NCBI GenBank assembly: GCA_011391865.1
Contig: JAABPV010000022.1
Span: 1-64,000, forward strand
Direction of reading: 5' to 3'
Length of the DNA: 64,000 bases
Source: Desulfobulbaceae bacterium
Lineage (GTDB): Bacteria; Desulfobacterota; Desulfobulbia; Desulfobulbales; Desulfobulbaceae
The position numbers and the translations under genes were made by a program. Positions within the stretch are counted from its first letter, which is position 1; each line of letters opens with the position of its first letter. Below, one piece after another: positions 1 to 64,000 of the stretch. The notes below the pieces were generated by a model. It saw nothing but the letters and a program-made list of their open reading frames with translations. It searched no databases and had not been told where the DNA came from.

Positions 1-125
1 CTGGTTCGGTGAGTTGTGTGTAATGCTTCATGTGCGCTCCTCTTGCTTGGCGGTGAGAATTGAGCCATCATGTTACCATAACTCACTCTTTTCTCAACTC
101 AGCAAAAGTTGCACTTACAACTTGA
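1..125. other. left edge, possible mobile-element end
   Basis: No gene can be read here. The sequence differs in character from the GC-rich flank. It stops where a truncated open frame begins (position 126), so it may be the outer end of an insertion element whose body lies left of the window. No transposase frame is visible, so this is inference only. Confidence 0.25.
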
Positions 126-275
126 ATCCACGCCAAGAATCAACGCTTCATGCAGCTGCTCGGCCTGCCCGCCAAAGAATGGGCTTTATCCGGCTGCGCT
201 GTCGGCATTCCAAAACAGATTCCGACAGCGCGGGAAGAACGAACAGCAGAAGATTTCATCTCGTGGCTGAACTGA
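126..275 (+). pseudogene. 3' fragment of a nitroreductase-like gene
   Basis: The frame reading through MQLLGLPAKEWALSGC and then VGIPKQIPTAREERTAEDF ends with a TGA at 273-275. It resembles the C-terminal tail of nitroreductase-family flavoproteins, where a short strand ending in a G-x-P motif is followed by a charged segment and a final helix. A stop codon (TGA, 123-125) lies just upstream and no N-terminal part or ribosome binding site is present. It is therefore a 5'-truncated remnant, not a small gene. The match is short and weak; an unrelated short peptide is possible. It may be a by-product of the event that placed the odd sequence at 1-125. Confidence 0.3.
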
Positions 276-317
276 AGCATATTTTCAGGATAATCCTTTC
301 AAATACACTATTCGGCA

Positions 318-1244
318 ATGAAACAACTCATCCGCATCGGCACCCGCGCCAGCCTGCTGGCCGTCACGCAGTCCACTTGGGTTAAGAATCAGATTGAACG
401 GCAGCATCCCGGCACCACGGTGGAGTTAGTCAAGATCATCACCAAAGGCGACAAGATTCTTGATGTGCCGCTGGCGAAAGTGGGTGGCAAGGGGCTGTTT
501 GTCAAAGAAATTGAAGACGCGCTGCTGGACGGGCGGGTTGATCTGGCCGTGCATTCGATGAAGGATGTGCCTGCCGAGCTGCCTGCGGGCCTGCATGTCG
601 CCATTGTGCCGGAGCGCGAGATTCCTTTTGATGCCTTCATCTCGGTGAAATGCAAGTCCTTGGCCGAACTGCCGCAGGGCGCGGTGATCGGCACGTCCAG
701 CCTGCGGCGCAAATCGCAGCTTGCTGCGCTGCGGCCTGATTTGGAGATCAAAGACCTGCGCGGCAATCTCGACACCCGGCTGAAAAAGCTGGATGAGGGC
801 GTGTATGACGCGATCATTCTTGCGGGCGCGGGATTGAACCGTTTGGGAATGCAAAATAGAATCACCGCGCTGTTTTCGCCGGAGCAGATGCTTCCGGCTA
901 TCGGCCAAGGCGCGTTGGGCATTGAGCTGCGCGAGGCGGACAACGATTTGCTGGCCGGACTTCAGTTTCTTCATCATGCGGACACGGCGGCGGCTGTGAC
1001 GGCGGAACGGGCTTTCCTTCTTCGTCTGGAAGGCGGCTGCCAAGTGCCGATTGGCGGCTTTGCGACTGTTGCAGGCGGCACGGTGCAATTGACCGGACTT
1101 ATTGCATCCTTAGATGGCGAGAAGGTTTTTAAAGAGCAGCTTGCCGGGCCGGTTGCAGAGGCTGCAAAGATCGGAAAAACTTTGGCTGAGAAGTTGCTGG
1201 CCGCCGGCGGAAAGGCGGTGTTGGATGAGGTGTATGCGGGGTGA
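318..1244 (+). CDS. hemC: porphobilinogen deaminase (hydroxymethylbilane synthase)
   Basis: It polymerises four porphobilinogens into hydroxymethylbilane in cytoplasmic tetrapyrrole synthesis, feeding haem, sirohaem and B12. The 308 residues match the family's usual length. Visible signatures are IRIGTRASLLAVTQ at the N terminus, VHSMKDVPAELP (substrate loop), GTSSLRRKSQL (arginines that bind the growing chain), and GGCQVPIGG near residue 240, whose Cys carries the dipyrromethane cofactor. The start is the ATG at 318; no strong Shine-Dalgarno sequence is visible. It stands alone, followed by a hairpin terminator at 1254-1300 and a gene on the opposite strand. Haem supply fits the cytochrome genes at 17-20 kb. 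Confidence 0.97.
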   Translation: MKQLIRIGTRASLLAVTQSTWVKNQIERQHPGTTVELVKIITKGDKILDVPLAKVGGKGLFVKEIEDALLDGRVDLAVHSMKDVPAELPAGLHVAIVPEREIPFDAFISVKCKSLAELPQGAVIGTSSLRRKSQLAALRPDLEIKDLRGNLDTRLKKLDEGVYDAIILAGAGLNRLGMQNRITALFSPEQMLPAIGQGALGIELREADNDLLAGLQFLHHADTAAAVTAERAFLLRLEGGCQVPIGGFATVAGGTVQLTGLIASLDGEKVFKEQLAGPVAEAAKIGKTLAEKLLAAGGKAVLDEVYAG

Positions 1245-1253
1245 AAAGAGCAA

Positions 1254-1300
1254 TCGTTCCTGCGCCGGAGCGCGGGAACGAGTAACGGTTACTTATTTTT
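1254..1300 (+). terminator. hemC terminator
   Basis: A 12-bp stem (1254-1265 with 1270-1281, one G-T pair) closes a CGGA tetraloop. It is followed by a small AT-rich palindrome (AGTAACGGTTACT) and five T residues at 1296-1300. Position and shape fit a Rho-independent terminator for hemC. Confidence 0.7.
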
Positions 1301-1320
1301 GGTAATGGTGATTTACTCCT

Positions 1321-2703
1321 TCACATCCCCAGCGTCACCTTCTTCAAATACTCCGCCGTCACATCCGTGACGACAGTCTTTGCGCAATCCAAAGTAAATT
1401 TTCCGACGTTCTTCAGATGCTGGCGCACAGCCGGTTCATTCTGCTGCTGGGCGGCCTGCGCGGCTTTGGCAACGTCCTCGGCGGCGGCGCGTTGTTCCGG
1501 GGTTTTCGCGCTGCGCTGCATTTCCTCGTGCAGGCGGGAAAGGTCTGCGGTGATTTGCTGAAAGGTGTTGCCGGAAGCGGAAGCGTTTTTTCCCATCGCG
1601 CCAGTTTGTCCGTAATTATTGTACGTGTCTCCCATTTTCTTCAAATCCTCTATTGATGGAGTTTTTTTGATGAGCTGATCGATAAAATTATTTTGCCGTT
1701 CTATTAATCGGTTTTTCTCTTCATTTTCCTGCATTAAATACTCAATCGTCTTTTCATAAATTTCCGTGACACTTTTCCTTGCCGCATCCACATAATCCAA
1801 GCGGCAAACCGTGAACGTGGCGTGCGGTTCGCCGCGTTTATCGAAATTGACCAGCTCCAACGAAAACTCTTTGTGCCGCTCGTTGACAGCCTGCACCACC
1901 CGGTCCATGATCAGCGGGTCAAGCGGCGTGAAGCCCTGCTCGAAGATATACTCGAAGGTTGGAAGCTGCTTGTATAATTCCTCAAATTCTCCGGGGCGGA
2001 AATCGCGGTCGGGCGGGGTGCGCTGCTCTCCGGCCTCGTCCCAATAAACGTAATCGCAGCGAATGCCATCAATAATCCAGTTTTCCCGTGCGCTGCCGTA
2101 GAGTTTTGCACCGGTTATATCTGCGCTTCGCAAATCGGCTTGCAATAGATTGGTTTCTCGTAAATCTACGCCGCGCAGATCAAAATTAACAAGACGTGTA
2201 GCTTTTAAATTTTTGCCTTTCAAGGAAAGGATTTTGTTGCAGCATCCGCCGTGGACCAGCAGCATAAAAACGTCATAGTCAGAAAGCAGAGTTTCTTTAA
2301 ATGTTTCTTTAACCCATTTAAATATCTTTAATTCATTTTCACCACATAAACCCATCTCATAAAAATTTTCTGTATTATGAGAATATTTTTTATGTATACT
2401 CTCTACGTTAATAGAGATGTTTCTCCATGATGTATAAGATAGATTTGCTTGATGAAATCTTATCGATTCATCAATAAATACACCTTTAAAGGTTGAACCA
2501 GTAAGGTCAGAATCAACAAAATTGCAATATCCAACAAACTTGGCTCCAGTAAAATCAGTGCCGCGAAAATTTGCCCTGCGAAAGTCCAGCCCGTTCAGCC
2601 TTGCCCCGCTCAAATCAATCTTCGTATCAGGGTTCTCCTCGCGCCATTTGTTCCACGCCGCCACACCTTGCTCCAGTATCGCCAACTGTTCTTTGTTTGC
2701 CAT
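1321..2703 (-). CDS. pentapeptide-repeat protein with conflict-system-like C-terminus
   Basis: Protein of about 460 residues with no signal peptide. The N-terminal third has two blocks of pentapeptide repeats (A-D/N-L/F-x-x), for example LNGLDFRRANFRGTDFTGAK and later LRGVDLRETNLLQADLRSAD. A conserved segment follows (YVYWDEAGEQRTPPDRDFRP, then PGEFEELYKQ), of a kind I recall after pentapeptide repeats in cyanobacterial and conflict-system proteins. The C-terminal part has a coiled coil, a polar stretch (NNYGQTGAMGKNASASGNTF) and a helical tail ending KNVGKFTLDCAK. This tail resembles modules fused to TIR, caspase or NACHT proteins. The ATG at 2703 is chosen over the GTG at 2712 because AGGG lies 8 nt upstream. 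The middle (about 2280-2530) is AT-richer than the ends. Its role is unknown. Confidence 0.75.
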   Translation of the reverse strand: MANKEQLAILEQGVAAWNKWREENPDTKIDLSGARLNGLDFRRANFRGTDFTGAKFVGYCNFVDSDLTGSTFKGVFIDESIRFHQANLSYTSWRNISINVESIHKKYSHNTENFYEMGLCGENELKIFKWVKETFKETLLSDYDVFMLLVHGGCCNKILSLKGKNLKATRLVNFDLRGVDLRETNLLQADLRSADITGAKLYGSARENWIIDGIRCDYVYWDEAGEQRTPPDRDFRPGEFEELYKQLPTFEYIFEQGFTPLDPLIMDRVVQAVNERHKEFSLELVNFDKRGEPHATFTVCRLDYVDAARKSVTEIYEKTIEYLMQENEEKNRLIERQNNFIDQLIKKTPSIEDLKKMGDTYNNYGQTGAMGKNASASGNTFQQITADLSRLHEEMQRSAKTPEQRAAAEDVAKAAQAAQQQNEPAVRQHLKNVGKFTLDCAKTVVTDVTAEYLKKVTLGM

Positions 2704-2778
2704 TTCGCACACCCTGTAGGAAAGTTCACCCGCCTCGGTTCACGCCTGCGCCGCCCCGTTCCCCGTTTCCATCGCCCC

Positions 2779-3040
2779 AAATTCAATTGGAATCAAGGCG
2801 ATTCCAATTGAATTTGCCCTGATTCACACTGAAATCGTCCCGTTTTCGACCGGAATCAGCCTGATTCAAATTGAAATCGCTCTGATTTACACTTGAATTG
2901 CCCCAATTTCAATTGAAATTGCCCCGATTCACACTTAAATCGGGACGATTTAAACGTAAATCGGCTTGATTCCAGTGTGAATCGCCCTGATTTCAATTGA
3001 AATCGGAGCGTTTTAAGTGTAAAACGGCCCGATTTAAACG
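2779..3040. repeat. array of 16-bp palindromic units, exact 21-bp period
   Basis: Thirteen unit starts fall at 2779, 2800, 2821 and so on to 3031, with no indel. Each unit is about 16 bp, of the form GATT-8 nt-AATC, and is a full or partial palindrome (GATTTCAATTGAAATC at 2989; GATTCACACTGAAATC at 2821). Units are separated by 5-bp spacers, mostly GCCCT, GCCCC or close variants. Some units are near reverse complements of others (2821 and 2968). Twenty-one bp is two turns of B-DNA, so every palindrome faces the same side. The array lies between the pentapeptide gene start (2703) and the livK 3' end (3133). The same family recurs at 48667-48892. Confidence 0.9.
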
Positions 3041-3094
3041 AACAACACAACAGATAAAACCGTAAAAATTCAGATTCTTGCCGCGTCCGGCCTT

Positions 3095-3122
3095 GTAAGG
3101 GCGGTTCGCGAACCGCCCTTAC
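3095..3122. repeat. perfect 28-bp palindrome at the livK 3' end
   Basis: The two 14-bp arms (GTAAGGGCGGTTCG and its exact complement) abut with no loop. It lies 10 bp past the stop of the minus-strand livK-like gene and could end transcription, though no T-tract follows. It resembles the GTAGGGGC-type palindromes scattered in many environmental bacterial genomes, as does the element at 10101-10128. Confidence 0.8.
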
Positions 3123-3132
3123 CGTAAACCCC

Positions 3133-4248
3133 CTACTTCACCTGTTCAAACTTGCCTTCCTTGACCGTGTACATCGTATAGCCCACGCCGGTGGCATCGC
3201 CCCGCTCGTCAAACATGATCTCGCCAAAGGGCGTGACCGCGATCTTCGTGCGCAGGGCCTCTTTCAGCCCCTTGACATCGAACTTTTCCGCCTTTTCCGC
3301 CGCATTGGTCAGGGCGATGGCCGCCGCCACCGCGTTGTCGAAAAACGCGCCCGGCTCCTCGCCGTACTTGTCCTTATACGCCTTGCGGTACTGCTTTGTC
3401 ACCGGATTTTCAGAAACATCCGCCGGGCCGGTGGCGTACACGCCCTCAGCGTATTTGCCCGCCACCTTGAGGAAGGTCTCGTCCTTCACCCCGTCGTCGG
3501 AAATGAACAGGGTTTTCATCTGCTTCTTGCGCATCTGGGTGACAACTTTCGAGGCTTCCGGGTGATAGCCGCCGTAAACCACCGCATCGGCGCGGGCCAT
3601 TTTGATTTTCTGAACAATGGCCGAATAATCCACCGCGCCCGGCGTGATGCCCTCGAAGAGCACCACTTCTGCCAGCGCGCCTTTGCGGATTGCCTCCTGC
3701 GCGTCTTCCGCCAGCCCTTTGCCGTAATCGCCTTTGTCATGAATAATGGCGATTTTCCGCGCCTTCAGCGTGTCCGCCGTGAATTCGACAATTGCGGCGG
3801 CTTGGGCGTTGTTGGGAGCAATGGTGCGGAAGAAAGTCGGGTATTTGCCGCTCAAAGTCAGGTCGCTGTCTGTGGCCGAAGGCGACATGACGATCACGTC
3901 CGCCTCGGTGTAAATGGGCAACGCCGCTTTGGTCGCGCCGGAGCAGATGTGGCCGATGACCATCTTCGCTCCGGCGGAAACTAATTTGGCAGCGGTGTTT
4001 GCCGCCACTTCTGGCTTGCAAGTGTCGTCCTCAATCAGCAGCTCGACCTTGGCGCCGTTGATGCCGCCCTTGGCGTTGACAGCATCGGCCACAAGCTGCG
4101 CGGCCCGCGCTGTCGGCAGGCCGTAAGAGGCCAGATCGCCGCTGTGCGCTCCGGCCACGCCGATTTTTATCACCGGATCAGCGGCGAAAGCGTTGCCCGC
4201 CAGCGCGGCGGCGATGCAAAGCAGCAAAGTTGTTTTGGAAAAATGCAC
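3133..4248 (-). CDS. LivK-type branched-chain amino acid ABC transporter substrate-binding protein
   Basis: Periplasmic type I binding protein, 371 residues. A signal peptide (MHFSKTTLLLCIAAALAGNA then FA) is followed by mature ADPVIKIGVAGAHSGDLASY, the classic LivK/LivJ opening. Family motifs include LVADAVNAKGGINGAKVEL and the C-terminal GVGYTMYTVKEGKFEQVK. The GTG at 4248 is chosen because AGGAGG lies about 6 nt upstream; the open frame runs further 5' but has no signal there. It should capture a branched-chain amino acid or similar ligand for an ABC importer. No permease or ATPase gene is adjacent; a lone LivH-type permease lies at 53346-54257. The ligand cannot be told from sequence. Confidence 0.9.
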   Translation of the reverse strand: MHFSKTTLLLCIAAALAGNAFAADPVIKIGVAGAHSGDLASYGLPTARAAQLVADAVNAKGGINGAKVELLIEDDTCKPEVAANTAAKLVSAGAKMVIGHICSGATKAALPIYTEADVIVMSPSATDSDLTLSGKYPTFFRTIAPNNAQAAAIVEFTADTLKARKIAIIHDKGDYGKGLAEDAQEAIRKGALAEVVLFEGITPGAVDYSAIVQKIKMARADAVVYGGYHPEASKVVTQMRKKQMKTLFISDDGVKDETFLKVAGKYAEGVYATGPADVSENPVTKQYRKAYKDKYGEEPGAFFDNAVAAAIALTNAAEKAEKFDVKGLKEALRTKIAVTPFGEIMFDERGDATGVGYTMYTVKEGKFEQVK

Positions 4249-4388
4249 GGTGTCCCTCCTTGTTGAAAGAATAAAATGACGGTTTCTGACGGTCTTGCGC
4301 CGCCCGCGTTGCAAAGCGGGCGGCAATCTGCTATCTTTTCACACCGCCGGAAAAAATGCACCATAAAATTGCAAAGACACGTGAACTC

Positions 4389-5456
4389 ATGAACCAAAAT
4401 TTTTATCAGAATCTCGGCAGACCGCTCTCGCCGCTCTACAGCTTTGCCATGCGCCTGCGCGAGCAGTTTTATGTCAACGGCGTGCTGGCCTCAACCGCGC
4501 TTGACGTGCCGGTGATCAGCATCGGCAATCTGACGCTGGGCGGCACCGGCAAAACTCCGTTAGTGCAGCATCTCGCCCGTCTGCTGCAACGCAGCGGCTT
4601 TCATCCTGCAATCATCAGTCGGGGCTACGGCGGCGCGACCAAGGAGCGGATCAACATTGTTTCCGACGGCGGCAGACCGCTTTTGGATGCGGCCTTTGTC
4701 GGCGATGAGCCGCGAATGCTGGCGGAAACGCTGCCCGGCGTGCCGGTTCTGACTGGGATTGTCCGCAAGCTGCCTGCGGCCAAGGCCGTGGAGATGGGCG
4801 CGGATGTGCTGCTGCTGGATGACGGCTTTCAGCATCTTGCTGTCCGCCGCGATTTGGATTTGGTGCTCTTCAGCGCCGACAGATTGGCGGGCAATTCGCG
4901 GGTCTTTCCCGGCGGCGACCTGCGCGAGCCAGTGCGTGCGCTCTACCGCGCCAACGCTTTCGTTCTCACCGGCGCGGATGAAAGCAACATTGCGCGGGCG
5001 GTCAGCTTCCGCAATCTGCTGCATGAGAAATTCCCAAACAGGCCGGTCTTTTTCAGCGGCAGCCGCCCGGTCGGCTTTGTCCGGCAGATAAAGGATGGCC
5101 GGAGGCTGCCAGCGCAGGCAGATGATCTGGCAGGCCGCCGCTGCTTCGCTTTCTGCGGCATCGCTCGACCGGAGAGCTTCCAGAAAACTTTGCAGCAGCT
5201 GGCCATCGAGCCTGCGGCCTTCAAAGCTCTGCCCGATCATCACGCCTATAAAGAGCAGGCCGTGCAGCAGCTCATTCATGCGGCGGAAAAGGCCGGGGCC
5301 GACTGCCTGCTCTGCACGGAAAAGGATTTGGTGAAACTGCGCGGCTTCGCGCTTGCACTGCCGCTCTATGGCGTGATCATGCAGGCCGCGCCGGAATCCG
5401 GTTTGGACAAATTAGCTCTGGACTGCGCCAGCCAGCGGTTGCCTGCTCCGGCGTAG
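4389..5456 (+). CDS. lpxK: tetraacyldisaccharide 4'-kinase
   Basis: It phosphorylates the 4' position of the lipid A disaccharide at the inner membrane, making lipid IVA. The signature SIGNLTLGGTGKTPLVQHLA contains the P-loop. Further family motifs are AIISRGYGG, GDEPRMLAETLPGVPVL, LLLDDGFQHLAVRRDLD, FPGGDLREP and DHHAYKEQ. The ATG at 4389 gives 355 residues; an ATG at 4356 in the same frame is also possible, and neither has a strong Shine-Dalgarno. It stands just upstream of lpxC, another lipid A gene, but a 240-bp gap with an inverted repeat separates them, so they are probably transcribed separately. Confidence 0.95.
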   Translation: MNQNFYQNLGRPLSPLYSFAMRLREQFYVNGVLASTALDVPVISIGNLTLGGTGKTPLVQHLARLLQRSGFHPAIISRGYGGATKERINIVSDGGRPLLDAAFVGDEPRMLAETLPGVPVLTGIVRKLPAAKAVEMGADVLLLDDGFQHLAVRRDLDLVLFSADRLAGNSRVFPGGDLREPVRALYRANAFVLTGADESNIARAVSFRNLLHEKFPNRPVFFSGSRPVGFVRQIKDGRRLPAQADDLAGRRCFAFCGIARPESFQKTLQQLAIEPAAFKALPDHHAYKEQAVQQLIHAAEKAGADCLLCTEKDLVKLRGFALALPLYGVIMQAAPESGLDKLALDCASQRLPAPA

Positions 5457-5457
5457 T

Positions 5458-5512
5458 GTGGCAGAAAGCACACAGCTACCGGGGTATTTTTTTACTGTGT
5501 GCTATTTGCCAC
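5458..5512. repeat. long imperfect inverted repeat after lpxK
   Basis: Two 18-bp arms, matching at about 16 positions, flank a 19-nt loop holding a T7 run. The inner arms are AGCACACAG (467-475) and CTGTGTGCT (495-503); the outer arms are GTGGCA (5458) and TGCCAC (5507). It starts right at the lpxK stop, so it may end that transcript, although the T run is in the loop. The rest of the 5513-5697 gap shows no gene and presumably holds the lpxC promoter. Confidence 0.6.
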
Positions 5513-5697
5513 AGTCGCCTTGCCACGCCGCCGTTTCGGCCTCTTTTTTTATCCGGCTGAATCTTTTTGAGAATTGTTCTCCTTTGCCGCCAAATGCAGA
5601 AAAACAAATTTTTGGCCGGATTTTTGCATGAGAAAGTGATACAAAAGAAAGAGCGAGACAAAAACAACAGGGCGGCAGCCCGGCACAAGGTGAGAAC

Positions 5698-6690
5698 ATG
5701 GCATTCAACCTCGACCCGCATCAGCACACATTAGAACGCGCTGTGAGCTGCTGCGGCATCGGTCTGCACTCCGGCAAGACCGTGAATCTGACGCTCAAAC
5801 CGGCGGCGGAGCACAGCGGCATCACCTTCCGCCGCACCGACTTGGGCAGGAAAAACCCGGTTCCGGCCCGCATGGAGCAGATTGTTGACACCACCTTGGC
5901 CACCACCATCGGCAACGGCGGCGAGCGCGTCTCGACCACCGAGCATCTGCTGGCCGCCCTGCGCAGCGCAGGCGTGGACAACGCTGAAATCGAGCTGGAC
6001 GGCGGCGAAGTGCCGATCATGGACGGCAGCGCAGGCCCCTTTGTCCGCCTCCTGCAAAGCGTCGGCCTGAAACGTCAGCGCGCCCTGCGCAAAGTGCTGC
6101 GCATCACCAAGCCGGTCTCCTGCGTTTCCGGCGACAAGTTCATCCGCATCGAGCCATACGACGGCTTCAAGATCACCGGCAGCATCAGCTTCGGCACCGA
6201 GCTGATCAGCGAGCAGAGCTGCTCCATTGAGCTGACCGCTGAACGCTTCGCCCAAGAAATCGCTGATGCCCGCACCTTCGGCTTTGTCGAGCAGGTCGAG
6301 GAGCTGTGGCGCAACGGCCTCGCCCTTGGCTGCACCCTTGAAAATGTCATCGCCATCCACTGGAACCGCCGCCGCGTCCTCAACGAGGACGGCCTGCGCT
6401 TCGAGGACGAGTTTGTCCGTCACAAGGTTCTAGATTTGATCGGCGATTTAGCTTTGCTCGGCAGCCCGGTGCTTGGCCATGTCATCGCCAGCCGCTCCGG
6501 CCACGCCCTGCACCACAGTCTGATGCAAGCCATTGCCGACTCCCCTGACTGCTGGGAGCACGTCGAGTTCCGCAAGCCGGGTCAGCCCCATGCAATCACC
6601 CCCCCGGCAAAACCCCGGCGGAAGAGACTGCCTGTCTCCCTTCCGGGCTTGCTGTTCCCCGCCGCCGCTCCTGCGCCCTGTCCGGCCTGA
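5698..6690 (+). CDS. lpxC: UDP-3-O-acyl-N-acetylglucosamine deacetylase
   Basis: Zinc enzyme of the first committed lipid A step, in the cytoplasm. The 330 residues show CCGIGLHSGKTVNLTLKPA at the N terminus, STTEHLLAALRSAGVDNAEI (catalytic Glu and one zinc His), LDGGEVPIMDGSAGPFV, and HKVLDLIGDLALLG (zinc His and Asp). HALHHSLMQAI follows near the end. The last 30 residues are a Pro/Lys/Arg-rich tail (TPPAKPRRKRLPVSLP) beyond the normal fold. The ATG follows AAGGTGAGAAC, a usable Shine-Dalgarno. A strong terminator lies downstream at 6744-6778. Confidence 0.97.
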   Translation: MAFNLDPHQHTLERAVSCCGIGLHSGKTVNLTLKPAAEHSGITFRRTDLGRKNPVPARMEQIVDTTLATTIGNGGERVSTTEHLLAALRSAGVDNAEIELDGGEVPIMDGSAGPFVRLLQSVGLKRQRALRKVLRITKPVSCVSGDKFIRIEPYDGFKITGSISFGTELISEQSCSIELTAERFAQEIADARTFGFVEQVEELWRNGLALGCTLENVIAIHWNRRRVLNEDGLRFEDEFVRHKVLDLIGDLALLGSPVLGHVIASRSGHALHHSLMQAIADSPDCWEHVEFRKPGQPHAITPPAKPRRKRLPVSLPGLLFPAAAPAPCPA

Positions 6691-6743
6691 AGCGGCACCT
6701 GTTCTGGTTGTTGCTGCACCGCTGTTTGTTTCTTCTCTCCTTG

Positions 6744-6778
6744 CCCGCTGGCCTTCCGCAGCCAGCGGGCTTCTTTTT
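6744..6778 (+). terminator. lpxC terminator
   Basis: Perfect 9-bp stem CCCGCTGGC / GCCAGCGGG (6744-6752, 6761-6769) with an 8-nt loop, followed by CTTCTTTTT. It fits a Rho-independent terminator for lpxC. Confidence 0.85.
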
Positions 6779-6892
6779 GTCCTTTCCGCAGGCAGCGAAA
6801 ATCAGGGATGCTTTTTTCGTCCGGGCTGGTATGATACGCGCAGCCGGAAGCGCGTTCATGCGCGGCTGGCATGACTTCAGGAAAGATATTCA

Positions 6893-7315
6893 ATGGCTGC
6901 GCTGCTCAACGAATATATCCGCCCGTGGAAGCTCGCCACGCTGGCTGTCGGGATTGCTCTGCTGGTTCTCGGCTCTTTCTATCTCCCCGCGCCTGACTGG
7001 GACATTCCGATCAGCTTCATCATGGCCATTCTGACGTACCTTGCCGCGCCGTGGAGTCTGCGCGTTGTGCTGGAACAACGCTGGAAACTTTGGCCCGCAA
7101 TGCTGCTCGTCACGTGGTTTTCCGTGGACGGCTGCTATTGGCTCTACTGGCATTTCAAGAATCCTTTTGTGCTGGAGCAGATGCGGGCGGCGAACTTCGC
7201 CGCATCGCTCCCGCTCTACGGCATCTGCGGCGGCATCTGGCTCTATCGCGGCAGCCTGCGCGAGCTGACGAAGGAACTTTCGAGCATATTACATCATTCT
7301 AAGGAGAAACAATGA
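6893..7315 (+). CDS. small inner-membrane protein, unknown function
   Basis: Protein of 140 residues with about four hydrophobic segments (around residues 15-31, 40-52, 66-80 and 100-117) and a charged C-terminal tail (LRELTKELSSILHHSKEKQ). There is no signal peptide. I do not recognise the family. It starts at the ATG at 6893, after the lpxC terminator, and its stop overlaps the proC start (ATGA at 7312-7315), so translation of the two is probably coupled. Its placement before proC and nadK gives no clear function. Confidence 0.75.
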   Translation: MAALLNEYIRPWKLATLAVGIALLVLGSFYLPAPDWDIPISFIMAILTYLAAPWSLRVVLEQRWKLWPAMLLVTWFSVDGCYWLYWHFKNPFVLEQMRAANFAASLPLYGICGGIWLYRGSLRELTKELSSILHHSKEKQ

Positions 7316-8127
7316 CAGCACTGCAATCTGTCGGCATGATCGGCGGCGGCCAGATGGGCGAAGCCCTGATCAAAGGGCTGACCGCATCCGGCTTATCTGA
7401 GGCGGCCAACATCATCGTGGCCGAGCCGTCCGCGCCGCGCCGCGAATATCTGGAAAAGACCTATCAGGTCAGAACCACGGACTCCGCCGCCGTGCTGACC
7501 AAAGCAGCTCAAATCATCATTCTCGCGGTCAAGCCGCAGATCATGGAGCCGGTGCTGAACCTCTACCGCGAGCACCTTGGGCCGGGGCATCTCCTCATCT
7601 CCATCGCTGCGGGCGTGACCATCAGCCAGATGGAACGCGGCCTTGGCAGCAGCACGATGCGCATCATCCGGGTTATGCCCAACACGCCCGCGCTGGTGCT
7701 GGCCGGAGCATCGGCGATGAGCGGCAACAAAAACGCCAGCCGCGAGGACATGGCCCTCTGCGGCCAGATCTTCTCGGCAGTCGGCACTTGCGTGGAGGTC
7801 GCGGAGAACCTGCTGGATGCCGTCACCGGCCTGAGCGGCTCCGGGCCGGGCTACGTCTTCACCTTCTTGGAGGCGCTGATCGACGGCGGGGTGCTGGCGG
7901 GCATTCCCCGGCCTTTGGCCGAGCAGCTTGCCCTGCAAACCCTCTATGGTTCAGCCAAATTGGCCTTGGAAACGGGCGAGCCAGCAGCGGTGCTGAAAGG
8001 CCGCGTCACCTCGCCGGGCGGCACCACCATCGCGGGCCTTCAGGTCATGGAGCGCGACGGCCTGCGCGGCACCGTTATGGCCGCAGTCAAGGCGGCGACA
8101 GACCGCTCGAAAGAGCTGGGCAAGTAA
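7312..8127 (+). CDS. proC: pyrroline-5-carboxylate reductase
   Basis: It reduces 1-pyrroline-5-carboxylate to proline with NAD(P)H in the cytoplasm. The 271 residues are the standard length. The N terminus has a Rossmann loop (VGMIGGGQMGEALIKG). Other family features are ILAVKPQIMEPVL, SIAAGVTISQME, RVMPNTPALVLAGASAM, TGLSGSGPGYVFTFLEAL and the signature RVTSPGGTTIAGLQVME near the C terminus. The start overlaps the previous stop by 4 bp, and nadK starts 8 bp after its stop, giving a three-gene unit (membrane protein, proC, nadK). NAD kinase makes the NADP that ProC uses. Confidence 0.97.
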   Translation: MTALQSVGMIGGGQMGEALIKGLTASGLSEAANIIVAEPSAPRREYLEKTYQVRTTDSAAVLTKAAQIIILAVKPQIMEPVLNLYREHLGPGHLLISIAAGVTISQMERGLGSSTMRIIRVMPNTPALVLAGASAMSGNKNASREDMALCGQIFSAVGTCVEVAENLLDAVTGLSGSGPGYVFTFLEALIDGGVLAGIPRPLAEQLALQTLYGSAKLALETGEPAAVLKGRVTSPGGTTIAGLQVMERDGLRGTVMAAVKAATDRSKELGK

Positions 8128-8135
8128 AGCAGGGC

Positions 8136-8990
8136 ATGAACATTCGCCGCGTCGGCATCATCATCCGCAAGGATTCTCCGGCGGTGCGGCAGGTCGGGCT
8201 GAAGCTGGCGGAATGGTTCGGCCTACGCGGCGTGCAGGCCGAGCTGGACCGGATCGAGCCGGGCATGGATATGCTGACCATCCTCGGTGGCGACGGCACC
8301 CTGCTGCACGTGGCGGATCAGGCGGCCCGGCTGGAGATTCCGGTCATCGGCATCAATCTGGGCCATCTCGGCTTTCTCACCGAGGTGGCGGCTGAAGAAA
8401 TGCACCCGGCCTTGGAGGAAGTGCTGGCCGGGCGGGTGCAGATTGAAGAGCGGATGATGCTGCGGACACAGCTCGTGGACAGCTGCGGCACCCCGCTTGA
8501 CCGGCCCCGTTTCGCCCTCAACGAGGCGGTGATTCTCAAGGGCAGCACGGAGCCGCTGCTGCGCCTTTGCTGCTGGGCCGATGAAGACTACGTCGCCACC
8601 TACAAAGCAGACGGTCTGATCATCTCCACCCCTACTGGCTCCACCGCCTACAACCTCTCCGCAGGCGGCCCAATTGCCCACTCTGGCCTGCACGCCATCC
8701 TGCTCACGCCAATCTGTCCCTTCATGCTCGAATCGCGACCTGTGCTGCTGCCGCCGCAAGCCAAAGTCACGGCCAAGCTGGCCAAGCCTGCGGAGCGGGT
8801 CAAGGTGATGGTGGACGGCGTGCTGACAGCCGTCTTGCAGGACGGGCAGTTCCTCACGGCGGAGGCAGCGGCCAAGCCCCTGCGCCTGATCAGCTCGCCG
8901 CACAAAGGCTATTTCGCCATCCTCCGCAGCAAGCTCAACTGGGCCAGCTGCGACTGCGGCAGTCCCTCCCCTCCGCACCTGCTGCGATAG
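8136..8990 (+). CDS. nadK: NAD kinase
   Basis: ATP- or polyphosphate-dependent kinase that makes NADP from NAD. It has 284 residues. MLTILGGDGTLLHVADQA contains the GGDGT motif; INLGHLGFLTEV, FALNEAVILKG and GLIISTPTGSTAYNLSAGGP are the other conserved blocks, with LLTPICPFMLESRPVLLP near the C terminus. The ATG at 8136 is chosen because the family starts with RRVGIIIRK; the open frame extends far upstream only because of GC-rich overlap with proC. It is the last gene of the proC unit. The 3' tail (NWASCDCGSPSPPHLLR) is short and without known function. Confidence 0.95.
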   Translation: MNIRRVGIIIRKDSPAVRQVGLKLAEWFGLRGVQAELDRIEPGMDMLTILGGDGTLLHVADQAARLEIPVIGINLGHLGFLTEVAAEEMHPALEEVLAGRVQIEERMMLRTQLVDSCGTPLDRPRFALNEAVILKGSTEPLLRLCCWADEDYVATYKADGLIISTPTGSTAYNLSAGGPIAHSGLHAILLTPICPFMLESRPVLLPPQAKVTAKLAKPAERVKVMVDGVLTAVLQDGQFLTAEAAAKPLRLISSPHKGYFAILRSKLNWASCDCGSPSPPHLLR

Positions 8991-9023
8991 TTGTTGACCA
9001 AGCAGGATCAAAGGCACCATTCT

Positions 9024-10001
9024 ATGACTGAATGCAGCATTATCATTGTGACCTTTAACGGTCTGCACACGTTCACCATCCCTTGTTTGCGCAGCGTGCT
9101 GGATAAGACCGACGAAGATTTTGAAATCATCGTGATTGATAACAATTCCAATGATGGAACGCAGGATTACCTCAGAGCATTGTCTGCCGATGAGCCGCGT
9201 TTGAAATATATTCTAAACGCAACGAACCGAGGATTTGCTGGCGGCAACAATGATGGTTTGAACGCAGCGGCAGGCGACATCATCGTGCTCCTGAATAGCG
9301 ACACGCAGGTTTCAGAAAGCTGGCTGACAGTCATGCGTTCTGCACTCCTGTCAGATCATTCAATTGGCCTGCTTGGTCCAGTCACCAACGCGGCGGGAAA
9401 TGAACAAAAAATATTCACCGTCGGCGCAACGCCAGAGGAGATTTTGGCGGAAGGGCGAATGTGGACAGAGGCCAGTGCGGGAGACCGTTTTGAAACCGCG
9501 CGGCTCAGTTTTTTCTGCGTTGCCATGCGTCGAGATGTCTTCAACGCCACAGGCCCGCTGGATGAACGGTACGGGCTTGGTTTCTTTGAGGATGATGACT
9601 ATTGCATCCGTGTCAGAAAAGCAGGGTATAGTCTGTCGTGCTGCGAGGATGCGTTTGTGTATCATCGCGGTAGCGCCTCGTTTGACAAGGTGCCGTGCCA
9701 TGTAAAAAATCTGCTGAAAAGAAACAAGAAGATATTGGAGCAGAAGTTTGGCAGGAAATACCAATCCGCGCACCCAAGAGAGCTGCATAGTGCTTTAGCC
9801 GCTTCTTATTTAAAGGAAGACGGATGCAGCCAGAAAACACTGTTTAAAGTTGCCAACAAGCTGCATTTGATCCGAGCAATGCGTCCGAAAAATCTGCTCA
9901 AGAAGTGGATGTTCACGAGAAGGATTCGCAAGATGCTGACAAGCTGCGGCCATGCCGACCCCTCGCTGGCCGCGCTCATTCAAAAGCATCTGCACGATTG
10001 A
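9024..10001 (+). CDS. family 2 glycosyltransferase
   Basis: GT-A fold glycosyltransferase of 325 residues, similar to rhamnosyltransferase-like enzymes that build O-antigen or exopolysaccharide. It shows MTECSIIIVTFNGLHTF, IIVIDNNSNDGTQDYL, NRGFAGGNNDGLNAA and IIVLLNSDTQVSESWL, whose D-x-D-like motif binds the nucleotide sugar. RYGLGFFEDDDYCIRVRKAG is the acceptor-side ED-D motif. There is no signal peptide or membrane segment. The ATG at 9024 lies after AAAGG; a TTG at 8991 is in frame but less likely. It follows nadK by 33 bp and may share its transcript. Base composition is lower in GC than nadK, so it could be a later arrival. Substrate is unknown. Confidence 0.9.
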   Translation: MTECSIIIVTFNGLHTFTIPCLRSVLDKTDEDFEIIVIDNNSNDGTQDYLRALSADEPRLKYILNATNRGFAGGNNDGLNAAAGDIIVLLNSDTQVSESWLTVMRSALLSDHSIGLLGPVTNAAGNEQKIFTVGATPEEILAEGRMWTEASAGDRFETARLSFFCVAMRRDVFNATGPLDERYGLGFFEDDDYCIRVRKAGYSLSCCEDAFVYHRGSASFDKVPCHVKNLLKRNKKILEQKFGRKYQSAHPRELHSALAASYLKEDGCSQKTLFKVANKLHLIRAMRPKNLLKKWMFTRRIRKMLTSCGHADPSLAALIQKHLHD

Positions 10002-10100
10002 AGCATCGCCGCCAAGGCTGACCAAGCCTCTGTGGCTGCGGCAGCCGCCCCTCCCTCTCTGTCTCAGCATATTAAACCCCCTACGCCCGCCGCGCCTTAA

Positions 10101-10151
10101 GTAGGGGCGAAAAATCTTTCGCCCCTACTGCTTCTATATTTTCGCCCCTAC
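10101..10151. repeat. GTAGGGGC palindrome with a third copy of one arm
   Basis: GTAGGGGCGAAA (10101-10112) and its complement TTTCGCCCCTAC (10117-10128) form a hairpin with a 4-nt loop. A second TTTCGCCCCTAC follows exactly 23 bp after the first (10140-10151). The surrounding 10002-10100 holds no gene. It lies just before the 23-bp array at 10190 and shares its period. Confidence 0.8.
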
Positions 10152-10189
10152 TATTTCCATACGCACGCGACCACACCCACGACACAACG

Positions 10190-10274
10190 CTGACCATGCT
10201 CGCGGTTGTCCCCTGAGCATGGTCAGGGTCGGACGCTGAGCATGGTCAGGGTTGTCCCCTGACCATGCTCGCGT
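10190..10274. repeat. array of inverted 16-bp units, 23-bp period
   Basis: Four 16-bp units start at 10190, 10213, 10236 and 10259: CTGACCATGCTCGCGG, CTGAGCATGGTCAGGG twice, then CTGACCATGCTCGCGT. Outer and inner units are largely reverse complements of each other (TGACCATGCTC against GAGCATGGTCA). The 7-bp spacers are TTGTCCC, TCGGACG and TTGTCCC. The array ends about 105 bp before the start of the HU-like gene at 10380. The design matches the arrays at 22494 and 37459 although the cores differ. Confidence 0.88.
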
Positions 10275-10379
10275 GTTTCCAATTTGCCTCTTGCGGCATC
10301 TATCAGGAAGGTTTACTCTGCAAACATGCGCTGCTGGCAATCCGTCATGCAGCTGATCATTCAACGTAAGGAGTAGATC

Positions 10380-11426
10380 ATGCCGATTCAATACAAGGTG
10401 CTTCCGAACTTGCTGACCAATCCGCCTTCATACGTGGCAAGGCCGATAGCCCAGAACACGCTCGATTACGACACGCTGGCCGCGCAGATCAGCCTGCACA
10501 ACCCGACCATTCCGGCGGACACAGCCAAGGCTGTTTTGGAGGCCTTCCGCGAGGAGGTGATCCGCCAGCTTGCCAACGGCAACACCATCAATTTGTACGG
10601 TTTTGTCGCATTTGTTGCCTCAATGCCTGTCCGGCTGGCGCAGCCTTCTGACAGTCTGCCGACTAATCCTGTTGACGTGAAGGCCAAGCCTTCTGTGGTG
10701 CTGAAGCAGAAAGTCGCGCAGCAGGCGACGTATCTGCGCCTGCCGTATGCGGAGAAGTCGCCGGATATCAGCGCAACCTATGATACAAACACGAATATTG
10801 CCAACTGGATCCGCGAGGATAACGGCTTCCGTTTAGACGGCGCGAACATCGGCTTTGACGCGGCAGATCCGGCTCAAGGCGTGTTCCTGACCGATGCGGA
10901 CGGACGCATCATGCAGCAGACCAAAATCAGTCTCAACAATCCCTCGAAAATCATTATCACGCCTGATTTCGGCAAGAAGCATTCTGCGCCGCCGAACGTC
11001 GAGAAGACCATTGCCGTGCGGTCGCGCTATACGGAGAATGGCCAGCTGCGCACGGGCGAGTATTCCAAGCGTCTGCGCTCAACTAACACAGTCACGCAGG
11101 CGCAGCCCAAGCTCTTTGTGGTCGGCAACGATGCAGACGGCCCACTGGTCGTGACCGGCTATGCCGGCGAGCAGATCCTGTGCCGGTTTGAGGCGGTCTA
11201 CCGCACGGACGGCAAGATTTCCCTTGCTGTCGGCCCGCTGGCAGGAACTCTCGGCCAAGCACTAATTCTGCCGCCTGACGGAGCGGCCATAACGCTGGCC
11301 GGATTAGCTGCGCCGGTGACAGTGAGTTGGATCAACAGCGACTCATACGATCTCTTTGTCGCCAGCCTGCTGTCCTATGGACGATATATGCTGGAAGTCT
11401 GCAATCTTTCGCCCTTCAGCGCATAA
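10380..11426 (+). CDS. HU-like DNA-binding domain / DUF4469-type protein, copy 1
   Basis: Protein of 348 residues. Residues 1-125 resemble the HU/IHF-like domain of the Bvu_2165 kind: YDTLAAQISLHNPTI, AVLEAFREEVIRQLANG, then INLYGFVAFVASM. The rest looks like the beta-rich region with an Ig-like DUF4469 domain (ISLNNPSKIIITPDFGKK, TENGQLRTGEYSKRLRS). There is no signal peptide. A paralogue lies at 21337-22413, and both begin MPI-x-Y-x-V. AAGGAG sits 6 nt before the ATG. A 23-bp inverted-unit array lies about 105 bp upstream here and about 80 bp upstream of the paralogue. A role in binding such DNA is a guess; the family's function is not established. trpD follows 18 bp later and may be co-transcribed. 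Confidence 0.75.
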   Translation: MPIQYKVLPNLLTNPPSYVARPIAQNTLDYDTLAAQISLHNPTIPADTAKAVLEAFREEVIRQLANGNTINLYGFVAFVASMPVRLAQPSDSLPTNPVDVKAKPSVVLKQKVAQQATYLRLPYAEKSPDISATYDTNTNIANWIREDNGFRLDGANIGFDAADPAQGVFLTDADGRIMQQTKISLNNPSKIIITPDFGKKHSAPPNVEKTIAVRSRYTENGQLRTGEYSKRLRSTNTVTQAQPKLFVVGNDADGPLVVTGYAGEQILCRFEAVYRTDGKISLAVGPLAGTLGQALILPPDGAAITLAGLAAPVTVSWINSDSYDLFVASLLSYGRYMLEVCNLSPFSA

Positions 11427-11444
11427 ACAAGGAGCCTGCTTGTC

Positions 11445-12473
11445 ATGATCAGAGTAGCCATTGCCCAAATTGTCAACGGCCAGCATCTGGAAGAAGCGCA
11501 GATGACCGCCGTTATGCAGGAAATCATGAGCGGCCAGGCCACGGACGCGCAGATCGGCTCCTTCATCACGGCCTTGCGCATGAAGGGCGAAACCATTGAT
11601 GAAATCACCGGCGCGGTGCGGGTGATGCGCGAGAAAGCCACCTTTGTCGACACCGGCATCGACACGGCTAAGGATGTGCTCTTCGACATCGTCGGCACGG
11701 GCGGCGACGGCTCCGGCACCTTCAATGTCTCTACGACCTCGGCCTTTGTCATCGCCGGAGCGGGCGTGTTCGTTGCCAAGCACGGCAACCGGGCCGTGTC
11801 CTCGCACTGCGGCAGCGCAGATGTGCTGGAAGCCTTGGGCGCAGACTTGAACATGCCGCCGGAGCGCGTGGCCGAGTGCGTGCGCACGGTCGGCATCGGC
11901 TTCCTCTTCGCGCCCCTGCTGCACGGCGCCATGAAGCACGCCATCGGCCCGCGCCGCGAGCTGGGCATCCGCACCATCTTCAACATCCTCGGCCCGCTGA
12001 CCAATCCATCCCGCACCAATGTCCAGCTCACCGGCGTGTTCGCCAAGGAGCTGACCGCGCCCATCGCCCACGTGCTGGCCCGTCTGGGCATGAAACGCGC
12101 TCTGGTGGTCTGGGGCGAAGGTGGCATGGACGAGCTGACCGTGACTGGCACGTCATATGTCGCTGACGCGCACGACGGCAAGGTGGAAAGCTACATGGTC
12201 ACGCCAGAGGAAGTCGGCCTGAAGCGGGCGGATTCCGCTGATATCAAAGGCGGGAAAACAGCGGAGGAGTCGGCGGAGCAGGTGCGGGCCGTGCTGCATG
12301 GCACACCTGGCGCGAAGTTAGACATGGTGCTGCTCAACGCAGGCGCAGCCCTGATGGCGGCAGGCAAGGCCGATGACCTGCGCGGCGGCGTTGATCTGGC
12401 GCGAAAAGTCATCGCCAGCGGCGCGGCGTTGCAGAAGTTGGAGGCGTTTGCGGACTTCTGCAAGGCCGCGTAG
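11445..12473 (+). CDS. trpD: anthranilate phosphoribosyltransferase
   Basis: It joins anthranilate to PRPP in tryptophan synthesis. The 342 residues include the PRPP loop DIVGTGGDGSGTFNVSTTSA, VAKHGNRAVSSHCGSADVLE, the anthranilate-binding FLFAPLLHGAMKHAIGPRRE and FNILGPLTNPSR. It carries no glutamine amidotransferase fusion. The ATG at 11445 follows AAGGAG at a slightly long spacing. Other trp genes are not in the window, so the pathway is dispersed. A terminator at 12480-12506 ends the unit. It starts only 18 bp after the HU-like gene, an odd partner. Confidence 0.97.
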   Translation: MIRVAIAQIVNGQHLEEAQMTAVMQEIMSGQATDAQIGSFITALRMKGETIDEITGAVRVMREKATFVDTGIDTAKDVLFDIVGTGGDGSGTFNVSTTSAFVIAGAGVFVAKHGNRAVSSHCGSADVLEALGADLNMPPERVAECVRTVGIGFLFAPLLHGAMKHAIGPRRELGIRTIFNILGPLTNPSRTNVQLTGVFAKELTAPIAHVLARLGMKRALVVWGEGGMDELTVTGTSYVADAHDGKVESYMVTPEEVGLKRADSADIKGGKTAEESAEQVRAVLHGTPGAKLDMVLLNAGAALMAAGKADDLRGGVDLARKVIASGAALQKLEAFADFCKAA

Positions 12474-12479
12474 CAGCAG

Positions 12480-12506
12480 GGGCACGCTATGGCGTGCCCT
12501 TCCCTT
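12480..12506 (+). terminator. trpD terminator
   Basis: 8-bp perfect stem GGGCACGC / GCGTGCCC (12480-12487, 12492-12499) with a TATG loop, followed by the pyrimidine-rich TTCCCTTTC. It begins 7 bp after the trpD stop. Confidence 0.75.
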
Positions 12507-12627
12507 TCTCGGCGCATGAACGCCGCACCGCAGCATCTCCGCCTGCCGACTTCTTCTCCCCTTCCGCTTTCTTCCTCCCAATGGGCAGGGCGCATCAGCA
12601 CTGCCAGCCTTCTGAGAAACTTTGCAC

Positions 12628-12657
12628 TTGACAAAAGTGTATATTCTTATCGATAAT
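12628..12657 (+). promoter_or_regulatory. sigma-70 promoter for the RCC1 gene
   Basis: TTGACA (12628-12633) and GATAAT (12652-12657) are separated by 18 bp in an AT-rich patch. A ribosome-binding-site-like AGGAG at 12671 precedes a two-codon frame, ATG ATT TGA (12684-12692). The real RCC1 start at 12717 follows a GGAG. Confidence 0.65.
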
Positions 12658-12716
12658 AATTACTATAAACAGGAGTTACAGCCATGATTTGAATATGCAT
12701 TCACGGAGATTCAAAT

Positions 12717-15451
12717 ATGAAGAATATATGCTTGCGCGCCCTTCTGGCCGCCTTCGCTTTCTTCTGCATGGAGCACGCCGCTGAGGCGGCAACGCTGCTT
12801 GTTCCCTCGCAATACGCCACGCCCAACGCGGCAGCAGCAGCGGCGAAAGACGGCGACACTGTTCTGATTGAAGCAGGGGACTACACAGGCACCGGCATTG
12901 TCGCCACATGGAGCCAGAGCAATCTGACAATACGCGGCATCAACGGCAGGCCGCACATGAACGCCGCAGGAGTGACGATTTCAAACGGAAAAGGCATCTG
13001 GGTGATTGGCGGCAGCAATGTGCTTGTGGAGAACATTGAGTTCTCCAATGCTGAGGTTCCAAGCGACAATGGAGCTGGAATCAGATACGAGGGAACAGGC
13101 AGCCTTTTGGTAAGAAACTGCTATTTTCATAACAATGAAAACGCCATCCTGACAGGCAACAACGGAACCGAAGAGATCACGCTTGAATACTGTGAATTCC
13201 GTGACCACAAGACACCAACTCTTTTAGGGCATAATATTTACATAGGGAGCGGAGCCAAGTTCACAATGATCGGCAGCCACTCGCATGGCGCACATCGAGG
13301 CCATAACGTGAAAACAAGAGCGAGGGAAAACTATATCCTGTACAACAGGATAGCTGACAGCGATAATCTTGAGGACAAAGGATCAAGCTATCTTGTTGAC
13401 ATATCTCAAGGCGGACTCACGTACATGATAGGCAATGAGTTCCGTCAATTGCAGAAGACTGAAAACCCTTCGGCGATAGGGTATTCAAAGGAGGGCAACA
13501 AGCATCCTCAGCAGGTTCTGTATTTCATAAACAACACCGTTGTTAATGACAAACTCATAGGTGACTCTACCGCCTTGGATCTTGGCGCGAGCACAAGCGG
13601 AAAGATCGTCAACAATATCTTCGACAGCTTCAAGGTCAAGGTTGCAGGGACATTCACCGGAGAGTATACCAACAATATAGACAACGCCACATTTGTTGAC
13701 CGAGACAGCATGAACTACCGCTTGCAGAGCGGCTCCAGCGGCATCAACACAGGTATCAATGCTGGAGTCGGCGACGGATTCAGTCTTGCGCCAACACAAG
13801 AATACATCCACCATCTGCAAACAGCGGCACGGCCCTCTGACGGCCAATTAGATGTCGGCGCATTTGAATTCACAACAGAGACAGTGCCTTCGCACACGCT
13901 TTCCGCAAGCGTGACCGGCAGCGGAACAGTGACGAGCAGCCCGGCGGGAATCAGCTGCGGGAGCGATTGCAGCGAGTCCTACAGTTCCGGCCAGAGCGTA
14001 ACCCTGACAGCCAGCCCGGCGGCAGGCTCGGCATTCACCGGCTGGGGCGGGGCCTGTTCCGGCGCGGCGAGCGAATGCGTTGTCTCCATGACTGAAGACT
14101 TGAGCGTGACAGCAGCCTTCGACACCAGCGTCACGCCGCCGACACCGACAGCAGCAGTTATCACAGCTGGCAGCACACACACAGCAGCCCTGCTGTCAGA
14201 CGGCAGCCTCTGGGCCTGGGGTTCGAATATGTACACCCAGCTTGGCGATGGCACGACAGATGACAGAGTCAGCCCGGTGCGGATCGGAACAGACAACAAC
14301 TGGCAGTCGTTGAGCAGCACATCCATCCACAGCGTGGCGGTCAAACAAGACGGCACGCTCTGGGCCTGGGGCGACAACAGCGACGGTCAGCTCGGCGACG
14401 GCACGCAGCTTTCCCGCAGCGCGCCTGTGCGGATCGGCAGCGCGGCAGACTGGAAGATGGCGGCAGCTGGCGGAATACTCAGCGCAGCCATAAAGAATGA
14501 CGGCAGCTTGTGGGCGTGGGGATATTTCACCGGTCAATACGGCATTGGCAGTGCGGCACCGCTGCGCATCGGCGCGGAGAACACATGGCAGTTTGTCAGC
14601 GCTGGCGGCGGCCACACCTTGGCGGTCAAAAGCGACGGCTCCTTATGGGGCTGGGGATCGAACGGCTGGGGTCGGCTCGGCGACGGCACAACAGAACATC
14701 GGCCTGATCCGGTGCGGATCGGCGACGAGAACAGCTGGAAATTCGTCAGCGCGGGCGGCACGCACAGCCTGGGCATCAAAACAGACGGCAGCCTATGGGC
14801 TTGGGGCAGAAACTACGAAGGCCAGCTCGGCGACGGCAGCAATACTGAACGCCACGCTCCGGTTCAGATCAGCGGCTCTGGCTGGAAAACGGCGGCGGCA
14901 GGCAATGAGCATTCCGCAGCTGTCAGGAATGACGGCACCCTGTGGACCTGGGGCACAAACACATACGGCCAGCTTGGCGACGGCACGCAGACTGACAGGA
15001 ACAGCCCTGTTCAGGTCGGCTCGGAAAGCAGCTGGCAGGCAGTCGCTATCGGCTGGGCGCACACTGTCGCGCTGAAAAACGACGGCACGATCTGGGCGTG
15101 GGGATATACAACTTTGCCGGAATGCTTGGCGACGGCACAACGACGGACAGCATGGTTCCTGTGCAGGTTATCTTCCTTGCCGAGAATGACAGCGACCAAG
15201 ATGGCATGGACGATGCTTGGGAGCTGCATCACTTCGGCAGCTTGACAGCAGCGGGCGCAGGAACTGACTATGACAAGGACGGCTACAGCGACAAGCAGGA
15301 ATATCTAAACGAGCTGGCCGGAGAGATTGACCCGGACGGGACTGCCTATGATCCAAACGAAAAGAATGCTCCCAACGGCACGGGATGGAAAAATTCCGCC
15401 GCCGCAGGGGCTTCACTTCAGGCGGTCTATCAGCTGCTGCTGAACCACTAA
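12717..15451 (+). CDS. secreted beta-helix / RCC1-repeat protein, frameshifted near the 3' end
   Basis: Signal peptide (MKNICLRALLAAFAFFCMEH then AAEA) and a right-handed beta-helix region of the pectate-lyase type (about residues 25-390; NLTIRGINGRPHM, NVLVENIEFSNAEV). A bacterial-repeat domain (about 395-470, GWGGACSGAASECVVSMTED) precedes about seven RCC1 repeats (LWAWG-N-GQLGDGT; residues 480-800). The frame then breaks at 15104-15109: WAWG runs on as YTTLPEC and stops at 15245, while the +1 frame continues the repeat as YNFAGMLGDGTTTDS. That frame ends with an acidic calcium-binding-like stretch (ENDSDQDGMDDAWELH, DYDKDGYSDKQEYLNE) at 15451. Losing one TA of TATA restores the frame, giving about 910 residues. 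It is probably an extracellular or surface protein with a beta-propeller; function unknown. Confidence 0.85.
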
Positions 15452-15461
15452 GGATGACTGT

Positions 15462-15504
15462 TCAGAGCCGTGTCTTCAGTCGTTAAAGAAAGAGGCGGCT
15501 CTGA
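15462..15504 (+). repeat. inverted repeat after the RCC1 gene
   Basis: 9-bp arms TCAGAGCCG (15462-15470) and CGGCTCTGA (15496-15504) with a 25-nt loop. No T-tract follows, so terminator function is uncertain. It sits between the converging RCC1 and pyrF genes. Confidence 0.45.
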
Positions 15505-15540
15505 GCAGCACATTGAAACAACGAAACGGGGTAGTTTGAG

Positions 15541-16275
15541 TCAGCGGCAGCAGGCGCTTTGTCGCCCTGCCAGCCCTGCGGCGATCTCCTGCTGCAAGCT
15601 GCGGATCAGGGCGACGGGGTCTTTGCTGTCGCGGATCGGCCTGCCGATGACCACGTAATCCGCGCCGCTGAGGATGGCGTTTTTGGCGGTGGCGATGCGC
15701 TTCTGATCGTCGCTGCCGTCGTCTATGTTCGCTCCGGGCCGGATGCCCGGCGTGACAATGAGGAAATTCTCATCCAGCTCGCCTCGCAGCGGCCCGGCCT
15801 CCAGCGCGGAGGCCACCACGCCGTCGCAGCCCAGCTTCATCGCCCGGCGCGAGCGCAGCAGCACCAGATCGGCGATGCTGCCGCTCATGCCCATCGCCCG
15901 CATGTCCTCCTCGCCGAAGCTGGTCAGCACCGTGACTGCGAGGATTTTGAGGTCGCCCTTGGCTGCCGCCGCCGCCCGCAGAATCGGGTCGTTGCCATGC
16001 ACGGTGGCGAAGGTCACGCCCCGACCGCAGAGCTGGCCGACCGCCAGCTTCACTGTCTCTGGGATGTCGAAGAATTTCAGGTCAACCATCACCTTGCAGC
16101 CGCGCTCGACCAGCGCGTCGATGGTCTTGAACCAGCCTGCCATGAAGAGCTGAAGGCCGACCTTGAAAAAGCGGATTTCACCGTCCAGTCGCTCGATCAG
16201 GCGCATGGCCTCCTCATGGGTGGGCACGTCAAGAGCGAAGATGATCCGCTCGTTGAGCGGGATGTTTTTGGGCAT
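15541..16275 (-). CDS. pyrF: orotidine 5'-phosphate decarboxylase
   Basis: It decarboxylates OMP to UMP. The 244 residues carry the standard signatures: IIFALDVPTHEEAMRLIERL (substrate Asp), FFKVGLQLFMAGW, KVMVDLKFFDIPETVKLAVG (the D-x-K-x-x-D catalytic array) and TVHGNDP. The C-terminal phosphate loop is LIVTPGIRPGA and DYVVIGRPIRDSKDP. It lies 9 bp after lgt on the same strand, so lgt-pyrF form an operon. Lgt and PyrF have no direct functional link. Confidence 0.96.
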   Translation of the reverse strand: MPKNIPLNERIIFALDVPTHEEAMRLIERLDGEIRFFKVGLQLFMAGWFKTIDALVERGCKVMVDLKFFDIPETVKLAVGQLCGRGVTFATVHGNDPILRAAAAAKGDLKILAVTVLTSFGEEDMRAMGMSGSIADLVLLRSRRAMKLGCDGVVASALEAGPLRGELDENFLIVTPGIRPGANIDDGSDDQKRIATAKNAILSGADYVVIGRPIRDSKDPVALIRSLQQEIAAGLAGRQSACCR

Positions 16276-16284
16276 GATGCGTAC

Positions 16285-17103
16285 TTAGTGGGCAAGAGAT
16301 TGCTGCTGCCGTTTCCGCAGCGCAGTGTGCAGGATCAGTCCTGCGGCGATCATCGCGGCGCAGAGCAACTGGCCCATGCTCATGCCGAAGAGCAGCAGGC
16401 CGAGCTGTGGATCCGGCTCGCGGAAGAATTCGATCAGCCAACGGAAGGTTCCGTACAAAATAAGAAACAAGGCCAGCAAGGAACCGTGCGGCCACAGTCC
16501 GCCGGGCTGATTCCGCCACGGCCTGGCTCGCAGCGGCCAGAGGATGCAGAAGAGAACCAGTCCTTCCAGCAGAGCCTCGTAGAGCTGGGAAGGATGCCGG
16601 GGCAGCTCGCCGCCGCTGGGGAAAATCATGCCCCACGGCGCGTCGGTGACGCGGCCGTACAGCTCGCCGTTCATGAAGTTGCCGATTCGGCCCAGACCTA
16701 TGCCGACAGGGGCCGTGACCACATACAAGTCCGCCGCCTGCCAGAAATTCAGCCCGGCGCGGCGGCAGAAGAGCAGCCCTGCCAGCAGCACCCCGATCAC
16801 CCCGCCGTGAAAGGCCATGCCGCCCTGCCACGTGGCGAGGATTTCCGCTGGATGTTCAAGGTAATAGGACAAGTTGTAGAAGAGCACGTAGCCGCCGCGC
16901 CCGCCGAGGATCACTCCGGCGATCAAAGCCAGATTGAGGTTGTCTATCTGGTCCAGCATTCGCTGCCAACCGAACTGCCGGGCCTGCTGTCTGACTAAAA
17001 AATATGAGGCGGCGAAGCCGAGAACATACATCAGCCCGTACCAGCGCACCGCAAAGGGGCCAACGGCAAATATTACAGGATCAATGTCAGGATAAGCAAG
17101 CAT
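16285..17103 (-). CDS. lgt: prolipoprotein diacylglyceryl transferase
   Basis: Inner-membrane enzyme that attaches diacylglycerol to the lipobox cysteine of lipoproteins. It has about seven membrane segments and the family signature GRIGNFMNGELYGRVTDAPW. Other blocks are MLAYPDIDPVIFAVGPFAVR at the start, WYGLMYVLGFAASYFLVRQQ, GGRGGYVLFYNL, GGMAFHGGVIG and RHPSQLYEALLEGLVLF. The ATG at 17103 gives 272 residues and matches family openings; a TTG at 17142 in frame is less likely. It is followed by pyrF after 9 bp. Confidence 0.95.
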   Translation of the reverse strand: MLAYPDIDPVIFAVGPFAVRWYGLMYVLGFAASYFLVRQQARQFGWQRMLDQIDNLNLALIAGVILGGRGGYVLFYNLSYYLEHPAEILATWQGGMAFHGGVIGVLLAGLLFCRRAGLNFWQAADLYVVTAPVGIGLGRIGNFMNGELYGRVTDAPWGMIFPSGGELPRHPSQLYEALLEGLVLFCILWPLRARPWRNQPGGLWPHGSLLALFLILYGTFRWLIEFFREPDPQLGLLLFGMSMGQLLCAAMIAAGLILHTALRKRQQQSLAH

Positions 17104-17158
17104 GAAGGGGTGAATGAATTGTTTCTGATTGCTGCGGAACAAACGGCGGGCGGCGCGG

Positions 17159-18490
17159 TTATTTCATCACTTCCCAACTGCTGATGATGGTGATGATGTC
17201 CTGCTTCTCCTGCTCGCTGAGATAGTTTGGGTCGCCGCTGTTTTCAGCCATGCTGCTGACAGTGTCCGCCCATTCCTCTTTCGTTTTGTCGGCCTGATGC
17301 ACCCGCTCCAAGTCATGGCAGTGCCCGCATTTGCGGGAAACGAGCGGATGATCGACACTCGATGACTTGGGCCGGGCGGAATCCTCGCCTTTAATCGGCT
17401 TTTCTTGCTGCGGTCGGCTGAGAAATTTGATGATCTCCTGTTTTTCCTCATTGGTCAGATAGTTAGGATCACCGGTGATCTCAATCATGCTGCTGACCGT
17501 CTCCGTCCATTCTTCCTCTGTTTTTTGTTGTACGCGCAGCACACGTTCAAAAGCATGACAGCCTGCGCTGGAGCCGCATTTTTTGGCGGCCAGAGGTTCA
17601 ACCGCCGGCGGTATTGTCGGCGTATCAACAGGTCTCGGCGGACGGCTACTGAGAAAACTGACGATATCCTGTTTTTCCTGCTCGGACAGATAGTCAGGAT
17701 CGCCAACAATTCGTATCATGTCATCGACAATCTCGCTCCAGCGCCGCTCGTTCAAGTCAGGCCCGTAGACTTTATCCAAGCTGTGGCAGATGCCGCATTT
17801 GCTGGAGATCAGCTGCCGCGCCCGCGCCGCTTTGTCGCTCCCCGACCGTTCCTTCTGCTGATTAAGATATTCAACAATCTGCTTGACATCCGCATTGGTG
17901 ATGTTTGGATAATCCCGCTCCGCCATCTTGCGGACAGTGGGCAGCCAGTCGGAGACCGTGCTGGTGTATATCCTCTCCAAGCTATGACATTTACTGCATT
18001 TTCTCGCCATGACATTCTGGCCCGGCTCGACGATGACCTTCTCGTTTTCCCCGCTGTAGGGAATAAGGTATTGGGAGTCGACGGCACTGGCGTAATATTT
18101 GGCCGTGATCGCTGTCAGGCCGAAAGATAGGCCGAAAATCGCCGTTCCCAACAGGATCAGCCTGGTGCTGATCTGTGACCTGCGCCGGGCGATGGCCACC
18201 TTGATCATGATCAACGGAATCAGCAGCAGCGCGACAACGATGGCGGGCATAGATGGCCCGGCGAGCGACATGTCGGTCTGAAGGCCGCCGGCGCTGAAAA
18301 CCATGTAGGCCAACACGCCGGCGAAAAGCACCAGAAAAAGATAGCCAAGAAAGCGGTGCACGGCGAACCAGCCGCTTTTTCCGTCCTTGTCCTCATCCGC
18401 CTTGCTGTTCATCTCCAGCATGATCAGCACTGTAACTCCGGCGATGACGACCAGCAGCACGGCCAGCATGGATGAAAAATGATGGTACAT
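17159..18490 (-). CDS. membrane-anchored tetraheme c-type cytochrome
   Basis: Protein of 443 residues with four N-terminal membrane segments (about 8-25, 44-66, 81-101 and 110-130) and four similar cytochrome modules facing the periplasm. Three haem sites are classical (CSKCH 165-169, CGICH 232-236, CGHCH 388-392). The third module has CGSSAGCH at 305-312, a CX5CH spacing, with a 3-residue insertion relative to CGHCH. Each module ends with a repeated helix such as GDPNYLSEQEKQDI. The membrane region has His residues, so extra b-haem is possible but unproven. The modules recall the PscC cytochrome c-551 family. The ATG at 18490 follows AAGGGG. It probably moves electrons between quinone pool or periplasmic carriers. 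It lies downstream of another cytochrome on the same strand. Confidence 0.88.
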   Translation of the reverse strand: MYHHFSSMLAVLLVVIAGVTVLIMLEMNSKADEDKDGKSGWFAVHRFLGYLFLVLFAGVLAYMVFSAGGLQTDMSLAGPSMPAIVVALLLIPLIMIKVAIARRRSQISTRLILLGTAIFGLSFGLTAITAKYYASAVDSQYLIPYSGENEKVIVEPGQNVMARKCSKCHSLERIYTSTVSDWLPTVRKMAERDYPNITNADVKQIVEYLNQQKERSGSDKAARARQLISSKCGICHSLDKVYGPDLNERRWSEIVDDMIRIVGDPDYLSEQEKQDIVSFLSSRPPRPVDTPTIPPAVEPLAAKKCGSSAGCHAFERVLRVQQKTEEEWTETVSSMIEITGDPNYLTNEEKQEIIKFLSRPQQEKPIKGEDSARPKSSSVDHPLVSRKCGHCHDLERVHQADKTKEEWADTVSSMAENSGDPNYLSEQEKQDIITIISSWEVMK

Positions 18491-18603
18491 GGCCCCTTGT
18501 GTTCCAGTGTTGTCTTCAAGCCGCCTGCCAGCTGCGACTCCCTTCAAAGTCTATCCGTTTTCCGCGCCCAGTTCAATGGTTAAGTCCTCCTTCATATGGA
18601 AAG

Positions 18604-20145
18604 TCAGGGCTGCGGGCAGCGCACCCGGGCCGCTTTTTCAGCAAAGATGAAATTGCCGTCATGCTCCGGCGTGTGGCAGCCGAGGCAGACCTGCTTGTCC
18701 GGCTTCGGTCTTGGTGTCCGGGCTTTTGCCGGATTGGCGGCGTGGGCCGCTGACGGGCCGTGACAGACCTCGCAGCCCACGTTCCTCAGCCGTTCCGGCA
18801 ATTGTGGCAGCCGCTCCGCTTTGATTTTGGCAAGATCGTAATGCGGCAGAGTGACATGGCAGACCAGACAGTCCTCGTTGAACTGCTGCTCTTTTTTCTT
18901 CAGCGTCTGCACGCTCCGGGCATGAGCAGTCTGCTCCCAGAAAGCGGCTTGAGCCGGATGACATTTGACGCAGCCCTGCCAGCCGGACAAGGTGCTGAGA
19001 CTTGAGGCGCGGCCCGTCCCATCCTGCCGCTCTTGATTCAATGCGTTGATGTTCCGCGTCATCTCAAGCATGATCGTCTGCACCTTCGGGTCTTCGGGCA
19101 GCGAGGAGTCCAGCGCGACAAACTGATTGCTGAAACGGCAGCTGTTCTCATTAACCGTTTTTCTTGTCTCCCGCAGCAGTTTGATCTGCTCCTCAAGCTG
19201 CTGTTTTTCCGCCAGTAGACGATTTTTCTCGTCAGCCTGCTCTTCTTTTTTGCCGCTCTGCCGCTCCAGACGCTCCAGCAGTAAGTTGACGTAATCAAGC
19301 TGCCGCTGGCTTTGGCCAATCTCGCGGAAGCCGTCCTGCGCCCATTTTCCGGCTGCTGTCCAGCTGATCCGCATCATGCCAAGAGTTTTCCCTCGTGCTC
19401 CGGTCTGAGCAAACAGGGTTTCACGCTCTACAAAAGGATCAGTCAGCTCCCCTGCCCCGGCAGCCAGAATCAAATGGATCTCAGGGTGAGCCGCCGCAAT
19501 TTCCTTGTTGACTCTCGCAGGCAGGCTGGACAGCAGAATGATCATGTCCGCCTTCCCCTTGAGCCGTGCCAGCTCTTTGGGCAGCGTTTCCGTCCACGGC
19601 AAGAGGACATGCTTTTCCTTGTCCGGCGCGTTCTCGATGCTGCCAGTGAGGCCGAGCACCGCAGTCCGCAGCCCAGCGATCTCAGTCAGCAGAGACGGCG
19701 CGAAAACCAAGCTACCGCTTTCCGCGTCGGTCAGATTCATCGAAAGCCATGTCAGCCGTTCTTCAGCCTGAAACCGTCTCAGCAGCTCCACGCCGCCCGC
19801 CAAATCATGCGCCCCAATGCCCGAAGCCCGGCAGCCCATCACCCGCATGGCTTCGGCGATGCCTTCTGCTCTGATTTTTTCCTGCCCCTCCTGTCCTGCC
19901 GGAATCGCCTCCCGCTTGAAGAGCAGGCCGCCGCTGTTCAGAAAAAGAAATGGAAGCCGCTCCTGCTCGGCCAATGTGCTGATTTGCAGAGCCTGTCTGG
20001 CCAAACCGCCCAGTTGGCGCGAGCGGCAACCGCAGGGTTCAGTTTCGCCGTGCAGGTCGTTGCTGTAAAAAAGAAGGAAATCCGCCGCCCGCAGCGGAGC
20101 CGCAGGCAAGATGACCAGCAGCATAAGCAGCAATATTTTTGTCAT
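18604..20145 (-). CDS. 5'-nucleotidase-like / cytochrome c554-like tetraheme protein
   Basis: 513 residues with a signal peptide (MTKILLLMLLVILPAAPLRA). The N-terminal half resembles the UshA/5'-nucleotidase metallophosphoesterase fold (FLLFYSNDLHGETEPCGC, GIGAHDLAGGVELLRRF). Several metal ligands look lost: NDLHG is kept, but GD, GNHE and GHTH equivalents are absent or altered, so hydrolase activity is doubtful. A coiled coil (about 290-345) links to a C-terminal domain with four haem motifs (CVKCH, CLVCH, CEVCH, CLGCH), like cytochrome c554. It is a periplasmic or exported electron-transfer protein. The ATG at 20145 is used; a TTG at 20157 is possible. It is followed by the membrane cytochrome gene, so the two may act together. 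Confidence 0.85.
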   Translation of the reverse strand: MTKILLLMLLVILPAAPLRAADFLLFYSNDLHGETEPCGCRSRQLGGLARQALQISTLAEQERLPFLFLNSGGLLFKREAIPAGQEGQEKIRAEGIAEAMRVMGCRASGIGAHDLAGGVELLRRFQAEERLTWLSMNLTDAESGSLVFAPSLLTEIAGLRTAVLGLTGSIENAPDKEKHVLLPWTETLPKELARLKGKADMIILLSSLPARVNKEIAAAHPEIHLILAAGAGELTDPFVERETLFAQTGARGKTLGMMRISWTAAGKWAQDGFREIGQSQRQLDYVNLLLERLERQSGKKEEQADEKNRLLAEKQQLEEQIKLLRETRKTVNENSCRFSNQFVALDSSLPEDPKVQTIMLEMTRNINALNQERQDGTGRASSLSTLSGWQGCVKCHPAQAAFWEQTAHARSVQTLKKKEQQFNEDCLVCHVTLPHYDLAKIKAERLPQLPERLRNVGCEVCHGPSAAHAANPAKARTPRPKPDKQVCLGCHTPEHDGNFIFAEKAARVRCPQP

Positions 20146-20189
20146 AGCTACACCCAATTCCTTATCTGTAATGTCATGAAATCATGAGG

Positions 20190-20371
20190 ATTATCGAAAT
20201 CCTGCCATATCATAGCCCATCCTTGATGGAGAGCAGTTTACCATGTTTTATGTATTAGTGGTAGTGGGATAGGTTCAAGGAAGCCTTGAACTGCTGGATG
20301 GGCAAGCGGCAGAAGAAAGAGGTCTGCAAGGTCAGGCAACGAGCACTTCGCCGCTCATCAGCCTTAGTTAC
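20190..20371. other. intergenic stretch before an unpaired terminator
   Basis: Upstream of the 20145 start, no convincing gene. A 27-residue basic frame (ATG at 20298, MGKRQKKEVCKVRQRALRRS and on) ends inside the terminator stem at 20372-20409. It has no clear ribosome binding site and may be a decayed gene end. GTTCAAGG and CCTTGAAC at 20273-20291 form a small hairpin. Confidence 0.35.
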
Positions 20372-20409
20372 AGGCTGTTAAGGTGTTTAGATCACCTGAC
20401 AGCCTTTTT
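20372..20409 (+). terminator. Rho-independent terminator without an obvious gene
   Basis: Stem AGGCTGT-TA-AGGTG pairs with CACCT-G-ACAGCCT (20372-20385, 20393-20405) and T residues follow (405-409). On the plus strand it would stop transcription before the pilin promoter, yet no plus-strand gene lies just upstream. A small RNA or decayed gene may feed it. Confidence 0.7.
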
Positions 20410-20469
20410 AAACCCTGTTTCAGTGAATGCTGCAACAGCTTCGAGTTTGAGCTGCTGAGAATATTCTTA

Positions 20470-20526
20470 GTGACAATTTTTGTCACCAACTGACAAAAAT
20501 TGTCACCAACTGACAAGAATTGTATT
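20470..20526. promoter_or_regulatory. TGACA/TGTCA palindromes upstream of the pilin promoter
   Basis: Three palindromic sites at 20-bp spacing: GTGACAATTTTTGTCAC (20470-20486), TGACAAAAATTGTCAC (20491-20506) and TGACAAGAATTGTA (20511-20524), with CAAC spacers. They lie about 75-130 bp before the sigma-54 element. TGTC-type sites are known for PilR, the activator of RpoN-dependent pilin genes, so these may be the enhancer sites. The link is inferred from position and motif. Confidence 0.6.
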
Positions 20527-20600
20527 GAAAATAATTATCAAAAGGAATGAACAGAAACGTTTTAATTGATTTAAATTTATTTTAGCGTTTGTTAAAAAAA

Positions 20601-20616
20601 TGGCATACAACTTGCA
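20601..20616 (+). promoter_or_regulatory. sigma-54 (-24/-12) promoter for the pilin gene
   Basis: TGGCATACAACTTGCA fits the RpoN consensus. GG and GC are separated by exactly 10 bp, as required. It lies about 60 bp before the pilin start. Pilin genes are a classical RpoN/PilR target. Confidence 0.75.
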
Positions 20617-20676
20617 TGTAGCTAACTCATACACGGCTATAGTGGCCAACAGCTCAATTCAAAAAAGGTGGAAAAA

Positions 20677-21159
20677 ATGAAAAAGCATTCAGAAAGTGGA
20701 TTTACGCTGTTAGAAATGATGATAGTAGTTACTATAATAGGAATTTTATCAGCTATCGCCATTCCTAACTATAGGGATTATGTTAGAAGAACTAGAAATG
20801 AAGCAACATCAGCCATGTCTGGTGATATAGCCAAATTTTTGCTTCAATGCTGGATTAAAGGTGGTAAAACAAGCACTGAAACAGTACGTCTCAATAACAC
20901 AGTTTGGAAAAGAATTATTTGTACTGATCGGCGCGGTAGAAAAACTTATTTCTATATAAAAATAGAATATTACGATTTTAAATTATCAGATCAAAGTTTT
21001 GCTATAAAAGGTATTGGAGGTTCCGAAGCATTTTGCTATAAAGATGGATTAACTCCTGAACCAATTCCTGTTGAATCTGAGCTGTCTGAAGAAACTGCTG
21101 AAACAGCCTGTTTACCTCTCGAAACCCAACCTCTCGTAATAGAGCAAACGGCTGAATAG
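20677..21159 (+). CDS. type IV prepilin-like protein
   Basis: 160 residues with a class III leader MKKHSESG and the prepilin cut before [15 protein letters not shown] (Glu at mature position 5), then a hydrophobic helix and [15 protein letters not shown]. The C-terminal domain has few cysteines (a pair near residues 136-148) and ends in an acidic tail ([13 protein letters not shown]). It is longer than the short Geobacter PilA, so an e-pilin role is not supported. The ATG at 20677 follows AAAGGTGG. The gene is markedly AT-richer than its neighbours, with a run of unusual codons, which suggests transfer. A sigma-54 promoter and TGACA sites lie upstream. No assembly genes are adjacent. Confidence 0.9.
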
Positions 21160-21189
21160 ATTTGATCAGAAAAAATCTCTGATCAAATC
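21159..21189. repeat. 12-bp perfect inverted repeat at the pilin 3' end
   Basis: GATTTGATCAGA (21159-21170) and TCTGATCAAATC (21178-21189) with a 7-nt loop, right at the pilin stop. No T-tract follows, but it may stabilise or end the pilin mRNA. Confidence 0.65.
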
Positions 21190-21336
21190 CGAAAACCTCA
21201 CTTCTTTCCATACGCCGAATCATGATCAGGATGCAGGACGATGCAGCGGAGATAATCGTCCTGCCCTGTTCACGGCAGCCTTAAAAGTAAAGCGCAGGCT
21301 TGAGCTAACCTGCGCTCCGTTTTCCTGCCGCTGCTG

Positions 21337-22413
21337 TCACGGCGCAGCAATGTCCTCAATCGTCAGCGGTTCGACGAGTTCGCCTGAATATTTATTCATC
21401 AATGCTTCGATCTGGTCGAAGTTTGCAATAGTGATTGCATAGGCAACGATTTCACCAACAGCAGGAATACTCACAAGGCCGTTGCCTGAAATGGTAATTG
21501 GATCCCCTGTCAGGATTGTTCCGCCGTACTTCGGATAATTCTGCATCCGAGCTGTGATTACTCCTTTCGTATCACGCCGCACGACAAGATTTCCGTATGC
21601 AGGGTCTGAACTGGATACGGTGCATGAATTCAGTGTTCCGAACCACACATCTGTATCATCGAGCCTTGAATACAGCTGCTTGCGTATTGTTGTGTCAGTA
21701 AGGATTCTTTGACGAATCGGTTTGCTGTATGCTGTAATGCGCAGACTTCCGCTTTCAGTGTACTTTGTCTTTGCCGTTAATGTGTACTCATTGCGGTATC
21801 CTGTGCCTTGTACTTCGTTTACAACATTGTTGATGAAAGAAACTGTCTTTTTTCCGATGCTCGGATAGATGAAAACTCGTTCTTCTCCATCAACTCCATT
21901 ATCGGTGAAAATGCCTTGCTGTTCGTCTGTCAAAGAAAACTTCAGATTGTCGCCGTAGATTTCAGTTGGGAACTGCTCTTCCATCGTGTTGGCCACGTTC
22001 CGCTGTACATCTATAACCTGAATTATCGACGGTTCTTTGGATGTGTAGCCTTCCCTTACAAACTCTGCTTCAACCCTAAGCTCATCACGGAACGTGAAAG
22101 ATACTTTGCCGTTCACAATCAGAGCGTTGGGCGGTAAGGGATCAGTTGGGCTTGCGAGCACTGCTGGCAAGCCTGTCACGAACGAGCAGAAGTTTTTCAG
22201 CTTGATAGTCTTGCCTGCCAGCAGCTGCTCTTTCACGACCGCCCGAAGATCATTCAGGACTATGAGCGCCACAGCCTCGGAAACCACTGGGTCTTTCGCG
22301 TTGATCAGCGCAGCCACGTCCTCAAAATCCAGAATCTCGCTGGCCTGCGTCCGGCAGAAGTATGATACGGGTGAAGTCAGCTTGTTTTCTGTCACGTAGT
22401 AGCCTATGGGCAT
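21337..22413 (-). CDS. HU-like DNA-binding domain / DUF4469-type protein, copy 2
   Basis: 358 residues, a paralogue of the 10380-11426 protein with the same plan. The HU-like part shows LDFEDVAALINAKDPVV, LNDLRAVVKEQLLAGKTI and KLKNFCSFVTGLP. The beta-rich part shows RVFIYPSIGKK and KYTESGSLRITAYSKPIRQR, then a C-terminal domain ending EPLTIEDIAAP. The ATG at 22413 is chosen over the ORF start at 22458 because GAGGAG lies 8 nt before it and because both paralogues begin with MPI. The 23-bp array at 22494-22578 starts about 80 bp upstream. It stands alone. The two copies have diverged strongly, so the duplication is not recent. Confidence 0.75.
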   Translation of the reverse strand: MPIGYYVTENKLTSPVSYFCRTQASEILDFEDVAALINAKDPVVSEAVALIVLNDLRAVVKEQLLAGKTIKLKNFCSFVTGLPAVLASPTDPLPPNALIVNGKVSFTFRDELRVEAEFVREGYTSKEPSIIQVIDVQRNVANTMEEQFPTEIYGDNLKFSLTDEQQGIFTDNGVDGEERVFIYPSIGKKTVSFINNVVNEVQGTGYRNEYTLTAKTKYTESGSLRITAYSKPIRQRILTDTTIRKQLYSRLDDTDVWFGTLNSCTVSSSDPAYGNLVVRRDTKGVITARMQNYPKYGGTILTGDPITISGNGLVSIPAVGEIVAYAITIANFDQIEALMNKYSGELVEPLTIEDIAAP

Positions 22414-22493
22414 GGTGTTGCTCCTCAGGTGAATTTGGTGTTCATGCTGCTCCTGCATTTATTGTACATTATGATCAGATTTTTGTGGAGCGC

Positions 22494-22578
22494 AAACACG
22501 TAGGCATTCAAGACATAAACACGTAGGCATTTAAGACATAAACACGTAGGCATTTATGTGTTGAATGCCTACGTGTTT
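22494..22578. repeat. array of 16-bp units with 23-bp period, last unit inverted
   Basis: Three direct copies of AAACACGTAGGCATTC or close variants start at 22494, 22517 and 22540, each followed by a 7-bp spacer (AAGACAT in the first two). The fourth unit, at 22563, is the exact inverse (GAATGCCTACGTGTTT) and keeps the 23-bp step. It lies about 80 bp upstream of the HU-like gene start at 22413. The remaining stretch (22579-22644) has no gene. Confidence 0.9.
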
Positions 22579-22644
22579 GTTTTCCGGCTCCGCTCGAGGC
22601 TGTGCCGTCGCGCCTCGTTCGTCGTCGTCATCGCCTGCTGCGCT

Positions 22645-23907
22645 TCATACAGGTAAGGCAGGACAGGCTAATGACTGCTCCGCCGCGCTTCTTCCAGCCA
22701 GCCAGCCGGTGGAAAACGCCGCCTGAAGGTTGTAGCCGCCGGTGTCGGCCTGCACGTCCAGCAGTTCTCCTGCCAGATAGAGTCCCTTGCAGAGCTTAGA
22801 CTGCATGGTGCGTGAGTCCACTTCCGCCAGCTCCACTCCTCCTGCGGTGACAATCGCCTCCTTGAAGCCGCGATAACCTGTCACCGGCAGGGCAACGGCC
22901 TTCAGCCAACCGCGCAGCCGTTTCCGTTCCGCTGCTGTGACCTCACCGGCCAGACGCTCCGGCGGCAAGCTGGTTTCCGCGCAGCAGACTGGCACCATCT
23001 GCTCTGGCAGTAAACCGCGCAGCACAACGGCCATTGGCTCCTTGCGCCGCTCCGTGAAGTCGCGCAGCAGGCGGGCATCCAGCTTTGGCTCATCCAAGGC
23101 CGGTTTCAGGTCAATCACCACCCCGACTGTATTCCCCTCCCGCAGCGCATCCACCATCTGACTGCTCAAGGTAAGAATGACCGGGCCGGAGAGGCCATAC
23201 TTCATAAAGAGCAGTTCACCGAAGGCATCAGCGCGCTTCTTGCCGTTGATCAGTAGTCGCACACCAACATTGCGCAAATGTAGTCCAGCCAGCTTTGCCG
23301 CTATACCGCCAGTCTCTACTGGCACAAGGGAAGGGCGGAGCGGGACAATGCTGTGGCCAGCTAATGCCGCCAGACGGCAACCGTCGCCACTTGAGCCTGT
23401 GGCTGGATACGACGAACCGCCTGCCGCGAGAATCACTGCGCCGCCAAGCACCTCTTGGCCGTTGCAGAGCACACCGCGCAGCTGGCCGCTTTCTATAAGC
23501 AGATCGTCCACCCGCGAATCAGGCCGCAGCGAGACCGGCAGAGCTGCCAGCCAGTCGCGGAATAAAGCCACCACATCCCCGGCCCTTCCCTGCGCAGGAA
23601 AGACCCTACCGCCCCGCTCGGTCACGGTCTCCAAACCGCGTTCCTCAAAGAAGCGGATTAGCTCCTGACTGAAGAACTGCTGGAAGCACTGGCGGAGGAA
23701 CTTGCCGTTTCTGCCGAAGCGGGCAAGGAAATCAGGTAGCTCGGCAGTGTTGGTGATGTTGCAGCGGCCCTTGCCGGAGATGTTGATCTTGCGGCCTGGT
23801 TGCGCCATCTTCTCCAGAAGCACGACCTCGGCCCCGCGCGATGCTGCTTGGCCTGCGGCCATCAGCCCCGCAGCTCCGCCACCGACAACAATAATACGGC
23901 GGCTCAC
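22645..23907 (-). CDS. BaiN-like FAD-dependent oxidoreductase (HI0933 family)
   Basis: Flavoprotein of 420 residues with a dinucleotide-binding motif at the N terminus (RRIIVVGGGAAGLMAAGQAA) and the family motif PGRKINISGKGRCNITN, plus TERGGRVFPAQGRAGDVVAL. The C-terminal part has the FAD-contact segment GLYLAGELLDVQADTGGYNL and ends with FSTGWLAGRSAAEQS. The GTG at 23907 is chosen because AGGAG lies 5 nt upstream; the open frame before it is not family-like. These proteins are annotated as NAD(P)/FAD-dependent oxidoreductases, and some reduce bile-acid intermediates, but the substrate here is unknown. It has no obvious operon partner. Confidence 0.92.
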   Translation of the reverse strand: MSRRIIVVGGGAAGLMAAGQAASRGAEVVLLEKMAQPGRKINISGKGRCNITNTAELPDFLARFGRNGKFLRQCFQQFFSQELIRFFEERGLETVTERGGRVFPAQGRAGDVVALFRDWLAALPVSLRPDSRVDDLLIESGQLRGVLCNGQEVLGGAVILAAGGSSYPATGSSGDGCRLAALAGHSIVPLRPSLVPVETGGIAAKLAGLHLRNVGVRLLINGKKRADAFGELLFMKYGLSGPVILTLSSQMVDALREGNTVGVVIDLKPALDEPKLDARLLRDFTERRKEPMAVVLRGLLPEQMVPVCCAETSLPPERLAGEVTAAERKRLRGWLKAVALPVTGYRGFKEAIVTAGGVELAEVDSRTMQSKLCKGLYLAGELLDVQADTGGYNLQAAFSTGWLAGRSAAEQSLACPALPV

Positions 23908-24124
23908 AGCAGCTCCTGCCAGTGCAGGGTGAACGTGCTTTTGCGCATGAAACGGCTCATTTTTTGTGAAAAGAAAGGGATAGACAGCGGAGCGCAATTG
24001 TACCCTGCTTTGCAGTCTCAGGAAAGAGCAGAATCGCTGTTTTCACTTGCGAGAAGGGCAAATCGTGAGTAATCAATGACAGGGGCTGCGGCAGAAATAG
24101 CCATACTACTCATGGTGAGCAGAG

Positions 24125-24568
24125 ATGACAGCGCGGTATGAGGCAGACGTAGTTGCATGGGCCAGCGAGCAGGCGCAGCTGATTCGCAGCGGCAGATTTG
24201 ATCTGCTGGACACAGAACATATTGCTGAGGAAATAGAGGACGTGGGCAAGAGCGAGCAGCGGGAGCTGGCGAGCCGCATGGCAGTGCTGCTCTGTCATCT
24301 GATCAAATGGTGCTATCAGCCCGCACGGCAGGGCGCAAGCTGGCTGGCAACGATTAAGACCCAGCGCGAGCGCGTCCAGCGCCGCCTGCGGCAGACTCCC
24401 AGTTTAGCGCAATGCCTGCATGATGCGGACTGGCTGGCCGATGCTTGGGATGATGCCCGCGATGCGGCGGCCAAGGAAAGCGGTATCGCCTATGAGAAGT
24501 TCCCGGAGCACTGCCCTTGGCAGCTTGAGGATGTCCTTTCACCAGACTGGCTGCCGGAGCTGCGCTGA
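24125..24568 (+). CDS. DUF29 domain-containing protein
   Basis: 147 residues that match DUF29: YEADVVAWASEQAQLIRSGR, LDTEHIAEEIEDVGKSEQRE, LASRMAVLLCHLIKWCYQP and a C-terminal EKFPEHCPWQLEDVL. It is a soluble helical protein with no signal peptide. The function of DUF29 is unknown; it is common in cyanobacteria and deltaproteobacteria. The ATG at 24125 follows GAGCAGAG. It precedes the radical SAM gene by only 9 bp, so the two probably share a transcript. Confidence 0.9.
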   Translation: MTARYEADVVAWASEQAQLIRSGRFDLLDTEHIAEEIEDVGKSEQRELASRMAVLLCHLIKWCYQPARQGASWLATIKTQRERVQRRLRQTPSLAQCLHDADWLADAWDDARDAAAKESGIAYEKFPEHCPWQLEDVLSPDWLPELR

Positions 24569-24577
24569 CAGAGCACG

Positions 24578-26305
24578 ATGAAACCTTTCCTCCCCAGCAC
24601 CCCGCAAGAACTCCAGCAGCTTGGCTGGGATCGCCTTGATGTCATCCTTGTCAGCGGCGATGCCTACATCGACTCTCCCTTTGTTGGCATTGCCGTGATT
24701 GGCCGGGTGCTGGCGGATGCAGGCTTTCGGGTCGGCATCATCGCCCAGCCTGAGCTGCAAAGCGGCGATGACATCCGCCGTCTTGGCGAACCGCGCCTCT
24801 TCTGGGGCATCAGCGGCGGCTGCGTGGATTCAATGGTCGCCAACCACACCGCCTCCGGCAAGAGGCGCAAGCAGGACGACTACACGCCCGGCGGCCTAAA
24901 CACCAAGCGGCCTGACCGCGCTGTGCTCGCCTACGCCAACCTCATCCGCGCCCATTTCAAAAAGACCTGCCCGCTGGTGCTCGGCGGCATTGAGGCCAGC
25001 CTGCGCCGCATCGCCCACTATGACTGCTGGAGCAACACGGTGCGCCGCTCCATCCTCTTTGATGCCAAGGCGGATTATCTGCTCTATGGCATGGCCGAGC
25101 GCAGTGTGGTTGAGCTGGCCAGCTGCCTACGTGACGGGCGCGATCCCCACTGCATTCGGGGCTTGTGTTATATCAGCAAAGAGCGGCCTGCGGACTATGT
25201 AGAGCTGCCCGCGTACAGCGAGGTTGCAGGCGCGGAGCGGGCGAGGAAGCAGTCTTTCACGCAGATGTTTCGCCTCTTTTATGAGAACAACGACGCGCTC
25301 ACGGCGCAGGGACTAGCCCAGCTGCACAACGACCGCTGGCTGATCCAGAATCCGCCGCAGCCGCCGCTGACGCAGGAGGAGCTGGATCACGTCCACAGCC
25401 TCGACTACCAGCTTGACCTGCATCCTTACGACCGCCAGCGCGGGCAGGTGAAGGCCTTGGAGACGATCCGCTTTGCCCTCACCACGCACCGGGGCTGCTA
25501 CGGTGAGTGCAACTTCTGCGCCATAGCCGTGCATCAGGGCCGCACGGTCACGTGCAGAAGCCGCCAGTCCATTGTTGCTGAAGCGCGGCGGCTGACCAAG
25601 CACCCGGCGTTCAAGGGGCGCATCCACGATGTCGGCGGCCCAACCGCCAACATGTACGGCATTGAGTGCCGCAAGAAGCTGACCAAGGGCTGCTGCCAAG
25701 ACCGCCGCTGTCTCTTCCCTGAGATCTGCAAGAACATGGTGATAGATCACAGCGAGCAGCTCAAGCTGCTGGAGGAGCTACGCTCGCTGCCGGGCGTGAA
25801 GCAGGCCGTGGTCTCGTCGGGTATTCGCTATGACCTGATTCTCGCTGACCGCAAGCACGGCCTGAGCTATCTGCGCCAGGTTGTGCGGCATCATGTCTCT
25901 GGCCAGATGAAGGTAGCCCCGGAGCACTGCCAGCCGCAGGTGCTCGCCTGCATGGGCAAGCCGGGCGTGGAGAGCCTGCTCCGCTTCCGCGAGCTGTTCA
26001 CCCGCCTGACCAAGGAGGAAGGTCTGCCGCAGTTCCTCACCTATTATATTATAGCCGCGCACCCCGGCTGCACGCAGGCGGACATGCTCGCTCTGAAAGA
26101 TTTCGCCCGCAAGGAGCTGAAAGTCTTGCCCAAGCAGGTGCAGATCTTCACGCCCACGCCCTCGACTTGGTCAACGGTGATGTGGTGGACAGGCAGGAAC
26201 CCCTTCACCGGTGAGACGTGCCATGTGGAGAAGGATGCATGGCGGTGTGAGCGGCAGAAGGAAGTGCTGACGGGTCATCCGCCTCCTCCGTTCCACCAAG
26301 GATGA
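24578..26305 (+). CDS. YgiQ-family radical SAM protein
   Basis: 575 residues. The N-terminal part (GWDRLDVILVSGDAYIDSPF) is the YgiQ hallmark, followed by ISGGCVDSMVANHTASGKRR. The radical SAM cysteines are in THRGCYGECNFCAIAVHQGR (CxxxCxxC), around residue 307. PLVLGGIEASLRRIAHYDCW and VAPEHCQPQVL are further family blocks. E. coli YgiQ is longer (about 740 residues), so this is a shorter version lacking most of the C-terminal extension. Function of the family is unproven. It ends 63 bp before frdB. Confidence 0.92.
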   Translation: MKPFLPSTPQELQQLGWDRLDVILVSGDAYIDSPFVGIAVIGRVLADAGFRVGIIAQPELQSGDDIRRLGEPRLFWGISGGCVDSMVANHTASGKRRKQDDYTPGGLNTKRPDRAVLAYANLIRAHFKKTCPLVLGGIEASLRRIAHYDCWSNTVRRSILFDAKADYLLYGMAERSVVELASCLRDGRDPHCIRGLCYISKERPADYVELPAYSEVAGAERARKQSFTQMFRLFYENNDALTAQGLAQLHNDRWLIQNPPQPPLTQEELDHVHSLDYQLDLHPYDRQRGQVKALETIRFALTTHRGCYGECNFCAIAVHQGRTVTCRSRQSIVAEARRLTKHPAFKGRIHDVGGPTANMYGIECRKKLTKGCCQDRRCLFPEICKNMVIDHSEQLKLLEELRSLPGVKQAVVSSGIRYDLILADRKHGLSYLRQVVRHHVSGQMKVAPEHCQPQVLACMGKPGVESLLRFRELFTRLTKEEGLPQFLTYYIIAAHPGCTQADMLALKDFARKELKVLPKQVQIFTPTPSTWSTVMWWTGRNPFTGETCHVEKDAWRCERQKEVLTGHPPPPFHQG

Positions 26306-26357
26306 GGTCTGCGGGCAATGGTGATCTGCAAGCGATCAATTTGAACCCATCAATTTT

Positions 26358-26373
26358 GCGTAAGTCCTGTGAC
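26358..26373. repeat. solo copy of the MITE terminal sequence at the frdB start
   Basis: TGCGTAAGTCCTGTGA matches 15 of 16 positions of the right end of the MITE at 28285-28400 (TGCGTAAGTCCTATGA at 28389). No partner end is visible nearby. The GTG of frdB (26369) follows directly. It may be a remnant of an old insertion. Confidence 0.6.
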
Positions 26374-27124
26374 AGAAAGAACTCTCTCCCTCGTCATCAA
26401 AGTTTGGCGGCAGGCCGGGCCGGACACGCCGGGCCGTTTCGAGACACACCGTCTCAGCAATCTCAGTTCGGACATGTCCTTCCCGGAAATGCTCGATGTC
26501 CTCAACGCGCAGCTGACGCAGGAAGGCCGCGAGCCGGTGGCCTTTGACAGCGACTGCCGCGAAGGCATTTGCGGCATGTGCGGGGCCGTGGTTGACGGCC
26601 TGCCGCACGGGCCTGAACGCGGCGGCACACTCTGCCAGCTGCATTTGCGCCACTTCAAGGACGGCCAGACCATCACACTTGAGCCGCTGCGGGCAAGCGC
26701 TTTCCCGGTCGTCAAAGATTTGGTCGTTGACCGCGCCGCCTTTGACCGGATCATCCAAGCAGGCGGCTTTGTCTCAGTCAACACCGGCTCTGCGCCGGAA
26801 GCCAACACGCTGCCAGTGCCGCAGAATATTGCTGAACAGGCGATGGATGCAGCAGCGTGCATTGGCTGCGGAGCCTGCGTCGCGGCCTGCCCGAACGCGG
26901 CGGCCATGCTCTTTGTTGCAGCGAAGATTTCCCAGCTGGCCCTGCTGCCGCAAGGCCAAGCGGAGCGCAAACGCCGCGCTGCAACAATGATCGCGGCGAT
27001 GGACAAGGAAGGTTTTGGCGGCTGCGGCAATCACCGCGAATGCGAGCGAGTTTGCCCGAAAGGGATTTCCATCCGCAATATCGCCAAAATGAACCGGGAA
27101 TATCTTGCAGCGGCGATGCGCTGA
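26369..27124 (+). CDS. frdB: fumarate reductase/succinate dehydrogenase iron-sulfur subunit
   Basis: 251 residues with a plant-type ferredoxin domain (2Fe-2S: DCREGICGMCGAVVDG, then GGTLCQLHL) and a C-terminal dicluster domain (CIGCGACVAACPN and NHRECERVCPKGISI for 4Fe-4S and 3Fe-4S). It carries electrons between the membrane subunit and the flavoprotein. No frdA or frdC lies nearby: the upstream gene is a radical SAM protein and the downstream gene points the other way. The start is the GTG at 26369, following a weak ribosome binding site and the terminal sequence of a MITE. Its orphan position may reflect a rearrangement; partners may lie elsewhere. Confidence 0.92.
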   Translation: MTERTLSLVIKVWRQAGPDTPGRFETHRLSNLSSDMSFPEMLDVLNAQLTQEGREPVAFDSDCREGICGMCGAVVDGLPHGPERGGTLCQLHLRHFKDGQTITLEPLRASAFPVVKDLVVDRAAFDRIIQAGGFVSVNTGSAPEANTLPVPQNIAEQAMDAAACIGCGACVAACPNAAAMLFVAAKISQLALLPQGQAERKRRAATMIAAMDKEGFGGCGNHRECERVCPKGISIRNIAKMNREYLAAAMR

Positions 27125-27143
27125 GACCTGTTTAACGCAGAGT

Positions 27144-28244
27144 TTACAAATGCTTCGCCCGCAGCTGCGCCGACACTGCCTTGGTCAGCTCCAGCACCTT
27201 CTCGGCGCGGGCGCGGCTGAGTGAGCCGGTGCCACAGCTCGGCGTGATCAGCATCTGCCGCAGCAGCGCAGGCAGGTCGCGGCCCGGTCGGACTAACTGC
27301 GCCGCCTGCGCTTCCCAGAGCCGGACGAGCGAGTCTGCGCTCTCCTTGTCAATATCCGCCGCATTGCCAGTCGGGATGCCGCCCCAAGCAAGGATGCCGC
27401 CCCGGTCGAGATAGCGGTGCAGCTCCGCGCCCAAGGCTGCGAGCTTATCGAAGAAGCTGTAGGCATCAAAGCTGAGGATGTCGATTTTTGACGTGAGCAG
27501 CAGCTCCCACTCGGTGTTGGCGCAGACGTGCAGCCCGGCCAGCGCGCCAGCCGCGTGGATGGCCTCGGCGACCTCGTTGAGCATCTCCTGCACCGCCGCG
27601 TTGTCCACCGAGATGAAGGCTGATGAACCCAGCCCGGCCAGCGCAGGCTCGTCAATGAAGACAATCACCGGCAGCCCGCTGGCAGACAGGAAACGCGCCT
27701 GCCACGCCGCTTTCATGGCGATGCCCTTGACCACCATTTCCCGGACTGTCTCGTCGTAATAACCCGCCCGACCCAGCCTGTCCTTGATGCCGGTGAGCAT
27801 GGTGAAAGGGCCGGTCACTTGGCCTTTCACGGCGGCAGGTCGGCTCGCAGCCCGGCCCGCTTGTAGGTGCTCGACAAACTGATACAGGCCCTCGGCCCGC
27901 TCGCGGCTGACCCGGAAGCGCGAGGCGGCCAGCGTGTCCGGCTGCTCCTGCACGGCCATGTAATCCTCGTAAAATGCTAACTGCTGCGCCTCGAAGTCCG
28001 GGCCGCTGGTGTCGAAGAGGATGCGGCCTTCCGGCGAGGTCAGGTGCTCCTCGCGGATGCAGGGGATGCCCTCGGCGAACTGCGGCATCATCTGCTCCAG
28101 GGGATTGCCGGGCAGCTGCGGCCAGAGGGGGATTTCCGGCGTGGCGGTGAAGATCAGCTCCAGAGCCTCGCGGTGGCTGCTCAGGGGCAGAGAGCCGATG
28201 AGGACGGGCAGGCCGGAGGGGGTGAATGTTGTTGAGGTAATCAT
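27144..28244 (-). CDS. MetE-like methyltransferase (catalytic domain only)
   Basis: 366 residues of the UROD/MetE-like TIM barrel, without the N-terminal half of full MetE. It opens with SGLPVLIGSLPLSSHREALE. GLHVCANTEWELLL (His and Cys zinc ligands) and TPSCGTGSLSRARAE (the second Cys) match the MetE zinc site. VIVFIDEPALAGLGSSAFIS is another conserved block. Short 'core-MetE' proteins of this kind occur in anaerobes and may use methylcobalamin or a corrinoid protein instead of folate, but this has not been shown here. The ATG at 28244 opens the family-like segment. Just downstream (3') lies frdB, in convergent orientation; no corrinoid protein is adjacent. Confidence 0.85.
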   Translation of the reverse strand: MITSTTFTPSGLPVLIGSLPLSSHREALELIFTATPEIPLWPQLPGNPLEQMMPQFAEGIPCIREEHLTSPEGRILFDTSGPDFEAQQLAFYEDYMAVQEQPDTLAASRFRVSRERAEGLYQFVEHLQAGRAASRPAAVKGQVTGPFTMLTGIKDRLGRAGYYDETVREMVVKGIAMKAAWQARFLSASGLPVIVFIDEPALAGLGSSAFISVDNAAVQEMLNEVAEAIHAAGALAGLHVCANTEWELLLTSKIDILSFDAYSFFDKLAALGAELHRYLDRGGILAWGGIPTGNAADIDKESADSLVRLWEAQAAQLVRPGRDLPALLRQMLITPSCGTGSLSRARAEKVLELTKAVSAQLRAKHL

Positions 28245-28284
28245 TATATTGTTATTGCTTCTTGATAAATTAAGGATATTGAGT

Positions 28285-28400
28285 TAGGAGTTACGCAGTT
28301 CGATTGCCAACCCGTTGATTTTATTCAACTGACGACTTAAGCGGCAAAAAGACAACTGACTGTAATAGTTAAAATTCTTATTTCAACTGCGTAAGTCCTA
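28285..28400. mobile_element. 116-bp MITE with 15-bp terminal inverted repeats
   Basis: Left end TAGGAGTTACGCAGTT (28285-28300) and right end AACTGCGTAAGTCCTA (28385-28400) are inverted with one mismatch. TGAGT flanks both sides (28280-28284 and 28401-28405), a possible target duplication; a TA duplication, as in IS630/Tc1 elements, is an alternative. There is no coding capacity. The right end forms the end of the 28337-28963 reading frame. Confidence 0.8.
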
Positions 28401-28963
28401 TGAGTATTCAACACTGTAATAATTATCATCTTTAGCAATGGATCGATAAATCTTTCGCCAAACAAATCAAATGCAACGGCTTTTGTTAAATTGTCTCCAT
28501 ATGTCAACCTGTCTTCGGTTTCCGTCACAGAGTATATAATTTCTTGATATTTAATTAATTTATCTCTTTGTATATCATATGTTTGCTCAAGAAATGATTG
28601 CCTTTCATTTTTATCTAATAGGCATGGTTCTTTTTCGCAATAATGATCTAAAAGAAAAGAAGATTTTGCCGCAAAAACTTGATCAATAGTGTTCTTGACC
28701 TTATCTGGTAACTTTATAACATTTCCTTTTCTTGTAGCTTTATTAACATTTTTTGTAAAATACCATGACGAAAATAAAGCACTTATCGTTGTGTGTATTT
28801 TTATATTATTAGATTCTTTATTATTTTCTTCAATTTGACTTTGAACAAAATCAACCATATAATTATCAAGAAATTCCAATACAAATACAACTGAATCCTC
28901 GATTGATTCGTCTTTTACCTCAACATCATTTTTCTTGTGTAAGAATCTTTTTATAAACCACAT
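28337..28963 (-). CDS. AT-rich hypothetical protein, 3' end replaced by a MITE
   Basis: 208 residues, no known domain recognised. It begins MWFIKRFLHKKNDVEVKDES, has charged and hydrophobic helices and no signal peptide. The last 21 or so residues (from RTYAVEIRILTITVSC) are encoded by the MITE at 28285-28400, so the native C-terminus was lost or changed at insertion. The gene lies 57 bp after the TIR gene on the same strand and has the same low GC, so the two look like a transferred unit. It may be an accessory or regulator of the TIR protein. Whether the altered protein still works cannot be told. Confidence 0.7.
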   Translation of the reverse strand: MWFIKRFLHKKNDVEVKDESIEDSVVFVLEFLDNYMVDFVQSQIEENNKESNNIKIHTTISALFSSWYFTKNVNKATRKGNVIKLPDKVKNTIDQVFAAKSSFLLDHYCEKEPCLLDKNERQSFLEQTYDIQRDKLIKYQEIIYSVTETEDRLTYGDNLTKAVAFDLFGERFIDPLLKMIIITVLNTHRTYAVEIRILTITVSCLFAA

Positions 28964-29019
28964 ATTGGTTACCAGTTTTGATGAAAAATTATTTTTTAAA
29001 TAAAATTTAGTTTATTAAT

Positions 29020-29742
29020 TTAGTAAAAATCATTTGGATTAAGTTTTGACGCTACACACATATTCCAGAGTTTTTCAAAACCATCCTCGCCAACTTTCTG
29101 TTTAACACGTTCTGGATCAGTACCAATTATTTCCACTACATAACATAGCAAATCTTTTATAGAATATAATTCTCCTGCTAACCATAAAGGAAAATCAGAT
29201 GGTTTTCCATAAAGAAGATGCTCATAAATAGTAGTAACTGGGCCATCAGATGATTGAAGACGTATCTCACCAAGCCCTTGAAGGAATCTATATTCAGGTT
29301 TTTCCCAACTTGGAATTACGCCTCTATTTGCAGCTCCGTTAGATAATGCTTTAACTAATTTTGATACTACGAAAGAAAAATCTTTAGTCTCACTGATACC
29401 GATTATTCCGCTTAGAGTTATATGACGCTCTTCGATTTGTTTTTTATCTACCCCTAACCATATTGGCAGTATCAGCTTGCCTGACTCTACATGCTGTCGA
29501 ATTAAAATATCCATTTCGTGAGATGTCCATTTCTTATTAAGATATTGTTTTGTTAAAACTAATATGCCGCTACGAGAATTTTTCAACCCTTTTTCAATCG
29601 AATCTAAAAGTTTATCACCAACAGTCAAGTTTAACGGCGCAAACCATACTGACAAGCCATTTGCTTGTAAAGTATGTGCAATTTTTGCTGCAAAATCATT
29701 ATCTTCAACAGCATATGATATAAAAGCATCATGGATAGACAT
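29020..29742 (-). CDS. TIR-domain protein
   Basis: 240 residues. The TIR fold covers about 1-140: HDAFISYAVEDNDFAAKIAH (box 1), LSVWFAPLNLTVGDKLLDSI, SRSGILVLTKQYLNKKW and SHEMDIL, whose Glu76 is where catalytic TIR NADases carry their glutamate. A C-terminal domain of about 90 residues (from PEYRFLQGLGEIRLQSSDGP) is not recognised. Bacterial TIR proteins often serve in antiphage defence by cleaving NAD+, but others signal. The gene is AT-rich with the next gene (28337-28963) 57 bp downstream. No Thoeris, CBASS or other known partner is present, so the pair may be an uncharacterised defence unit. Confidence 0.88.
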   Translation of the reverse strand: MSIHDAFISYAVEDNDFAAKIAHTLQANGLSVWFAPLNLTVGDKLLDSIEKGLKNSRSGILVLTKQYLNKKWTSHEMDILIRQHVESGKLILPIWLGVDKKQIEERHITLSGIIGISETKDFSFVVSKLVKALSNGAANRGVIPSWEKPEYRFLQGLGEIRLQSSDGPVTTIYEHLLYGKPSDFPLWLAGELYSIKDLLCYVVEIIGTDPERVKQKVGEDGFEKLWNMCVASKLNPNDFY

Positions 29743-29787
29743 AATATTTACTGTAAAATTAAATAATAAATAGATTATTGTCGAGAC

Positions 29788-30087
29788 TTATCGAGCAGTC
29801 CCTATTGTAGTATTCTCCTGATATTCAAAGCGATGCACCGGACAACAGCCTTTCTTCTGTCCATAATCCCCAGCAAGCAGACCTCTGAACGACAAATCTT
29901 CATCCAGCTCAGGCCAATGCAGGCCAAAGGGCGAAACCTCGATGTTGTTGAGCTGCGCCGCAGTACCGCAAAACAAACGCGGATTGCCTGCAATCGGAAA
30001 GCGCACTTCAAGGCCGCTTTGCATAGTCACAATAATAAATCCATCTTTGAAGATGGTCGAGGCAACTGAATCAGCCAAGATGCTCAT
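29788..30087 (-). CDS. DUF2442 domain-containing protein
   Basis: 99 residues from the ATG at 30087, which follows GGAGA. Features are MSILADSVASTIFKDGFI, FPIAGNPRLFCGTAAQLN and VSPFGLHWPELDEDLSFRGL, typical of DUF2442. It overlaps the DUF4160 gene upstream by 17 bp, as usual for this pair. The two are widely regarded as toxin-antitoxin-like but their roles are not settled. It ends near the TIR gene, in an area of low GC. Confidence 0.85.
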   Translation of the reverse strand: MSILADSVASTIFKDGFIIVTMQSGLEVRFPIAGNPRLFCGTAAQLNNIEVSPFGLHWPELDEDLSFRGLLAGDYGQKKGCCPVHRFEYQENTTIGTAR

Positions 30088-30304
30088 GCCATTTCTCCAC
30101 AATCAACGCTTGATATTCTTCAGCAAGCCGCTGGGCCCGCGACAGCTCATTGAGCTTCATCCTTTGCGATTCGCGCAATTTCACATCATTCTCAAGATCA
30201 AAAACCGCCTCTCCGTCTCCATGCCGGACATGCACATGAACGGGAAGATGCTCGTTGCTGTAAAAGAAAAACTTGTAGCCATCTTTCTCAAAAACTATCG
30301 GCAT
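30071..30304 (-). CDS. DUF4160 domain-containing protein
   Basis: 77 residues: MPIVFEKDGYKFFFYSNEHL, PVHVHVRHGDGEAVFDLE and LNELSRAQRLAEEYQALIVE. This is the DUF4160 pattern, with the HVHV-type His motif. It is the first gene of the DUF4160-DUF2442 pair (17-bp overlap). It follows rlmD on the same strand with a 6-bp gap, so it could be read from the upstream operon. Confidence 0.88.
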   Translation of the reverse strand: MPIVFEKDGYKFFFYSNEHLPVHVHVRHGDGEAVFDLENDVKLRESQRMKLNELSRAQRLAEEYQALIVEKWHEHLG

Positions 30305-30310
30305 GATTTC

Positions 30311-31612
30311 TCAACTCCTTTCCAGCAACGCAACCGTCTCGATATGATGGGTCTGCGGAAACATGTCCACAGGAATCAGGCGGCGCAGCGCATAGCCGCT
30401 GCCGCAGAGGCTGCGGAGATCGCGGGCCAGCGTGGCCGGATCGCAGGAGATGTAGACAATGCGCTCGGCGTGCAGCTCTGGCAGCAGCGCGGCTGCCGGG
30501 CCGATTCCGGCGCGCGGCGGATCAAGCAGGATGATGTCCGCCTGCTGCTGTTTCTTGACCAGCCGCCGCAGGCTGTCAGACACATCGGCGGCAGAGAAGC
30601 GGGCCGCAGCTCCGGCGGTTTCTGCATTGCGCCGCGCCCAGCCGACGCTCTCCGGGCTGCTTTCAATGCCCGTCACAGCCGCGTCCGCCAAGGCCAAGGG
30701 CACAGAGAAATTGCCCATGCCGCAGTACAAATCCAGCACACTTTTACCGCGCACATCCCCAGCAAACTCCAAGGCTAGTGCGATCAGCTGCAAATTTTGC
30801 CCCGGATTAACCTGCGAGAAGCAACCGCCCGACCACGAGAGGACGCAGCTTTTTCCCAGCTTGGGCAGGACGATTTCCTGCGCCAGCGGCGCGGCTTTGT
30901 CGCGAGAATAGAGCGGCTGAAACGCTTTGCCAGCATTGCTACCGATATGGGCGATGTTGGCGCAGACGGCGATTTGCTGAATCGTTTCCACAGCAATCTG
31001 CTGCTTCTCCCGGAGCGACAGCACCAGCGTGATCTGCCCGTCCGCAGGCGATTGCAGCAGCTCCGCCTCATCAGTCAGCCCGCGCAGGCAGCGGCTGGCC
31101 GCCAGCTCGGCCACGGCGACATTGATACCCGCCGCTGCTGTCAGGCAGCAGTTGACCGCGACAAACTCGTTGCTTCGTTTCCTGAAAAAGCCGAGCTGGC
31201 CGTCCGGGCTGATCTTCAGCCGCAAGCGGTGGCGGTATCCCCACTGCTGCGGCGAAGGCAGCACCTCTTCCACGCCACCCGCAGGCAGGGGCACATGCGC
31301 CCGCTGCATCGTTTCGGTGACAATGGCCTGTTTGATCCGCAGCTGCTCGGCATAGCTGCCGTGCTGCAAATCGCAGCCGCCGCAGTCGCCGTACAGCGGG
31401 CAGCGCGGCGGCACCCGCTCCGCCGACGGCTCCAGCACCTGCGCCAGCTCCGCCTCAATGTGGCCGGACTTCCGCCTGACTTCGCGCAGCTCGGTCAACT
31501 CGCCGGGCAGCGTGAAGCCGGACAGGATCACCTGTCCGGCTGCTGTGCGGGCCAAGCCGCTGCCGCCCGCGATGATTTTTTCGATGCGGACGCAGTGCGT
31601 CTCAGGCTGCAT
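30311..31612 (-). CDS. rlmD: 23S rRNA (uracil-5-)-methyltransferase, RlmD/RumA family
   Basis: About 433 residues. An N-terminal TRAM-like RNA-binding region precedes the 4Fe-4S cysteines (PRCPLYGDCGGCDLQHGSYA). The SAM domain shows VLDLYCGMGNFSVPLALADA, DIILLDPPRAGIG and the catalytic-Cys segment IVYISCDPATLARDLRSLCG. It methylates a uracil in 23S rRNA; RumA-type U1939 is the default target. The ATG at 31612 is used; a TTG at 31624 overlaps the stop of the upstream OmpA gene (31621). It ends 6 bp before the DUF4160 gene. Confidence 0.92.
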   Translation of the reverse strand: MQPETHCVRIEKIIAGGSGLARTAAGQVILSGFTLPGELTELREVRRKSGHIEAELAQVLEPSAERVPPRCPLYGDCGGCDLQHGSYAEQLRIKQAIVTETMQRAHVPLPAGGVEEVLPSPQQWGYRHRLRLKISPDGQLGFFRKRSNEFVAVNCCLTAAAGINVAVAELAASRCLRGLTDEAELLQSPADGQITLVLSLREKQQIAVETIQQIAVCANIAHIGSNAGKAFQPLYSRDKAAPLAQEIVLPKLGKSCVLSWSGGCFSQVNPGQNLQLIALALEFAGDVRGKSVLDLYCGMGNFSVPLALADAAVTGIESSPESVGWARRNAETAGAAARFSAADVSDSLRRLVKKQQQADIILLDPPRAGIGPAAALLPELHAERIVYISCDPATLARDLRSLCGSGYALRRLIPVDMFPQTHHIETVALLERS

Positions 31613-31620
31613 TACGCTGT

Positions 31621-34600
31621 TCAATCGAGCAGATGCAGCTCGACCCGCCGATTTTTCGCCCGGCCTTCTTCGGTGCCGTTGTCAGCCACCGGATTGGCGG
31701 AGCCGTAGCCTTTGCTGACCATCAGCTCTTTCTTGATGCCTTGGCTGATGAGAAAATTGCGCACCGCCTCTGCCCGCCGCCCGGAAACAATTTGATTCCG
31801 TTCCGGGTTGCCGGAGTTGTCCGTGTAGCCGGCGATCTCGAATTTCTTGTTCGGCACCGCCTCCTTGAGCAGCGCGGCGGTGGCGGTCAGGCTTTTCTGC
31901 GCCTCTTCGGTCAGATTCGCCGTGCCAAGAGCGAAGGTCACGCCGGACAGAACGATGGATTTGCTCGTCTCCGGGCAGCCCATTTTGTTGACCGCCGTGC
32001 CAGCCGGAGTGTCGGGGCAGAGGTCGTCCGCGTCGGCAATACCGTCGCCGTCGCTGTCCGCCGTCTGCTGCACCGGTGCCTGCTGGGCGGGATTTTGTTC
32101 CTGCGGATTTCCCGCCGGGGCCTGCTGAACAGGATTTTGCTCCGCCTGACTGCGGAGCGCAGCCAGCTCATTCTGCAAGGCGGCTAATTTCTGCTCCAGC
32201 TCAGTGGTTTTGGCCTTGCCCGCTTCCAGCTCCGCCGTCAGTTGGGCCGTCTGCTCCTGCGTCTGCTGATTCTGCTGGGCGTTCTGCGCTGTCTCGGTCA
32301 ATTTATCCTGCGCCGCCTTCAGTTCAGTCTCCAAAGCAGCGGCTTTGTCTTGCGCAGCTTTCAGCTGCTCCGCTCCGGCTTTCAGTTCAGCTAACTGCGC
32401 CTCCAGCGCGGCAGCCTGAGCTTGCCCCTGCTGATTCTGTTGAGCGTTTTGCGCTTCGGTCAATTTATCCTGTGCCGCCTTCAGTTCAGCCTCCAAAGCA
32501 GCAGTTTTGTCTTGCGTGGCCTTGAGCTGCTCGGCTCCGGCTTTCAGCTCGGCCAGCTGCGTCTCCAATCCTGATGATTTCTCTTTGAGTTGGGCCAACT
32601 CTGCCGCCTGTGCTTGAGCCTGGGCCAGCGCGGCCTCTTTCTCCTCCAAACTCTTCTTCAGTCCGGCAACTTCTGATTCCAACGCGGGAAGTTTTGCGGC
32701 TCCCTCCTGCATCTGCTGTTGAGCGTTTTGCGCTTCAGTCAGTTTATCCTGCGCCGCCTTCAGTTCGCCCTCCAAGGCCGCAGTTTTGTCCTGCGCTGCC
32801 TTGAGCTGCTCGGCACCGGCTTTCAAATCAGCCAGCTGCGCCTCCAATCCAGCGGACTTCTCCTTGAGCGCGGCCAGCTCCGCCGCCTGAGCCTGAGCCT
32901 GAGCCAACGCGGCCTCCTTCTCCTCCAAGCTCTTTTTCAGCACAGCGACCTCCTCCTCCAAGATCGCTGTCTTGTTCGCGGCCTCAGCCTGCGCATGCTG
33001 CTGTTGCTGGGCATTTCCAGTCACCTCAGCGAGCTTTGCCTGCGCTGCCGCAAGTTCAGCCTCCAAAACGGCGGCCTTGTCCTGCGTGGTTTTTAGCTGT
33101 TCGGCACCAGCTTGCATCTCAGCCAGCTTCGTCTCCAGCCCGGAAGCCTTGGTCTTTTCCTCGGCCAGCTGCGTCTTGAGCGATTCAACATTGGCCAGCT
33201 CCGCTTCCAGCGTGAGCACCTGCTCCTCAGCAGACTGCACTTTCTGCTGCACCAATTGCAGCTCGGCGAGCTTGATCTCCTGTTCAGCAGCCTTGGCCTT
33301 CAGCTCCGTCAGCTCCTGCTCCGCTGCAGCGGCCTTGGCCTCCAGCTCGGCGAGCTTGCCGCCCGCCTCTTCAGCGGCTTTGGCGGTTTCAGCCAAGGCG
33401 GCGGTCTTTTCCTCCAGCTCCTTGGCTGTTGCCGCCTGCTGCTCCTGCGCCGCCGCCAGATCACCCGCCGCTTTCTCCTTCTCCGCAGCGAGCGCGGCCA
33501 GCTGGCTGTTCAGCTCCTCCGCCTGCTTGCTCTTTTCAGCGACTTCGGCTTGCAGCTTCTGATTTTCGGCCTGAAGCACCGTCAGCTCCTCGCCCTTACC
33601 GCTCAGACCCTGCTCCAGCTCTTTTTCCTTGGCGGAAGACGCTGCCAGCGACTCCTCCGCCTTAACCAGCGCGGCCTTGGTCTCAGCAAGCTGCTGCTCC
33701 AGTCCGGCGGCAGCGGCAGTCTTTTCCTCCAGCTGCTTGGCGAACTGCTGCGCCTCCTGCTCCTGCACAGTTTTCGCCTCGGTCAGCCCGGCGAGCTGCG
33801 TGACCAGCTCTTTGCCATTGGCCTCATTCTCGGCAAGCTGCTTCTGCGCCGCCTCAAGCTGCGCCTGCTTCTCATCAAGCTGGCTTTGCAGCGCGGCGAT
33901 CTGCTGCTCTGAAGGCGCATACTGCTGCTCCATCTGCCTGCCATATTGCTGCATGGCCTCAGCCTTGAGCTGCGCGGCCTTCAGCTCCTGCTCCAGTGCG
34001 GCAATCCGGGCGGCGCTTTCCACCAGCATGGCCTGCTGGTTGTCGAGCTTGCCCTGCTGCTCGTCCATCAAAGCCTGCTTGCCGCCGTATTCCTGATTGA
34101 CTGTGGCCGCGCTCTTTTCAGCCGCCGCTTTGGCCACCTCGCTCTTCTGCAAGGCGGTCTGTAACTCCATGACTCTGGCCTGAGCGGCCTGCGCTTTGCC
34201 GTTCACTTGGGCCAGCTCCGCCTCTTTGGCGGCCAGCTGGGCAGTCAACTTCTTCGCCTCATCTGCCAGTTTGGCGCGCTCGGCAGCGGTCTGCTCCAGC
34301 TCCTGCTTCGCGGCGGCAGCCAGAGCCTGCTGCTGCTCGACCTGCTTCTGCGCCGCAGCCAGCTGCTCCTGCTGAAGAGCGGTCTGGCTCTCCAGCTCGG
34401 CCAGCTGCTCAACCGCCGGGAAGAGTTTCTCCTCCTGCTCCTTGCCGTAATGCAGCAGAGCCTCCGCTTTCAGCTCCGCTTTGCGCTGGGCCTCCTCCAG
34501 CTCGGCAGTCTGCTCCTGCGCCGCAGCCAATTCGGCCTCAGCCTGCCTGACCTGTTTCGCCAGCTCGGCGGCCTCCGCCTTCTGCTGCTCCAGCTCCGCC

Positions 34601-35292
34601 TGAAGTGCCGCAACTTTGCCAGCCTGCTCCTCAGAAGCCGCAAGGGCCTGCTCGGATTGCGCCTGCATGTTTTCCAGCTCGGCGTTCAAATCAGCCTTGG
34701 CCTGCTCCTGCTCCGCCGCGCTGTCCTGCAAAGAAGCCAGCTCCTGCTTGGCCTGCTCCAGCTCTTCCGTCAGCTTCTGCCTCTCCTGCTCCAGATCGGT
34801 GATGGAAGCCTGCGCAAAATCGAGCTTGTCCTCGTTCTGCTTCAGCTTTTCCAGCAGCTGGCTGCTGGCAGAATTCTCATCCTGCGTGAGCGCCTCCACC
34901 GCAGCCTGCTCCCGTTCCAAAGCGGCGGCAGTCCGGTCCAGCCGCGCGCCGAGAGCCTCAACCTGCGCCTCATGCTGGGCAGCGGCAGCTTGGGCACGTT
35001 TTGCCTGCTGCGCCAGCTCGCCTTTGAGTTGACGCTGCTGCGCCAGCTCCTTTTGCAGCAGCACCCGCGACGACTCCAGCTCCTTGCGCAGCCGCCGCGT
35101 TTCCTCTGCCAGACTGTCCGCCGCAGGGGCAGCTTTTTTCACTTCAACAGACTGTTCGTGCGCTACAATCTGCTGCGTCCCATGATCAGCCGCGTCGGCG
35201 TTTTTGTTCTTGAGATAGCTGTGATAGCTTGCCAAGGAAATATAGGCCAGAATGCCGGCGGCAATGAGAAGAGCGGTGCCTTTTGATTTCAT
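31621..35292 (-). CDS. 1223-residue coiled-coil protein with OmpA-like C-terminal domain
   Basis: A single membrane anchor (about residues 7-23; ALLIAAGILAYISLASY) is followed by about 1000 residues of Ala/Glu/Gln/Lys-rich coiled coil. The C-terminal third has near-identical blocks (LKAGAEQLKAAQDKTAALEG; LKKSLEEKEAALAQAQAQAA) repeated at about 65-70 residues. Then comes a calcium-binding-like segment (DSDGDGIADADDLCPDTP) and an OmpA domain (EIAGYTDNSGNPERNQIVSG, GYGSANPVADNGTEEGRAKN). The OmpA part probably binds peptidoglycan. If fully helical, the rod would be near 150 nm, much longer than a usual periplasm. It sits between glgB (upstream) and rlmD; function unknown. Confidence 0.88.
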   Translation of the reverse strand: MKSKGTALLIAAGILAYISLASYHSYLKNKNADAADHGTQQIVAHEQSVEVKKAAPAADSLAEETRRLRKELESSRVLLQKELAQQRQLKGELAQQAKRAQAAAAQHEAQVEALGARLDRTAAALEREQAAVEALTQDENSASSQLLEKLKQNEDKLDFAQASITDLEQERQKLTEELEQAKQELASLQDSAAEQEQAKADLNAELENMQAQSEQALAASEEQAGKVAALQAELEQQKAEAAELAKQVRQAEAELAAAQEQTAELEEAQRKAELKAEALLHYGKEQEEKLFPAVEQLAELESQTALQQEQLAAAQKQVEQQQALAAAAKQELEQTAAERAKLADEAKKLTAQLAAKEAELAQVNGKAQAAQARVMELQTALQKSEVAKAAAEKSAATVNQEYGGKQALMDEQQGKLDNQQAMLVESAARIAALEQELKAAQLKAEAMQQYGRQMEQQYAPSEQQIAALQSQLDEKQAQLEAAQKQLAENEANGKELVTQLAGLTEAKTVQEQEAQQFAKQLEEKTAAAAGLEQQLAETKAALVKAEESLAASSAKEKELEQGLSGKGEELTVLQAENQKLQAEVAEKSKQAEELNSQLAALAAEKEKAAGDLAAAQEQQAATAKELEEKTAALAETAKAAEEAGGKLAELEAKAAAAEQELTELKAKAAEQEIKLAELQLVQQKVQSAEEQVLTLEAELANVESLKTQLAEEKTKASGLETKLAEMQAGAEQLKTTQDKAAVLEAELAAAQAKLAEVTGNAQQQQHAQAEAANKTAILEEEVAVLKKSLEEKEAALAQAQAQAAELAALKEKSAGLEAQLADLKAGAEQLKAAQDKTAALEGELKAAQDKLTEAQNAQQQMQEGAAKLPALESEVAGLKKSLEEKEAALAQAQAQAAELAQLKEKSSGLETQLAELKAGAEQLKATQDKTAALEAELKAAQDKLTEAQNAQQNQQGQAQAAALEAQLAELKAGAEQLKAAQDKAAALETELKAAQDKLTETAQNAQQNQQTQEQTAQLTAELEAGKAKTTELEQKLAALQNELAALRSQAEQNPVQQAPAGNPQEQNPAQQAPVQQTADSDGDGIADADDLCPDTPAGTAVNKMGCPETSKSIVLSGVTFALGTANLTEEAQKSLTATAALLKEAVPNKKFEIAGYTDNSGNPERNQIVSGRRAEAVRNFLISQGIKKELMVSKGYGSANPVADNGTEEGRAKNRRVELHLLD
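32270..33120. repeat. internal tandem repeats in the coiled-coil gene
   Basis: The DNA encodes several copies of LKAGAEQLKA-A/T-QDK-T/A-AALE, ELKAAQDKLTEAQNAQQ and LKKSLEEKEAALAQAQAQAA in similar order, about 200 bp apart. Copy number could vary by slippage or recombination. Confidence 0.75.
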
Positions 35293-35361
35293 ATCAGAAT
35301 CCCTCAGTTGCGTTTATTGTGTGAGCAGGTCAGGTCAGGCGGCGGAGAGCCGGAAACGCCC

Positions 35362-37287
35362 TCAGGCGGGCTTCAGGATCAGGACAGAGAGCGGCGGCAG
35401 GGTCAGCTCCAAGCTGTGCTCGAAGCCGAAGGCCGGTTCCGGCAACGTGCTGATCGTGCCGTTGCTGATGCCGCTGCCCCAGTAGCATTCAAGGTCGCTG
35501 TTGAGCAGCTCGCGCCACTGGCCGCCTTTGGGCGCGCCGATGCGGTAGTTTTCCCGCGCCACCGGGGTGAAGTTGCAGACCGCCAGCAGCGCGTCGCCGC
35601 TGTCCTTGGCCCGCCGGATGAAGGAGAAGACCGAGTTGTCCAAGTCGTTGGCGTTGATCCACGAGAAACCTTGCCAGTCGTAGTCGTTCTCATGCAGGGC
35701 GCGCTCTTCTTTGTATATCCTGTTCAGGTCGCGGACAAAACGCTGCATACCCTGATGATTTGCCGCCTCCAAGGCGCACCATTCCAAGCCTGCGTCGTGG
35801 TTCCACTCGTGCCACTGGCCAAACTCGCAGCCCATAAACAGCAGCTTCTTGCCGGAGTATGTCCACATGAAACCAAGATAGGCGCGGAGATTGGCGAACT
35901 TCTGCCAGTCGTCGCCGGGCATTTTGCTGACCAGCGCGGACTTACCATGCACCACCTCATCGTGCGAGATCGGCAGGATGAAGTTCTCTTGGAAGGCGTA
36001 GAGCATCCCGAAGGTCATCTCGTGGTGATGGAACTTGCGATGAATCGGTTCGTGGCTCATGTAGGAGAGCGTGTCGTGCATCCAGCCCATGTTCCATTTG
36101 AGGCTGAAGCCAAGCCCGCCCAGCCATGTCGGCCGCGAGACCATGGGCCACGAGGTGGATTCCTCGGCAATGGTCAGCACGCCGGGGAAGAGACCATGCA
36201 GCACCTCGTTGGCCTTGCGGAGGAAGCTGATCGCGGCCAGATTCTCCCGCCCGCCGTACTCGTTGGGCAGCCACTCGCCTTCTTTGCGCGAGTAATCAAG
36301 GTAGAGCATGGAGGCCACCGCGTCTACGCGCAGGCCGTCAATATGGTACTTGTCAATCCAGAACAGGGCGTTGGAGATGAGGAAAGAACGCACTTCGTTC
36401 CGCCCGTAATTGAAGATCATCGTGCCCCAGTCCTGATGCTCGCCTTGGCGCGGATCGGCGTGGGCGTAGAGATGCGTGCCATCGAAGTAGTTGAGGCCCG
36501 CGCCGTCCTTGGGGAAATGCGCAGGCACCCAATCAAGGATCACGCCGATGCCGTTCTGATGGCACTGGTCAACGAAATACATGAAGTCCTGCGGCGTGCC
36601 GAATCGGCTGGTCGGGGCGAAGAAGCCCAGCACCTGATAGCCCCACGAGCCGTCATACGGATACTCGGCAATGGGCAGCAGCTCAATATGCGTGAAGCCC
36701 AGCTCCTTGACATAAGGAATCAGCTCGTCGGCCAGCTCGCGGTAGGTCAGCCAGCGGCTGCCGTATTTCTCGTCAGGCTTGCGCCGCCATGAGCCGAGAT
36801 GCGCCTCGTAAATGGAAATCGGGCTGTTGAGCGACTGCCGCTGCGCCCGGCTGGTGATCCAGTCGGCATCTTGCCACTGGTAGCTGTCAAGCTGCACAGC
36901 CACCGAGCCGGTGGCAGGCCGCAGCTCCATCGCGAAGCCGTAGGGGTCGGACTTGTCAAACTGCTCGTCCCGCTGCGTGGTGATGCGGTATTTATAGACC
37001 GTGTGCTCCTTCAGTCCTGGAACGAAAAGGCTCCAGATGCCGGAGTCGCTCGAATGCATTGGATGCTGCTGACCGTCCCAGCCGTTGAACTCGCCAATCA
37101 GGCTGACAGCGCGGGCGTTGGGTGCCCAGACAGCAAAGGCTATGCCTGCTTGGCCGTCAAAGGTGACAAGGTGCGCGCCTAATTTCTCGTAGGACCGCTC
37201 ATGCGTGCCTTCAGCGATCAGATATTTGTCAACGTCACCGAGCCAGCTAACTGGAACGGGCTGGCCTAGAAAAGAAATAGAAGTCAT
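35362..37287 (-). CDS. glgB: 1,4-alpha-glucan branching enzyme
   Basis: 641 residues of the GH13 branching enzyme. The N-terminal carbohydrate-binding module is visible ([20 protein letters not shown]), then the catalytic barrel: [20 protein letters not shown] (nucleophile Asp), [16 protein letters not shown] (acid Glu) and [12 protein letters not shown] (transition-state Asp). It cuts and re-attaches alpha-1,4-glucan to make alpha-1,6 branches in glycogen. The ATG at 37287 ([16 protein letters not shown]) is chosen; the open frame upstream extends into the repeat array and is not family-like. No other glg gene is adjacent. The coiled-coil OmpA gene follows after 69 bp. Confidence 0.95.
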
Positions 37288-37458
37288 CGGAGGAAAACCC
37301 TTGGGGGTTGAAACAAGCTGCCGCAGCGGCGCAGAAAACAAAAAGCAGACACAGTATAGCTGCTTTGCAACGCTTTTCAAACCTTTTTCTGCGCTTAGGC
37401 CGCCGCTGCCCTGCAACGCGGCGGGCCGCCTGTCTGGAAGCAGGCATCAGGGCAATCT

Positions 37459-37589
37459 CGATGCATGGTTCGAGATTGCCCCGATGCATGGTTCGAGCCT
37501 CGTCCGAACCATGCTTCGGGCCTCATCCGAATTATGCTTCGAGCCTGGCCCGAACCATGCTTCGAGATTTTCTCGATGCATGGTTCGAG
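37459..37589. repeat. array of inverted 16-bp units, 23-bp period
   Basis: Six 16-bp units start at 37459, 37482, 37505, 37528, 37551 and 37574. Units 1, 2 and 6 are CGATGCATGGTTCGAG. Units 3-5 are CGAACCATGCTTCGGG, CGAATTATGCTTCGAG and CGAACCATGCTTCGAG, roughly the inverse. Seven-bp spacers are ATTGCCC, CCTCGTC, CCTCATC, CCTGGCC and ATTTTCT. It lies between the adh stop (37630) and the glgB start (37287). The core ACCATGC is shared with the array at 10190. Confidence 0.88.
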
Positions 37590-37629
37590 ATTTTGCCGGG
37601 CCGCCGCGTCACGCAGGGCCGCCGCCCGC

Positions 37630-38781
37630 TCACCGGCACAGGCGCAGCACGGCCTCGATGTCCGCCTGCGAATAGTTGTCTAACCGCCAGATGCGGGCCA
37701 AGGCATGGGCGTTGGCAGCGATGCGGGGAATGTCCGCCTCCGGGATCTTCAGCTCGGCCAGCGTGACCGGGCAGCCGACGCTGCCGAGCCAGCCGCGCAG
37801 GCGCAGCACGGTCTGCTCCGCATCCGCTGCAAGGCCGAAGACCTCTTGGCCAAGACGGGCGATACGGGCTTCGGACTGCGGCAGCCGCCAGCGCAGCCAA
37901 GCAGGCACAACCACAGCCAATCCTGCCCCGTGCGGCACATTGTACAATGCGCTCAAGGAATGCTCAATCATGTGCATGGGAAAGGCGGTGCGGCCCAGCC
38001 CGGCTCCGGTCAGGCCGTTGAGGGCCAGGGTGGCTGTCCACATCAGGGCGGCGCGGCCGCCGTAATCGCGCGGATCCGCCAAGCAGCGTTCGCAGGAGCG
38101 CATGGCATTGCGGATCAGGCCCTCCATGAAGTCCATCTGCACCGGCGCGTCCTCGTCCGTGGTGGTCATGTAGAATTCCAGCACATGGGCTATCGCGTCC
38201 GCAGCGCCGTAGGCGGTGTAGTCCGGCGGCACAGTGAAGGTCAGCTCCGGGTCGAGGATGGAAGTCTTGGGATAGAGCAGGCGGTGCGTGCAGGCGAACT
38301 TCTCCTGCGTCGCCTCATTGGTGATCACCGTGCCCGCGTTCATCTCCGAACCCGTGGCGGCCAGCGTCAGCACCGCAGTGATGGGCAGCGCGGCTTGCAC
38401 CTCCTGTTTATAGGTGAAGAAGTCCCAGACATCGCCGTCCGCAGGAACGCCTGCGGCCACAGCCTTGGCTGTGTCGATGACCGAGCCGCCGCCCACCGCG
38501 ACGATCACGTCCGCCTGCTGCGCCCGCGCCTTGGCGATGCCTTCCCGCACATGCGAGAGCAGCGGGTTTGAGCTGACTCCGCCGTGCTCAATCACGGTCA
38601 CGCCCGCCTGAGCCAGCGCGGCTGTGACCTGCCCGTGCAGGCCGCTCTTTTTAATGCTCTCGCGGCCATAAATGAGCAGGGCGCGGCGGCAGCCAAGGGC
38701 GGCGGTTTCCGGGCCGATCTGCGGCACAGTGCCGCGTCCGAAGATGATCTTGGTCGGATTGTGGAAGATGAAGTTCTGCAT
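37630..38781 (-). CDS. iron-containing alcohol dehydrogenase
   Basis: 383 residues of the group III (butanol dehydrogenase/YqhD-type) family. It begins MQNFIFHNPTKIIFGRGTVP. NAD(P) binding is at IVAVGGGSVIDTAKAVAAG and TLAATGSEMNAGTVITNE. Metal ligands are likely in YGAADAIAHVLEFYM, MHMIEHSLSALYNVPHGAGL. It oxidises or reduces alcohols/aldehydes; the substrate is unknown. It is separated by 4 bp from the YihY gene upstream on the same strand and is the last gene of the transglycosylase-moaE-yihY unit. Confidence 0.93.
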   Translation of the reverse strand: MQNFIFHNPTKIIFGRGTVPQIGPETAALGCRRALLIYGRESIKKSGLHGQVTAALAQAGVTVIEHGGVSSNPLLSHVREGIAKARAQQADVIVAVGGGSVIDTAKAVAAGVPADGDVWDFFTYKQEVQAALPITAVLTLAATGSEMNAGTVITNEATQEKFACTHRLLYPKTSILDPELTFTVPPDYTAYGAADAIAHVLEFYMTTTDEDAPVQMDFMEGLIRNAMRSCERCLADPRDYGGRAALMWTATLALNGLTGAGLGRTAFPMHMIEHSLSALYNVPHGAGLAVVVPAWLRWRLPQSEARIARLGQEVFGLAADAEQTVLRLRGWLGSVGCPVTLAELKIPEADIPRIAANAHALARIWRLDNYSQADIEAVLRLCR

Positions 38782-38785
38782 GATG

Positions 38786-40174
38786 TCACCGTGGATTGAA
38801 TGGTTCTTTCCGCGCCGCCGCCGGGAACGCCTCCGGCGGCACGGCCTCCTCTGCCGCCTGCACCACCTGCGCGGCCAGCCTGCCGCCTTCCGACTCCTTC
38901 TCCGAGCCTCGCCCGAAGACTAAGCGCACGACCTGCGCCGCGTTGAGCTGATCGGCAGGCCGGGATGGAATGTAGGCCGCTGCGCCGTTCTGCTCGGTTT
39001 CATGAAGCAGGCCGCCGCTGATCAGCAGATCAACCGTCTGACTCAGGTCAGCCTCGTTGCGGACCGCGCAGACTGCGGCCAGCTCTTCTTCGCCGGTGGC
39101 CTCGGCGCGGGAGAAGTTGCTGTAGACAGTGAGCAGCACGTCAAACGCCTGCTGAAGACGCTGCCGGGCTGTGCTTTCCGCGCCAGGCAGGCGGTAATGG
39201 TTGCGGTTCTGAATGGCATAGGCCAAGACCGCGCCGAGCAGGATGAACATCCAGCCAAGCTGCATCCAAACTAAGAAGAGCGGAACCGTGGCGAAAGAGC
39301 CGTAAATGGCGTTGTAATTCGCTACACCCATTTGCAGCATTACGTAGAGTCGCTGGACAATGAACCAGAACACCGCCCCAAAGAGCGCACCGCAGAGGGC
39401 CGCGCCGGTGCGCACCTTCACGCTGGGGAAGAAAAGGTACATCATCATCAGCGAGAGCGTGATGAAAAGGAAGGGCAGCAGCTTGAGCAGCAGCCATGAA
39501 GAAGGCAGAGCTGTCTCAATGTAATTCATGATCTTCTGCGATTTCAGCACTGCCTCGGCAGCCAAGGCGATGTTGACTGAGATCGGCAGCAGCACAAGCA
39601 GGGCGAGGTAGTCCATCAGCTTGCGGAAGGCCGAGCGGCCCCGGCGGGTGTGCCAGATGGCGTTCATCGCGTCCTCGACCGCATTGAGCACGGTGATCAC
39701 CACGACTAGCAGGCCGACGATGCCGAAGGCGCCGAGAGCCGCGAAGTTGGTGTTCTCCACATAATCAAAGATGGAGTCCACCGCGTTGCGCAGATGGCGG
39801 TTGAGGCTGGGCGGCGTAGCATCCTTCGCTTCCGCTGCGGCATCAGGCTGCTCGGCCTCCTCTTGCAGCTGGTCTTCTTTGGCCGCCGCGTCCGGGTCGA
39901 GCTGGTTGATCAAGCGGTGCGCAGCGATGCGCATCTGATTGCCGTTGCCCAAGCCTTTGAGGATGGCGGTGCTCATCGCCAAGAGCGGCACCATCGAAAG
40001 CACCACGGAGAAAGTCAGTGCCGAGGCCCGCAGGGAGATATTGCTGCCGCTGAACTCATGGCCCATGATCAGCAGAATGCGGAGCAGGCTGCGCAGGACG
40101 GCGGCGGTCTGTCCTTCATCCGGTCTGTAGGCGAAGGCCCAGCGGGTCAGGCGGCAGGGAGGGGCGGCGGGCAT
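38786..40174 (-). CDS. YihY/UPF0761-family inner-membrane protein
   Basis: 462 residues with six likely membrane segments (starting at ASALTFSVVLSMVPLLAMST) and a cytoplasmic C-terminal part. Family segments are FGIVGLLVVVITVLNAVEDA and YGSFATVPLFLVWMQLGWM. A 60-residue insert between the first two segments is acidic (QLQEEAEQPDAAAEAKDATP) and not typical. The family was once called RNase BN, which is now considered wrong; its role is unknown. It starts 8 bp after the MoaE-like gene. Confidence 0.9.
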   Translation of the reverse strand: MPAAPPCRLTRWAFAYRPDEGQTAAVLRSLLRILLIMGHEFSGSNISLRASALTFSVVLSMVPLLAMSTAILKGLGNGNQMRIAAHRLINQLDPDAAAKEDQLQEEAEQPDAAAEAKDATPPSLNRHLRNAVDSIFDYVENTNFAALGAFGIVGLLVVVITVLNAVEDAMNAIWHTRRGRSAFRKLMDYLALLVLLPISVNIALAAEAVLKSQKIMNYIETALPSSWLLLKLLPFLFITLSLMMMYLFFPSVKVRTGAALCGALFGAVFWFIVQRLYVMLQMGVANYNAIYGSFATVPLFLVWMQLGWMFILLGAVLAYAIQNRNHYRLPGAESTARQRLQQAFDVLLTVYSNFSRAEATGEEELAAVCAVRNEADLSQTVDLLISGGLLHETEQNGAAAYIPSRPADQLNAAQVVRLVFGRGSEKESEGGRLAAQVVQAAEEAVPPEAFPAAARKEPFNPR

Positions 40175-40182
40175 GGCTAAAC

Positions 40183-40551
40183 TCAGGCGGGTAGCTCCTG
40201 CTTGCGCACCGCTTCAGCCTTGATCCGGTCGAGCAGCTCAGACAAAACCGGCTTGACATGCTCGCGCAGATCGCCTACGACGATAATAAAGAGCAGGTCG
40301 TCGCCGGGCTGGAAGCTGCCGGAAGCGGCTTCAATGATGATCTCGTAAATGCCGGGCCAAGAAAGATATTCCTGCCGCAGCCGCTCGATCTGCTCCTGAT
40401 CGACTGCGGTTTCCAGCTGGCTGACTGCTGCGCCGTCCTTACGCGACCAGCTCCGCACCACGCCGTTGTGGATCAGCACCATGCCGACTTTCTCGTTGAA
40501 GTCAGGCCGTTTTTTCAGCTCCGCGATCGTTTTTGAGATGTCCATGTTCAA
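40183..40551 (-). CDS. MoaE-like protein
   Basis: 122 residues: MDISKTIAELKKRPDFNEKV, GMVLIHNGVVRSWSRKDGAA and GSFQPGDDLLFIIVVGDLRE. It resembles the MoaE-like proteins seen in sulfate reducers but is short. I cannot identify the molybdopterin synthase active site, so enzymatic function is doubtful. Its start overlaps the transglycosylase stop by 4 bp (ATGA), so translation is coupled. Next gene is yihY, 8 bp on. Confidence 0.7.
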   Translation of the reverse strand: MNMDISKTIAELKKRPDFNEKVGMVLIHNGVVRSWSRKDGAAVSQLETAVDQEQIERLRQEYLSWPGIYEIIIEAASGSFQPGDDLLFIIVVGDLREHVKPVLSELLDRIKAEAVRKQELPA

Positions 40552-42017
40552 GGCTTGCGTTTTGCCGGACGGCTGGCCGCGCCGCCCTTAGCAGGAGGAA
40601 TGATCAGTTTCTGGCCGATCCGCATCTCGGCTTTTCTGTCCATCTGGTTGGCCCGCCGCAGCTCGTCCAGCGTCAGCCCGAATTTGCGAGCCACGGACAG
40701 GGCTGAATCACCCTTGCGCACCACATAGACCTGAGGCTTTGCGCTGTCGGCAGTGGCTTTTTTTGTCGGCGGCGGTTTTGGCCTGGGCGACGGCGGGACA
40801 TAATCAGCAATCTGGCTGGCGCGGAGCAGGCTCTGCGGCATGGAGCGGATGCGCTCGCGGACAAAATGGGTCGCGGGCAGGTGGATGACTGTCTCAATCG
40901 GGATGTGTTTTTTGCCCTCCAGCACCGGCTTCATCAAGGCGGGGTTGAGGCGGCGGAATTCCTCTTCAGAAACGCCGAAATACTGGCGCAGCTCGGCGGC
41001 GGCGGCGTAGCCTTTCAGCCGCAGGGAGGCGCTGATCAGAGGCCTCTCTTTGATCAGAGCAGGATCAGCCTCCAGCTTGCGGGCGACCCGTAAAGCGGCG
41101 ATGAATTCCGGGTAGAAATTGCGCGAGGCGAAGCCGAAGGTCTGACTGGAATGATTGGCGAAAATAACCGGATAGCTGCCCCACTGCGCCTTGGCCCGCA
41201 GCATCCCGCCGCGCCCGTGGTTGTAGGCAGTGAGTGCCAGCGGCCAAGCCCCCAGCTGACGGTGGTTCTCCTTCAGGAAACGGGCGGCGGCCTCGCTGGC
41301 GACGTAAAGGTCATAGCGCTCGTCCACCAGCTCGTTGACGATCATGAACTCCTTGCCGGTGTAGCGGGTGAACTGCCAGAGGCCCACCGCTCCGGCTTTG
41401 GAATGCGCCTTAGGATTGAACGAGGATTCGACGTGGGGCAGGTAAGCCAGCTCCAAAGGCAAATCCAGCGTCCGCAGGATACGTTTGATCGTCGGCATGT
41501 AGGCCCCGGAACGGATCACGCCGTCGCGGAAGCGATTTTTCAAGCCGGTCTGCACCCGCATGTTCTCCGCCGCCGCTAAGAAGGCGGCGGGGCTTTTCTG
41601 CTGAAACAGGCTGTGAATCCGCAGCTCCTCAGCGGTCTGCGGTCTGCCGCCTTCAGCAAATTTGTTCAGCATGGCCTTGACATGCAGCCGCGCCACTTCA
41701 GTCAATTTTTCGTTGATTTTGCCCGCGCCGAAGGTATCTTTCGGCATAAGGCGGATCACGCCGTAGATCAGACGGAGGTCGCGCCGGTCGTGCAGCACGC
41801 CTTGGTTTTCGCTGTAAACGCCATAGATTTTTTCCCAAAATTCGACATTGGGAAGGATGAGCGGATAGACTGGAAAATGCAGGGACTCAGAGGCGGAGAG
41901 CTGCGGGGCGGGCAGTCGGGTGATGTTCTGCGGCAGCTGAAATTCAGCGGCGGCTGGCGCGGCGGCGAGAAAAAGGCAGGCGAGAAAAAAAAATCTGACA
42001 GCTGACGGCATGAGCAT
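40548..42017 (-). CDS. MltD-like lytic transglycosylase with LysM domain
   Basis: 489 residues. Signal peptide (MLMPSAVRFFFLACLFLAAA) and, near residue 200, the transglycosylase domain: YLPHVESSFNPKAHSKAGAV (catalytic Glu) and VGLWQFTRYTGKEF, with LALTAYNHGRGGMLRAK. The C-terminus has a LysM module (VYVVRKGDSALSVARKFGLT, MRIGQKLIIPPAKGG). It cuts peptidoglycan in the periplasm during remodelling. The ATG at 42017 or 42011 is the likely start; the open frame upstream is not signal-like. It begins an operon with moaE-like, yihY and adh. Confidence 0.9.
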   Translation of the reverse strand: MLMPSAVRFFFLACLFLAAAPAAAEFQLPQNITRLPAPQLSASESLHFPVYPLILPNVEFWEKIYGVYSENQGVLHDRRDLRLIYGVIRLMPKDTFGAGKINEKLTEVARLHVKAMLNKFAEGGRPQTAEELRIHSLFQQKSPAAFLAAAENMRVQTGLKNRFRDGVIRSGAYMPTIKRILRTLDLPLELAYLPHVESSFNPKAHSKAGAVGLWQFTRYTGKEFMIVNELVDERYDLYVASEAAARFLKENHRQLGAWPLALTAYNHGRGGMLRAKAQWGSYPVIFANHSSQTFGFASRNFYPEFIAALRVARKLEADPALIKERPLISASLRLKGYAAAAELRQYFGVSEEEFRRLNPALMKPVLEGKKHIPIETVIHLPATHFVRERIRSMPQSLLRASQIADYVPPSPRPKPPPTKKATADSAKPQVYVVRKGDSALSVARKFGLTLDELRRANQMDRKAEMRIGQKLIIPPAKGGAASRPAKRKP

Positions 42018-42169
42018 CGTGCGTTTAAGTGAGAAGCCTTCCTGCTCCGGCGACCGCAGACGGGAAAGCCGTGTCCTGAACAGAATCAGATTGTAGCACA
42101 CTTTTTTAAAAAAGCGGCAAAAAGGGAGAAACCGCTGCTCTCTTTTCGGAAAAAATTAAAAAAATCAGC

Positions 42170-42652
42170 ATGTACACTCCGATCATCGGCACCCTTGGCT
42201 ATGTTCTTTCCCCGGATGCCCAGCAGGTGCTGCTGCTGCACCGCAACGCCCGCCCGGACGATCAGCATCTCGGCAAATACAATGGGTTGGGCGGAAAAAT
42301 GCGGCCTGACGAGGACGTGCGCAGCTGTATGACGCGGGAAATTGAGGAGGAAGCGGGCATCGTCTGTCGGGAGATGAGCCTGCGCGGCACAGTGAGCTGG
42401 CCCGGCTTCGGTCCCGGCGGCGAAAACTGGCTCGGCTTCATTTTTCTGATCACCGCCTTTGACGGCATTCCCCAGACAGGCTGCCCGGAAGGCGCGCTGG
42501 CCTGGCATCAGCTGGAAGACATCAGCCGCCTGCCGATGTGGGAGGGTGACCGCTTCTTCCTGCCCTTGGTCTTTGACGGCGACCCGCGCCCCTTCCACGG
42601 AGTCATGCCCTACAGCCAGGGCAGGCCGGTGAGCTGGCGGCATTTTCGATAG
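42170..42652 (+). CDS. Nudix hydrolase (MutT-like)
   Basis: 160 residues with a complete Nudix box, GGKMRPDEDVRSCMTREI then EEEAG. It opens with MYTPIIGTLGYVLSPDAQQV and ends with FFLPLVFDGDPRPFHGVMPY. The pattern is like 8-oxo-dGTP diphosphatases (MTH1-like). The exact substrate is unknown. It is transcribed away from the transglycosylase gene. Confidence 0.92.
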   Translation: MYTPIIGTLGYVLSPDAQQVLLLHRNARPDDQHLGKYNGLGGKMRPDEDVRSCMTREIEEEAGIVCREMSLRGTVSWPGFGPGGENWLGFIFLITAFDGIPQTGCPEGALAWHQLEDISRLPMWEGDRFFLPLVFDGDPRPFHGVMPYSQGRPVSWRHFR

Positions 42653-42760
42653 CCGCTGAAATTTTTCAATTGCCCCGGAGCGGCAAAACTGGTATGTACA
42701 GCTTGATTTGCGATGCAATCTGTCGAGAACGCCAGAACGCGCGGGAGGAGCGCATTCAAT

Positions 42761-43012
42761 ATGAAGAATAACGACGAACTCGTCCGGCTGGAGCAGCTGG
42801 TCGAAATGTTGGTCAGCCGCTGCAAGGAGCAGAAGGAAAAAATTCTGGCCTTGGAGAAAAAGCTCCGCGACCGCGACGAGGAGTGTGAGCTGGTCAAGCT
42901 GGAAAGTGCCGAGCTGCAGAAGCAGCGGATGGAAATTGGCTCCCGTGTGGCCGGGCTGCTGGAACGGATCGAGGGCTGGGAGGCGGAGCTGACGGACAAA
43001 AAAGGCAAGTGA
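42761..43012 (+). CDS. ZapB-like small coiled-coil protein
   Basis: 83 residues, nearly all coiled coil (LVRLEQLVEMLVSRCKEQ, LEKKLRDRDEECELVKLE). It resembles ZapB/DUF904 division proteins. GGAGGAG precedes the ATG at 42761 by about 10 nt. In relatives a zapA gene commonly follows, but none is seen here before rny. ZapB role is likely but unproven. Confidence 0.7.
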   Translation: MKNNDELVRLEQLVEMLVSRCKEQKEKILALEKKLRDRDEECELVKLESAELQKQRMEIGSRVAGLLERIEGWEAELTDKKGK

Positions 43013-43019
43013 GGTGCGC

Positions 43020-43162
43020 CGCCTTTTTCGTCGGGTAGGACATGCCCGCTGCGCCAGACAAAAAACGTGTGCGGCAGATATCAAGCCAAAAAATAGACGC
43101 GAAGCGGAACCGCTTGATTTCAGGACGGACTGACAAGGTTGCCGCCGCGTTAACGGGGTGAG
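43020..43162 (+). ncRNA. possible 6S-like or other structured RNA
   Basis: No protein frame of note. Inverted segments GCGGCA/TGCCGC (about 43073 and 43139), ATCAAGC/GCTTGAT (43080s and 43110s) and AAGCGG/CCGCTT suggest an extended rod, ending at a terminator (43163-43198). In related genomes I recall 6S RNA between zapA and rny, which is this position. I cannot fold it or match it by search, so identity is tentative. Confidence 0.35.
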
Positions 43163-43198
43163 CGGAAAAAATAGGTTTTGCTTTTTCCGGTTTTTTAT
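43163..43198 (+). terminator. Rho-independent terminator before rny
   Basis: CGGAAAAA (43163-43170) pairs with TTTTTCCG (43182-43189) and TTTTTT-A-TTT follows. It closes a plus-strand transcript of the ZapB-like gene and/or ncRNA. Confidence 0.7.
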
Positions 43199-43544
43199 TT
43201 TATAGACAGGGGACAGCGGCACACAAGTTTCCCTGCGCTGTTTGTGATCAACAGAGTATTGAGCCAACTCTCTTTAAAAGGGCTGCTCCTTTTCTGCCGG
43301 ATTATGGAAAACTTTACTGATTTCCAGACGACCGCATGGCGCGCCCACCTATTTCGATAGGTTTAATTATTCTGTTGACACGGCAGTGCGGGGTTTTTTG
43401 CAGCCTGATCATGGCTGCCGCGCCGTCCGCATTCCTGCCTCACTGATCTCCCCCCGCAGTTTTCTCCGCCGCAGTTAGCTGTTTTATCTCACATTTCGCA
43501 GCACGAAACTGCTGCATGCATCTATAAACTAGGTTATTCATGTC
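43199..43544. other. rny upstream region, about 345 bp
   Basis: No convincing gene. A 60-residue frame at 43178-43360 lacks a plausible start signal. TTGACA at 43374-43379 could be a -35 element of a promoter for rny, but I see no good -10. CCTATTTCGATAGG (43350-43363) is a small palindrome. Confidence 0.4.
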
Positions 43545-45104
43545 ATGAGCGGCATCACATTGATTTTGCTTGCAATTGCCCTGTCCGCAGGCGCGGCCGC
43601 AGGCTTTTTTCTCCGTAAAAAACTGATTGAGGGCAATCAGGCGGATATAGAAAATCAGCGGCGGCTGATTGTTGAGAACGCCATTCACGAGGCCGAGCAG
43701 CTCCGCAAAGAGAAGCTCCTTCAGGTGAAGGAAGAGATTTATCAGGCCAAGCAGGAGGCCGAGCAGGAGATAAAAAGCTCCCGGAAGGAGATCGAAAACG
43801 AGCAGCGGCGGCTGGAGCGGAAGCTCGACAAGGTGCATGAGGAGCTGAACGACCTCAAAAACAAAGAGGCCGATCTGACCGCCCGTGAGAAACGGCTGGC
43901 CGCCAAAGAGCAGAGCGTGGCGGCGCGTGAGGACGAGGCGGAAACGCTAATCGCCGAGCAGCGGCGGCAGCTGGAGCAGCTGGCTGGACTTAGCGCGAAG
44001 GAGGCGAAAAAGCTGCTGGTCGAATCGATGGAGAGCGAAGCCCGCATGGATGCCGCCAAGCGGCTGACCAGAATCGAGAACGAGCTGAAGCTGGAGGCCG
44101 ACCGCAAGGGCAAGAACATCCTCGCGCTGGCCATCGCCCGCTATGCCGGCGAGTACGTGGCGGACAAAACCGTCTCCACCGTGCCGCTGCCCAACGACGA
44201 GATGAAAGGCCGGATTATCGGCAGAGAAGGACGCAACATCCGGGCCATTGAGGCCGCGACCGGCATTGATATCATCATTGACGACACCCCGGAGGCGGTG
44301 ATACTTTCCGGCTACAATCCCATCCGGCGCGAAATTGCCCGGCAGTCGTTGCTCCAGCTCATTTCCGACGGCAGGATTCATCCGGCCCGGATTGAGGAGG
44401 TGGTGGCCAAAGTCACCCACGATCTCGACGTGGAGATCAAGGAGGCGGGCGAGAAGGCCGCCTTTGACCTTGGCGTACACGGAATGCACGTGGAGCTGAT
44501 CAACCTAGTCGGGCGGCTGAAATACCGCTCCAGCTACGGCCAGAATATTTTGCAGCATTCGCTGGAGGTGGCCTTCCTCTGCGGCATCATGGCCGCCGAG
44601 TTGGGACTGGATGTGAAGAAAGCCAAGCGGGCTGGGCTGTTGCATGACATCGGCAAGGCGGTGGATCACGAGGTGGAAGGCTCGCACGCTATGATTGGCC
44701 GCGATTTGGCCAAAAAATACAGCGAGCGCGAGGACATCGTTTACGCCATCTCCGCCCACCATGAGGAAGTGCCGCCGCAGACTGTGCTGGACATCCTCGT
44801 GCAGGCGGCGGACGCGCTCTCCGGCGCACGCCCCGGAGCGCGCAAGGAAATGCTCCAGAGCTACGTCAAGCGGCTGGAGGACTTGGAGAAAATCGCCAAC
44901 GCCTTCCCCGGCGTGGAGAAATCCTACGCGGTGCAGGCGGGCCGCGATCTGCGGATTGTCGTCAACAGCCAGCAGGTGGGCGATGACGCGGCCACGCTGA
45001 TGAGCCGCGACATTGCCAAGGCGATTGAGGAGCAGCTGACCTATCCTGGCCAGATCCGGGTCACGGTGATCCGCGAGACAAGGGCGGTGGAATATGCGAA
45101 ATAA
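43545..45104 (+). CDS. rny: ribonuclease Y
   Basis: 519 residues: N-terminal membrane anchor ([20 protein letters not shown]), coiled coil (about 30-190), KH domain ([34 protein letters not shown]) and HD domain ([20 protein letters not shown], the metal His-Asp pair). It is an endoribonuclease that starts mRNA decay at the membrane. The first 11 bp of tyrS overlap its 3' end, so translation is coupled. Confidence 0.96.
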
Positions 45105-46311
45105 CGGCAATAAATCACTGGCGGAGCAGCTCGCCCTGATCATGCGCGGCTGCGAGGGAGTGGTGTCCCAGGAGGAACTGGAAAAGAAGCTGGCGGGCGG
45201 CAGGCTGCTGAAGATCAAGGCCGGTTTTGACCCGACCGCGCCGGATCTGCACCTCGGCCACACCGTGCTGCTCCAGAAGCTGCGCCAGTTCCAGCAGCTT
45301 GGTCATGAGGTGCATTTCCTGATCGGCGATTTCACGGCCATGATCGGCGATCCGACTGGCAAATCAGACACCCGCCCGCCGCTGACCCGTGACGATGTTG
45401 TCCGCAACGCCGAGACCTACAAGGCGCAGGTTTTCAAAATGCTCGATCCGGCCAAGACCAAGGTGGTCTTCAACTCGGCTTGGCTGGGGCAGCTTTCCTC
45501 CTACGACATGATCCGCCTCGCCTCCGAGCTGACTGTGGCCCGGATGCTGGAGCGCGACGACTTCAAAAAGCGTTTCCACGGCAACAAGCCTATTTCCATT
45601 CACGAATTCTTTTATCCCCTCTTTCAGGGCTACGATTCAGTGGCCATGCAGGCGGACGTGGAAATCGGCGGCACCGACCAGCTGTTTAATCTGCTCATGG
45701 GCCGCGAGCTGCAACGCTCCAGAGGTTTGGAGCCGCAGGTCGTCCTGACCACGCCGCTGCTTGAGGGTTTGGACGGCGTGAACAAGATGAGCAAATCGCT
45801 CGGCAACTACATCGGCATCACCGAGCCGCCGGAGCAAATTTTCGGCAAGACGCTCTCCATCAGCGACGAGCTGATGTTCCGCTGGTACGAGCTACTCAGT
45901 GACCTGCCCATAGAGGAAATCGCCACGTTGAGAAAGGGCATGGCTGAAGGCTGGCTGCATCCCAAGGCGGTCAAAGTGCGGCTGGCGAAAGAGCTGGTGG
46001 CCCGCTTCCACGATCAAGAGGCGGCGGACGCAGCGGAAAAGCATTTCGAGCAGGTCTTCAAACAGCGTGAGCTGCCGGATGAAATCCCGGAGAAAATCCT
46101 CCCGGCGCAGGCAGATGCGGTCGCGCTGCCGTGGCTGCTGAAAGAGGCAGGGCTGGTGGATTCCACCTCGGATGGCCGCCGGATGATTCAGCAGAACGCG
46201 GTGACAGTGAACGGCGAAAAGGCGGCGGATGTCAATCTTCAGCTTCTCGCCAGCGGCGAAGTGCTGCTGAAAGTGGGCAAGCGGCGTTTCTGCAAGGTGA
46301 TTTTCGCCTGA
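45094..46311 (+). CDS. tyrS: tyrosyl-tRNA synthetase
   Basis: 405 residues, class I. The HIGH-type motif is in [19 protein letters not shown], the KMSKS motif in [20 protein letters not shown], and [15 protein letters not shown] is a tyrosine/ATP contact block. The C-terminal S4 domain ([35 protein letters not shown]) binds tRNA. It attaches tyrosine to tRNA. It overlaps rny by 11 bp. No T-box or leader element is visible. Confidence 0.97.
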
Positions 46312-46398
46312 TTCCGCTTCTGCTGCGGGCCGGAATGCGGTATAATGCCCAGAGTCAATCTGCCGCGCTGTTCCGGTTAACTTCTTCAAGGAGCGGAA

Positions 46399-46869
46399 AT
46401 GATGGACGTTTCTCCCGTGCTGATCTGGTTCCTCATTGGCACTGCCTGCTTTGTCACTGAGCTGGCTTTACCCAGTTTTTTTCTCTTCTTTTTCGGTATC
46501 GGGGCATGGTGCGCGTCAGCGGCGGCAGCGGCTCTAAATCTGCCGCTGACCGTCCAGATCGCAGTCTTCCTTGTCTGTTCTATTTGTAGTCTGATTTTGC
46601 TCAGGGCAAAATTTCGCTCTGTTTTTGTCGGCGAGGCGAAAGAGAAAGAGGCTGCTGACCGATTGATATCGGCCACTGGGATTGTGACTGAAGCGATTAC
46701 ACCACCCTCAGAAGGCAGAATTCAGTACAAAGGTTCATTTTGGCGCGCCGTTGCCGATGAGCATGTCGAAGTAGGCGAGACAGTACGGATTGTTGAAGAT
46801 AAGAACCTTGTGATCAAGGTTCGGGCCATCAAAAAAGACAAGGAGGAAACAAAATGGGAATCGGAGTAG
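46399..46869 (+). CDS. NfeD-like membrane protein
   Basis: 156 residues: membrane helices MDVSPVLIWFLIGTACFVTE and TVQIAVFLVCSICSLILLR, then a C-terminal OB-fold (ATGIVTEAITPPSEGRIQYK, RIVEDKNLVIKVRAIKKD). NfeD proteins usually pair with an SPFH/stomatin protein; the next gene, qmcA, overlaps it by 16 bp. Together they may organise membrane protein quality control. A TATAAT lies at 46341-46346 upstream, with no clear -35. Confidence 0.93.
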   Translation: MMDVSPVLIWFLIGTACFVTELALPSFFLFFFGIGAWCASAAAAALNLPLTVQIAVFLVCSICSLILLRAKFRSVFVGEAKEKEAADRLISATGIVTEAITPPSEGRIQYKGSFWRAVADEHVEVGETVRIVEDKNLVIKVRAIKKDKEETKWESE

Positions 46870-47837
46870 CTATAGCGATAATTTTGGTTGTTTTTGTTTT
46901 GATTCTCGCGCCATTTTCTATCAAGCTTGTACCAAACAAGCATGAGTATGTCATAGAGAGACTCGGTAAGTATGTAAAAACTTTAAGTGCAGGGCCGCAT
47001 TTTCTCATTCCGATCATTGATTACGTCGCCTATAAAAGAAGTTTAAAGGAGGAACCTTTGGACATCGGCAGTCAGACTTGCATCACCGCCGATAACGTTA
47101 CCTTGGAAGTAGACGGCATCATGTATTTGCAAGTCATTGATTCGGCGCAGTCAGCCTACGGCATCGCCGATTATCATTTCGCTGCCTCCCAGCTCGCGCA
47201 GACCTCGCTTCGTTCCGCCATTGGCAAAATTACCTTGGACAGCACCTTTGAAGCTCGCGAAACCTTGAATCAGCATGTGGTTAAGGCGATTGACGATGCG
47301 GCCCAGAACTGGGGCATCAAGGTGCTGCGCTATGAGATCAAAGATATCAAGCCGCCGCGCTCAGTGCTGGAGGCGATGGAAAAGCAGATGCAGGCCGAGC
47401 GCGAGAAGCGGGCTGAAATCGCCCGTTCTGAAGGTGATCGGCAGTCGATGATCAACCGGGCTGAGGGTGAACGTTCCGAGGCCATTGCCCGTTCTGAAGG
47501 CGAAAAGATGAAGCGGATCAACGAGGCCGAGGGCCGGGCGCAGGAAATCCTCAAGGTCGCCGAAGCGACTGCCGAAGGCATCCGCAAGGTCGGCGAAGCA
47601 CTGGCTTCCACGGGCGGGAGGGAGGCGGCCAATCTTGAGGTGGCCAAGAAATATCTGGATGAATTCGGCAAGCTGGCCAAAGCGAACAACACCATGATCG
47701 TGCCCGGCAATCTCACTGACGTGGCAGGCATGGTCGCCACAGCCATGACCACGCTGCGGCAGACCAGCAAAACAGCAGCACCAATGCCTGCGGCTCGGCC
47801 TGAAGCGCACCCGGAACGCACGGTCGCCGCGCGTTGA
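46854..47837 (+). CDS. qmcA: SPFH/Band 7 stomatin-like protein
   Basis: 327 residues. N-terminal hydrophobic segment (VAIAIILVVFVLILAPFSIK), then Band 7: LVPNKHEYVIERLGKYVKTL, GSQTCITADNVTLEVDGIMY and RSAIGKITLDSTFEARETLN. The charged helical region (MEKQMQAEREKRAEIARSEG) forms oligomer-like coiled coils; the tail is low-complexity. It partners the NfeD protein upstream (16-bp overlap). These rings surround membrane proteins, such as FtsH-linked complexes. Confidence 0.93.
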   Translation: MGIGVAIAIILVVFVLILAPFSIKLVPNKHEYVIERLGKYVKTLSAGPHFLIPIIDYVAYKRSLKEEPLDIGSQTCITADNVTLEVDGIMYLQVIDSAQSAYGIADYHFAASQLAQTSLRSAIGKITLDSTFEARETLNQHVVKAIDDAAQNWGIKVLRYEIKDIKPPRSVLEAMEKQMQAEREKRAEIARSEGDRQSMINRAEGERSEAIARSEGEKMKRINEAEGRAQEILKVAEATAEGIRKVGEALASTGGREAANLEVAKKYLDEFGKLAKANNTMIVPGNLTDVAGMVATAMTTLRQTSKTAAPMPAARPEAHPERTVAAR

Positions 47838-47936
47838 TTGCCTGTTGACAGCAGACAGCGCTGAATGCTACATTGAAGGATGCGCGGCCCTGTTCGCGCT
47901 CTTTTTTCATAAGAATTTCAACCTGAGGTGCGGTTT

Positions 47937-48131
47937 ATGTTCGGATTGGGAATGCCTGAGCTGATCATCATTCTGGTTATCATCGTGATCATTTTCGGCG
48001 CAGGCAAACTGCCGGAGATCGGATCCGGCATCGGCAAAGGAATCAGGAATTTCAAAGACAGCGTCAAGAGTCCAGACGGCGATTCCAAGGTGATTGCAGA
48101 CAAAGACAAGGACAGCGGCAAAGAAAGCTGA
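47937..48131 (+). CDS. tatA: Sec-independent translocase TatA
   Basis: 64 residues. The single helix [20 protein letters not shown] is followed by [20 protein letters not shown], the TatA hinge and amphipathic helix, and a polar tail. It forms the export pore for folded proteins with twin-arginine signals. The ATG at 47937 follows GAGGTG; an in-frame ATG at 47928 is less likely. tatC is not in the window. A second tatA/B gene follows 42 bp later. Confidence 0.93.
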
Positions 48132-48173
48132 GGCAGCGCAACAACGCAACAACCTTCCCGCAGGAGCGCAATC

Positions 48174-48440
48174 ATGTTTGGACTCGGAACCCCTGAATTG
48201 GTCGTCATTCTCGGCATCGCCTTCCTGCTCTTCGGCGGCAAGAAACTGCCGGAAATCGGCGCAGGCTTGGGCAAGGCGATCCGCTCGTTCAAAAACGGCC
48301 TGAACGAGGTGGAGGAGGCGACCGGCATGGAAGGCATCGCCAAACGGCTGCCTGTGGCGCGCGAGATTTCCGCTGTGCAGGATAAGATCGACAAAGCCAA
48401 GGACATCAGCAGAATGCTGACGAAGCAACCCAAGTTGTGA
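48174..48440 (+). CDS. TatA/TatB-family protein
   Basis: 88 residues: MFGLGTPELVVILGIAFLLF, then GGKKLPEIGAGLGKAIRSFK and a longer polar tail (GLNEVEEATGMEGIAKRLPV). It is either a second TatA or a TatB. The longer tail favours TatB slightly. It lies 42 bp after tatA with GGAG before the ATG, so the two are co-transcribed. Confidence 0.85.
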   Translation: MFGLGTPELVVILGIAFLLFGGKKLPEIGAGLGKAIRSFKNGLNEVEEATGMEGIAKRLPVAREISAVQDKIDKAKDISRMLTKQPKL

Positions 48441-48490
48441 CCTCTGCTGTTCAGGGAAAAGTTTCTTGCGTATGCCGGGCGGAAGGAGGA

Positions 48491-48517
48491 GCATAAACCT
48501 TATGCAGAAGTTTTTTT
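48491..48517 (+). terminator. terminator after the Tat genes
   Basis: GCATAA (48491-48496) and TTATGC (48500-48505) form a 6-bp stem with a 3-nt loop, followed by AGAAG and seven T residues. The stem is short, but position and T-tract suit the tat operon end. Confidence 0.55.
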
Positions 48518-48666
48518 GCTCAGCCCAGCCTGAAGCATCCGCTTTTCCCGCAGGCAAGGCTGTCTCTGCGCGTTCACAGCAGCTCTGCTGAATTATTCTG
48601 TTTTTCCGCCGCCTGCGCCGGAAGGATGCTCGTTTCAATTGCGGCGGAGCACGCTTGTTTTGCCCT

Positions 48667-48892
48667 GATTCCAATTGGAATCGTGTCAATGTCGATTGGA
48701 ATCAGGGCAAAGTCAATTGGAATTGGAGCGATTCCGATTGGAACCGGGGCAATTCCAATCGGAATCAGGGTAATTTCAATTGGAACCGGGCTGATTCCAA
48801 CAGAAATCGTGTCAATTCCAACTGGAATCAGGGCGATTCCAATTGACTTTGGCCCGGTTCCAATCGAAAACGCCCCGGTTCCAATTTGAATC
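48667..48892. repeat. second array of the GATTCCAATTGGAATC family, 21-bp period
   Basis: Eleven units start at 48667, 48688, 48709 and so on to 48877, exactly 21 bp apart. The consensus is GATTCCAATTGGAATC, with 5-bp spacers such as AGGGC, GTGTC, GGGGC and GCCCC. Perfect palindromes occur (first unit) along with degenerate ones. The array is in the 700-bp gap between tat genes and 49143; the remainder has no gene. Confidence 0.9.
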
Positions 48893-49142
48893 GGGGCGAT
48901 GCAAACGCGTTTTCCGGCGGCTGCGGCGGGTTTTCAGCCGGAACAAAGCGGTTCCGCAGCGCATGACGCAGCGTTCCGCTTGGCTGCAATTCCTGCAAGA
49001 GTTCAAAACAGAGCAGTCCTCAAAACGTAGTGACAACCCAATTTGTTACAGGTCACAACTTGGGTTGACGAAGTAAATTCTTTGGCGGCAAACGGCTGGC
49101 CGACACAGCCCCCTGCATTCGCAGTCTCTCCTTCCGTAGATT

Positions 49143-49799
49143 ATGTCGAAAATTGATATTTCATTCCGTGAAACTGTTCTGAAATCAGACCTTCCCTCTG
49201 TGATCCAAAATGCTGGAGAAATAGGTTTTGACTCTCTTCTCGATAATGGTGTGCTGAAAGATGTCCCAATTTTAAGCACAATGCTTGCCGTCGGCAAAAC
49301 ATTCGGCAACGTCAGAGATTATTTCTTTGCCAAAAAGATGATTGCGTTTTTGCGAAGCATCTCTTCTCTTTCCGAAAAAGAGCGACAAAAGCTCATTCAT
49401 CTGCTTGATGCAGACGAAAAATTCAGTAAATATGCTGGTGAGCAAATCATAGAGCTGCTTTCCCGGATAGACAGTGAGAGGAAAGCAGTTTTAGTAGCAA
49501 CTGCCCTCAAGTTGTATGCGCGGGAGGAAATTGATTTCTTGCAGTTGCAGCGAATTAATTATGCAATTGATCGATTCATGTTGTGTGATGCTGAAGAGTT
49601 TCGTTCTTTTTGCGCAGTGACACCGGAAAAATTTATAAATGAAAAAATTCGCCGTAATTCTGATGTAGAAGCGACTACAGTAAATTTTTTATCCGCTGGA
49701 TTAGGAGATATAAACACAGGACTGGGGCTTTTTGGAATGATTTTCCCAAACGAAACCGCCCGCCTGTTTCTTCGTGTCTTAGACGAAGGACTTCAGTAA
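49143..49799 (+). CDS. hypothetical protein, AT-richer
   Basis: 218 residues, no signal peptide or membrane segment. It reads MSKIDISFRETVLKSDLPSV, then VPILSTMLAVGKTFGNVRDY and IIELLSRIDSERKAVLVATA, with AIDRFMLCDAEEFRSFCAVT. This looks like a scattered helical family seen in Bacteroidetes and Desulfobacterota without assigned function. The stop is directly followed by the comM ATG (49800), so translation may be coupled. Lower GC than comM suggests recent arrival. Confidence 0.65.
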   Translation: MSKIDISFRETVLKSDLPSVIQNAGEIGFDSLLDNGVLKDVPILSTMLAVGKTFGNVRDYFFAKKMIAFLRSISSLSEKERQKLIHLLDADEKFSKYAGEQIIELLSRIDSERKAVLVATALKLYAREEIDFLQLQRINYAIDRFMLCDAEEFRSFCAVTPEKFINEKIRRNSDVEATTVNFLSAGLGDINTGLGLFGMIFPNETARLFLRVLDEGLQ

Positions 49800-51335
49800 A
49801 TGCTTGCCACAACCCTGAGCGGCGCGGTCATGGGCGTGGACGGCCTGCTTGTCCGCGTTGAGGTGGACTTGGCCCTTGGCCTGCCGCTCTTCTCCACAGT
49901 CGGGCTGGCAGAAGGCGCGGTGCGCGAGGCCAAAGACCGGGTGCGGGCGGCGGTCAAGAACAGCGGCTACGAGTTCCCGCCTCGCCGGATCACGGTCAAC
50001 CTCGCCCCGGCGGCGGTGAAAAAGGAAGGCTCCGGCTACGATCTGCCCATCGCCCTCGGCATCCTTGCGGCCTCTGGCGCGCTGCCCTGCCCGGATTTGG
50101 CTGAAACCGCGATAGTCGGCGAGCTGTCCTTGGACGGCGGAGTGCGCCCGGTGCGCGGCGTTTTGCCGATGGTGCTGGAGGCGAAAGCGAACGGCATCCG
50201 CCGCTTTCTCGTGCCAGCAGAGAATGCGCAGGAAGCGGCGGTGGTGCAGGGCATCGAGATCATTGCCGTGGAAAGCCTGCGGCAGGCGGCGCAGTATTTG
50301 CTCAACGAGCTGGACATCCGCCCTTCCTTCACCGACATTGAGGCCCTGTTCAGCCGCCGCAGCGAGTATCCGCTCGATTTCGCCGAAGTGCGCGGCCAAG
50401 AGCACGTCAAGCGGGCCTTCGAGGTGGCGGCGGCAGGCGGCCACAACCTCCTGCTCTGCGGGGTGCCGGGCACGGGCAAGACCATGATGGCCCGACGGCT
50501 GCCGACCATCCTGCCTGACCTCTGTCTGAGCGAGGCACTGGAAACAACCAAGATTTACTCGACCAGCGGCCTGCTTTCCGAGGCCCAGCCGCTGATGGTC
50601 ACGCGGCCTTTCCGCTCGCCGCATCACACCATCTCGGACGCTGGGCTGATTGGCGGCGGTCAGATTCCTCGGCCCGGCGAGGTCTCGCTGGCCCACAACG
50701 GCGTGCTTTTTCTCGACGAGCTGCCGGAGTTCCGCAAGCACGTCTTGGAAGTCATGCGCCAGCCGTTAGAGGACGGGGTTGTGACGATTGCCCGCGCCGC
50801 AGCCAGCCTCCGCTTTCCGGCGGACTTCATGCTGGTGGCGGCGATGAACCCCTGCCCGTGCGGCTTTCTCGGCGACAAGGTGAAGCCGTGCCGCTGCGCC
50901 CCGATTCAGGTGCAGCGCTACCGCAGCCAGCTCTCCGGCCCGCTGCTCGACCGGATCGACATGCACATCGAGGTGCCGCCGGTGCCGGTGCGCGAGATCA
51001 GCTCGCGTTCGGCAGGCGAATCGTCGCAGAGCATCCGCGAGCGGGTCAACCGGGCACGGCGGCTCCAGCAGGCCCGCTTCGCCAAGACCAGCGGCGTGAC
51101 CTGCAACGCCCGCATGTCGCCCCGCCAGATCGAGAGCCTCTGCCCGCTGGACGAAGCGGGCCGCAAGCTCCTCGGCAGCGCGATTGACCGCCTCGGCCTC
51201 TCCGCCCGCGCCTACCACCGCATCATCAAAATCGCCCGCACCATCGCTGATCTGGCCGAATCCGAGCAGATCAGCCCCGCCCATCTCGCCGAAGCGGTGC
51301 AGTACCGACGGCAGCAGCAGGAAGCAGGCGGCTGA
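49800..51335 (+). CDS. comM: YifB/ComM family Mg-chelatase-like AAA ATPase
   Basis: 511 residues. N-terminal domain (MLATTLSGAVMGVDGLLVRV, GLPLFSTVGLAEGAVREAKD) and an AAA+ core: NLLLCGVPGTGKTMMARRLP (Walker A), GVLFLDELPEFRKHVLEVMR (Walker B), FMLVAAMNPCPCGFLG and LLDRIDMHIEVPPVP. In Haemophilus and Vibrio ComM is a DNA branch-migration helicase that aids transformation. It starts directly after the hypothetical gene stop. Confidence 0.95.
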   Translation: MLATTLSGAVMGVDGLLVRVEVDLALGLPLFSTVGLAEGAVREAKDRVRAAVKNSGYEFPPRRITVNLAPAAVKKEGSGYDLPIALGILAASGALPCPDLAETAIVGELSLDGGVRPVRGVLPMVLEAKANGIRRFLVPAENAQEAAVVQGIEIIAVESLRQAAQYLLNELDIRPSFTDIEALFSRRSEYPLDFAEVRGQEHVKRAFEVAAAGGHNLLLCGVPGTGKTMMARRLPTILPDLCLSEALETTKIYSTSGLLSEAQPLMVTRPFRSPHHTISDAGLIGGGQIPRPGEVSLAHNGVLFLDELPEFRKHVLEVMRQPLEDGVVTIARAAASLRFPADFMLVAAMNPCPCGFLGDKVKPCRCAPIQVQRYRSQLSGPLLDRIDMHIEVPPVPVREISSRSAGESSQSIRERVNRARRLQQARFAKTSGVTCNARMSPRQIESLCPLDEAGRKLLGSAIDRLGLSARAYHRIIKIARTIADLAESEQISPAHLAEAVQYRRQQQEAGG

Positions 51336-51386
51336 TCAAATTTTTGCGCACCGCCGCATTCTCGAAGTGCTGATGCGCTCATGCGG

Positions 51387-51665
51387 TCAATTTGACAGGA
51401 TATTCCGCCTCTTCGCCGTGCTGACCGGAGCCAGCTCCCCGCAAATCGCCGCCAGCAGCCGCCACAACTCGGCGTGTCTGCCTTTTGGCACAATGAGCCG
51501 GACAAGCCCCTGCTGGCCATTCACAGTGGAGAGCACGGCAAGGCCGTCGTAGCCTTCAAGCAGGAAGCGGAACAGGCTGATGCGGTCGGTTCTGATGCGG
51601 AGGAAAAAGGTGTGCATGATTGGAATGTCAAAAAAATTGAGACCGGAAGAGGGCTGGCGGCGCAC
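51387..51665 (-). CDS. DUF4911 domain-containing protein
   Basis: 92 residues: MHTFFLRIRTDRISLFRFLL, EGYDGLAVLSTVNGQQG and LVRLIVPKGRHAELWRLLAA, the DUF4911 pattern. The GTG at 51665 is preceded by GGAGGAG; an in-frame ATG at 51617 is an alternative. It lies 30 bp after purB on the same strand. Function unknown. Confidence 0.8.
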   Translation of the reverse strand: MRRQPSSGLNFFDIPIMHTFFLRIRTDRISLFRFLLEGYDGLAVLSTVNGQQGLVRLIVPKGRHAELWRLLAAICGELAPVSTAKRRNILSN

Positions 51666-51694
51666 GTCTCCTCCGGCGCAGGAACCAGAACGGA

Positions 51695-53137
51695 TCAGAC
51701 CTTCAGCGAGGCATCAATTCCGCCGAGCAAATCCTGATGCCGCGCCAGCACCGGCTCGACCACTTCAGCCAGAAATTCCTCAGTCTGCTGCGCGGCTCGG
51801 CCAGTGAATTCCTGATAATTGCCGATCAGCTTTTCCAGCTCGCTCAACGAGAAGGGAACGCGCTCATCCTCTGACAAACGCACCAACAGGTCGTTGTCCA
51901 AACCTTCCTCCTTCACTGCCAGCCCGGCGGCGACAGAATGCTCGCGGATGACTTCGTGCATCTCCTGACGGCTTTGTCCCCGTTCGACGCAGGCCATGAG
52001 GATCTTCTCAGTAGCCATGAAAGGCAGCTCGGCCCGCAGATGCTTTTCAATCTGCTTAGGATAGACCACCATGCCATTAGTGATATTGACGTAAAGCCGC
52101 AGGATTGCGTCGGTGAGCAGGAATGCTTGGGCCATGTCCATGCGGCGGATGGCTGAATCGTCCAGCGTCCGCTCAAACCACTGATTCGCGGCGGTGGCGG
52201 CGAAATCCGCAGGCAGGCCCATCAGCTTGCGGGCCAAACCGGTCATGCGCTCGGAACGCATCGGATTGCGCTTGTAGGCCATTGCCGAGCTGCCGACCTG
52301 CTTCTGCTCAAACGGCTCCTCCTGCACTTTCAGGTTGGAGAGCAGGCGCAGATCAACCGCAAATTTGTGCGCGGACGCGCCGATGCCGGACAGCGTTTCG
52401 GCGGTCTTCATGTCCAGCTTGCGCGGATAGGTCTGACCAGTGACCGGGAAAATCTGATCAAAGCCGAGCTTTTCCGCCACAAGCCGGTCGAGTTCGCGCA
52501 CCTTGGCGTGGTCGCCGTGGAACAGCTCGATGAAGGTGGCTTGCGTGCCGACCGTGCCTTTTGCGCCCCGCGCCTTGAGCTGCCGCTCCAGAGCCTCAAT
52601 GTATTCCAAGTCCATGAGCAAATCTTGGATATACAGCGTGTTGCGTTTACCGACCGTGGTTGGCTGGGCGGGCTGGTAATGGGTGAAGCCCAGCGTGGCC
52701 ATGTCCTTGTAGCTGCGGCAGAAATCGGCCAGATTGGCGATGACGTTGACCAAAGCCTTCTTGATCAGCCGCAAGGCTTTTTTCTGGATGATCAGATCGG
52801 TGTTGCAGACAACAAACTGCGAGGTCGCGCCGAGATGAATGATGGCCTCGGCTTTCGGGCACTGCTGGCCGTAGACATGAACATGCGCCATGACATCGTG
52901 GCGGATCTCCTTTTCTTTTTTTGCCGCTGCCGCGAAATCAACGTCTTCGACATGGCTTTTCAGCTCATCCACCATTTCTTGGCTGACCAACTCCAAGCCC
53001 AGCTCGTGCTGCGCCTCGGCCAAGGCCACCCAACATTTGCGCCAAGTGGTGAACTTGAAGCGTTCAGAAAAAAGCTCCTGCATTTCCCGGCTGGTGTAGC
53101 GGCTGACCAGAGGTTCTTGATAAATATCGTGATTCAT
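51695..53137 (-). CDS. purB: adenylosuccinate lyase
   Basis: 480 residues, of the longer Bacteroidetes/eukaryote type. Motifs: HVHVYGQQCPKAEAIIHLGA (catalytic His region), TSQFVVCNTDLIIQKKALRL, LGFTHYQPAQPTTVGKRNTL and the flexible signature loop KQVGSSAMAYKRNPMRSERM. It makes AMP and AICAR in purine synthesis. Downstream lies DUF4911. It faces away from livH. Confidence 0.96.
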   Translation of the reverse strand: MNHDIYQEPLVSRYTSREMQELFSERFKFTTWRKCWVALAEAQHELGLELVSQEMVDELKSHVEDVDFAAAAKKEKEIRHDVMAHVHVYGQQCPKAEAIIHLGATSQFVVCNTDLIIQKKALRLIKKALVNVIANLADFCRSYKDMATLGFTHYQPAQPTTVGKRNTLYIQDLLMDLEYIEALERQLKARGAKGTVGTQATFIELFHGDHAKVRELDRLVAEKLGFDQIFPVTGQTYPRKLDMKTAETLSGIGASAHKFAVDLRLLSNLKVQEEPFEQKQVGSSAMAYKRNPMRSERMTGLARKLMGLPADFAATAANQWFERTLDDSAIRRMDMAQAFLLTDAILRLYVNITNGMVVYPKQIEKHLRAELPFMATEKILMACVERGQSRQEMHEVIREHSVAAGLAVKEEGLDNDLLVRLSEDERVPFSLSELEKLIGNYQEFTGRAAQQTEEFLAEVVEPVLARHQDLLGGIDASLKV

Positions 53138-53244
53138 GGCAATGCCTTGCGGATGAAGGTTGATGTGCGGAGAAGAATGGCGGTATTTAAGCGCAATCCG
53201 CAGGAAAAGTCTACAGGGAAGGACGGACGCGGGACTGTTTCAAA

Positions 53245-53273
53245 TTGACCCTGCGGCCAGATCAGCATATAAT
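53245..53273 (+). promoter_or_regulatory. sigma-70 promoter for livH-like gene
   Basis: TTGACC (53245-53250) and TATAAT (53268-53273) with a 17-bp spacer, about 70 bp before the GTG start. The rest of the gap (53138-53244) shows no gene. Confidence 0.75.
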
Positions 53274-53345
53274 CTGCATCATTATGCCGCTCGGCAAAAG
53301 ACGAGCGGATTCCGCCGCAACCGACAGTGACGCAGGAGCGCAGCT

Positions 53346-54257
53346 GTGGAGTATTTTCAGAACCTGATCAATGCCCTTCAGTGGGGCAGCTTTTATGCCG
53401 TAATATCCATTGGTTACTCGATGGTCTATGGTGTGCTGATGCTCTTCAACTTCGCGCACGGCGACATCTTCATGACCGGCACCTACATCGGCTGCGGCGT
53501 GGCCGCGCTGCTGCTGGCACTGCTTGGGCCGTTTCTGCCGGGCTGGGCGGTGTTCCTGCTTACGGTGGCGATCACCATGTTTCTCGCCGCATGGCTGGGA
53601 GTGCTGGTAGAGGTGGTCGGCTACCGGCCTCTGCGCCACGCGCCGCGAGCCTCCGCCGCCATCACCGGCCTGATGATCGGCATCATTTTGGAGACCGGCA
53701 ACCTGATCCTGCTCGGCACCAAGCGTCTGAGTTTTCCAACCCTGATTGAGCAGCAGACTTGGCAGCTCGGCGGAGTTCATTTCACCAACGTCAAGGTGCT
53801 GATCATCGCAGTGTCTCTGATTTTGATGCTCAGTCTGCACACCTTCATCCACAAGAGCAAATGGGGCATGGCGATGCGGGCCATGTCCTATGAATTTCAC
53901 GCGGTGCCGCTGATGGGCATTTCGGTCAATATGCTGGCCCCGCTGACCTTCGCTATCGGCGCGGGGCTGGCTTCGGTGGCGGGCATCCTCTATGGCCAAG
54001 CCTATCCGGTGCTTGATCCGCACATGGGCGTGCTGCTTGGCTGGAAAGCCTTTGTCGCTGCCATACTCGGCGGACGCGGCTCAATCATGGGCGCAGCCTT
54101 GGCTGGATATCTGCTCGGCGCGATAGAAATTTTTACGGCGATGGTCTTTCCGTCCTCGTTCCGCGACCTGATCGCCTATTCGATCATTTTGGTGATCCTG
54201 ACCTTCCGCCCGCGCGGCTTTTTCGGCATGGCCCACAGCACGCAGCTCCGGCTGTGA
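53346..54257 (+). CDS. LivH-type branched-chain amino acid ABC permease
   Basis: 303 residues with about eight membrane segments. It begins MEYFQNLINALQWGSFYAVI then GYSMVYGVLMLFNFAHGDIF, the LivH hallmark. The EAA-like loop is LGWKAFVAAILGGRGSIMGA. The GTG at 53346 follows AGGAG. LivM, LivG and LivF are absent, and the related LivK is near 3 kb. It may work with distant partners. Confidence 0.9.
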   Translation: MEYFQNLINALQWGSFYAVISIGYSMVYGVLMLFNFAHGDIFMTGTYIGCGVAALLLALLGPFLPGWAVFLLTVAITMFLAAWLGVLVEVVGYRPLRHAPRASAAITGLMIGIILETGNLILLGTKRLSFPTLIEQQTWQLGGVHFTNVKVLIIAVSLILMLSLHTFIHKSKWGMAMRAMSYEFHAVPLMGISVNMLAPLTFAIGAGLASVAGILYGQAYPVLDPHMGVLLGWKAFVAAILGGRGSIMGAALAGYLLGAIEIFTAMVFPSSFRDLIAYSIILVILTFRPRGFFGMAHSTQLRL

Positions 54258-54329
54258 GCGGCATACTTCAGCATTCGCAGCGGCCTGCGCCGCTTTTCCT
54301 ATTCAGAATTTGACACGTGGAGCATTCCC

Positions 54330-55619
54330 ATGAGCGACCTGAAAAAAATGTACACCACCATCCTCGGCGACTCCTTCCCTATGGAGATGACCATTTCCTT
54401 TGGCGGGCAGACCTTGGTCTACCGCAAGCGGACGTGGGCCATTCCGCAGGAGGACGGCACGGTGGACGAGCGCGGCCTGCGCTACGGCGAGAACCCGGAT
54501 CAGGAGGCGGCCTTGTATGAATTGGTCAACGGCAACCTTGTGCTCGGCAACTGCACGTACATCGAGCCGGGCAAGGGGCTGGTCAGCGGAATTCGGGTGG
54601 AGGACATGCTGCAAGTGGGCAAGCATCCTGGGAAAATCAACCTGACCGATGTGGACAACGGCCTGAACATCATCAAATATCTGATGGACAAGCCTGCGGC
54701 GGCGATCCTCAAGCACAATAACCCCTGCGGCGCGGCTATTGGCGTGACCTTGGCCGATGCCTACAACCGCGCCAATCGGGCTGACCGCATCGCCGCCTTT
54801 GGCGGAGCAGTGGTCACAAGCCGGGCGATTGACAAAGAAACTGCCGAGCTGATGAGCCAGAATTATCTGGAAGTGGTCTGCGCCCCGGACTTTGAAGAAG
54901 GCACGCTGGGCATCTTAGCCAAGGCCAAGAATCTGCGCATCATCCGCATTGATGGCATCAAGCGGTTAGCGGAATTTGAAAAGTATCGCTTTGTTGACTT
55001 CAAGTCGCTGATTGACGGCGGCATTATCGTCCAGCAGTCGGCGGTGAATGCTATCCGTTCTGCCGCTGATTTGAAACCGGCAGTGGCGACGTGGAAGGGC
55101 AAAGAGTATCGCTGCGAGCGGCAGCCGGATCAGCGTGAAATCGACGACATGATTTTCGGCTGGGCCGTGGAGCACGGGGTCACATCCAATTCAGTGATTT
55201 ACGTCAAGGACGGCTGCACTGTGGGCATCGGCACTGGCGAGCAGGATCGGGTCGGCGTGGCGGAAATTGCTGTCCAAAAAGCCTATATCAAATATGCAGA
55301 CATCTGCTGCTTTGACAAATTCGGCATTCCCTACGCGGATTTGGTTCTTGAAGTCGAGCAGGGCAAGCGGAATGCGGCGGAGAAAGCGGAGATTGACGCG
55401 AAGGTGAAGGCGGACCGGGCAGGGCTGCCCGGTTCCGTGATGATCTCAGATGCCTTTTTCCCCTTCCGCGATGCGGCGGATGTCGGCATCCGCGAGGGAA
55501 TCACCGCCATTTTGCAGGCAGGCGGCTCTATGCGGGATTACGCCTCCATTGAAGCCTGCAACGAAGCCCGCCCGCAGGCGGCGATGATGTTCACCGGCTG
55601 CCGGGCGTTCAAGCATTGA
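54330..55619 (+). CDS. purH: AICAR transformylase (PurH without the cyclohydrolase domain)
   Basis: 429 residues. Only the AICARFT half of PurH is present: GLRYGENPDQEAALYE, AAAILKHNNPCGAAIGVTLA (K-H-N-N-P-C-G motif), FGGAVVTSRAIDKETAEL and SDAFFPFRDAADVGIREGI. It adds the formyl group to AICAR to give FAICAR. The N-terminal IMP-cyclohydrolase domain is missing, so another enzyme must close the ring. It follows livH by 72 bp and ends at a bidirectional terminator (55624-55674). Confidence 0.92.
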   Translation: MSDLKKMYTTILGDSFPMEMTISFGGQTLVYRKRTWAIPQEDGTVDERGLRYGENPDQEAALYELVNGNLVLGNCTYIEPGKGLVSGIRVEDMLQVGKHPGKINLTDVDNGLNIIKYLMDKPAAAILKHNNPCGAAIGVTLADAYNRANRADRIAAFGGAVVTSRAIDKETAELMSQNYLEVVCAPDFEEGTLGILAKAKNLRIIRIDGIKRLAEFEKYRFVDFKSLIDGGIIVQQSAVNAIRSAADLKPAVATWKGKEYRCERQPDQREIDDMIFGWAVEHGVTSNSVIYVKDGCTVGIGTGEQDRVGVAEIAVQKAYIKYADICCFDKFGIPYADLVLEVEQGKRNAAEKAEIDAKVKADRAGLPGSVMISDAFFPFRDAADVGIREGITAILQAGGSMRDYASIEACNEARPQAAMMFTGCRAFKH

Positions 55620-55623
55620 ATAT

Positions 55624-55674
55624 AAAAAAGAACACCTGTTCGTCAGCAGTAAAAAGATGAACAGGTGTTCTTTT
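55624..55674. terminator. bidirectional terminator
   Basis: GAACACCTGTTC (55630-55641) and GAACAGGTGTTC (55659-55670) pair over 12 bp, and four A/T pairs extend the stem. Poly-A before and poly-T after serve both strands, between the converging purH and secreted-protein genes. Confidence 0.9.
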
Positions 55675-55699
55675 CGCAATCTATTGAAACGGATGAATA

Positions 55700-56194
55700 T
55701 CACGGTCCTTCCAACACATTCAGCAGCTTAATGAAACCTCTGTGATAATAAGATGCTGTGTGCCTTCCGCTGACAGTCGTTGCCGGAGTTGTGGCATATC
55801 CAGGCGTTGAATAAAGCACAAATTCCACAGGCTTGTCATCAGCAAGCGCAGTAAGGGCCGCCGCATAGATTCCATCTTTATCTGGTGTAACTGGAATCAA
55901 AAATGTCCTTGGATCTATTCCCATTGCAGGGGTACCTAACAAAGCGTTGGGAGCGTCCTTAGTTGGTGCTACATCGCACTGAAGGGTAACTGTACGGTAT
56001 GTCGAGACTGTAAGTGCAGGAATAGTACTGCTAAAAGCAGGATATGTGTATCCAGAACCCACTGCAACAACCTTGCCCTTTGCGCAATATGCGTCACCTG
56101 TGTTTGCAACGGAAGCGAACGCCCCTGTTGCGGCCAAGGCCAAGAAAGACAGCCCGGCGACGGCCCCTGTCAAAAGTTTGCTTTTCGTTTTCAT
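55700..56194 (-). CDS. secreted protein of unknown function
   Basis: 164 residues. Signal peptide MKTKSKLLTGAVAGLSFLAL then AATGAFA. The mature part (SVANTGDAYCAKGKVVAVGS) has two cysteines (YCAKG and LQCDV), and beta-like segments, ending HRGFIKLLNVLEGP. No domain is recognised. The ATG at 56194 follows GGAGGA; the open frame before it is not signal-like. A strong minus-strand promoter lies at 56323-56352. Confidence 0.7.
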   Translation of the reverse strand: MKTKSKLLTGAVAGLSFLALAATGAFASVANTGDAYCAKGKVVAVGSGYTYPAFSSTIPALTVSTYRTVTLQCDVAPTKDAPNALLGTPAMGIDPRTFLIPVTPDKDGIYAAALTALADDKPVEFVLYSTPGYATTPATTVSGRHTASYYHRGFIKLLNVLEGP

Positions 56195-56322
56195 CTCGCT
56201 ATCCTCCAAAAATTTGAATTCTTCCGCCCCGCCGATGTCAGGCATCCTGCTGTTTTCAGGCGTTTCTTTTCATGCTGTTCATGCATGAGCCGTGCATCGT
56301 ACCAAGCTGACTCCTTTATTTA

Positions 56323-56352
56323 TTTATACTCCCGATCAAAGCAGCTTGTCAA
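56323..56352 (-). promoter_or_regulatory. sigma-70 promoter for the secreted-protein gene
   Basis: On the minus strand TTGACA (56352-56347) and TATAAA (56328-56323) are 18 bp apart. A second TTGACA-like box lies about 16 bp further upstream. The leader to the ATG at 56194 is about 120 nt. Confidence 0.7.
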
Positions 56353-56449
56353 GGAATCTTGTCAAAAAAATTGCACAGTTTTAGGGCTATCCAAAAAAAA
56401 GAGGGGAGAGTTTTCGTTATATCTCTGCGCAAAGGGCATCATTGCTTCT

Positions 56450-58312
56450 CTAAACCTGAACCCGCACAAGTCCCCGCACCGAATTCGCCACATGCAGCTC
56501 TTCCGCTGCGAGAACATCATCTCTCGTCAATATTCGCTCAACAGTCTGCCCCCGCTCCAGCAGCATCCGCCGAAACGTTCCGGCCAGCAATCCGCAGCTG
56601 ACCGGCGGGGTGAACAGCGGACCGTCTTTCTCCAGCCGGACAAAAAGATTGCTGATGCTCCCTTCCGTCACCTGCCCGGCGGTGTTGACAAAAAGCACTT
56701 CATAAAAGCCCTGCGCGACGGCTCTGCCGCGCTCCCGGTCGTACAGCTCCCGCCGGGTGGTTTTATGAAAGCGGTGCGGATCAGCTGAATCAACCCGTTC
56801 CTGCGAAAAAATCACCTTCGGCAGTTCCGCTGACGGAAGCTCGTCCGGCAGGAGGACGGCGGCGGTCAGCTCAAGCCTGCCGTCCCGGCAAAGCAGCAGC
56901 CGCACCCGCAGCCGCTCATGCCGCTGCTGAACTGCCGCAGTCAGCTGGTTCCGCACATCTTCAATATCGCAAAAAAAATGAAAATAGCGGGCTGAGTCGG
57001 CCAGCCGCTCCAAATGATACTCAAGAAGAAAAAAGCCGCTTCCCGGCTGCCAGAGCAGCGTTTCAATGAGCTGAAAATCCGGCTCGTTTTTGGTCAGGAA
57101 ATTGCCTTTGAGCAGACATTCCGCCCACTCCTCTTCCGGCTTGGAATCGGCAACAATCCCGGAGCCGATGCCCATTCTGCCTCGGCCCTGCGCCAGCTCG
57201 ACGGTGCGGATGGGCACGTTGAAGCAGCTTTCTTGTTGGTTGGTGAAGCCAACAGCACCGCAATAGACACCGCGCCGCTGCCGCTCCAGCTCGTTGATGA
57301 TCTCCATCGTCCTGATTTTCGGTGCGCCGGTGACAGAGCCGCAGGGGAACAGGGCTTCAATCATCTGCCGGAAGGAGGGCGCGGCACCTGCTGGAATGCC
57401 GTCAATGGTGGAGGTCATTTGCAGCAGGGATTCATACGTTTCCGCCTCAAAAAGGGTGCGAGGCGCGACTTTGCCACCGCCGGATTCATGCAGCAGGCGG
57501 CCCAAGTCGTTGCGGAGCAAATCAACGATCATCACGTTTTCGCTCCGATTTTTCGGATCGGATTGCAACCGCCGCCGCCGCTCCTCATCCTCGGCATTGG
57601 TTCGGCCACGACGTAGAGTGCCTTTCATGGGCCGCACCCGCACTTTTTCCGTATCGGCGCGGAAGAACAGCTCTGGCGAAAAGCTGAGGATGTCCTGCCC
57701 TTTATGCCGGATCCACGCGCTGTAGCAGACCGACTGATTGCGGCGCAGGCTGCGGTAGAAAGCGGCAGTTGAACCATGAAAGGCAAAATCGAAATGAAGC
57801 GTGAAATTGACCTGATACGTGTCTCCAGCACTGATGCAGTCCTTAATTTTTTCAACCGCCAGCAGGTATTCTTCCCGGCAGATGCTCGTTTGCAGATCAG
57901 AGCAGGAGAAAAAGTCTTCAGCGGCATCCGCCGCGCCCGGTGCTGCGCCGCTCCAGAGGCCGGTTTGATGGTCAAAAATCAGCGGTTCTTCTTGGTACAC
58001 GCCGAGCACGGCCAGCGGCCTGCTGCTGGCATCGCTGAGGAAGCGGCGCAGGCGCGGCTCCAGCAAATAGCCGAATTCGTAATCCAGCCAGCCGGCCAGA
58101 TAAAAACCTTGCTGCCGGAATTGGTCAGCTTGCTTGAGAAACGCCGATGCGTCATCGCCGGAACCGCAGATCAGATGACTGATTGGATTGAGAAAGAGGA
58201 AAGAGCGGCAGTTCTCAGCCGTCACTCTGGAGCTTTCCAGAAAAACAAAATCATTCTGCTTGGTCAGCCAAGACGTGAGGCGAAGAATGTCGGCATCGCT
58301 GAAGGGCTTCAA
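56450..58312 (-). CDS. pabB: aminodeoxychorismate synthase I / aminodeoxychorismate lyase fusion
   Basis: 620 residues. The PabB part (chorismate-binding): VRPMKGTLRRGRTNAEDEER, MIVDLLRNDLGRLLHESGGG and FPCGSVTGAPKIRTMEIINE. The C-terminal class IV aminotransferase part (PabC): FHKTTRRELYDRERGRAVAQ (PLP region), VLFVNTAGQVTEGSISNLFV. It makes p-aminobenzoate for folate, in one polypeptide. The start overlaps the stop of the MORN gene upstream by 4 bp (ATGA). The odd neighbours are three secreted MORN proteins. Confidence 0.93.
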   Translation of the reverse strand: MKPFSDADILRLTSWLTKQNDFVFLESSRVTAENCRSFLFLNPISHLICGSGDDASAFLKQADQFRQQGFYLAGWLDYEFGYLLEPRLRRFLSDASSRPLAVLGVYQEEPLIFDHQTGLWSGAAPGAADAAEDFFSCSDLQTSICREEYLLAVEKIKDCISAGDTYQVNFTLHFDFAFHGSTAAFYRSLRRNQSVCYSAWIRHKGQDILSFSPELFFRADTEKVRVRPMKGTLRRGRTNAEDEERRRRLQSDPKNRSENVMIVDLLRNDLGRLLHESGGGKVAPRTLFEAETYESLLQMTSTIDGIPAGAAPSFRQMIEALFPCGSVTGAPKIRTMEIINELERQRRGVYCGAVGFTNQQESCFNVPIRTVELAQGRGRMGIGSGIVADSKPEEEWAECLLKGNFLTKNEPDFQLIETLLWQPGSGFFLLEYHLERLADSARYFHFFCDIEDVRNQLTAAVQQRHERLRVRLLLCRDGRLELTAAVLLPDELPSAELPKVIFSQERVDSADPHRFHKTTRRELYDRERGRAVAQGFYEVLFVNTAGQVTEGSISNLFVRLEKDGPLFTPPVSCGLLAGTFRRMLLERGQTVERILTRDDVLAAEELHVANSVRGLVRVQV

Positions 58313-58785
58313 TGCGGCGCGTCAGGAATTTGCTTGCCGTGCTCCCATGTCTCTTCTTGGGACGAGCCGTCTTTGGCTGTGAACATGCCTTTGCCATGCT
58401 TCTTGCCGCCTGCCCAGCCGCCGGAATATGTTGTGCCGTCAGCGTAGGTCATGACACCGCTGCCGTCCGGCCTGTTATCCAGCATCTCGCCAAGATATTT
58501 GTTGCCTGTCTTGGTGATCACAGTACAATTGCGGCGGCACTGCCCTTCCTCCATAACGCCGTCTAACGTTAGAAAAACCTTGCCCTTGGCAAGCCAAATT
58601 AGCTGTCCCGGCCCGCTGGCCTTGCCGTCTTTGCATCCGCCGGACCATGACACCGCTTCGTCAGGAATCGGCATTGGATTTCTAATCTGACAGCCGGTTC
58701 TCTGATCGGCAATCCAAGGCTCCGCTGCTTGAACAGAAAATGTGCGGCAGCAGAGCAAGCAGCAGATAAATATTTTCCCTTTCAT
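58309..58785 (-). CDS. secreted MORN-repeat protein, copy 1
   Basis: 158 residues. Signal peptide (MKGKIFICCLLCCRTFSVQA), a conserved opening (WIADQRTGCQIRNPMPIPDE, WSGGCKDGKASGPGQLIWL) and three MORN-type units (GNKYLGEMLDNRPDGSGVMT, GTTYSGGWAGGKKHGKGMFT). Its start overlaps the upstream MORN gene stop by 4 bp, and its stop overlaps pabB. Periplasmic or surface-exposed; function unknown. Confidence 0.82.
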   Translation of the reverse strand: MKGKIFICCLLCCRTFSVQAAEPWIADQRTGCQIRNPMPIPDEAVSWSGGCKDGKASGPGQLIWLAKGKVFLTLDGVMEEGQCRRNCTVITKTGNKYLGEMLDNRPDGSGVMTYADGTTYSGGWAGGKKHGKGMFTAKDGSSQEETWEHGKQIPDAPH

Positions 58786-59462
58786 TTTTTTTGTCCGTTC
58801 TCCCATGTCTCTTCTTGCGCAGAGCCGTCTTTGGCCGTGTATTTGCCTTTGCCGTGCTTTCTTCCTTCTGACCATACGCCTTCGTATTTACTGCCATCCT
58901 CATGCATCATACTGCCTTGACCGTGCGGCAGATCATCTTTAAATTCTCCGGTGTATTTCTGCTTGCCGTCAGCGGAGACAAGTTCACCTTTGCCGTCCAT
59001 TCTGCCGTTTTTCCATTCACCGGAATAAACTTCTCCACTGGCGAATTGCAAGGTTCCTTGACCATGCCGCTCGCCATCTTTTATTTCTCCCTCATATTTT
59101 CCGCCGTCAGCACGGGTTATTTTTCCTTTGCCGTGCGGCAGGTTATCCTTCATCTCGCCGACATAGCTGTCTCCTCCCTTCGTTGTGACGGAGCAGTCCT
59201 GAACACAGCGGCCATCTTGCAGTACGCCGGTGATGGTGCTTTGTAGCTCGCTGTTTTTATACCAATCCAAGGAGCCTTTGCCGTCTGCCTTGCCGTCCTT
59301 GCATGTGCCTGACCATGTGATGGATTCATCCGAGGCAGGAACAGGATTCCAGACCTTGCAGCCGGTTTTCGCATCGGTAATCCAGTCGCCCTTGTTTTCC
59401 TCAGCATGGGCGGACGTTGAAGAAAGGAATAAAATAGAAATCAGAAACAATTTACGCATCAT
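58782..59462 (-). CDS. secreted MORN-repeat protein, copy 2
   Basis: 226 residues. Signal peptide MMRKLFLISILFLSSTSAHA and the same opening (WITDAKTGCKVWNPVPASDE). Six MORN units follow (SYVGEMKDNLPHGKGKITRA; EVYSGEWKNGRMDGKGEL; SKYEGVWSEGRKHGKGKYTA). The end (GSAQEETWENGQKK) matches copy 1's end. It lies 6 bp after copy 3 and overlaps copy 1. Confidence 0.85.
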   Translation of the reverse strand: MMRKLFLISILFLSSTSAHAEENKGDWITDAKTGCKVWNPVPASDESITWSGTCKDGKADGKGSLDWYKNSELQSTITGVLQDGRCVQDCSVTTKGGDSYVGEMKDNLPHGKGKITRADGGKYEGEIKDGERHGQGTLQFASGEVYSGEWKNGRMDGKGELVSADGKQKYTGEFKDDLPHGQGSMMHEDGSKYEGVWSEGRKHGKGKYTAKDGSAQEETWENGQKK

Positions 59463-59468
59463 CTCACC

Positions 59469-60002
59469 TCAGAATATTTTTATCCTCTCGCCGTGCTGCC
59501 ATAACCCTTGATATGAAGAACCGTCTTTAAAGAGGTATGTTCCTTTTCCATGACGCTCTCCATCTGACCAGCCACCTGAATATTTATCACCATCAGGATA
59601 AGTCATTGTGCCATTACCATGAGGGACATTATTTTTCCATTCTCCATGATATGTTATTGCGTCTGTTATCCATTCACCTTTCCCGCTCTTTTTTCCGTCT
59701 TCCCATTGCCCAGAATATTTATAGCCATTATTATGCAAGATAATTCCTTCTCCATGAAATTTACCATCTTTCATGGCTCCATTAAACGTGAATGCTAATT
59801 TTTGGCTATCATACCATTTCAGCTCGCCATTTCCATCTGCTTTGCCATTTTTGCATTTTCCTGACCAAGTTGCAGCGTTATTTGGTTTGGGTTCAGGATT
59901 CCATACATTGCAACCAGTCTTCTTGTCAGCAACATAGCCACTTTCTGTATACACAGGCGTTGCCGTAAGACACAGGCAACAAACTAAAATCATCCGTTTC
60001 AT
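59469..60002 (-). CDS. secreted MORN-repeat protein, copy 3
   Basis: 177 residues. Signal peptide (MKRMILVCCLCLTATPVYT) and opening YVADKKTGCNVWNPEPKPNN. It then has five MORN units (KFHGEGIILHNNGYKYSGQW; TYHGEWKNNVPHGNGTMTYP; KYSGGWSDGERHGKGTYLFK). The ATG at 60002 follows GAGGTGGCGAA. It is the first gene of the MORN-pabB unit. It is AT-richer than the other two. Confidence 0.82.
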   Translation of the reverse strand: MKRMILVCCLCLTATPVYTESGYVADKKTGCNVWNPEPKPNNAATWSGKCKNGKADGNGELKWYDSQKLAFTFNGAMKDGKFHGEGIILHNNGYKYSGQWEDGKKSGKGEWITDAITYHGEWKNNVPHGNGTMTYPDGDKYSGGWSDGERHGKGTYLFKDGSSYQGLWQHGERIKIF

Positions 60003-60045
60003 TTCGCCACCTCGCTGGAAGCCTGTCCGCCGCGCCTTCTTTCTC

Positions 60046-60074
60046 TTGCGCAAACGGCGATTATGCTCTATAAT
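60046..60074 (+). promoter_or_regulatory. sigma-70-like promoter for nifJ
   Basis: TTGCGC (60046-60051) and TATAAT (60069-60074) are 17 bp apart. The leader to the ATG at 60256 would be about 175 nt. Confidence 0.5.
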
Positions 60075-60255
60075 GATAAAATTCTGCTCTTTTCAGCCTG
60101 TCCGGCCCGCTGCGCCGGAACACAGTCTTTCTCTGTAGCATCAAAACGCAATCACCGCAAGCTGCAAATTGCAGAGCCGCAGCAGCCTTGCGTCTAATTT
60201 GTATATTTTACGGCACCCTGCCGGAACGTCAACTTCAGGATTAAGGGAGATTTTC

Positions 60256-63200
60256 ATGTCGCGAAAAATGGTCACCATTGACGGCAACCAGGCCTGCACG
60301 CACGTCGCCTATGCCACCAGTGAAGTCATCACCATCTACCCCATCACTCCCTCTTCGCCGATGGCTGCGGAGGCTGATGCTAAAGCTACCGCAGTCCAGA
60401 AGAACATCTGGGGTTCTGTTCCGGCCATTTCCCAGATGCAGTCTGAAGGCGGCGTGGCTGGCTCGCTGCACGGCTCCTTGGCCACCGGCGCGCTCTGCAC
60501 CACCTTCACCGCTTCGCAGGGCCTGCTGCTGATGCTGCCGAACATGTACAAACTGGCAGGCGAGCTGACCCCGACCGTCTTTCACATCACCGCCCGTTCC
60601 TTGGCCTGCCAAGGTCTTTCGATCTTTGGCGATCACGGCGACGTGATGAGCGCACGGCAAACCGGCTGGGCCATGATCTGTTCCCAGAACGTGCAGGAGG
60701 CCCAAGACTTGGCCCTGATCTCCACGCAGGCCACGCTGGCTTCGCGCATTCCCTTCATGCACTTCTTTGACGGCTTCCGCACCTCGCACGAAATTCAGAA
60801 GGTCGAGCAGCTCACCAATGACGACATGCTGGCGATGATTGACGAGAAGCTGATCACCGCCCACAGAATGCGTGCCCTGACCCCTGACCGGCCTTCCATG
60901 TCCGGCACAGCGCAGAACCCGGATGTCTATTTCACGGGCCGCGAGACGGTCAACAAGTATTACAACGCGGTGCCGGGCATTGTTCAGGAGACGATGAACA
61001 AATTCGCCGCCATGACTGGCCGCAAGTACCGCCTCTTTGATTACTACGGCGCACCGGATGCAACTGATGTGATCGTGATCATGGGTTCCGGCGCAGAAAC
61101 CGTGGCTGCCACCATTGATCATCTCGTGGCTGAGGGCAGAAAGGTGGGTATGGTTGTTGTCCGTCTGTTCCGGCCCTTTGATGTCAAGGCAATGGTCAAT
61201 GCCCTGCCGCCCACTGTTGAGCGCATCACCGTGCTTGACCGCTGCAAAGAGCCAGGCGCACCGGGAGAGCCGCTGTATCTCGATGTCCGCGCCGCAGTTA
61301 GTGAGGCAGCTGAGGCCAACCCGGCCATGTTCATGCCGATCATCGTCGGCGGACGCTACGGCCTTGGCTCGGCAGAGTTCAGCCCGGCGATGGTGCTGGC
61401 CGTGTATGACAACATGGCTGCCTTGGCTCCGAAAAACAAATTCTGCGTCGGCCCGAATGACGACGTGACCTACAGCTCGCTCGACTACGACAAGTCCTAC
61501 AACATCGAGGGCGATGATGTCTATCGGGCGATGTTCTACGGTCTCGGCTCAGACGGCACGGTCGGCGCGAACAAGAACACGATCAAGATCATCGGCACCG
61601 AGACCGACAACTCGGCCCAAGGCTACTTTGTTTACGATTCCAAGAAGTCCGGCTCGATGACCGTCTCGCATCTGCGCTTCGGCGAGAACCAGATTGTGGC
61701 TCCGTATCTGATCAGCAAGGCCAGCTTTGTCGCCTGCCATAACTTCACTTTCCTGAACAGCTACGACATGCTGGCGAATTTGGAGGACGGCGGCACCTTC
61801 CTGCTCACCACCACCTTTGACAAGGACACCATCTGGGATCACCTGCCTGCCAAAGTGCAGCAGCAGCTCCTGGACAAGAAGGCGAAGTTCTACATCATTG
61901 ACGCGATCAAGCTGGGCATTGCTTTGGGATTGGGCGCGCATATCAACATGATCATGCAGACCGCCTTCTTCCTCATCTCCGGCATTTTGACCAAGGATGA
62001 GGCGGTCAAGGCGATCAAAGACGCGATCAAGAAGACCTACGGCAAAAAGGGCGACAAGGTTCTCAACATGAACTACGGCGCGGTCGATGCGGCGGTTAAC
62101 AATATCGTCGAGGTCACGCTGCCGGACAAAATCACCGGCCATGCGCTGCCGGAGACCGTGCCTGCCGAGGCCCCGGATTTCGTCAAGCAAGTGACCGCGA
62201 AGATGATTCAGGGCAAAGGCGATCAGATCAAAGTCTCTGAAATGCCTGCCGATGGCCGCTGGCCCACTGCCACCACCCAGTGGGAGAAACGCAACATCGC
62301 CGTCAATGTTCCTGAATGGGATCCGGCCACCTGCATTCAGTGCGGCCAGTGCTCTTTGGTCTGCCCGCACGGCTGCAACAGAATGAAAATCGCCACGCCG
62401 GAAGCCTTGGCCGCTGCCGGTGCCGACGAGTCCTTCAAGACTGCGGACGCGGTGGGCAAGCAGTTCGCAGGCCGCAAATTCACCATCCAGGTTTCCACTT
62501 CAGACTGCGTCGGCTGCACCCTCTGCTCGACCGTCTGCCCGGCGCGCAAAAAAGACGCGGACGGCAACAAGACCGAAGAATCCGCGCTGAAGATGGTGCC
62601 GAACACCGAGGCCATCCGCCTTGCTTCCGGTAAAAACTGGAAGGTTTTCATGGCTCTGCCGGAAGTCGAGAACAGCCTGATTGACCCGGCGACCGTCAAG
62701 GGCAGCCAGCTCAAGCGGCCCCTGTTCGAGTTCTCCGGTGCCTGCGCGGGCTGCGGCGAGACCCCGTACATCAAATTGGTGACGCAGCTTTTCGGCGACC
62801 GGATGCTGATCGCCAACGCCACCGGCTGCTCTTCTATATATGGCGGCAACCTGCCGACCACCCCGTACTGCAAGCGCACTGACGGACGCGGGCCTTCTTG
62901 GTCAAACTCGCTCTTCGAGGACAACGCCGAGTACGGCATGGGAATGCGTCAGAGCGTCAACAAACTGGCCATGCAGGCGGCTGAACTGCTTCAGCTCGCC
63001 GCCACCGAGGGCATCGTGAATCAAGAGTTTGCTGATTCCATGCTGAAAGCCACGCAGGCGACTCAGGACGAGATCGAGGCCCAGCGCGGCAGGGTTGAGG
63101 AGCTGAAGAAGGCTCTGGCCTGCTCCAAGAGCGTCACCGCCGCCAGACTGCTGCCGGTGGCGGATTATTTGGTCAAGAAGTCGGTCTGGTGCTTCGGCGG

Positions 63201-63831
63201 CGACGGCTGGGCCTATGACATCGGCTACGGCGGTTTGGATCACGTCTTGGCTTCCGGCGAAAATATCAACGTGCTGGTTTTAGACACGGAAGTCTATTCC
63301 AACACCGGCGGCCAGATGTCCAAGTCCACGCCCCGCGCGGCGGTTGCCCAGTTTGCTGCTGGCGGCAAGAAAATGGCCAAGAAAGACATGGGCATGATCT
63401 TCTCGACCTACGGCAACATCTACGTGGCCCGCATCGCCTTTGGCGCGAACCCGCAGCAGGCCGTGAAAGCCATCAACGAGGCCGAAGCCTACAACGGCCC
63501 GTCCATCATCATCGCCTACGCACATTGCATCAACCACGGCATCAACATGGCGCATGGCTTGGAGCAGCAGAAAAAGGCCGTCGCCTGCGGGCATTGGCCG
63601 CTCTACCGCTACAACCCAGCGCTGGAAGATCAAGGCAAAAACCCGCTGATCATTGACTCGAAAGAGCCGAGCCTTAAATTCGCGGAGTATGCTTTGAACG
63701 AGAACCGCTATCGTCAGCTCAAGATGGCGAATCCCTCGCAGTGCGACGCGCTGATGGAAGCCTCGCAGAAGGATGTGGAGAAAGGATGGAAGTTCCTCCA
63801 GAGCAGGTTCAAGTCGCTTGAGCAGGCGTAA
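60256..63831 (+). CDS. nifJ: pyruvate:ferredoxin (flavodoxin) oxidoreductase
   Basis: 1191-residue single-chain PFOR. MSRKMVTIDGNQACTHVAYA and EVITIYPITPSSPMAAEADA form domain I; VRLFRPFDVKAMVNALPPTV marks domain II. The ferredoxin domain has CIQCGQCSLVCPHGCN and CVGCTLCSTVCPARKK (two 4Fe-4S), and a proximal cluster is near FSGACAGCGETPYIKL. Thiamine diphosphate binding is at GGDGWAYDIGYGGLDHVLAS. It converts pyruvate to acetyl-CoA with reduced ferredoxin. The ATG at 60256 follows AGGGAGA. It is monocistronic and ends at a terminator (63861-63892). Confidence 0.97.
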   Translation: MSRKMVTIDGNQACTHVAYATSEVITIYPITPSSPMAAEADAKATAVQKNIWGSVPAISQMQSEGGVAGSLHGSLATGALCTTFTASQGLLLMLPNMYKLAGELTPTVFHITARSLACQGLSIFGDHGDVMSARQTGWAMICSQNVQEAQDLALISTQATLASRIPFMHFFDGFRTSHEIQKVEQLTNDDMLAMIDEKLITAHRMRALTPDRPSMSGTAQNPDVYFTGRETVNKYYNAVPGIVQETMNKFAAMTGRKYRLFDYYGAPDATDVIVIMGSGAETVAATIDHLVAEGRKVGMVVVRLFRPFDVKAMVNALPPTVERITVLDRCKEPGAPGEPLYLDVRAAVSEAAEANPAMFMPIIVGGRYGLGSAEFSPAMVLAVYDNMAALAPKNKFCVGPNDDVTYSSLDYDKSYNIEGDDVYRAMFYGLGSDGTVGANKNTIKIIGTETDNSAQGYFVYDSKKSGSMTVSHLRFGENQIVAPYLISKASFVACHNFTFLNSYDMLANLEDGGTFLLTTTFDKDTIWDHLPAKVQQQLLDKKAKFYIIDAIKLGIALGLGAHINMIMQTAFFLISGILTKDEAVKAIKDAIKKTYGKKGDKVLNMNYGAVDAAVNNIVEVTLPDKITGHALPETVPAEAPDFVKQVTAKMIQGKGDQIKVSEMPADGRWPTATTQWEKRNIAVNVPEWDPATCIQCGQCSLVCPHGCNRMKIATPEALAAAGADESFKTADAVGKQFAGRKFTIQVSTSDCVGCTLCSTVCPARKKDADGNKTEESALKMVPNTEAIRLASGKNWKVFMALPEVENSLIDPATVKGSQLKRPLFEFSGACAGCGETPYIKLVTQLFGDRMLIANATGCSSIYGGNLPTTPYCKRTDGRGPSWSNSLFEDNAEYGMGMRQSVNKLAMQAAELLQLAATEGIVNQEFADSMLKATQATQDEIEAQRGRVEELKKALACSKSVTAARLLPVADYLVKKSVWCFGGDGWAYDIGYGGLDHVLASGENINVLVLDTEVYSNTGGQMSKSTPRAAVAQFAAGGKKMAKKDMGMIFSTYGNIYVARIAFGANPQQAVKAINEAEAYNGPSIIIAYAHCINHGINMAHGLEQQKKAVACGHWPLYRYNPALEDQGKNPLIIDSKEPSLKFAEYALNENRYRQLKMANPSQCDALMEASQKDVEKGWKFLQSRFKSLEQA

Positions 63832-63860
63832 GCTGGCTTAAAGCAGGTCTGAAGCAAACG

Positions 63861-63892
63861 GCCCTTCCCGGTGAAACGGGAAGGGCTTTTTG
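63861..63892 (+). terminator. nifJ terminator
   Basis: GCCCTTCCCG (63861-63870) and CGGGAAGGGC (63877-63886) form a 10-bp perfect stem with a GTGAAA loop, followed by TTTTT. A strong Rho-independent terminator. Confidence 0.92.
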
Positions 63893-63909
63893 TTTTCAGG
63901 CATGAGGAA

Positions 63910-63927
63910 GTCAAGGTCTTCCTTGAC
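63910..63927. promoter_or_regulatory. inverted repeat over a possible -35, next gene upstream region
   Basis: GTCAAGG and CCTTGAC form a 7-bp inverted repeat with a 4-nt spacer and overlap a TTGACA (63923-63928). It could be an operator for a gene starting at the ATG at 63998-64000, which lies at the window edge. No more of that gene can be seen. Confidence 0.35.
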
Positions 63928-64000
63928 AGAAAGGCCAGATCAGAATACCCTCATATTTTGCCGCTGAGACAAAACAAAAAGCATAGACAAGGCAATCATG

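Follow-up and report, generated by a model that had tools for sequence, protein, structure and literature searches.

Arrays of short palindromes repeated at a 23-bp step in a Desulfobulbaceae genome are probably the binding-site arrays of a lineage-expanded HU-HIG/DUF4469 protein family, in which each paralog is predicted to have one palindrome of its own and to be autoregulated through it. Three of these arrays and two genes of the family lie in the window, by which we mean the whole stretch of 64,000 nucleotides that was analyzed (contig JAABPV010000022.1, positions 1 to 64,000). The excess of the geometry, the gene-array association, the conservation and divergence of cores, the occurrence of distal arrays with the same core and the localization of core-linked differences to the N-terminal part of the proteins were computed. 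To our knowledge, one private palindrome array per paralog in a common geometry is undescribed, and literature searches on the HU-HIG/DUF4469 family, on cable-bacterium repeats and on REP-like arrays found no description of such arrays.

Identification and geometry of the arrays

Three arrays had been reported in the initial annotation on the basis of their common geometry. All three exist at the positions given there when the units are read directly, their step is exactly 23 bp throughout, and units occur in both orientations; no strand is assigned to the arrays. The description as 16-bp units plus 7-bp spacers holds as one of several equivalent framings, but an imperfect palindrome of about 14 bp followed by 9 bp is the better one. 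Array A (10188..10275) is composed of four units at 10190, 10213, 10236 and 10259 (CTGACCATGCTCGCGG, CTGAGCATGGTCAGGG twice and CTGACCATGCTCGCGT) with the core CTGA(C/G)CATG(C/G)TCAG. Array B (22494..22579) also has four units, three direct at 22494, 22517 and 22540 (AAACACGTAGGCATTC/T) and one inverse at 22563 (GAATGCCTACGTGTTT), with the core AACACGTAGGCATT. Array C (37459..37593) has six units at 37459, 37482, 37505, 37528, 37551 and 37574 (CGATGCATGGTTCGAG, CGAACCATGCTTCGGG and similar) with the core CGA(A/T)(C/G)CATG(C/G)TTCG, and is located upstream of glgB, which is on the minus strand.

A geometry-only scan, which had been suggested as a check on the shared design, was run on the window and 40 stretches of the same genome (863,845 bp of 2.80 Mb, 31%, plus targeted loci), requiring at least 3 units that share a 14-bp core, as direct or inverted copies, and allowing up to 3 mismatches. 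It returned 34 arrays of period 23 and 26 arrays of period 21, against 0 arrays in 30 dinucleotide-preserving shuffles of the scanned DNA, and each of the other periods (15-20, 22 and 24-30) gave 0-3 arrays. Comparison DNA from 80 other bacterial loci (1.41 Mb) contained one period-23 array, and none occurred in 360 kb sampled across eight further genera of this order. The 34 arrays against none in the shuffles, together with the near-absence in other bacteria, indicate that the feature is real and peculiar to this lineage; the original observation is confirmed as correct and was even understated. Many but not all arrays show clear dyad symmetry, 18 of 44 exceeding the 95% null. In one 23-bp array (L033:18759-18888 and beyond, on contig C13 downstream of nifH), a run of N is flanked on each side by matching units, which suggests that MAG assemblies may break at arrays and that array lengths may therefore be underestimated.

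Other repeats and RNA features were recorded as well. The window carries a 6S RNA (Rfam RF00013) at 43227-43398 on the plus strand, and short intergenic REP-like palindromes of the GTAGGGGCG...CGCCCCTAC kind were seen at window positions 10101-10128 and 3095-3122 and in L132 and L139; palindromes of this kind occur in congeners too (nifH region). Two 21-bp-step arrays are also present in the window, both of a design related to that of the 23-bp arrays and neither being assigned a strand, one at 2770..3050 built on GATTTCAATTGAAATC-type palindromes and one at 48650..48907 built on GATTCCAATTGGAATC-type palindromes. The latter lies inside a dispersed repeat of about 640 bp, of which an 88% identical copy was found on contig C3. 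Further 21-bp-step arrays of GATTTCAATTGAAATC or GATTCCAATTGGAATC palindromes were located at C2:1798, C3:18856, C12:14009 and C26:37530, and neither an HU-HIG gene nor any other common gene family was found near arrays of these two types. Arrays of GCAAAGGAGTT/AACTCCTTTGC units with a 21-bp step, oriented both ways and with the Shine-Dalgarno-like AAAGGAG in their core, were observed at L024:17740-18060 (C4), L127:10377-10601 (C7) and L156:2335 (congener G001). Other palindromic arrays (AACGTT..., 20-24 bp steps) occur in Desulfurivibrio sp. of the same order (L054:6549-6626 and 13845-13924).

Association of the arrays with HU-HIG genes

Upstream DNA could be read for 33 HU-HIG paralogs, and 29 of these have a period-23 array there, compared with 38 of 597 genes outside the family. 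This supports, as far as reading is concerned, the earlier proposal of one mechanism that makes or reads the arrays: the geometry is common to them because they belong to one HU-HIG paralog family. When only the first 29 paralogs were considered, 25 had an array, compared with the 38 of 597 control genes (simple ORF calls) that reached the same score (Fisher p = 1.4e-23). The mean upstream period score at HU-HIG genes was 32.1 at period 23 and at most 3.2 at every other period from 15 to 40. The upstream regions on C37, C48 and C51, which were read after the hypothesis had been fixed, all contained clean arrays, as did that on C33. The four paralogs without a period-23 array are C9:45778, C30:15647, C18:462 and C86:3059, the last of which peaks at 24. 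In a second genus of the family, arrays were present at all 8 readable HU-HIG genes.

These genes share one layout, consisting of the array (about 3-8 units), a gap, a -35 and a -10 element, a leader of about 55 nt, a Shine-Dalgarno sequence and the start codon, and the gap between the end of the array and the downstream -35 has a median of 21 bp. The promoters downstream of the gene-linked arrays appear to be of the sigma70-like type, judging from their sequence. An exact TTGACA at -112..-60 was found in 44 of 52 family genes versus 30 of 597 controls; the two genes in the window are among the exceptions and have weaker promoters. Because the arrays precede the promoter, the mRNA that starts from it does not include them.

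In the window, array A is the upstream array of an HU-HIG/DUF4469 protein gene (10380..11426, plus strand, 348 aa; hereafter 10380), the product of which is the presumed reader of this array. A candidate promoter (TTGCGG ... TTTACT, 10291..10317, plus strand) is located between the two, in a segment that is conserved in the ortholog from G001 too; as a promoter it does not reach the strength of the TTGACA type found at most paralogs. Array B is directly upstream of the second paralog in the window (21337..22458, minus strand, likely start at 22413), the presumed reader of array B, whose protein obtained weak Pfam scores and an E value of 5e-95 with the family profile.

The HU-HIG/DUF4469 family

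About 34 HU-HIG/DUF4469 paralogs were identified in this genome by a protein search, which gave 7-19 matches per genome in four congeners. DUF4469 was detected in 5 of 146 genomes of the order, belonging to just two genera, and in 3 of 395 genomes of the phylum including the present one, the other two being weak matches below the cut-off. The protein encoded by 10380 comprises an HU fold (residues ~25-85), an Ig-like DUF4469 domain (131-194) and then a third, C-terminal domain. Its N-terminal domain was assigned to the HU superfamily (PF18291, E 4.5e-7, over the cut-off) with structural matches to HU/IHF, and the following Ig-like domain to DUF4469 (PF14734, E 1.2e-7; PDB 4fmr, E 1e-13); PF14734 hits were obtained for 36 of the 52 members of the family. 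In structure comparison, the predicted model (pLDDT 91) matches Bacteroides BVU_2165 (4fmr) as well as HU/IHF, and these models give the family a predicted fold of the HU/IHF type. Given this fold and the association with arrays, the family proteins are putative DNA binders.

Domain searches found no recombinase or nuclease domain in the family protein, and neither phage or plasmid relatives of it nor viral contigs were found. Membership in a known anti-phage defence family was rejected, four members having no match among the PADLOC anti-phage defence models. Short C-terminal HU-HIG fragments, some with stops, were observed at G000:C23:18340, G001:C14:13928, G002:C107, G003:C2:88980 and other places, and these suggest birth and death of family members. 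Expansion of HU-HIG paralogs is also known in Bacteroidetes. Burroughs et al. are said to have proposed in 2017, on domain evidence, that HU-HIG proteins recognise mobile elements.

Array cores of paralogs and orthologs

That the cores differ between arrays, as had been remarked from the window, is explained by each paralog having its own: even paralogs 65-78% identical within one genome share no core. The core is conserved in 11 protein pairs (67-89% identical) from different genomes, and differs in 43 protein pairs above 60% identity. The array A core recurs upstream of the 10380 ortholog in the second genus (L242, L244); a core was likewise kept by orthologs of C23:16132 (two genera) and of C5:46176, C3:53654 and C86:24928 (congeners). 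The core of the G001 ortholog of 10380 (75% identity) is not the same, and core differences are also seen for some other likely orthologs. The palindrome at ftsY is altered in a compensatory manner, being ACATACCAGTATGT here versus ACATGCCAGCATGT in G003.

When protein pairs at 60% identity or more were compared, the differences linked to the core clustered in residues 1-130, i.e. the HU part, with little excess past residue 180 (Mann-Whitney p = 3e-5 with overlapping pairs and 0.009 with disjoint pairs). The proteins C3:53654 and C2:54812 are 58% identical in their N-terminal parts and 88% in their C-terminal parts, have no common core and possess unrelated arrays, as if the DNA-binding module had been exchanged or had diverged fast. 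An array and its adjacent gene are inherited together, so core conservation among orthologs could by itself be due to linkage; the distal arrays with the same core and the N-terminal signal reduce this objection but do not remove it.

Distal arrays

Arrays not adjoining an HU-HIG gene were termed distal, and 24 of 30 of these could be matched by their core to one particular paralog in this genome with a score of at least 12, whereas 120 shuffles reached at most 8. Array C is of this kind, and its core is common to the upstream array of the HU-HIG gene C44:22509, with 74% over 150 bp that cover the array only. The motif ACCATGC is indeed present in both array A and array C, as had been pointed out, but no link between the two follows from it, because these arrays match different paralogs (10380 and C44:22509, respectively). 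One distal core family, GACACTATAGTGTC (C13 and C18), had no cognate among the paralogs read, and the prediction that one of the last-read paralogs carries this core failed.

TTGACA was found just outside the array in 4 of 28 distal arrays, which are thus not typical promoter operators. The distal arrays are intergenic and neighbour ftsY, gatB, nif genes, an argD-like aminotransferase gene, metW, hemA, znuA, glgB and an LRR-Roc/COR gene; these genes are unrelated, and no functional theme was found among them. The array at glgB is present in this species and absent at glgB of three congeners. Downstream of nifH there is one core here, another in G002 and G001, and none in G003, the array of G001 and G002 carrying the core of another paralog.

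Alternative explanations

Such turnover is also expected if the gene-array pairs are selfish elements, in which the HU-HIG protein would promote the copying or persistence of its own arrays, these would spread between genes, a change of core would mean escape and turnover, and effects on host genes would be a by-product. The gain, loss or replacement of distal arrays at orthologous sites (glgB and nifH), distal matches that end at array edges, neighbours that are unrelated housekeeping genes, and truncated family fragments suggestive of gene birth and death are all in its favour. We nevertheless consider it unlikely, since the HU-HIG protein lacks recombinase and nuclease domains, neither target-site duplications nor a transposase were identified, and the promoter architecture at HU-HIG genes is as uniform as in regulated genes.

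An action of the arrays as RNA, in the form of hairpins, attenuators or terminators within transcripts, is very improbable. The short palindromic units, which often lie between genes of the same direction, would fit such an action, but the arrays of HU-HIG genes lie upstream of the -35 and outside the gene's own transcript, loops of 2-4 nt make poor RNA hairpins, and within the window Rfam finds the 6S RNA only. An RNA-level function was rejected on the position of the arrays upstream of the promoter.

Mobilisation by a RAYT (Y1 HUH transposase), which would make the arrays REP/BIME-like elements, is scarcely credible, even though palindromic units in both orientations, an intergenic position and several families per genome would fit, and one RAYT-type gene exists in the genome. 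This single Y1 transposase gene (L024:19134-19769, C4, minus strand) is flanked by a GTAG-type REP of its own, GTAGGGCGC...GCGCACCCTAC, a different repeat by which such an origin is largely refuted; moreover, dozens of core families face one Y1 gene, and the array families are linked to HU-HIG genes instead. In REPs, the base of the palindrome carries a GTAG or CGTC tag (PMC3733652); no tag was common to the array cores read. The RAYT/REP systems (REPIN, BIME) resemble the present one in that a gene has its own adjoining palindromic repeats with more copies between genes, and in that several independent families exist per genome; they differ in that here an HU-type DNA binder without transposase chemistry, a rigid 23-bp step, dozens of families and arrays upstream of promoters are found.

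The idea that replication slippage gave rise to the common step as a side effect, with no reader, deserves next to no credence, for although many arrays are internally homogeneous, as slippage yields, it would not select 23 bp at dozens of unrelated sequences or put arrays before one gene family, and periods besides 21 and 23 are nearly absent.

Comparison with known systems

The characterized HU-HIG/DUF4469 proteins (PF18291, PF14734; BVU_2165, PDB 4fmr) share with those described here an HU fold followed by an Ig-like domain and the expansion of paralogs within a genome, but the cognate repeat arrays found here were not found described for that family in the searchable literature. Plasmid iterons are sites repeated at about two helical turns and read by a dimer-forming Rep, often in an autoregulatory manner. 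The present arrays resemble them in their roughly two-turn repeats and in the dimer-forming reader proposed here; unlike iterons, they are chromosomal, have dozens of private specificities, occur in both orientations and come without a replication initiator. Domain searches beside the arrays found HU-HIG as the neighbour and no Rep domain. ParB-parS and similar site-specific nucleoid proteins also have palindromic sites near their own gene and elsewhere, whereas here there is no ParA/ParB homology, the sites form arrays rather than single sites, and many members have different sites. With the IHF/HU nucleoid proteins the family shares the fold and, presumably, DNA binding as two-fold symmetric dimers; it differs from them in the private palindrome of each paralog, the fused Ig-like and C-terminal domains and the tandem arrays. 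Unlike in CRISPR, the spacers are 7-9 bp and the cores vary, and no cas domain was found among the array neighbours checked.

Proposed mechanism and implications

If the arrays are read by the HU-HIG family, each paralog would recognise a palindrome of its own, and a single kind of HU dimer occupying every unit would account for the same 23-bp step in all arrays, with neighbouring dimers packed side by side about two helical turns apart. An array upstream of a paralog's own promoter would control that gene, and distal intergenic arrays, such as that at 37459, would be further binding places of particular paralogs, which may be gained and lost quickly between species and could contribute to gene regulation, shape the chromosome or reflect selfish spread. 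That the proteins physically bind the arrays, that their dimers stack and that they regulate their own genes is what we infer, as is any role of the distal arrays.

The host genus is probably a cable bacterium of the Desulfobulbaceae, and Ca. Electronema or Ca. Electrothrix is suggested (PMC10030654, PMC10926707); the best match of GlgB is in a MAG of this family, at 74%. More tentatively, and with something short of even confidence, the whole may be seen as an orthogonal DNA-addressing system, in which about 34 HU-type paralogs per genome would use private palindromes in one 23-bp frame and the HU domain would be a specificity module that can be exchanged while the C-terminal body stays common; the gene-array pairs would change fast and spread into intergenic DNA, perhaps as selfish elements or as elements that structure the genome, in a host that is probably multicellular.

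Proteins of the HU/IHF fold have been known chiefly as weakly specific or single-site DNA benders, and here one HU-fold family appears to have acquired dozens of private specificities while keeping the 23-bp frame constant. Ortholog and paralog pairs that are 60-85% identical, and whose presumed targets are equal or unequal, constitute a natural specificity code, which makes two questions testable, namely how the HU fold gains sequence specificity and what purpose the expansion serves. The family also offers a resource of dozens of natural protein-operator pairs, which may be mutually orthogonal.

Follow-up and report, generated by a model that had tools for sequence, protein, structure and literature searches.

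The window, the whole stretch of 64,000 nucleotides analyzed here, belongs to a 2.80-Mb draft genome of 87 contigs. At positions 48667-48892 it carries an array (winB hereafter, no strand assigned) of 11 units, each composed of a 16-bp near-palindrome, RATTYMAATTKRAATY, and a 5-bp RNNNY spacer, giving a period of 21 bp. The winB consensus, GATTCCAATTGGAATC, is a perfect palindrome that only the first unit matches exactly, and Tandem Repeats Finder scored the array at 137 to 215. A sister array of 13 units (winA, 2779-3046, likewise without strand) lies 45.6 kb away, between a pentapeptide-repeat gene and a gene for a periplasmic binding protein. A preliminary description of this DNA had reported 11 units, separated by 5-bp spacers and repeating every 21 bp exactly, and a related array about 46 kb off, and both observations were borne out, the units stepping by 21 throughout.

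The gene adjoining winB encodes a tyrosyl-tRNA synthetase that shares 90% identity with its counterpart in Desulfobulbaceae bacterium UBA5173, 81% with that in Ca. Electronema aureum, 80% with that in Desulfobulbus sp. F5 and 77% with that in Ca. Electronema sp. KV. Judged by its sequence, the window genome is that of a Ca. Electronema-type cable bacterium. Cable bacteria are filament-forming bacteria that conduct electricity. They are described as having no pure culture (PMC10926707).

The window holds several other repeats. Unrelated to the 21-bp arrays, palindromes with core CGAASCATGSTTCG form an array of period 23 at 37459-37590; this family recurs once elsewhere in the genome (C44:22242-22395, L124), where it shows a register slip. 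Four palindromes resembling CTGASCATGSTCAG and repeating every 23 bp (10190-10272) share a CATG centre with that family. At 22494-22579, three direct repeats of 23 bp (AAACACGTAGGCATTTAAGACAT) precede an inverted copy, and operator-like tandem palindromes, TGACAA...TTGTCA, lie at 20467-20510.

The winB array lies within a gene-free stretch of 638 bp (48428-49065, plus strand) that begins with the terminal inverted repeat ACCCAAGTTGTGACCT (48428-48443, plus strand) and ends with its reverse complement (49050-49065, minus strand). Directly outside these ends are the two copies of a target-site duplication, TGACGAAGCA at 48418-48427 and TGACGAAGTA at 49066-49075 (no strand assigned), which agree at nine of ten positions, and the right copy includes the start of the presumed original stop codon of a TatA-type gene (48174-48440, plus strand). 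In two relatives, Ca. Electronema aureum (L054) and Desulfobulbus sp. F5 (L053), the empty site can be read at the end of tatA as ACGAAG-TGA, which places the winB insertion at the tatA stop codon. Through the insertion, the window's TatA has gained the residues QPKL at its end, these and the stop codon being supplied by the inserted element and its duplication. Immediately inside the left end, 49 bp (48444-48492, plus strand) match, at 94% identity, the 3' end of a reading frame on another contig (C60) and are apparently the captured 3' end of a CFI-box-CTERM-type gene, an assignment of the C60 frame that rests on the domain of its homologue in genome G003.

Three copies of this element are present in the genome, at winB and on contigs C3 and C86, two of them 638 bp long and one 659 bp. 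They align at about 94% identity over about 640-662 bp while their outer flanks are unrelated, and the C3 copy carries one exact 21-bp unit more than the other two. Their inverted ends read ACCCAAGTTGT(G/A)ACCT, and the terminal repeats are 16 bp long in all three copies with a single mismatch, in C3. The flanking duplications measure 8 bp (8/8 matching), 9 bp (9/9) and 10 bp (9/10, at winB), and the target differs each time (TAAATTCA twice and TATCTTGTA twice at the other copies). No transposase-like ORF was seen inside the window copy, which thus has the features by which miniature inverted-repeat transposable elements (MITEs) are recognized: terminal inverted repeats, a target-site duplication, no internal transposase and several copies. 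Since the inverted ends, the duplications, the presence of three copies and the empty site all point to a MITE-like element carrying a minisatellite, we consider it highly probable that the winB array makes up the body of a small nonautonomous transposable element, which would be a cable-bacterium MITE that bears a minisatellite. The winB array is not a fixed chromosomal landmark. The preliminary description had named location inside mobile elements as an observation that would favor a selfish origin, and for winB that is what we found.

A transposase supplied in trans would presumably recognize the ACCC... ends and move the element. No transposase with such ends was found in the draft genome, where a search located the ends on the three copies and at one solitary two-mismatch match in C44, around which no transposase was recognized by eye among the listed ORFs. 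From the ACCC ends, our guess was an IS982-like mover. The single transposase that we found, of the DDE_Tnp_1_3 type, has different ends. The element had no blastn match among plasmids and phages, and an exact 47-base pattern had none among IMG/VR viral contigs.

Arrays of this family extend well beyond the element. Allowing three mismatches, the 16-mer had 59 matches per strand in the 2.80-Mb genome, and the reversed pattern had none. Among the matches listed there are at least 11 arrays, a lower bound, spread over ten contigs. Thus, the dispersed intergenic family that the preliminary description proposed from two copies stands, while the count of two does not, and its view of the arrays as related but old suits the family and not the winB copy, which is recent given its identity to the other two. 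Terminal repeats and target duplications were demonstrated for the winB type, and a search by eye of the sequences of the other array types, eight further arrays in this genome, did not establish them there. A second case of dispersal is provided by the arrays on C12 and C33, which are 88% identical over 299 bp and have unrelated flanks. The winA array and the arrays G003C7 and G004C135 have both array and flanks in common, indicating that some arrays have been inherited in place. Because some arrays are old and occupy one place in several species, most are not currently hopping.

An ABC-transporter gene (ABC_membrane and ABC_tran domains), which we take to be msbA, follows the C12 array after 54 bp. 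In G003, the neighbor gene on the array's other side has an array downstream, at a distance of about 0.8 kb. C12 (L034) and G003:C6 (L146) place an array beside the same upstream gene with a different gene on the far side, as if gene order had been broken near the array, so some arrays sit where gene order differs between species. The two flanks of the C6 array of the window genome fall on separate contigs in G003.

We searched 257 genomes of the order with a two-unit pattern, allowing up to three mismatches, and found close matches in 10 genomes, all of them in Ca. Electronema (4 of 5 genomes in that group) and Ca. Electrothrix (6 of 8), with none in the other 244. The fifth Electronema genome, G002, has an array that is more diverged. 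In Ca. Electrothrix scaldis (G108), whose genome is closed (one contig, 5,089,909 bp), we located four array places, the first at 3.62 Mb and the remaining three at 4.405-4.413 Mb. A trio of arrays in identical order occupies about 7 kb in this genome (L106) and about 6 kb in G105 (L107), another Electrothrix species; its third member counts 13 units in G108 and 5 in G105, in otherwise near-identical sequence.

The preliminary description had suggested that a chromosome-wide pattern would support a role in DNA organization, with arrays anchoring a nucleoid protein and defining domains in the manner of BIMEs or parS-type clusters. The arrays are indeed multicopy, intergenic and two-fold symmetric, with a period equal to two helical turns. 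However, copy number ranges from at least 11 in the window genome to the 4 located in the closed genome of 5.09 Mb, three of which start within 7.2 kb of one another, and the sequence upstream of msbA, the place of C12 in the window genome, carries no array in G001, G002 or G003. Nor are the arrays confined to two in the genome, the other outcome that the preliminary description thought would speak for selfishness. Given that winB lies in a recent mobile element and that the closed genome contains few arrays, most of them clustered, we rejected an organizing role as the main reading and regard it as very improbable.

We surveyed the phase of 42 arrays (19 from Electronema and 23 from Electrothrix), comprising 496 units at 5-18 per array; the arrays G002:C77 and G003:C6 are not among the 42, and L113 was dropped because it held no array under our chain rule of at least four units. 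Unit matches with up to three mismatches were in phase 438 times and off phase 13 times, and the latter were mostly shifted self-matches of in-phase units, with a few in or near array ends. Among 15 compared pairs, nearly all length differences within arrays were 21, 42, 63 or 126 bp, whereas the 60-bp flanks of the same pairs had indels of 1 to 12 bp and a few longer ones. Three diverged pairs (winA/G004C135, G004C231/G001C14 and G001C46/G001C82) showed small or odd-sized gaps in the alignment inside arrays, and their units were still in phase. The array sequence diverges about as fast as its flanks and is not itself conserved. The 21-bp period is strictly kept in two genera while the letters have changed.

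A period of 21 bp corresponds to seven codons, and an 87-codon ORF (48626-48889, plus strand) crosses the winB array, as a coding repeat would require. Yet stops interrupt nearly all frames of the ten arrays that we checked and no frame is open in all ten, so we give a coding repeat practically no chance of being correct.

To describe which letters the units tolerate, we considered 364 distinct interior units and found that, at 15 of the 21 positions (1-4, 6, 8, 9, 11-17 and 21), two letters account for at least 95% of units. To avoid circularity, the alphabet was learned on the 23 Electrothrix arrays, in which 15 positions qualified, and tested on eight pairs of Electronema arrays. Of 151 substitutions in these pairs, 125 fit the Electrothrix alphabet and 26 broke it. 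At positions that allow one particular transversion, 53 of 74 substitutions conformed, while flanking DNA showed 249 transitions versus 125 transversions. The array-pair comparisons of length, clumping and alphabet share members and are therefore not independent. In addition, the changes clump, with 20 of 224 half-units carrying three or more changes versus about 9 expected under a Poisson distribution. Since such clumping per half-unit is what copying from unit to unit gives, selection on the alphabet appears likely and is not proven.

We also asked whether the two halves of a unit change together, using 13 of the 15 listed arrays (C33 and G001C82 were dropped as near-duplicates; C3, C86, G003C7, G004C231 and G001C14 had been left out earlier as close copies). 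Mirror pairs matched within units at 5.12 of 8 positions versus 5.16 after shuffling (z = -0.7), so the halves do not covary within arrays. Pairing across the spacer fell below chance (z = -3.1), and the outer halves of neighboring units were weakly above it (z = 2.4). When subfamilies were pooled, the dyad positions 6/11 and 7/10 did covary. The lack of mirror covariation within arrays speaks against hairpins formed by units and in favor of half-sites that are independent.

This result bears on the idea that the arrays act in RNA, as transcript hairpins that terminate, stabilize or regulate neighboring messages. The element does fold strongly, at -295 kcal/mol versus a mean of -213 kcal/mol for 20 shuffles, and the sister array also lies far below its shuffles, although strong folding follows from inverted repeats alone. 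The pairing that hairpins call for is missing within units and depressed across spacers, the excess between outer halves of neighboring units is weak, and the best Rfam match reached 30 bits versus a gathering score of 95. With neither mirror covariation within units nor Rfam matches, we rejected an RNA hairpin as the main reading and think it decidedly unlikely.

For the kept phase and letters there are two explanations. The first is that the arrays are a purely selfish or neutral minisatellite in which slippage and copying between units alone maintain both the phase and the set of words. The clustering of changes by half-unit is what template switching or conversion would give, and the arrays diverge roughly as fast as their flanks. 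On the other hand, unselected copying should also spread new letters, and yet the same two letters are used per position in two genera; and not one phase shift was seen in 42 arrays although short indels are frequent in the flanks. We put this explanation a little short of an even chance.

The second explanation is that the array may be a binding platform for a putative homodimeric protein, a tentative reading that we would expect to fail more often than to hold. Each unit would then be a two-fold-symmetric, double-stranded site bound by the homodimer, which is the weaker of the steps proposed, and one dimer per two helical turns would hold the array in phase. Protein binding is our best guess as to why phase and letters are kept. 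The strict phase, the independently varying half-sites and the two-letter alphabet are in keeping with such a platform, although no protein of this kind was found. Against the platform stand the 26 of 151 substitutions that lie off the alphabet and the covariation of dyad positions 6/11 and 7/10 across subfamilies, and copying between units could keep the alphabet without selection. Taken to its full extent, the platform reading would describe phased operator platforms for a putative homodimer particular to cable bacteria. MITE-like transposition would have spread them and selection would then have retained them, with 5-18 dimers in a row covering a single face of the DNA at intergenic places scattered through both genera; that combined account seems to us rather unlikely.

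Whatever maintains them, the arrays have several uses. The winB element is a clean marker of recent transposition in cable bacteria, and the arrays are variable-number loci usable for strain typing. Because its unit length and its permitted letters stay constant over two genera, the minisatellite offers testable evidence for a hidden DNA-binding partner. Our results also carry a warning, that element ends should be looked for before dispersed palindrome arrays are read as chromosome architecture.

In searches of the literature on repeats and palindromes of cable bacteria and on MITEs with tandem or palindromic repeats, we recognized no paper describing this array family. The Ca. Electrothrix scaldis study, in its account of repeats, counted those longer than 250 bp at more than 99% identity (PMC10926707), a threshold under which 21-bp arrays would be missed. 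What looks new is the strict phase over 42 arrays, the independent variation of half-sites within arrays and a two-letter alphabet shared across genera.

Modular intergenic repeats with a variable number of units are familiar from the BIME of E. coli and the BOX of pneumococcus, whose sequences presumably differ from those of the arrays here. REPINs and REP doublets, which are moved by RAYT transposases, resemble the arrays in being intergenic, palindromic, mobile DNA, and ordered tandem REPIN clusters exist (PMC3116915). As defined there, a REPIN consists of two inverted REPs beside RAYT genes (PMC3116915), whereas our 42 arrays consist of 5-18 equal units, repeated at a constant interval of 21 bp, and not of two inverted REPs as the replicative unit, and the winB array, unlike a REPIN, lies inside an element with terminal inverted repeats and target-site duplications. 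The closest precedent for the winB element is BrickBuilt of Porphyromonas gingivalis, which is reported to have 19 copies per genome, a 23-nt imperfect tandem array and ends matching IS5-family elements (PMC4596501). In the features given in that account, both are nonautonomous, gene-free and intergenic, with small inverted ends around a short tandem array; BrickBuilt varies in repeat number between strains and is mostly confined to a single species and its sister (PMC4596501). The two differ in sequence and in period (21 versus 23), and the ends of the winB element, ACCCAAG... (ACCCAAGTTGTGACCT), match no IS found in the genome, whereas those of BrickBuilt are of the IS5 type, GAGACC... (PMC4596501). 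Compared with BrickBuilt as described, the winB units are palindromes with spacers, and the element is flanked by clean target duplications of 8-10 bp.
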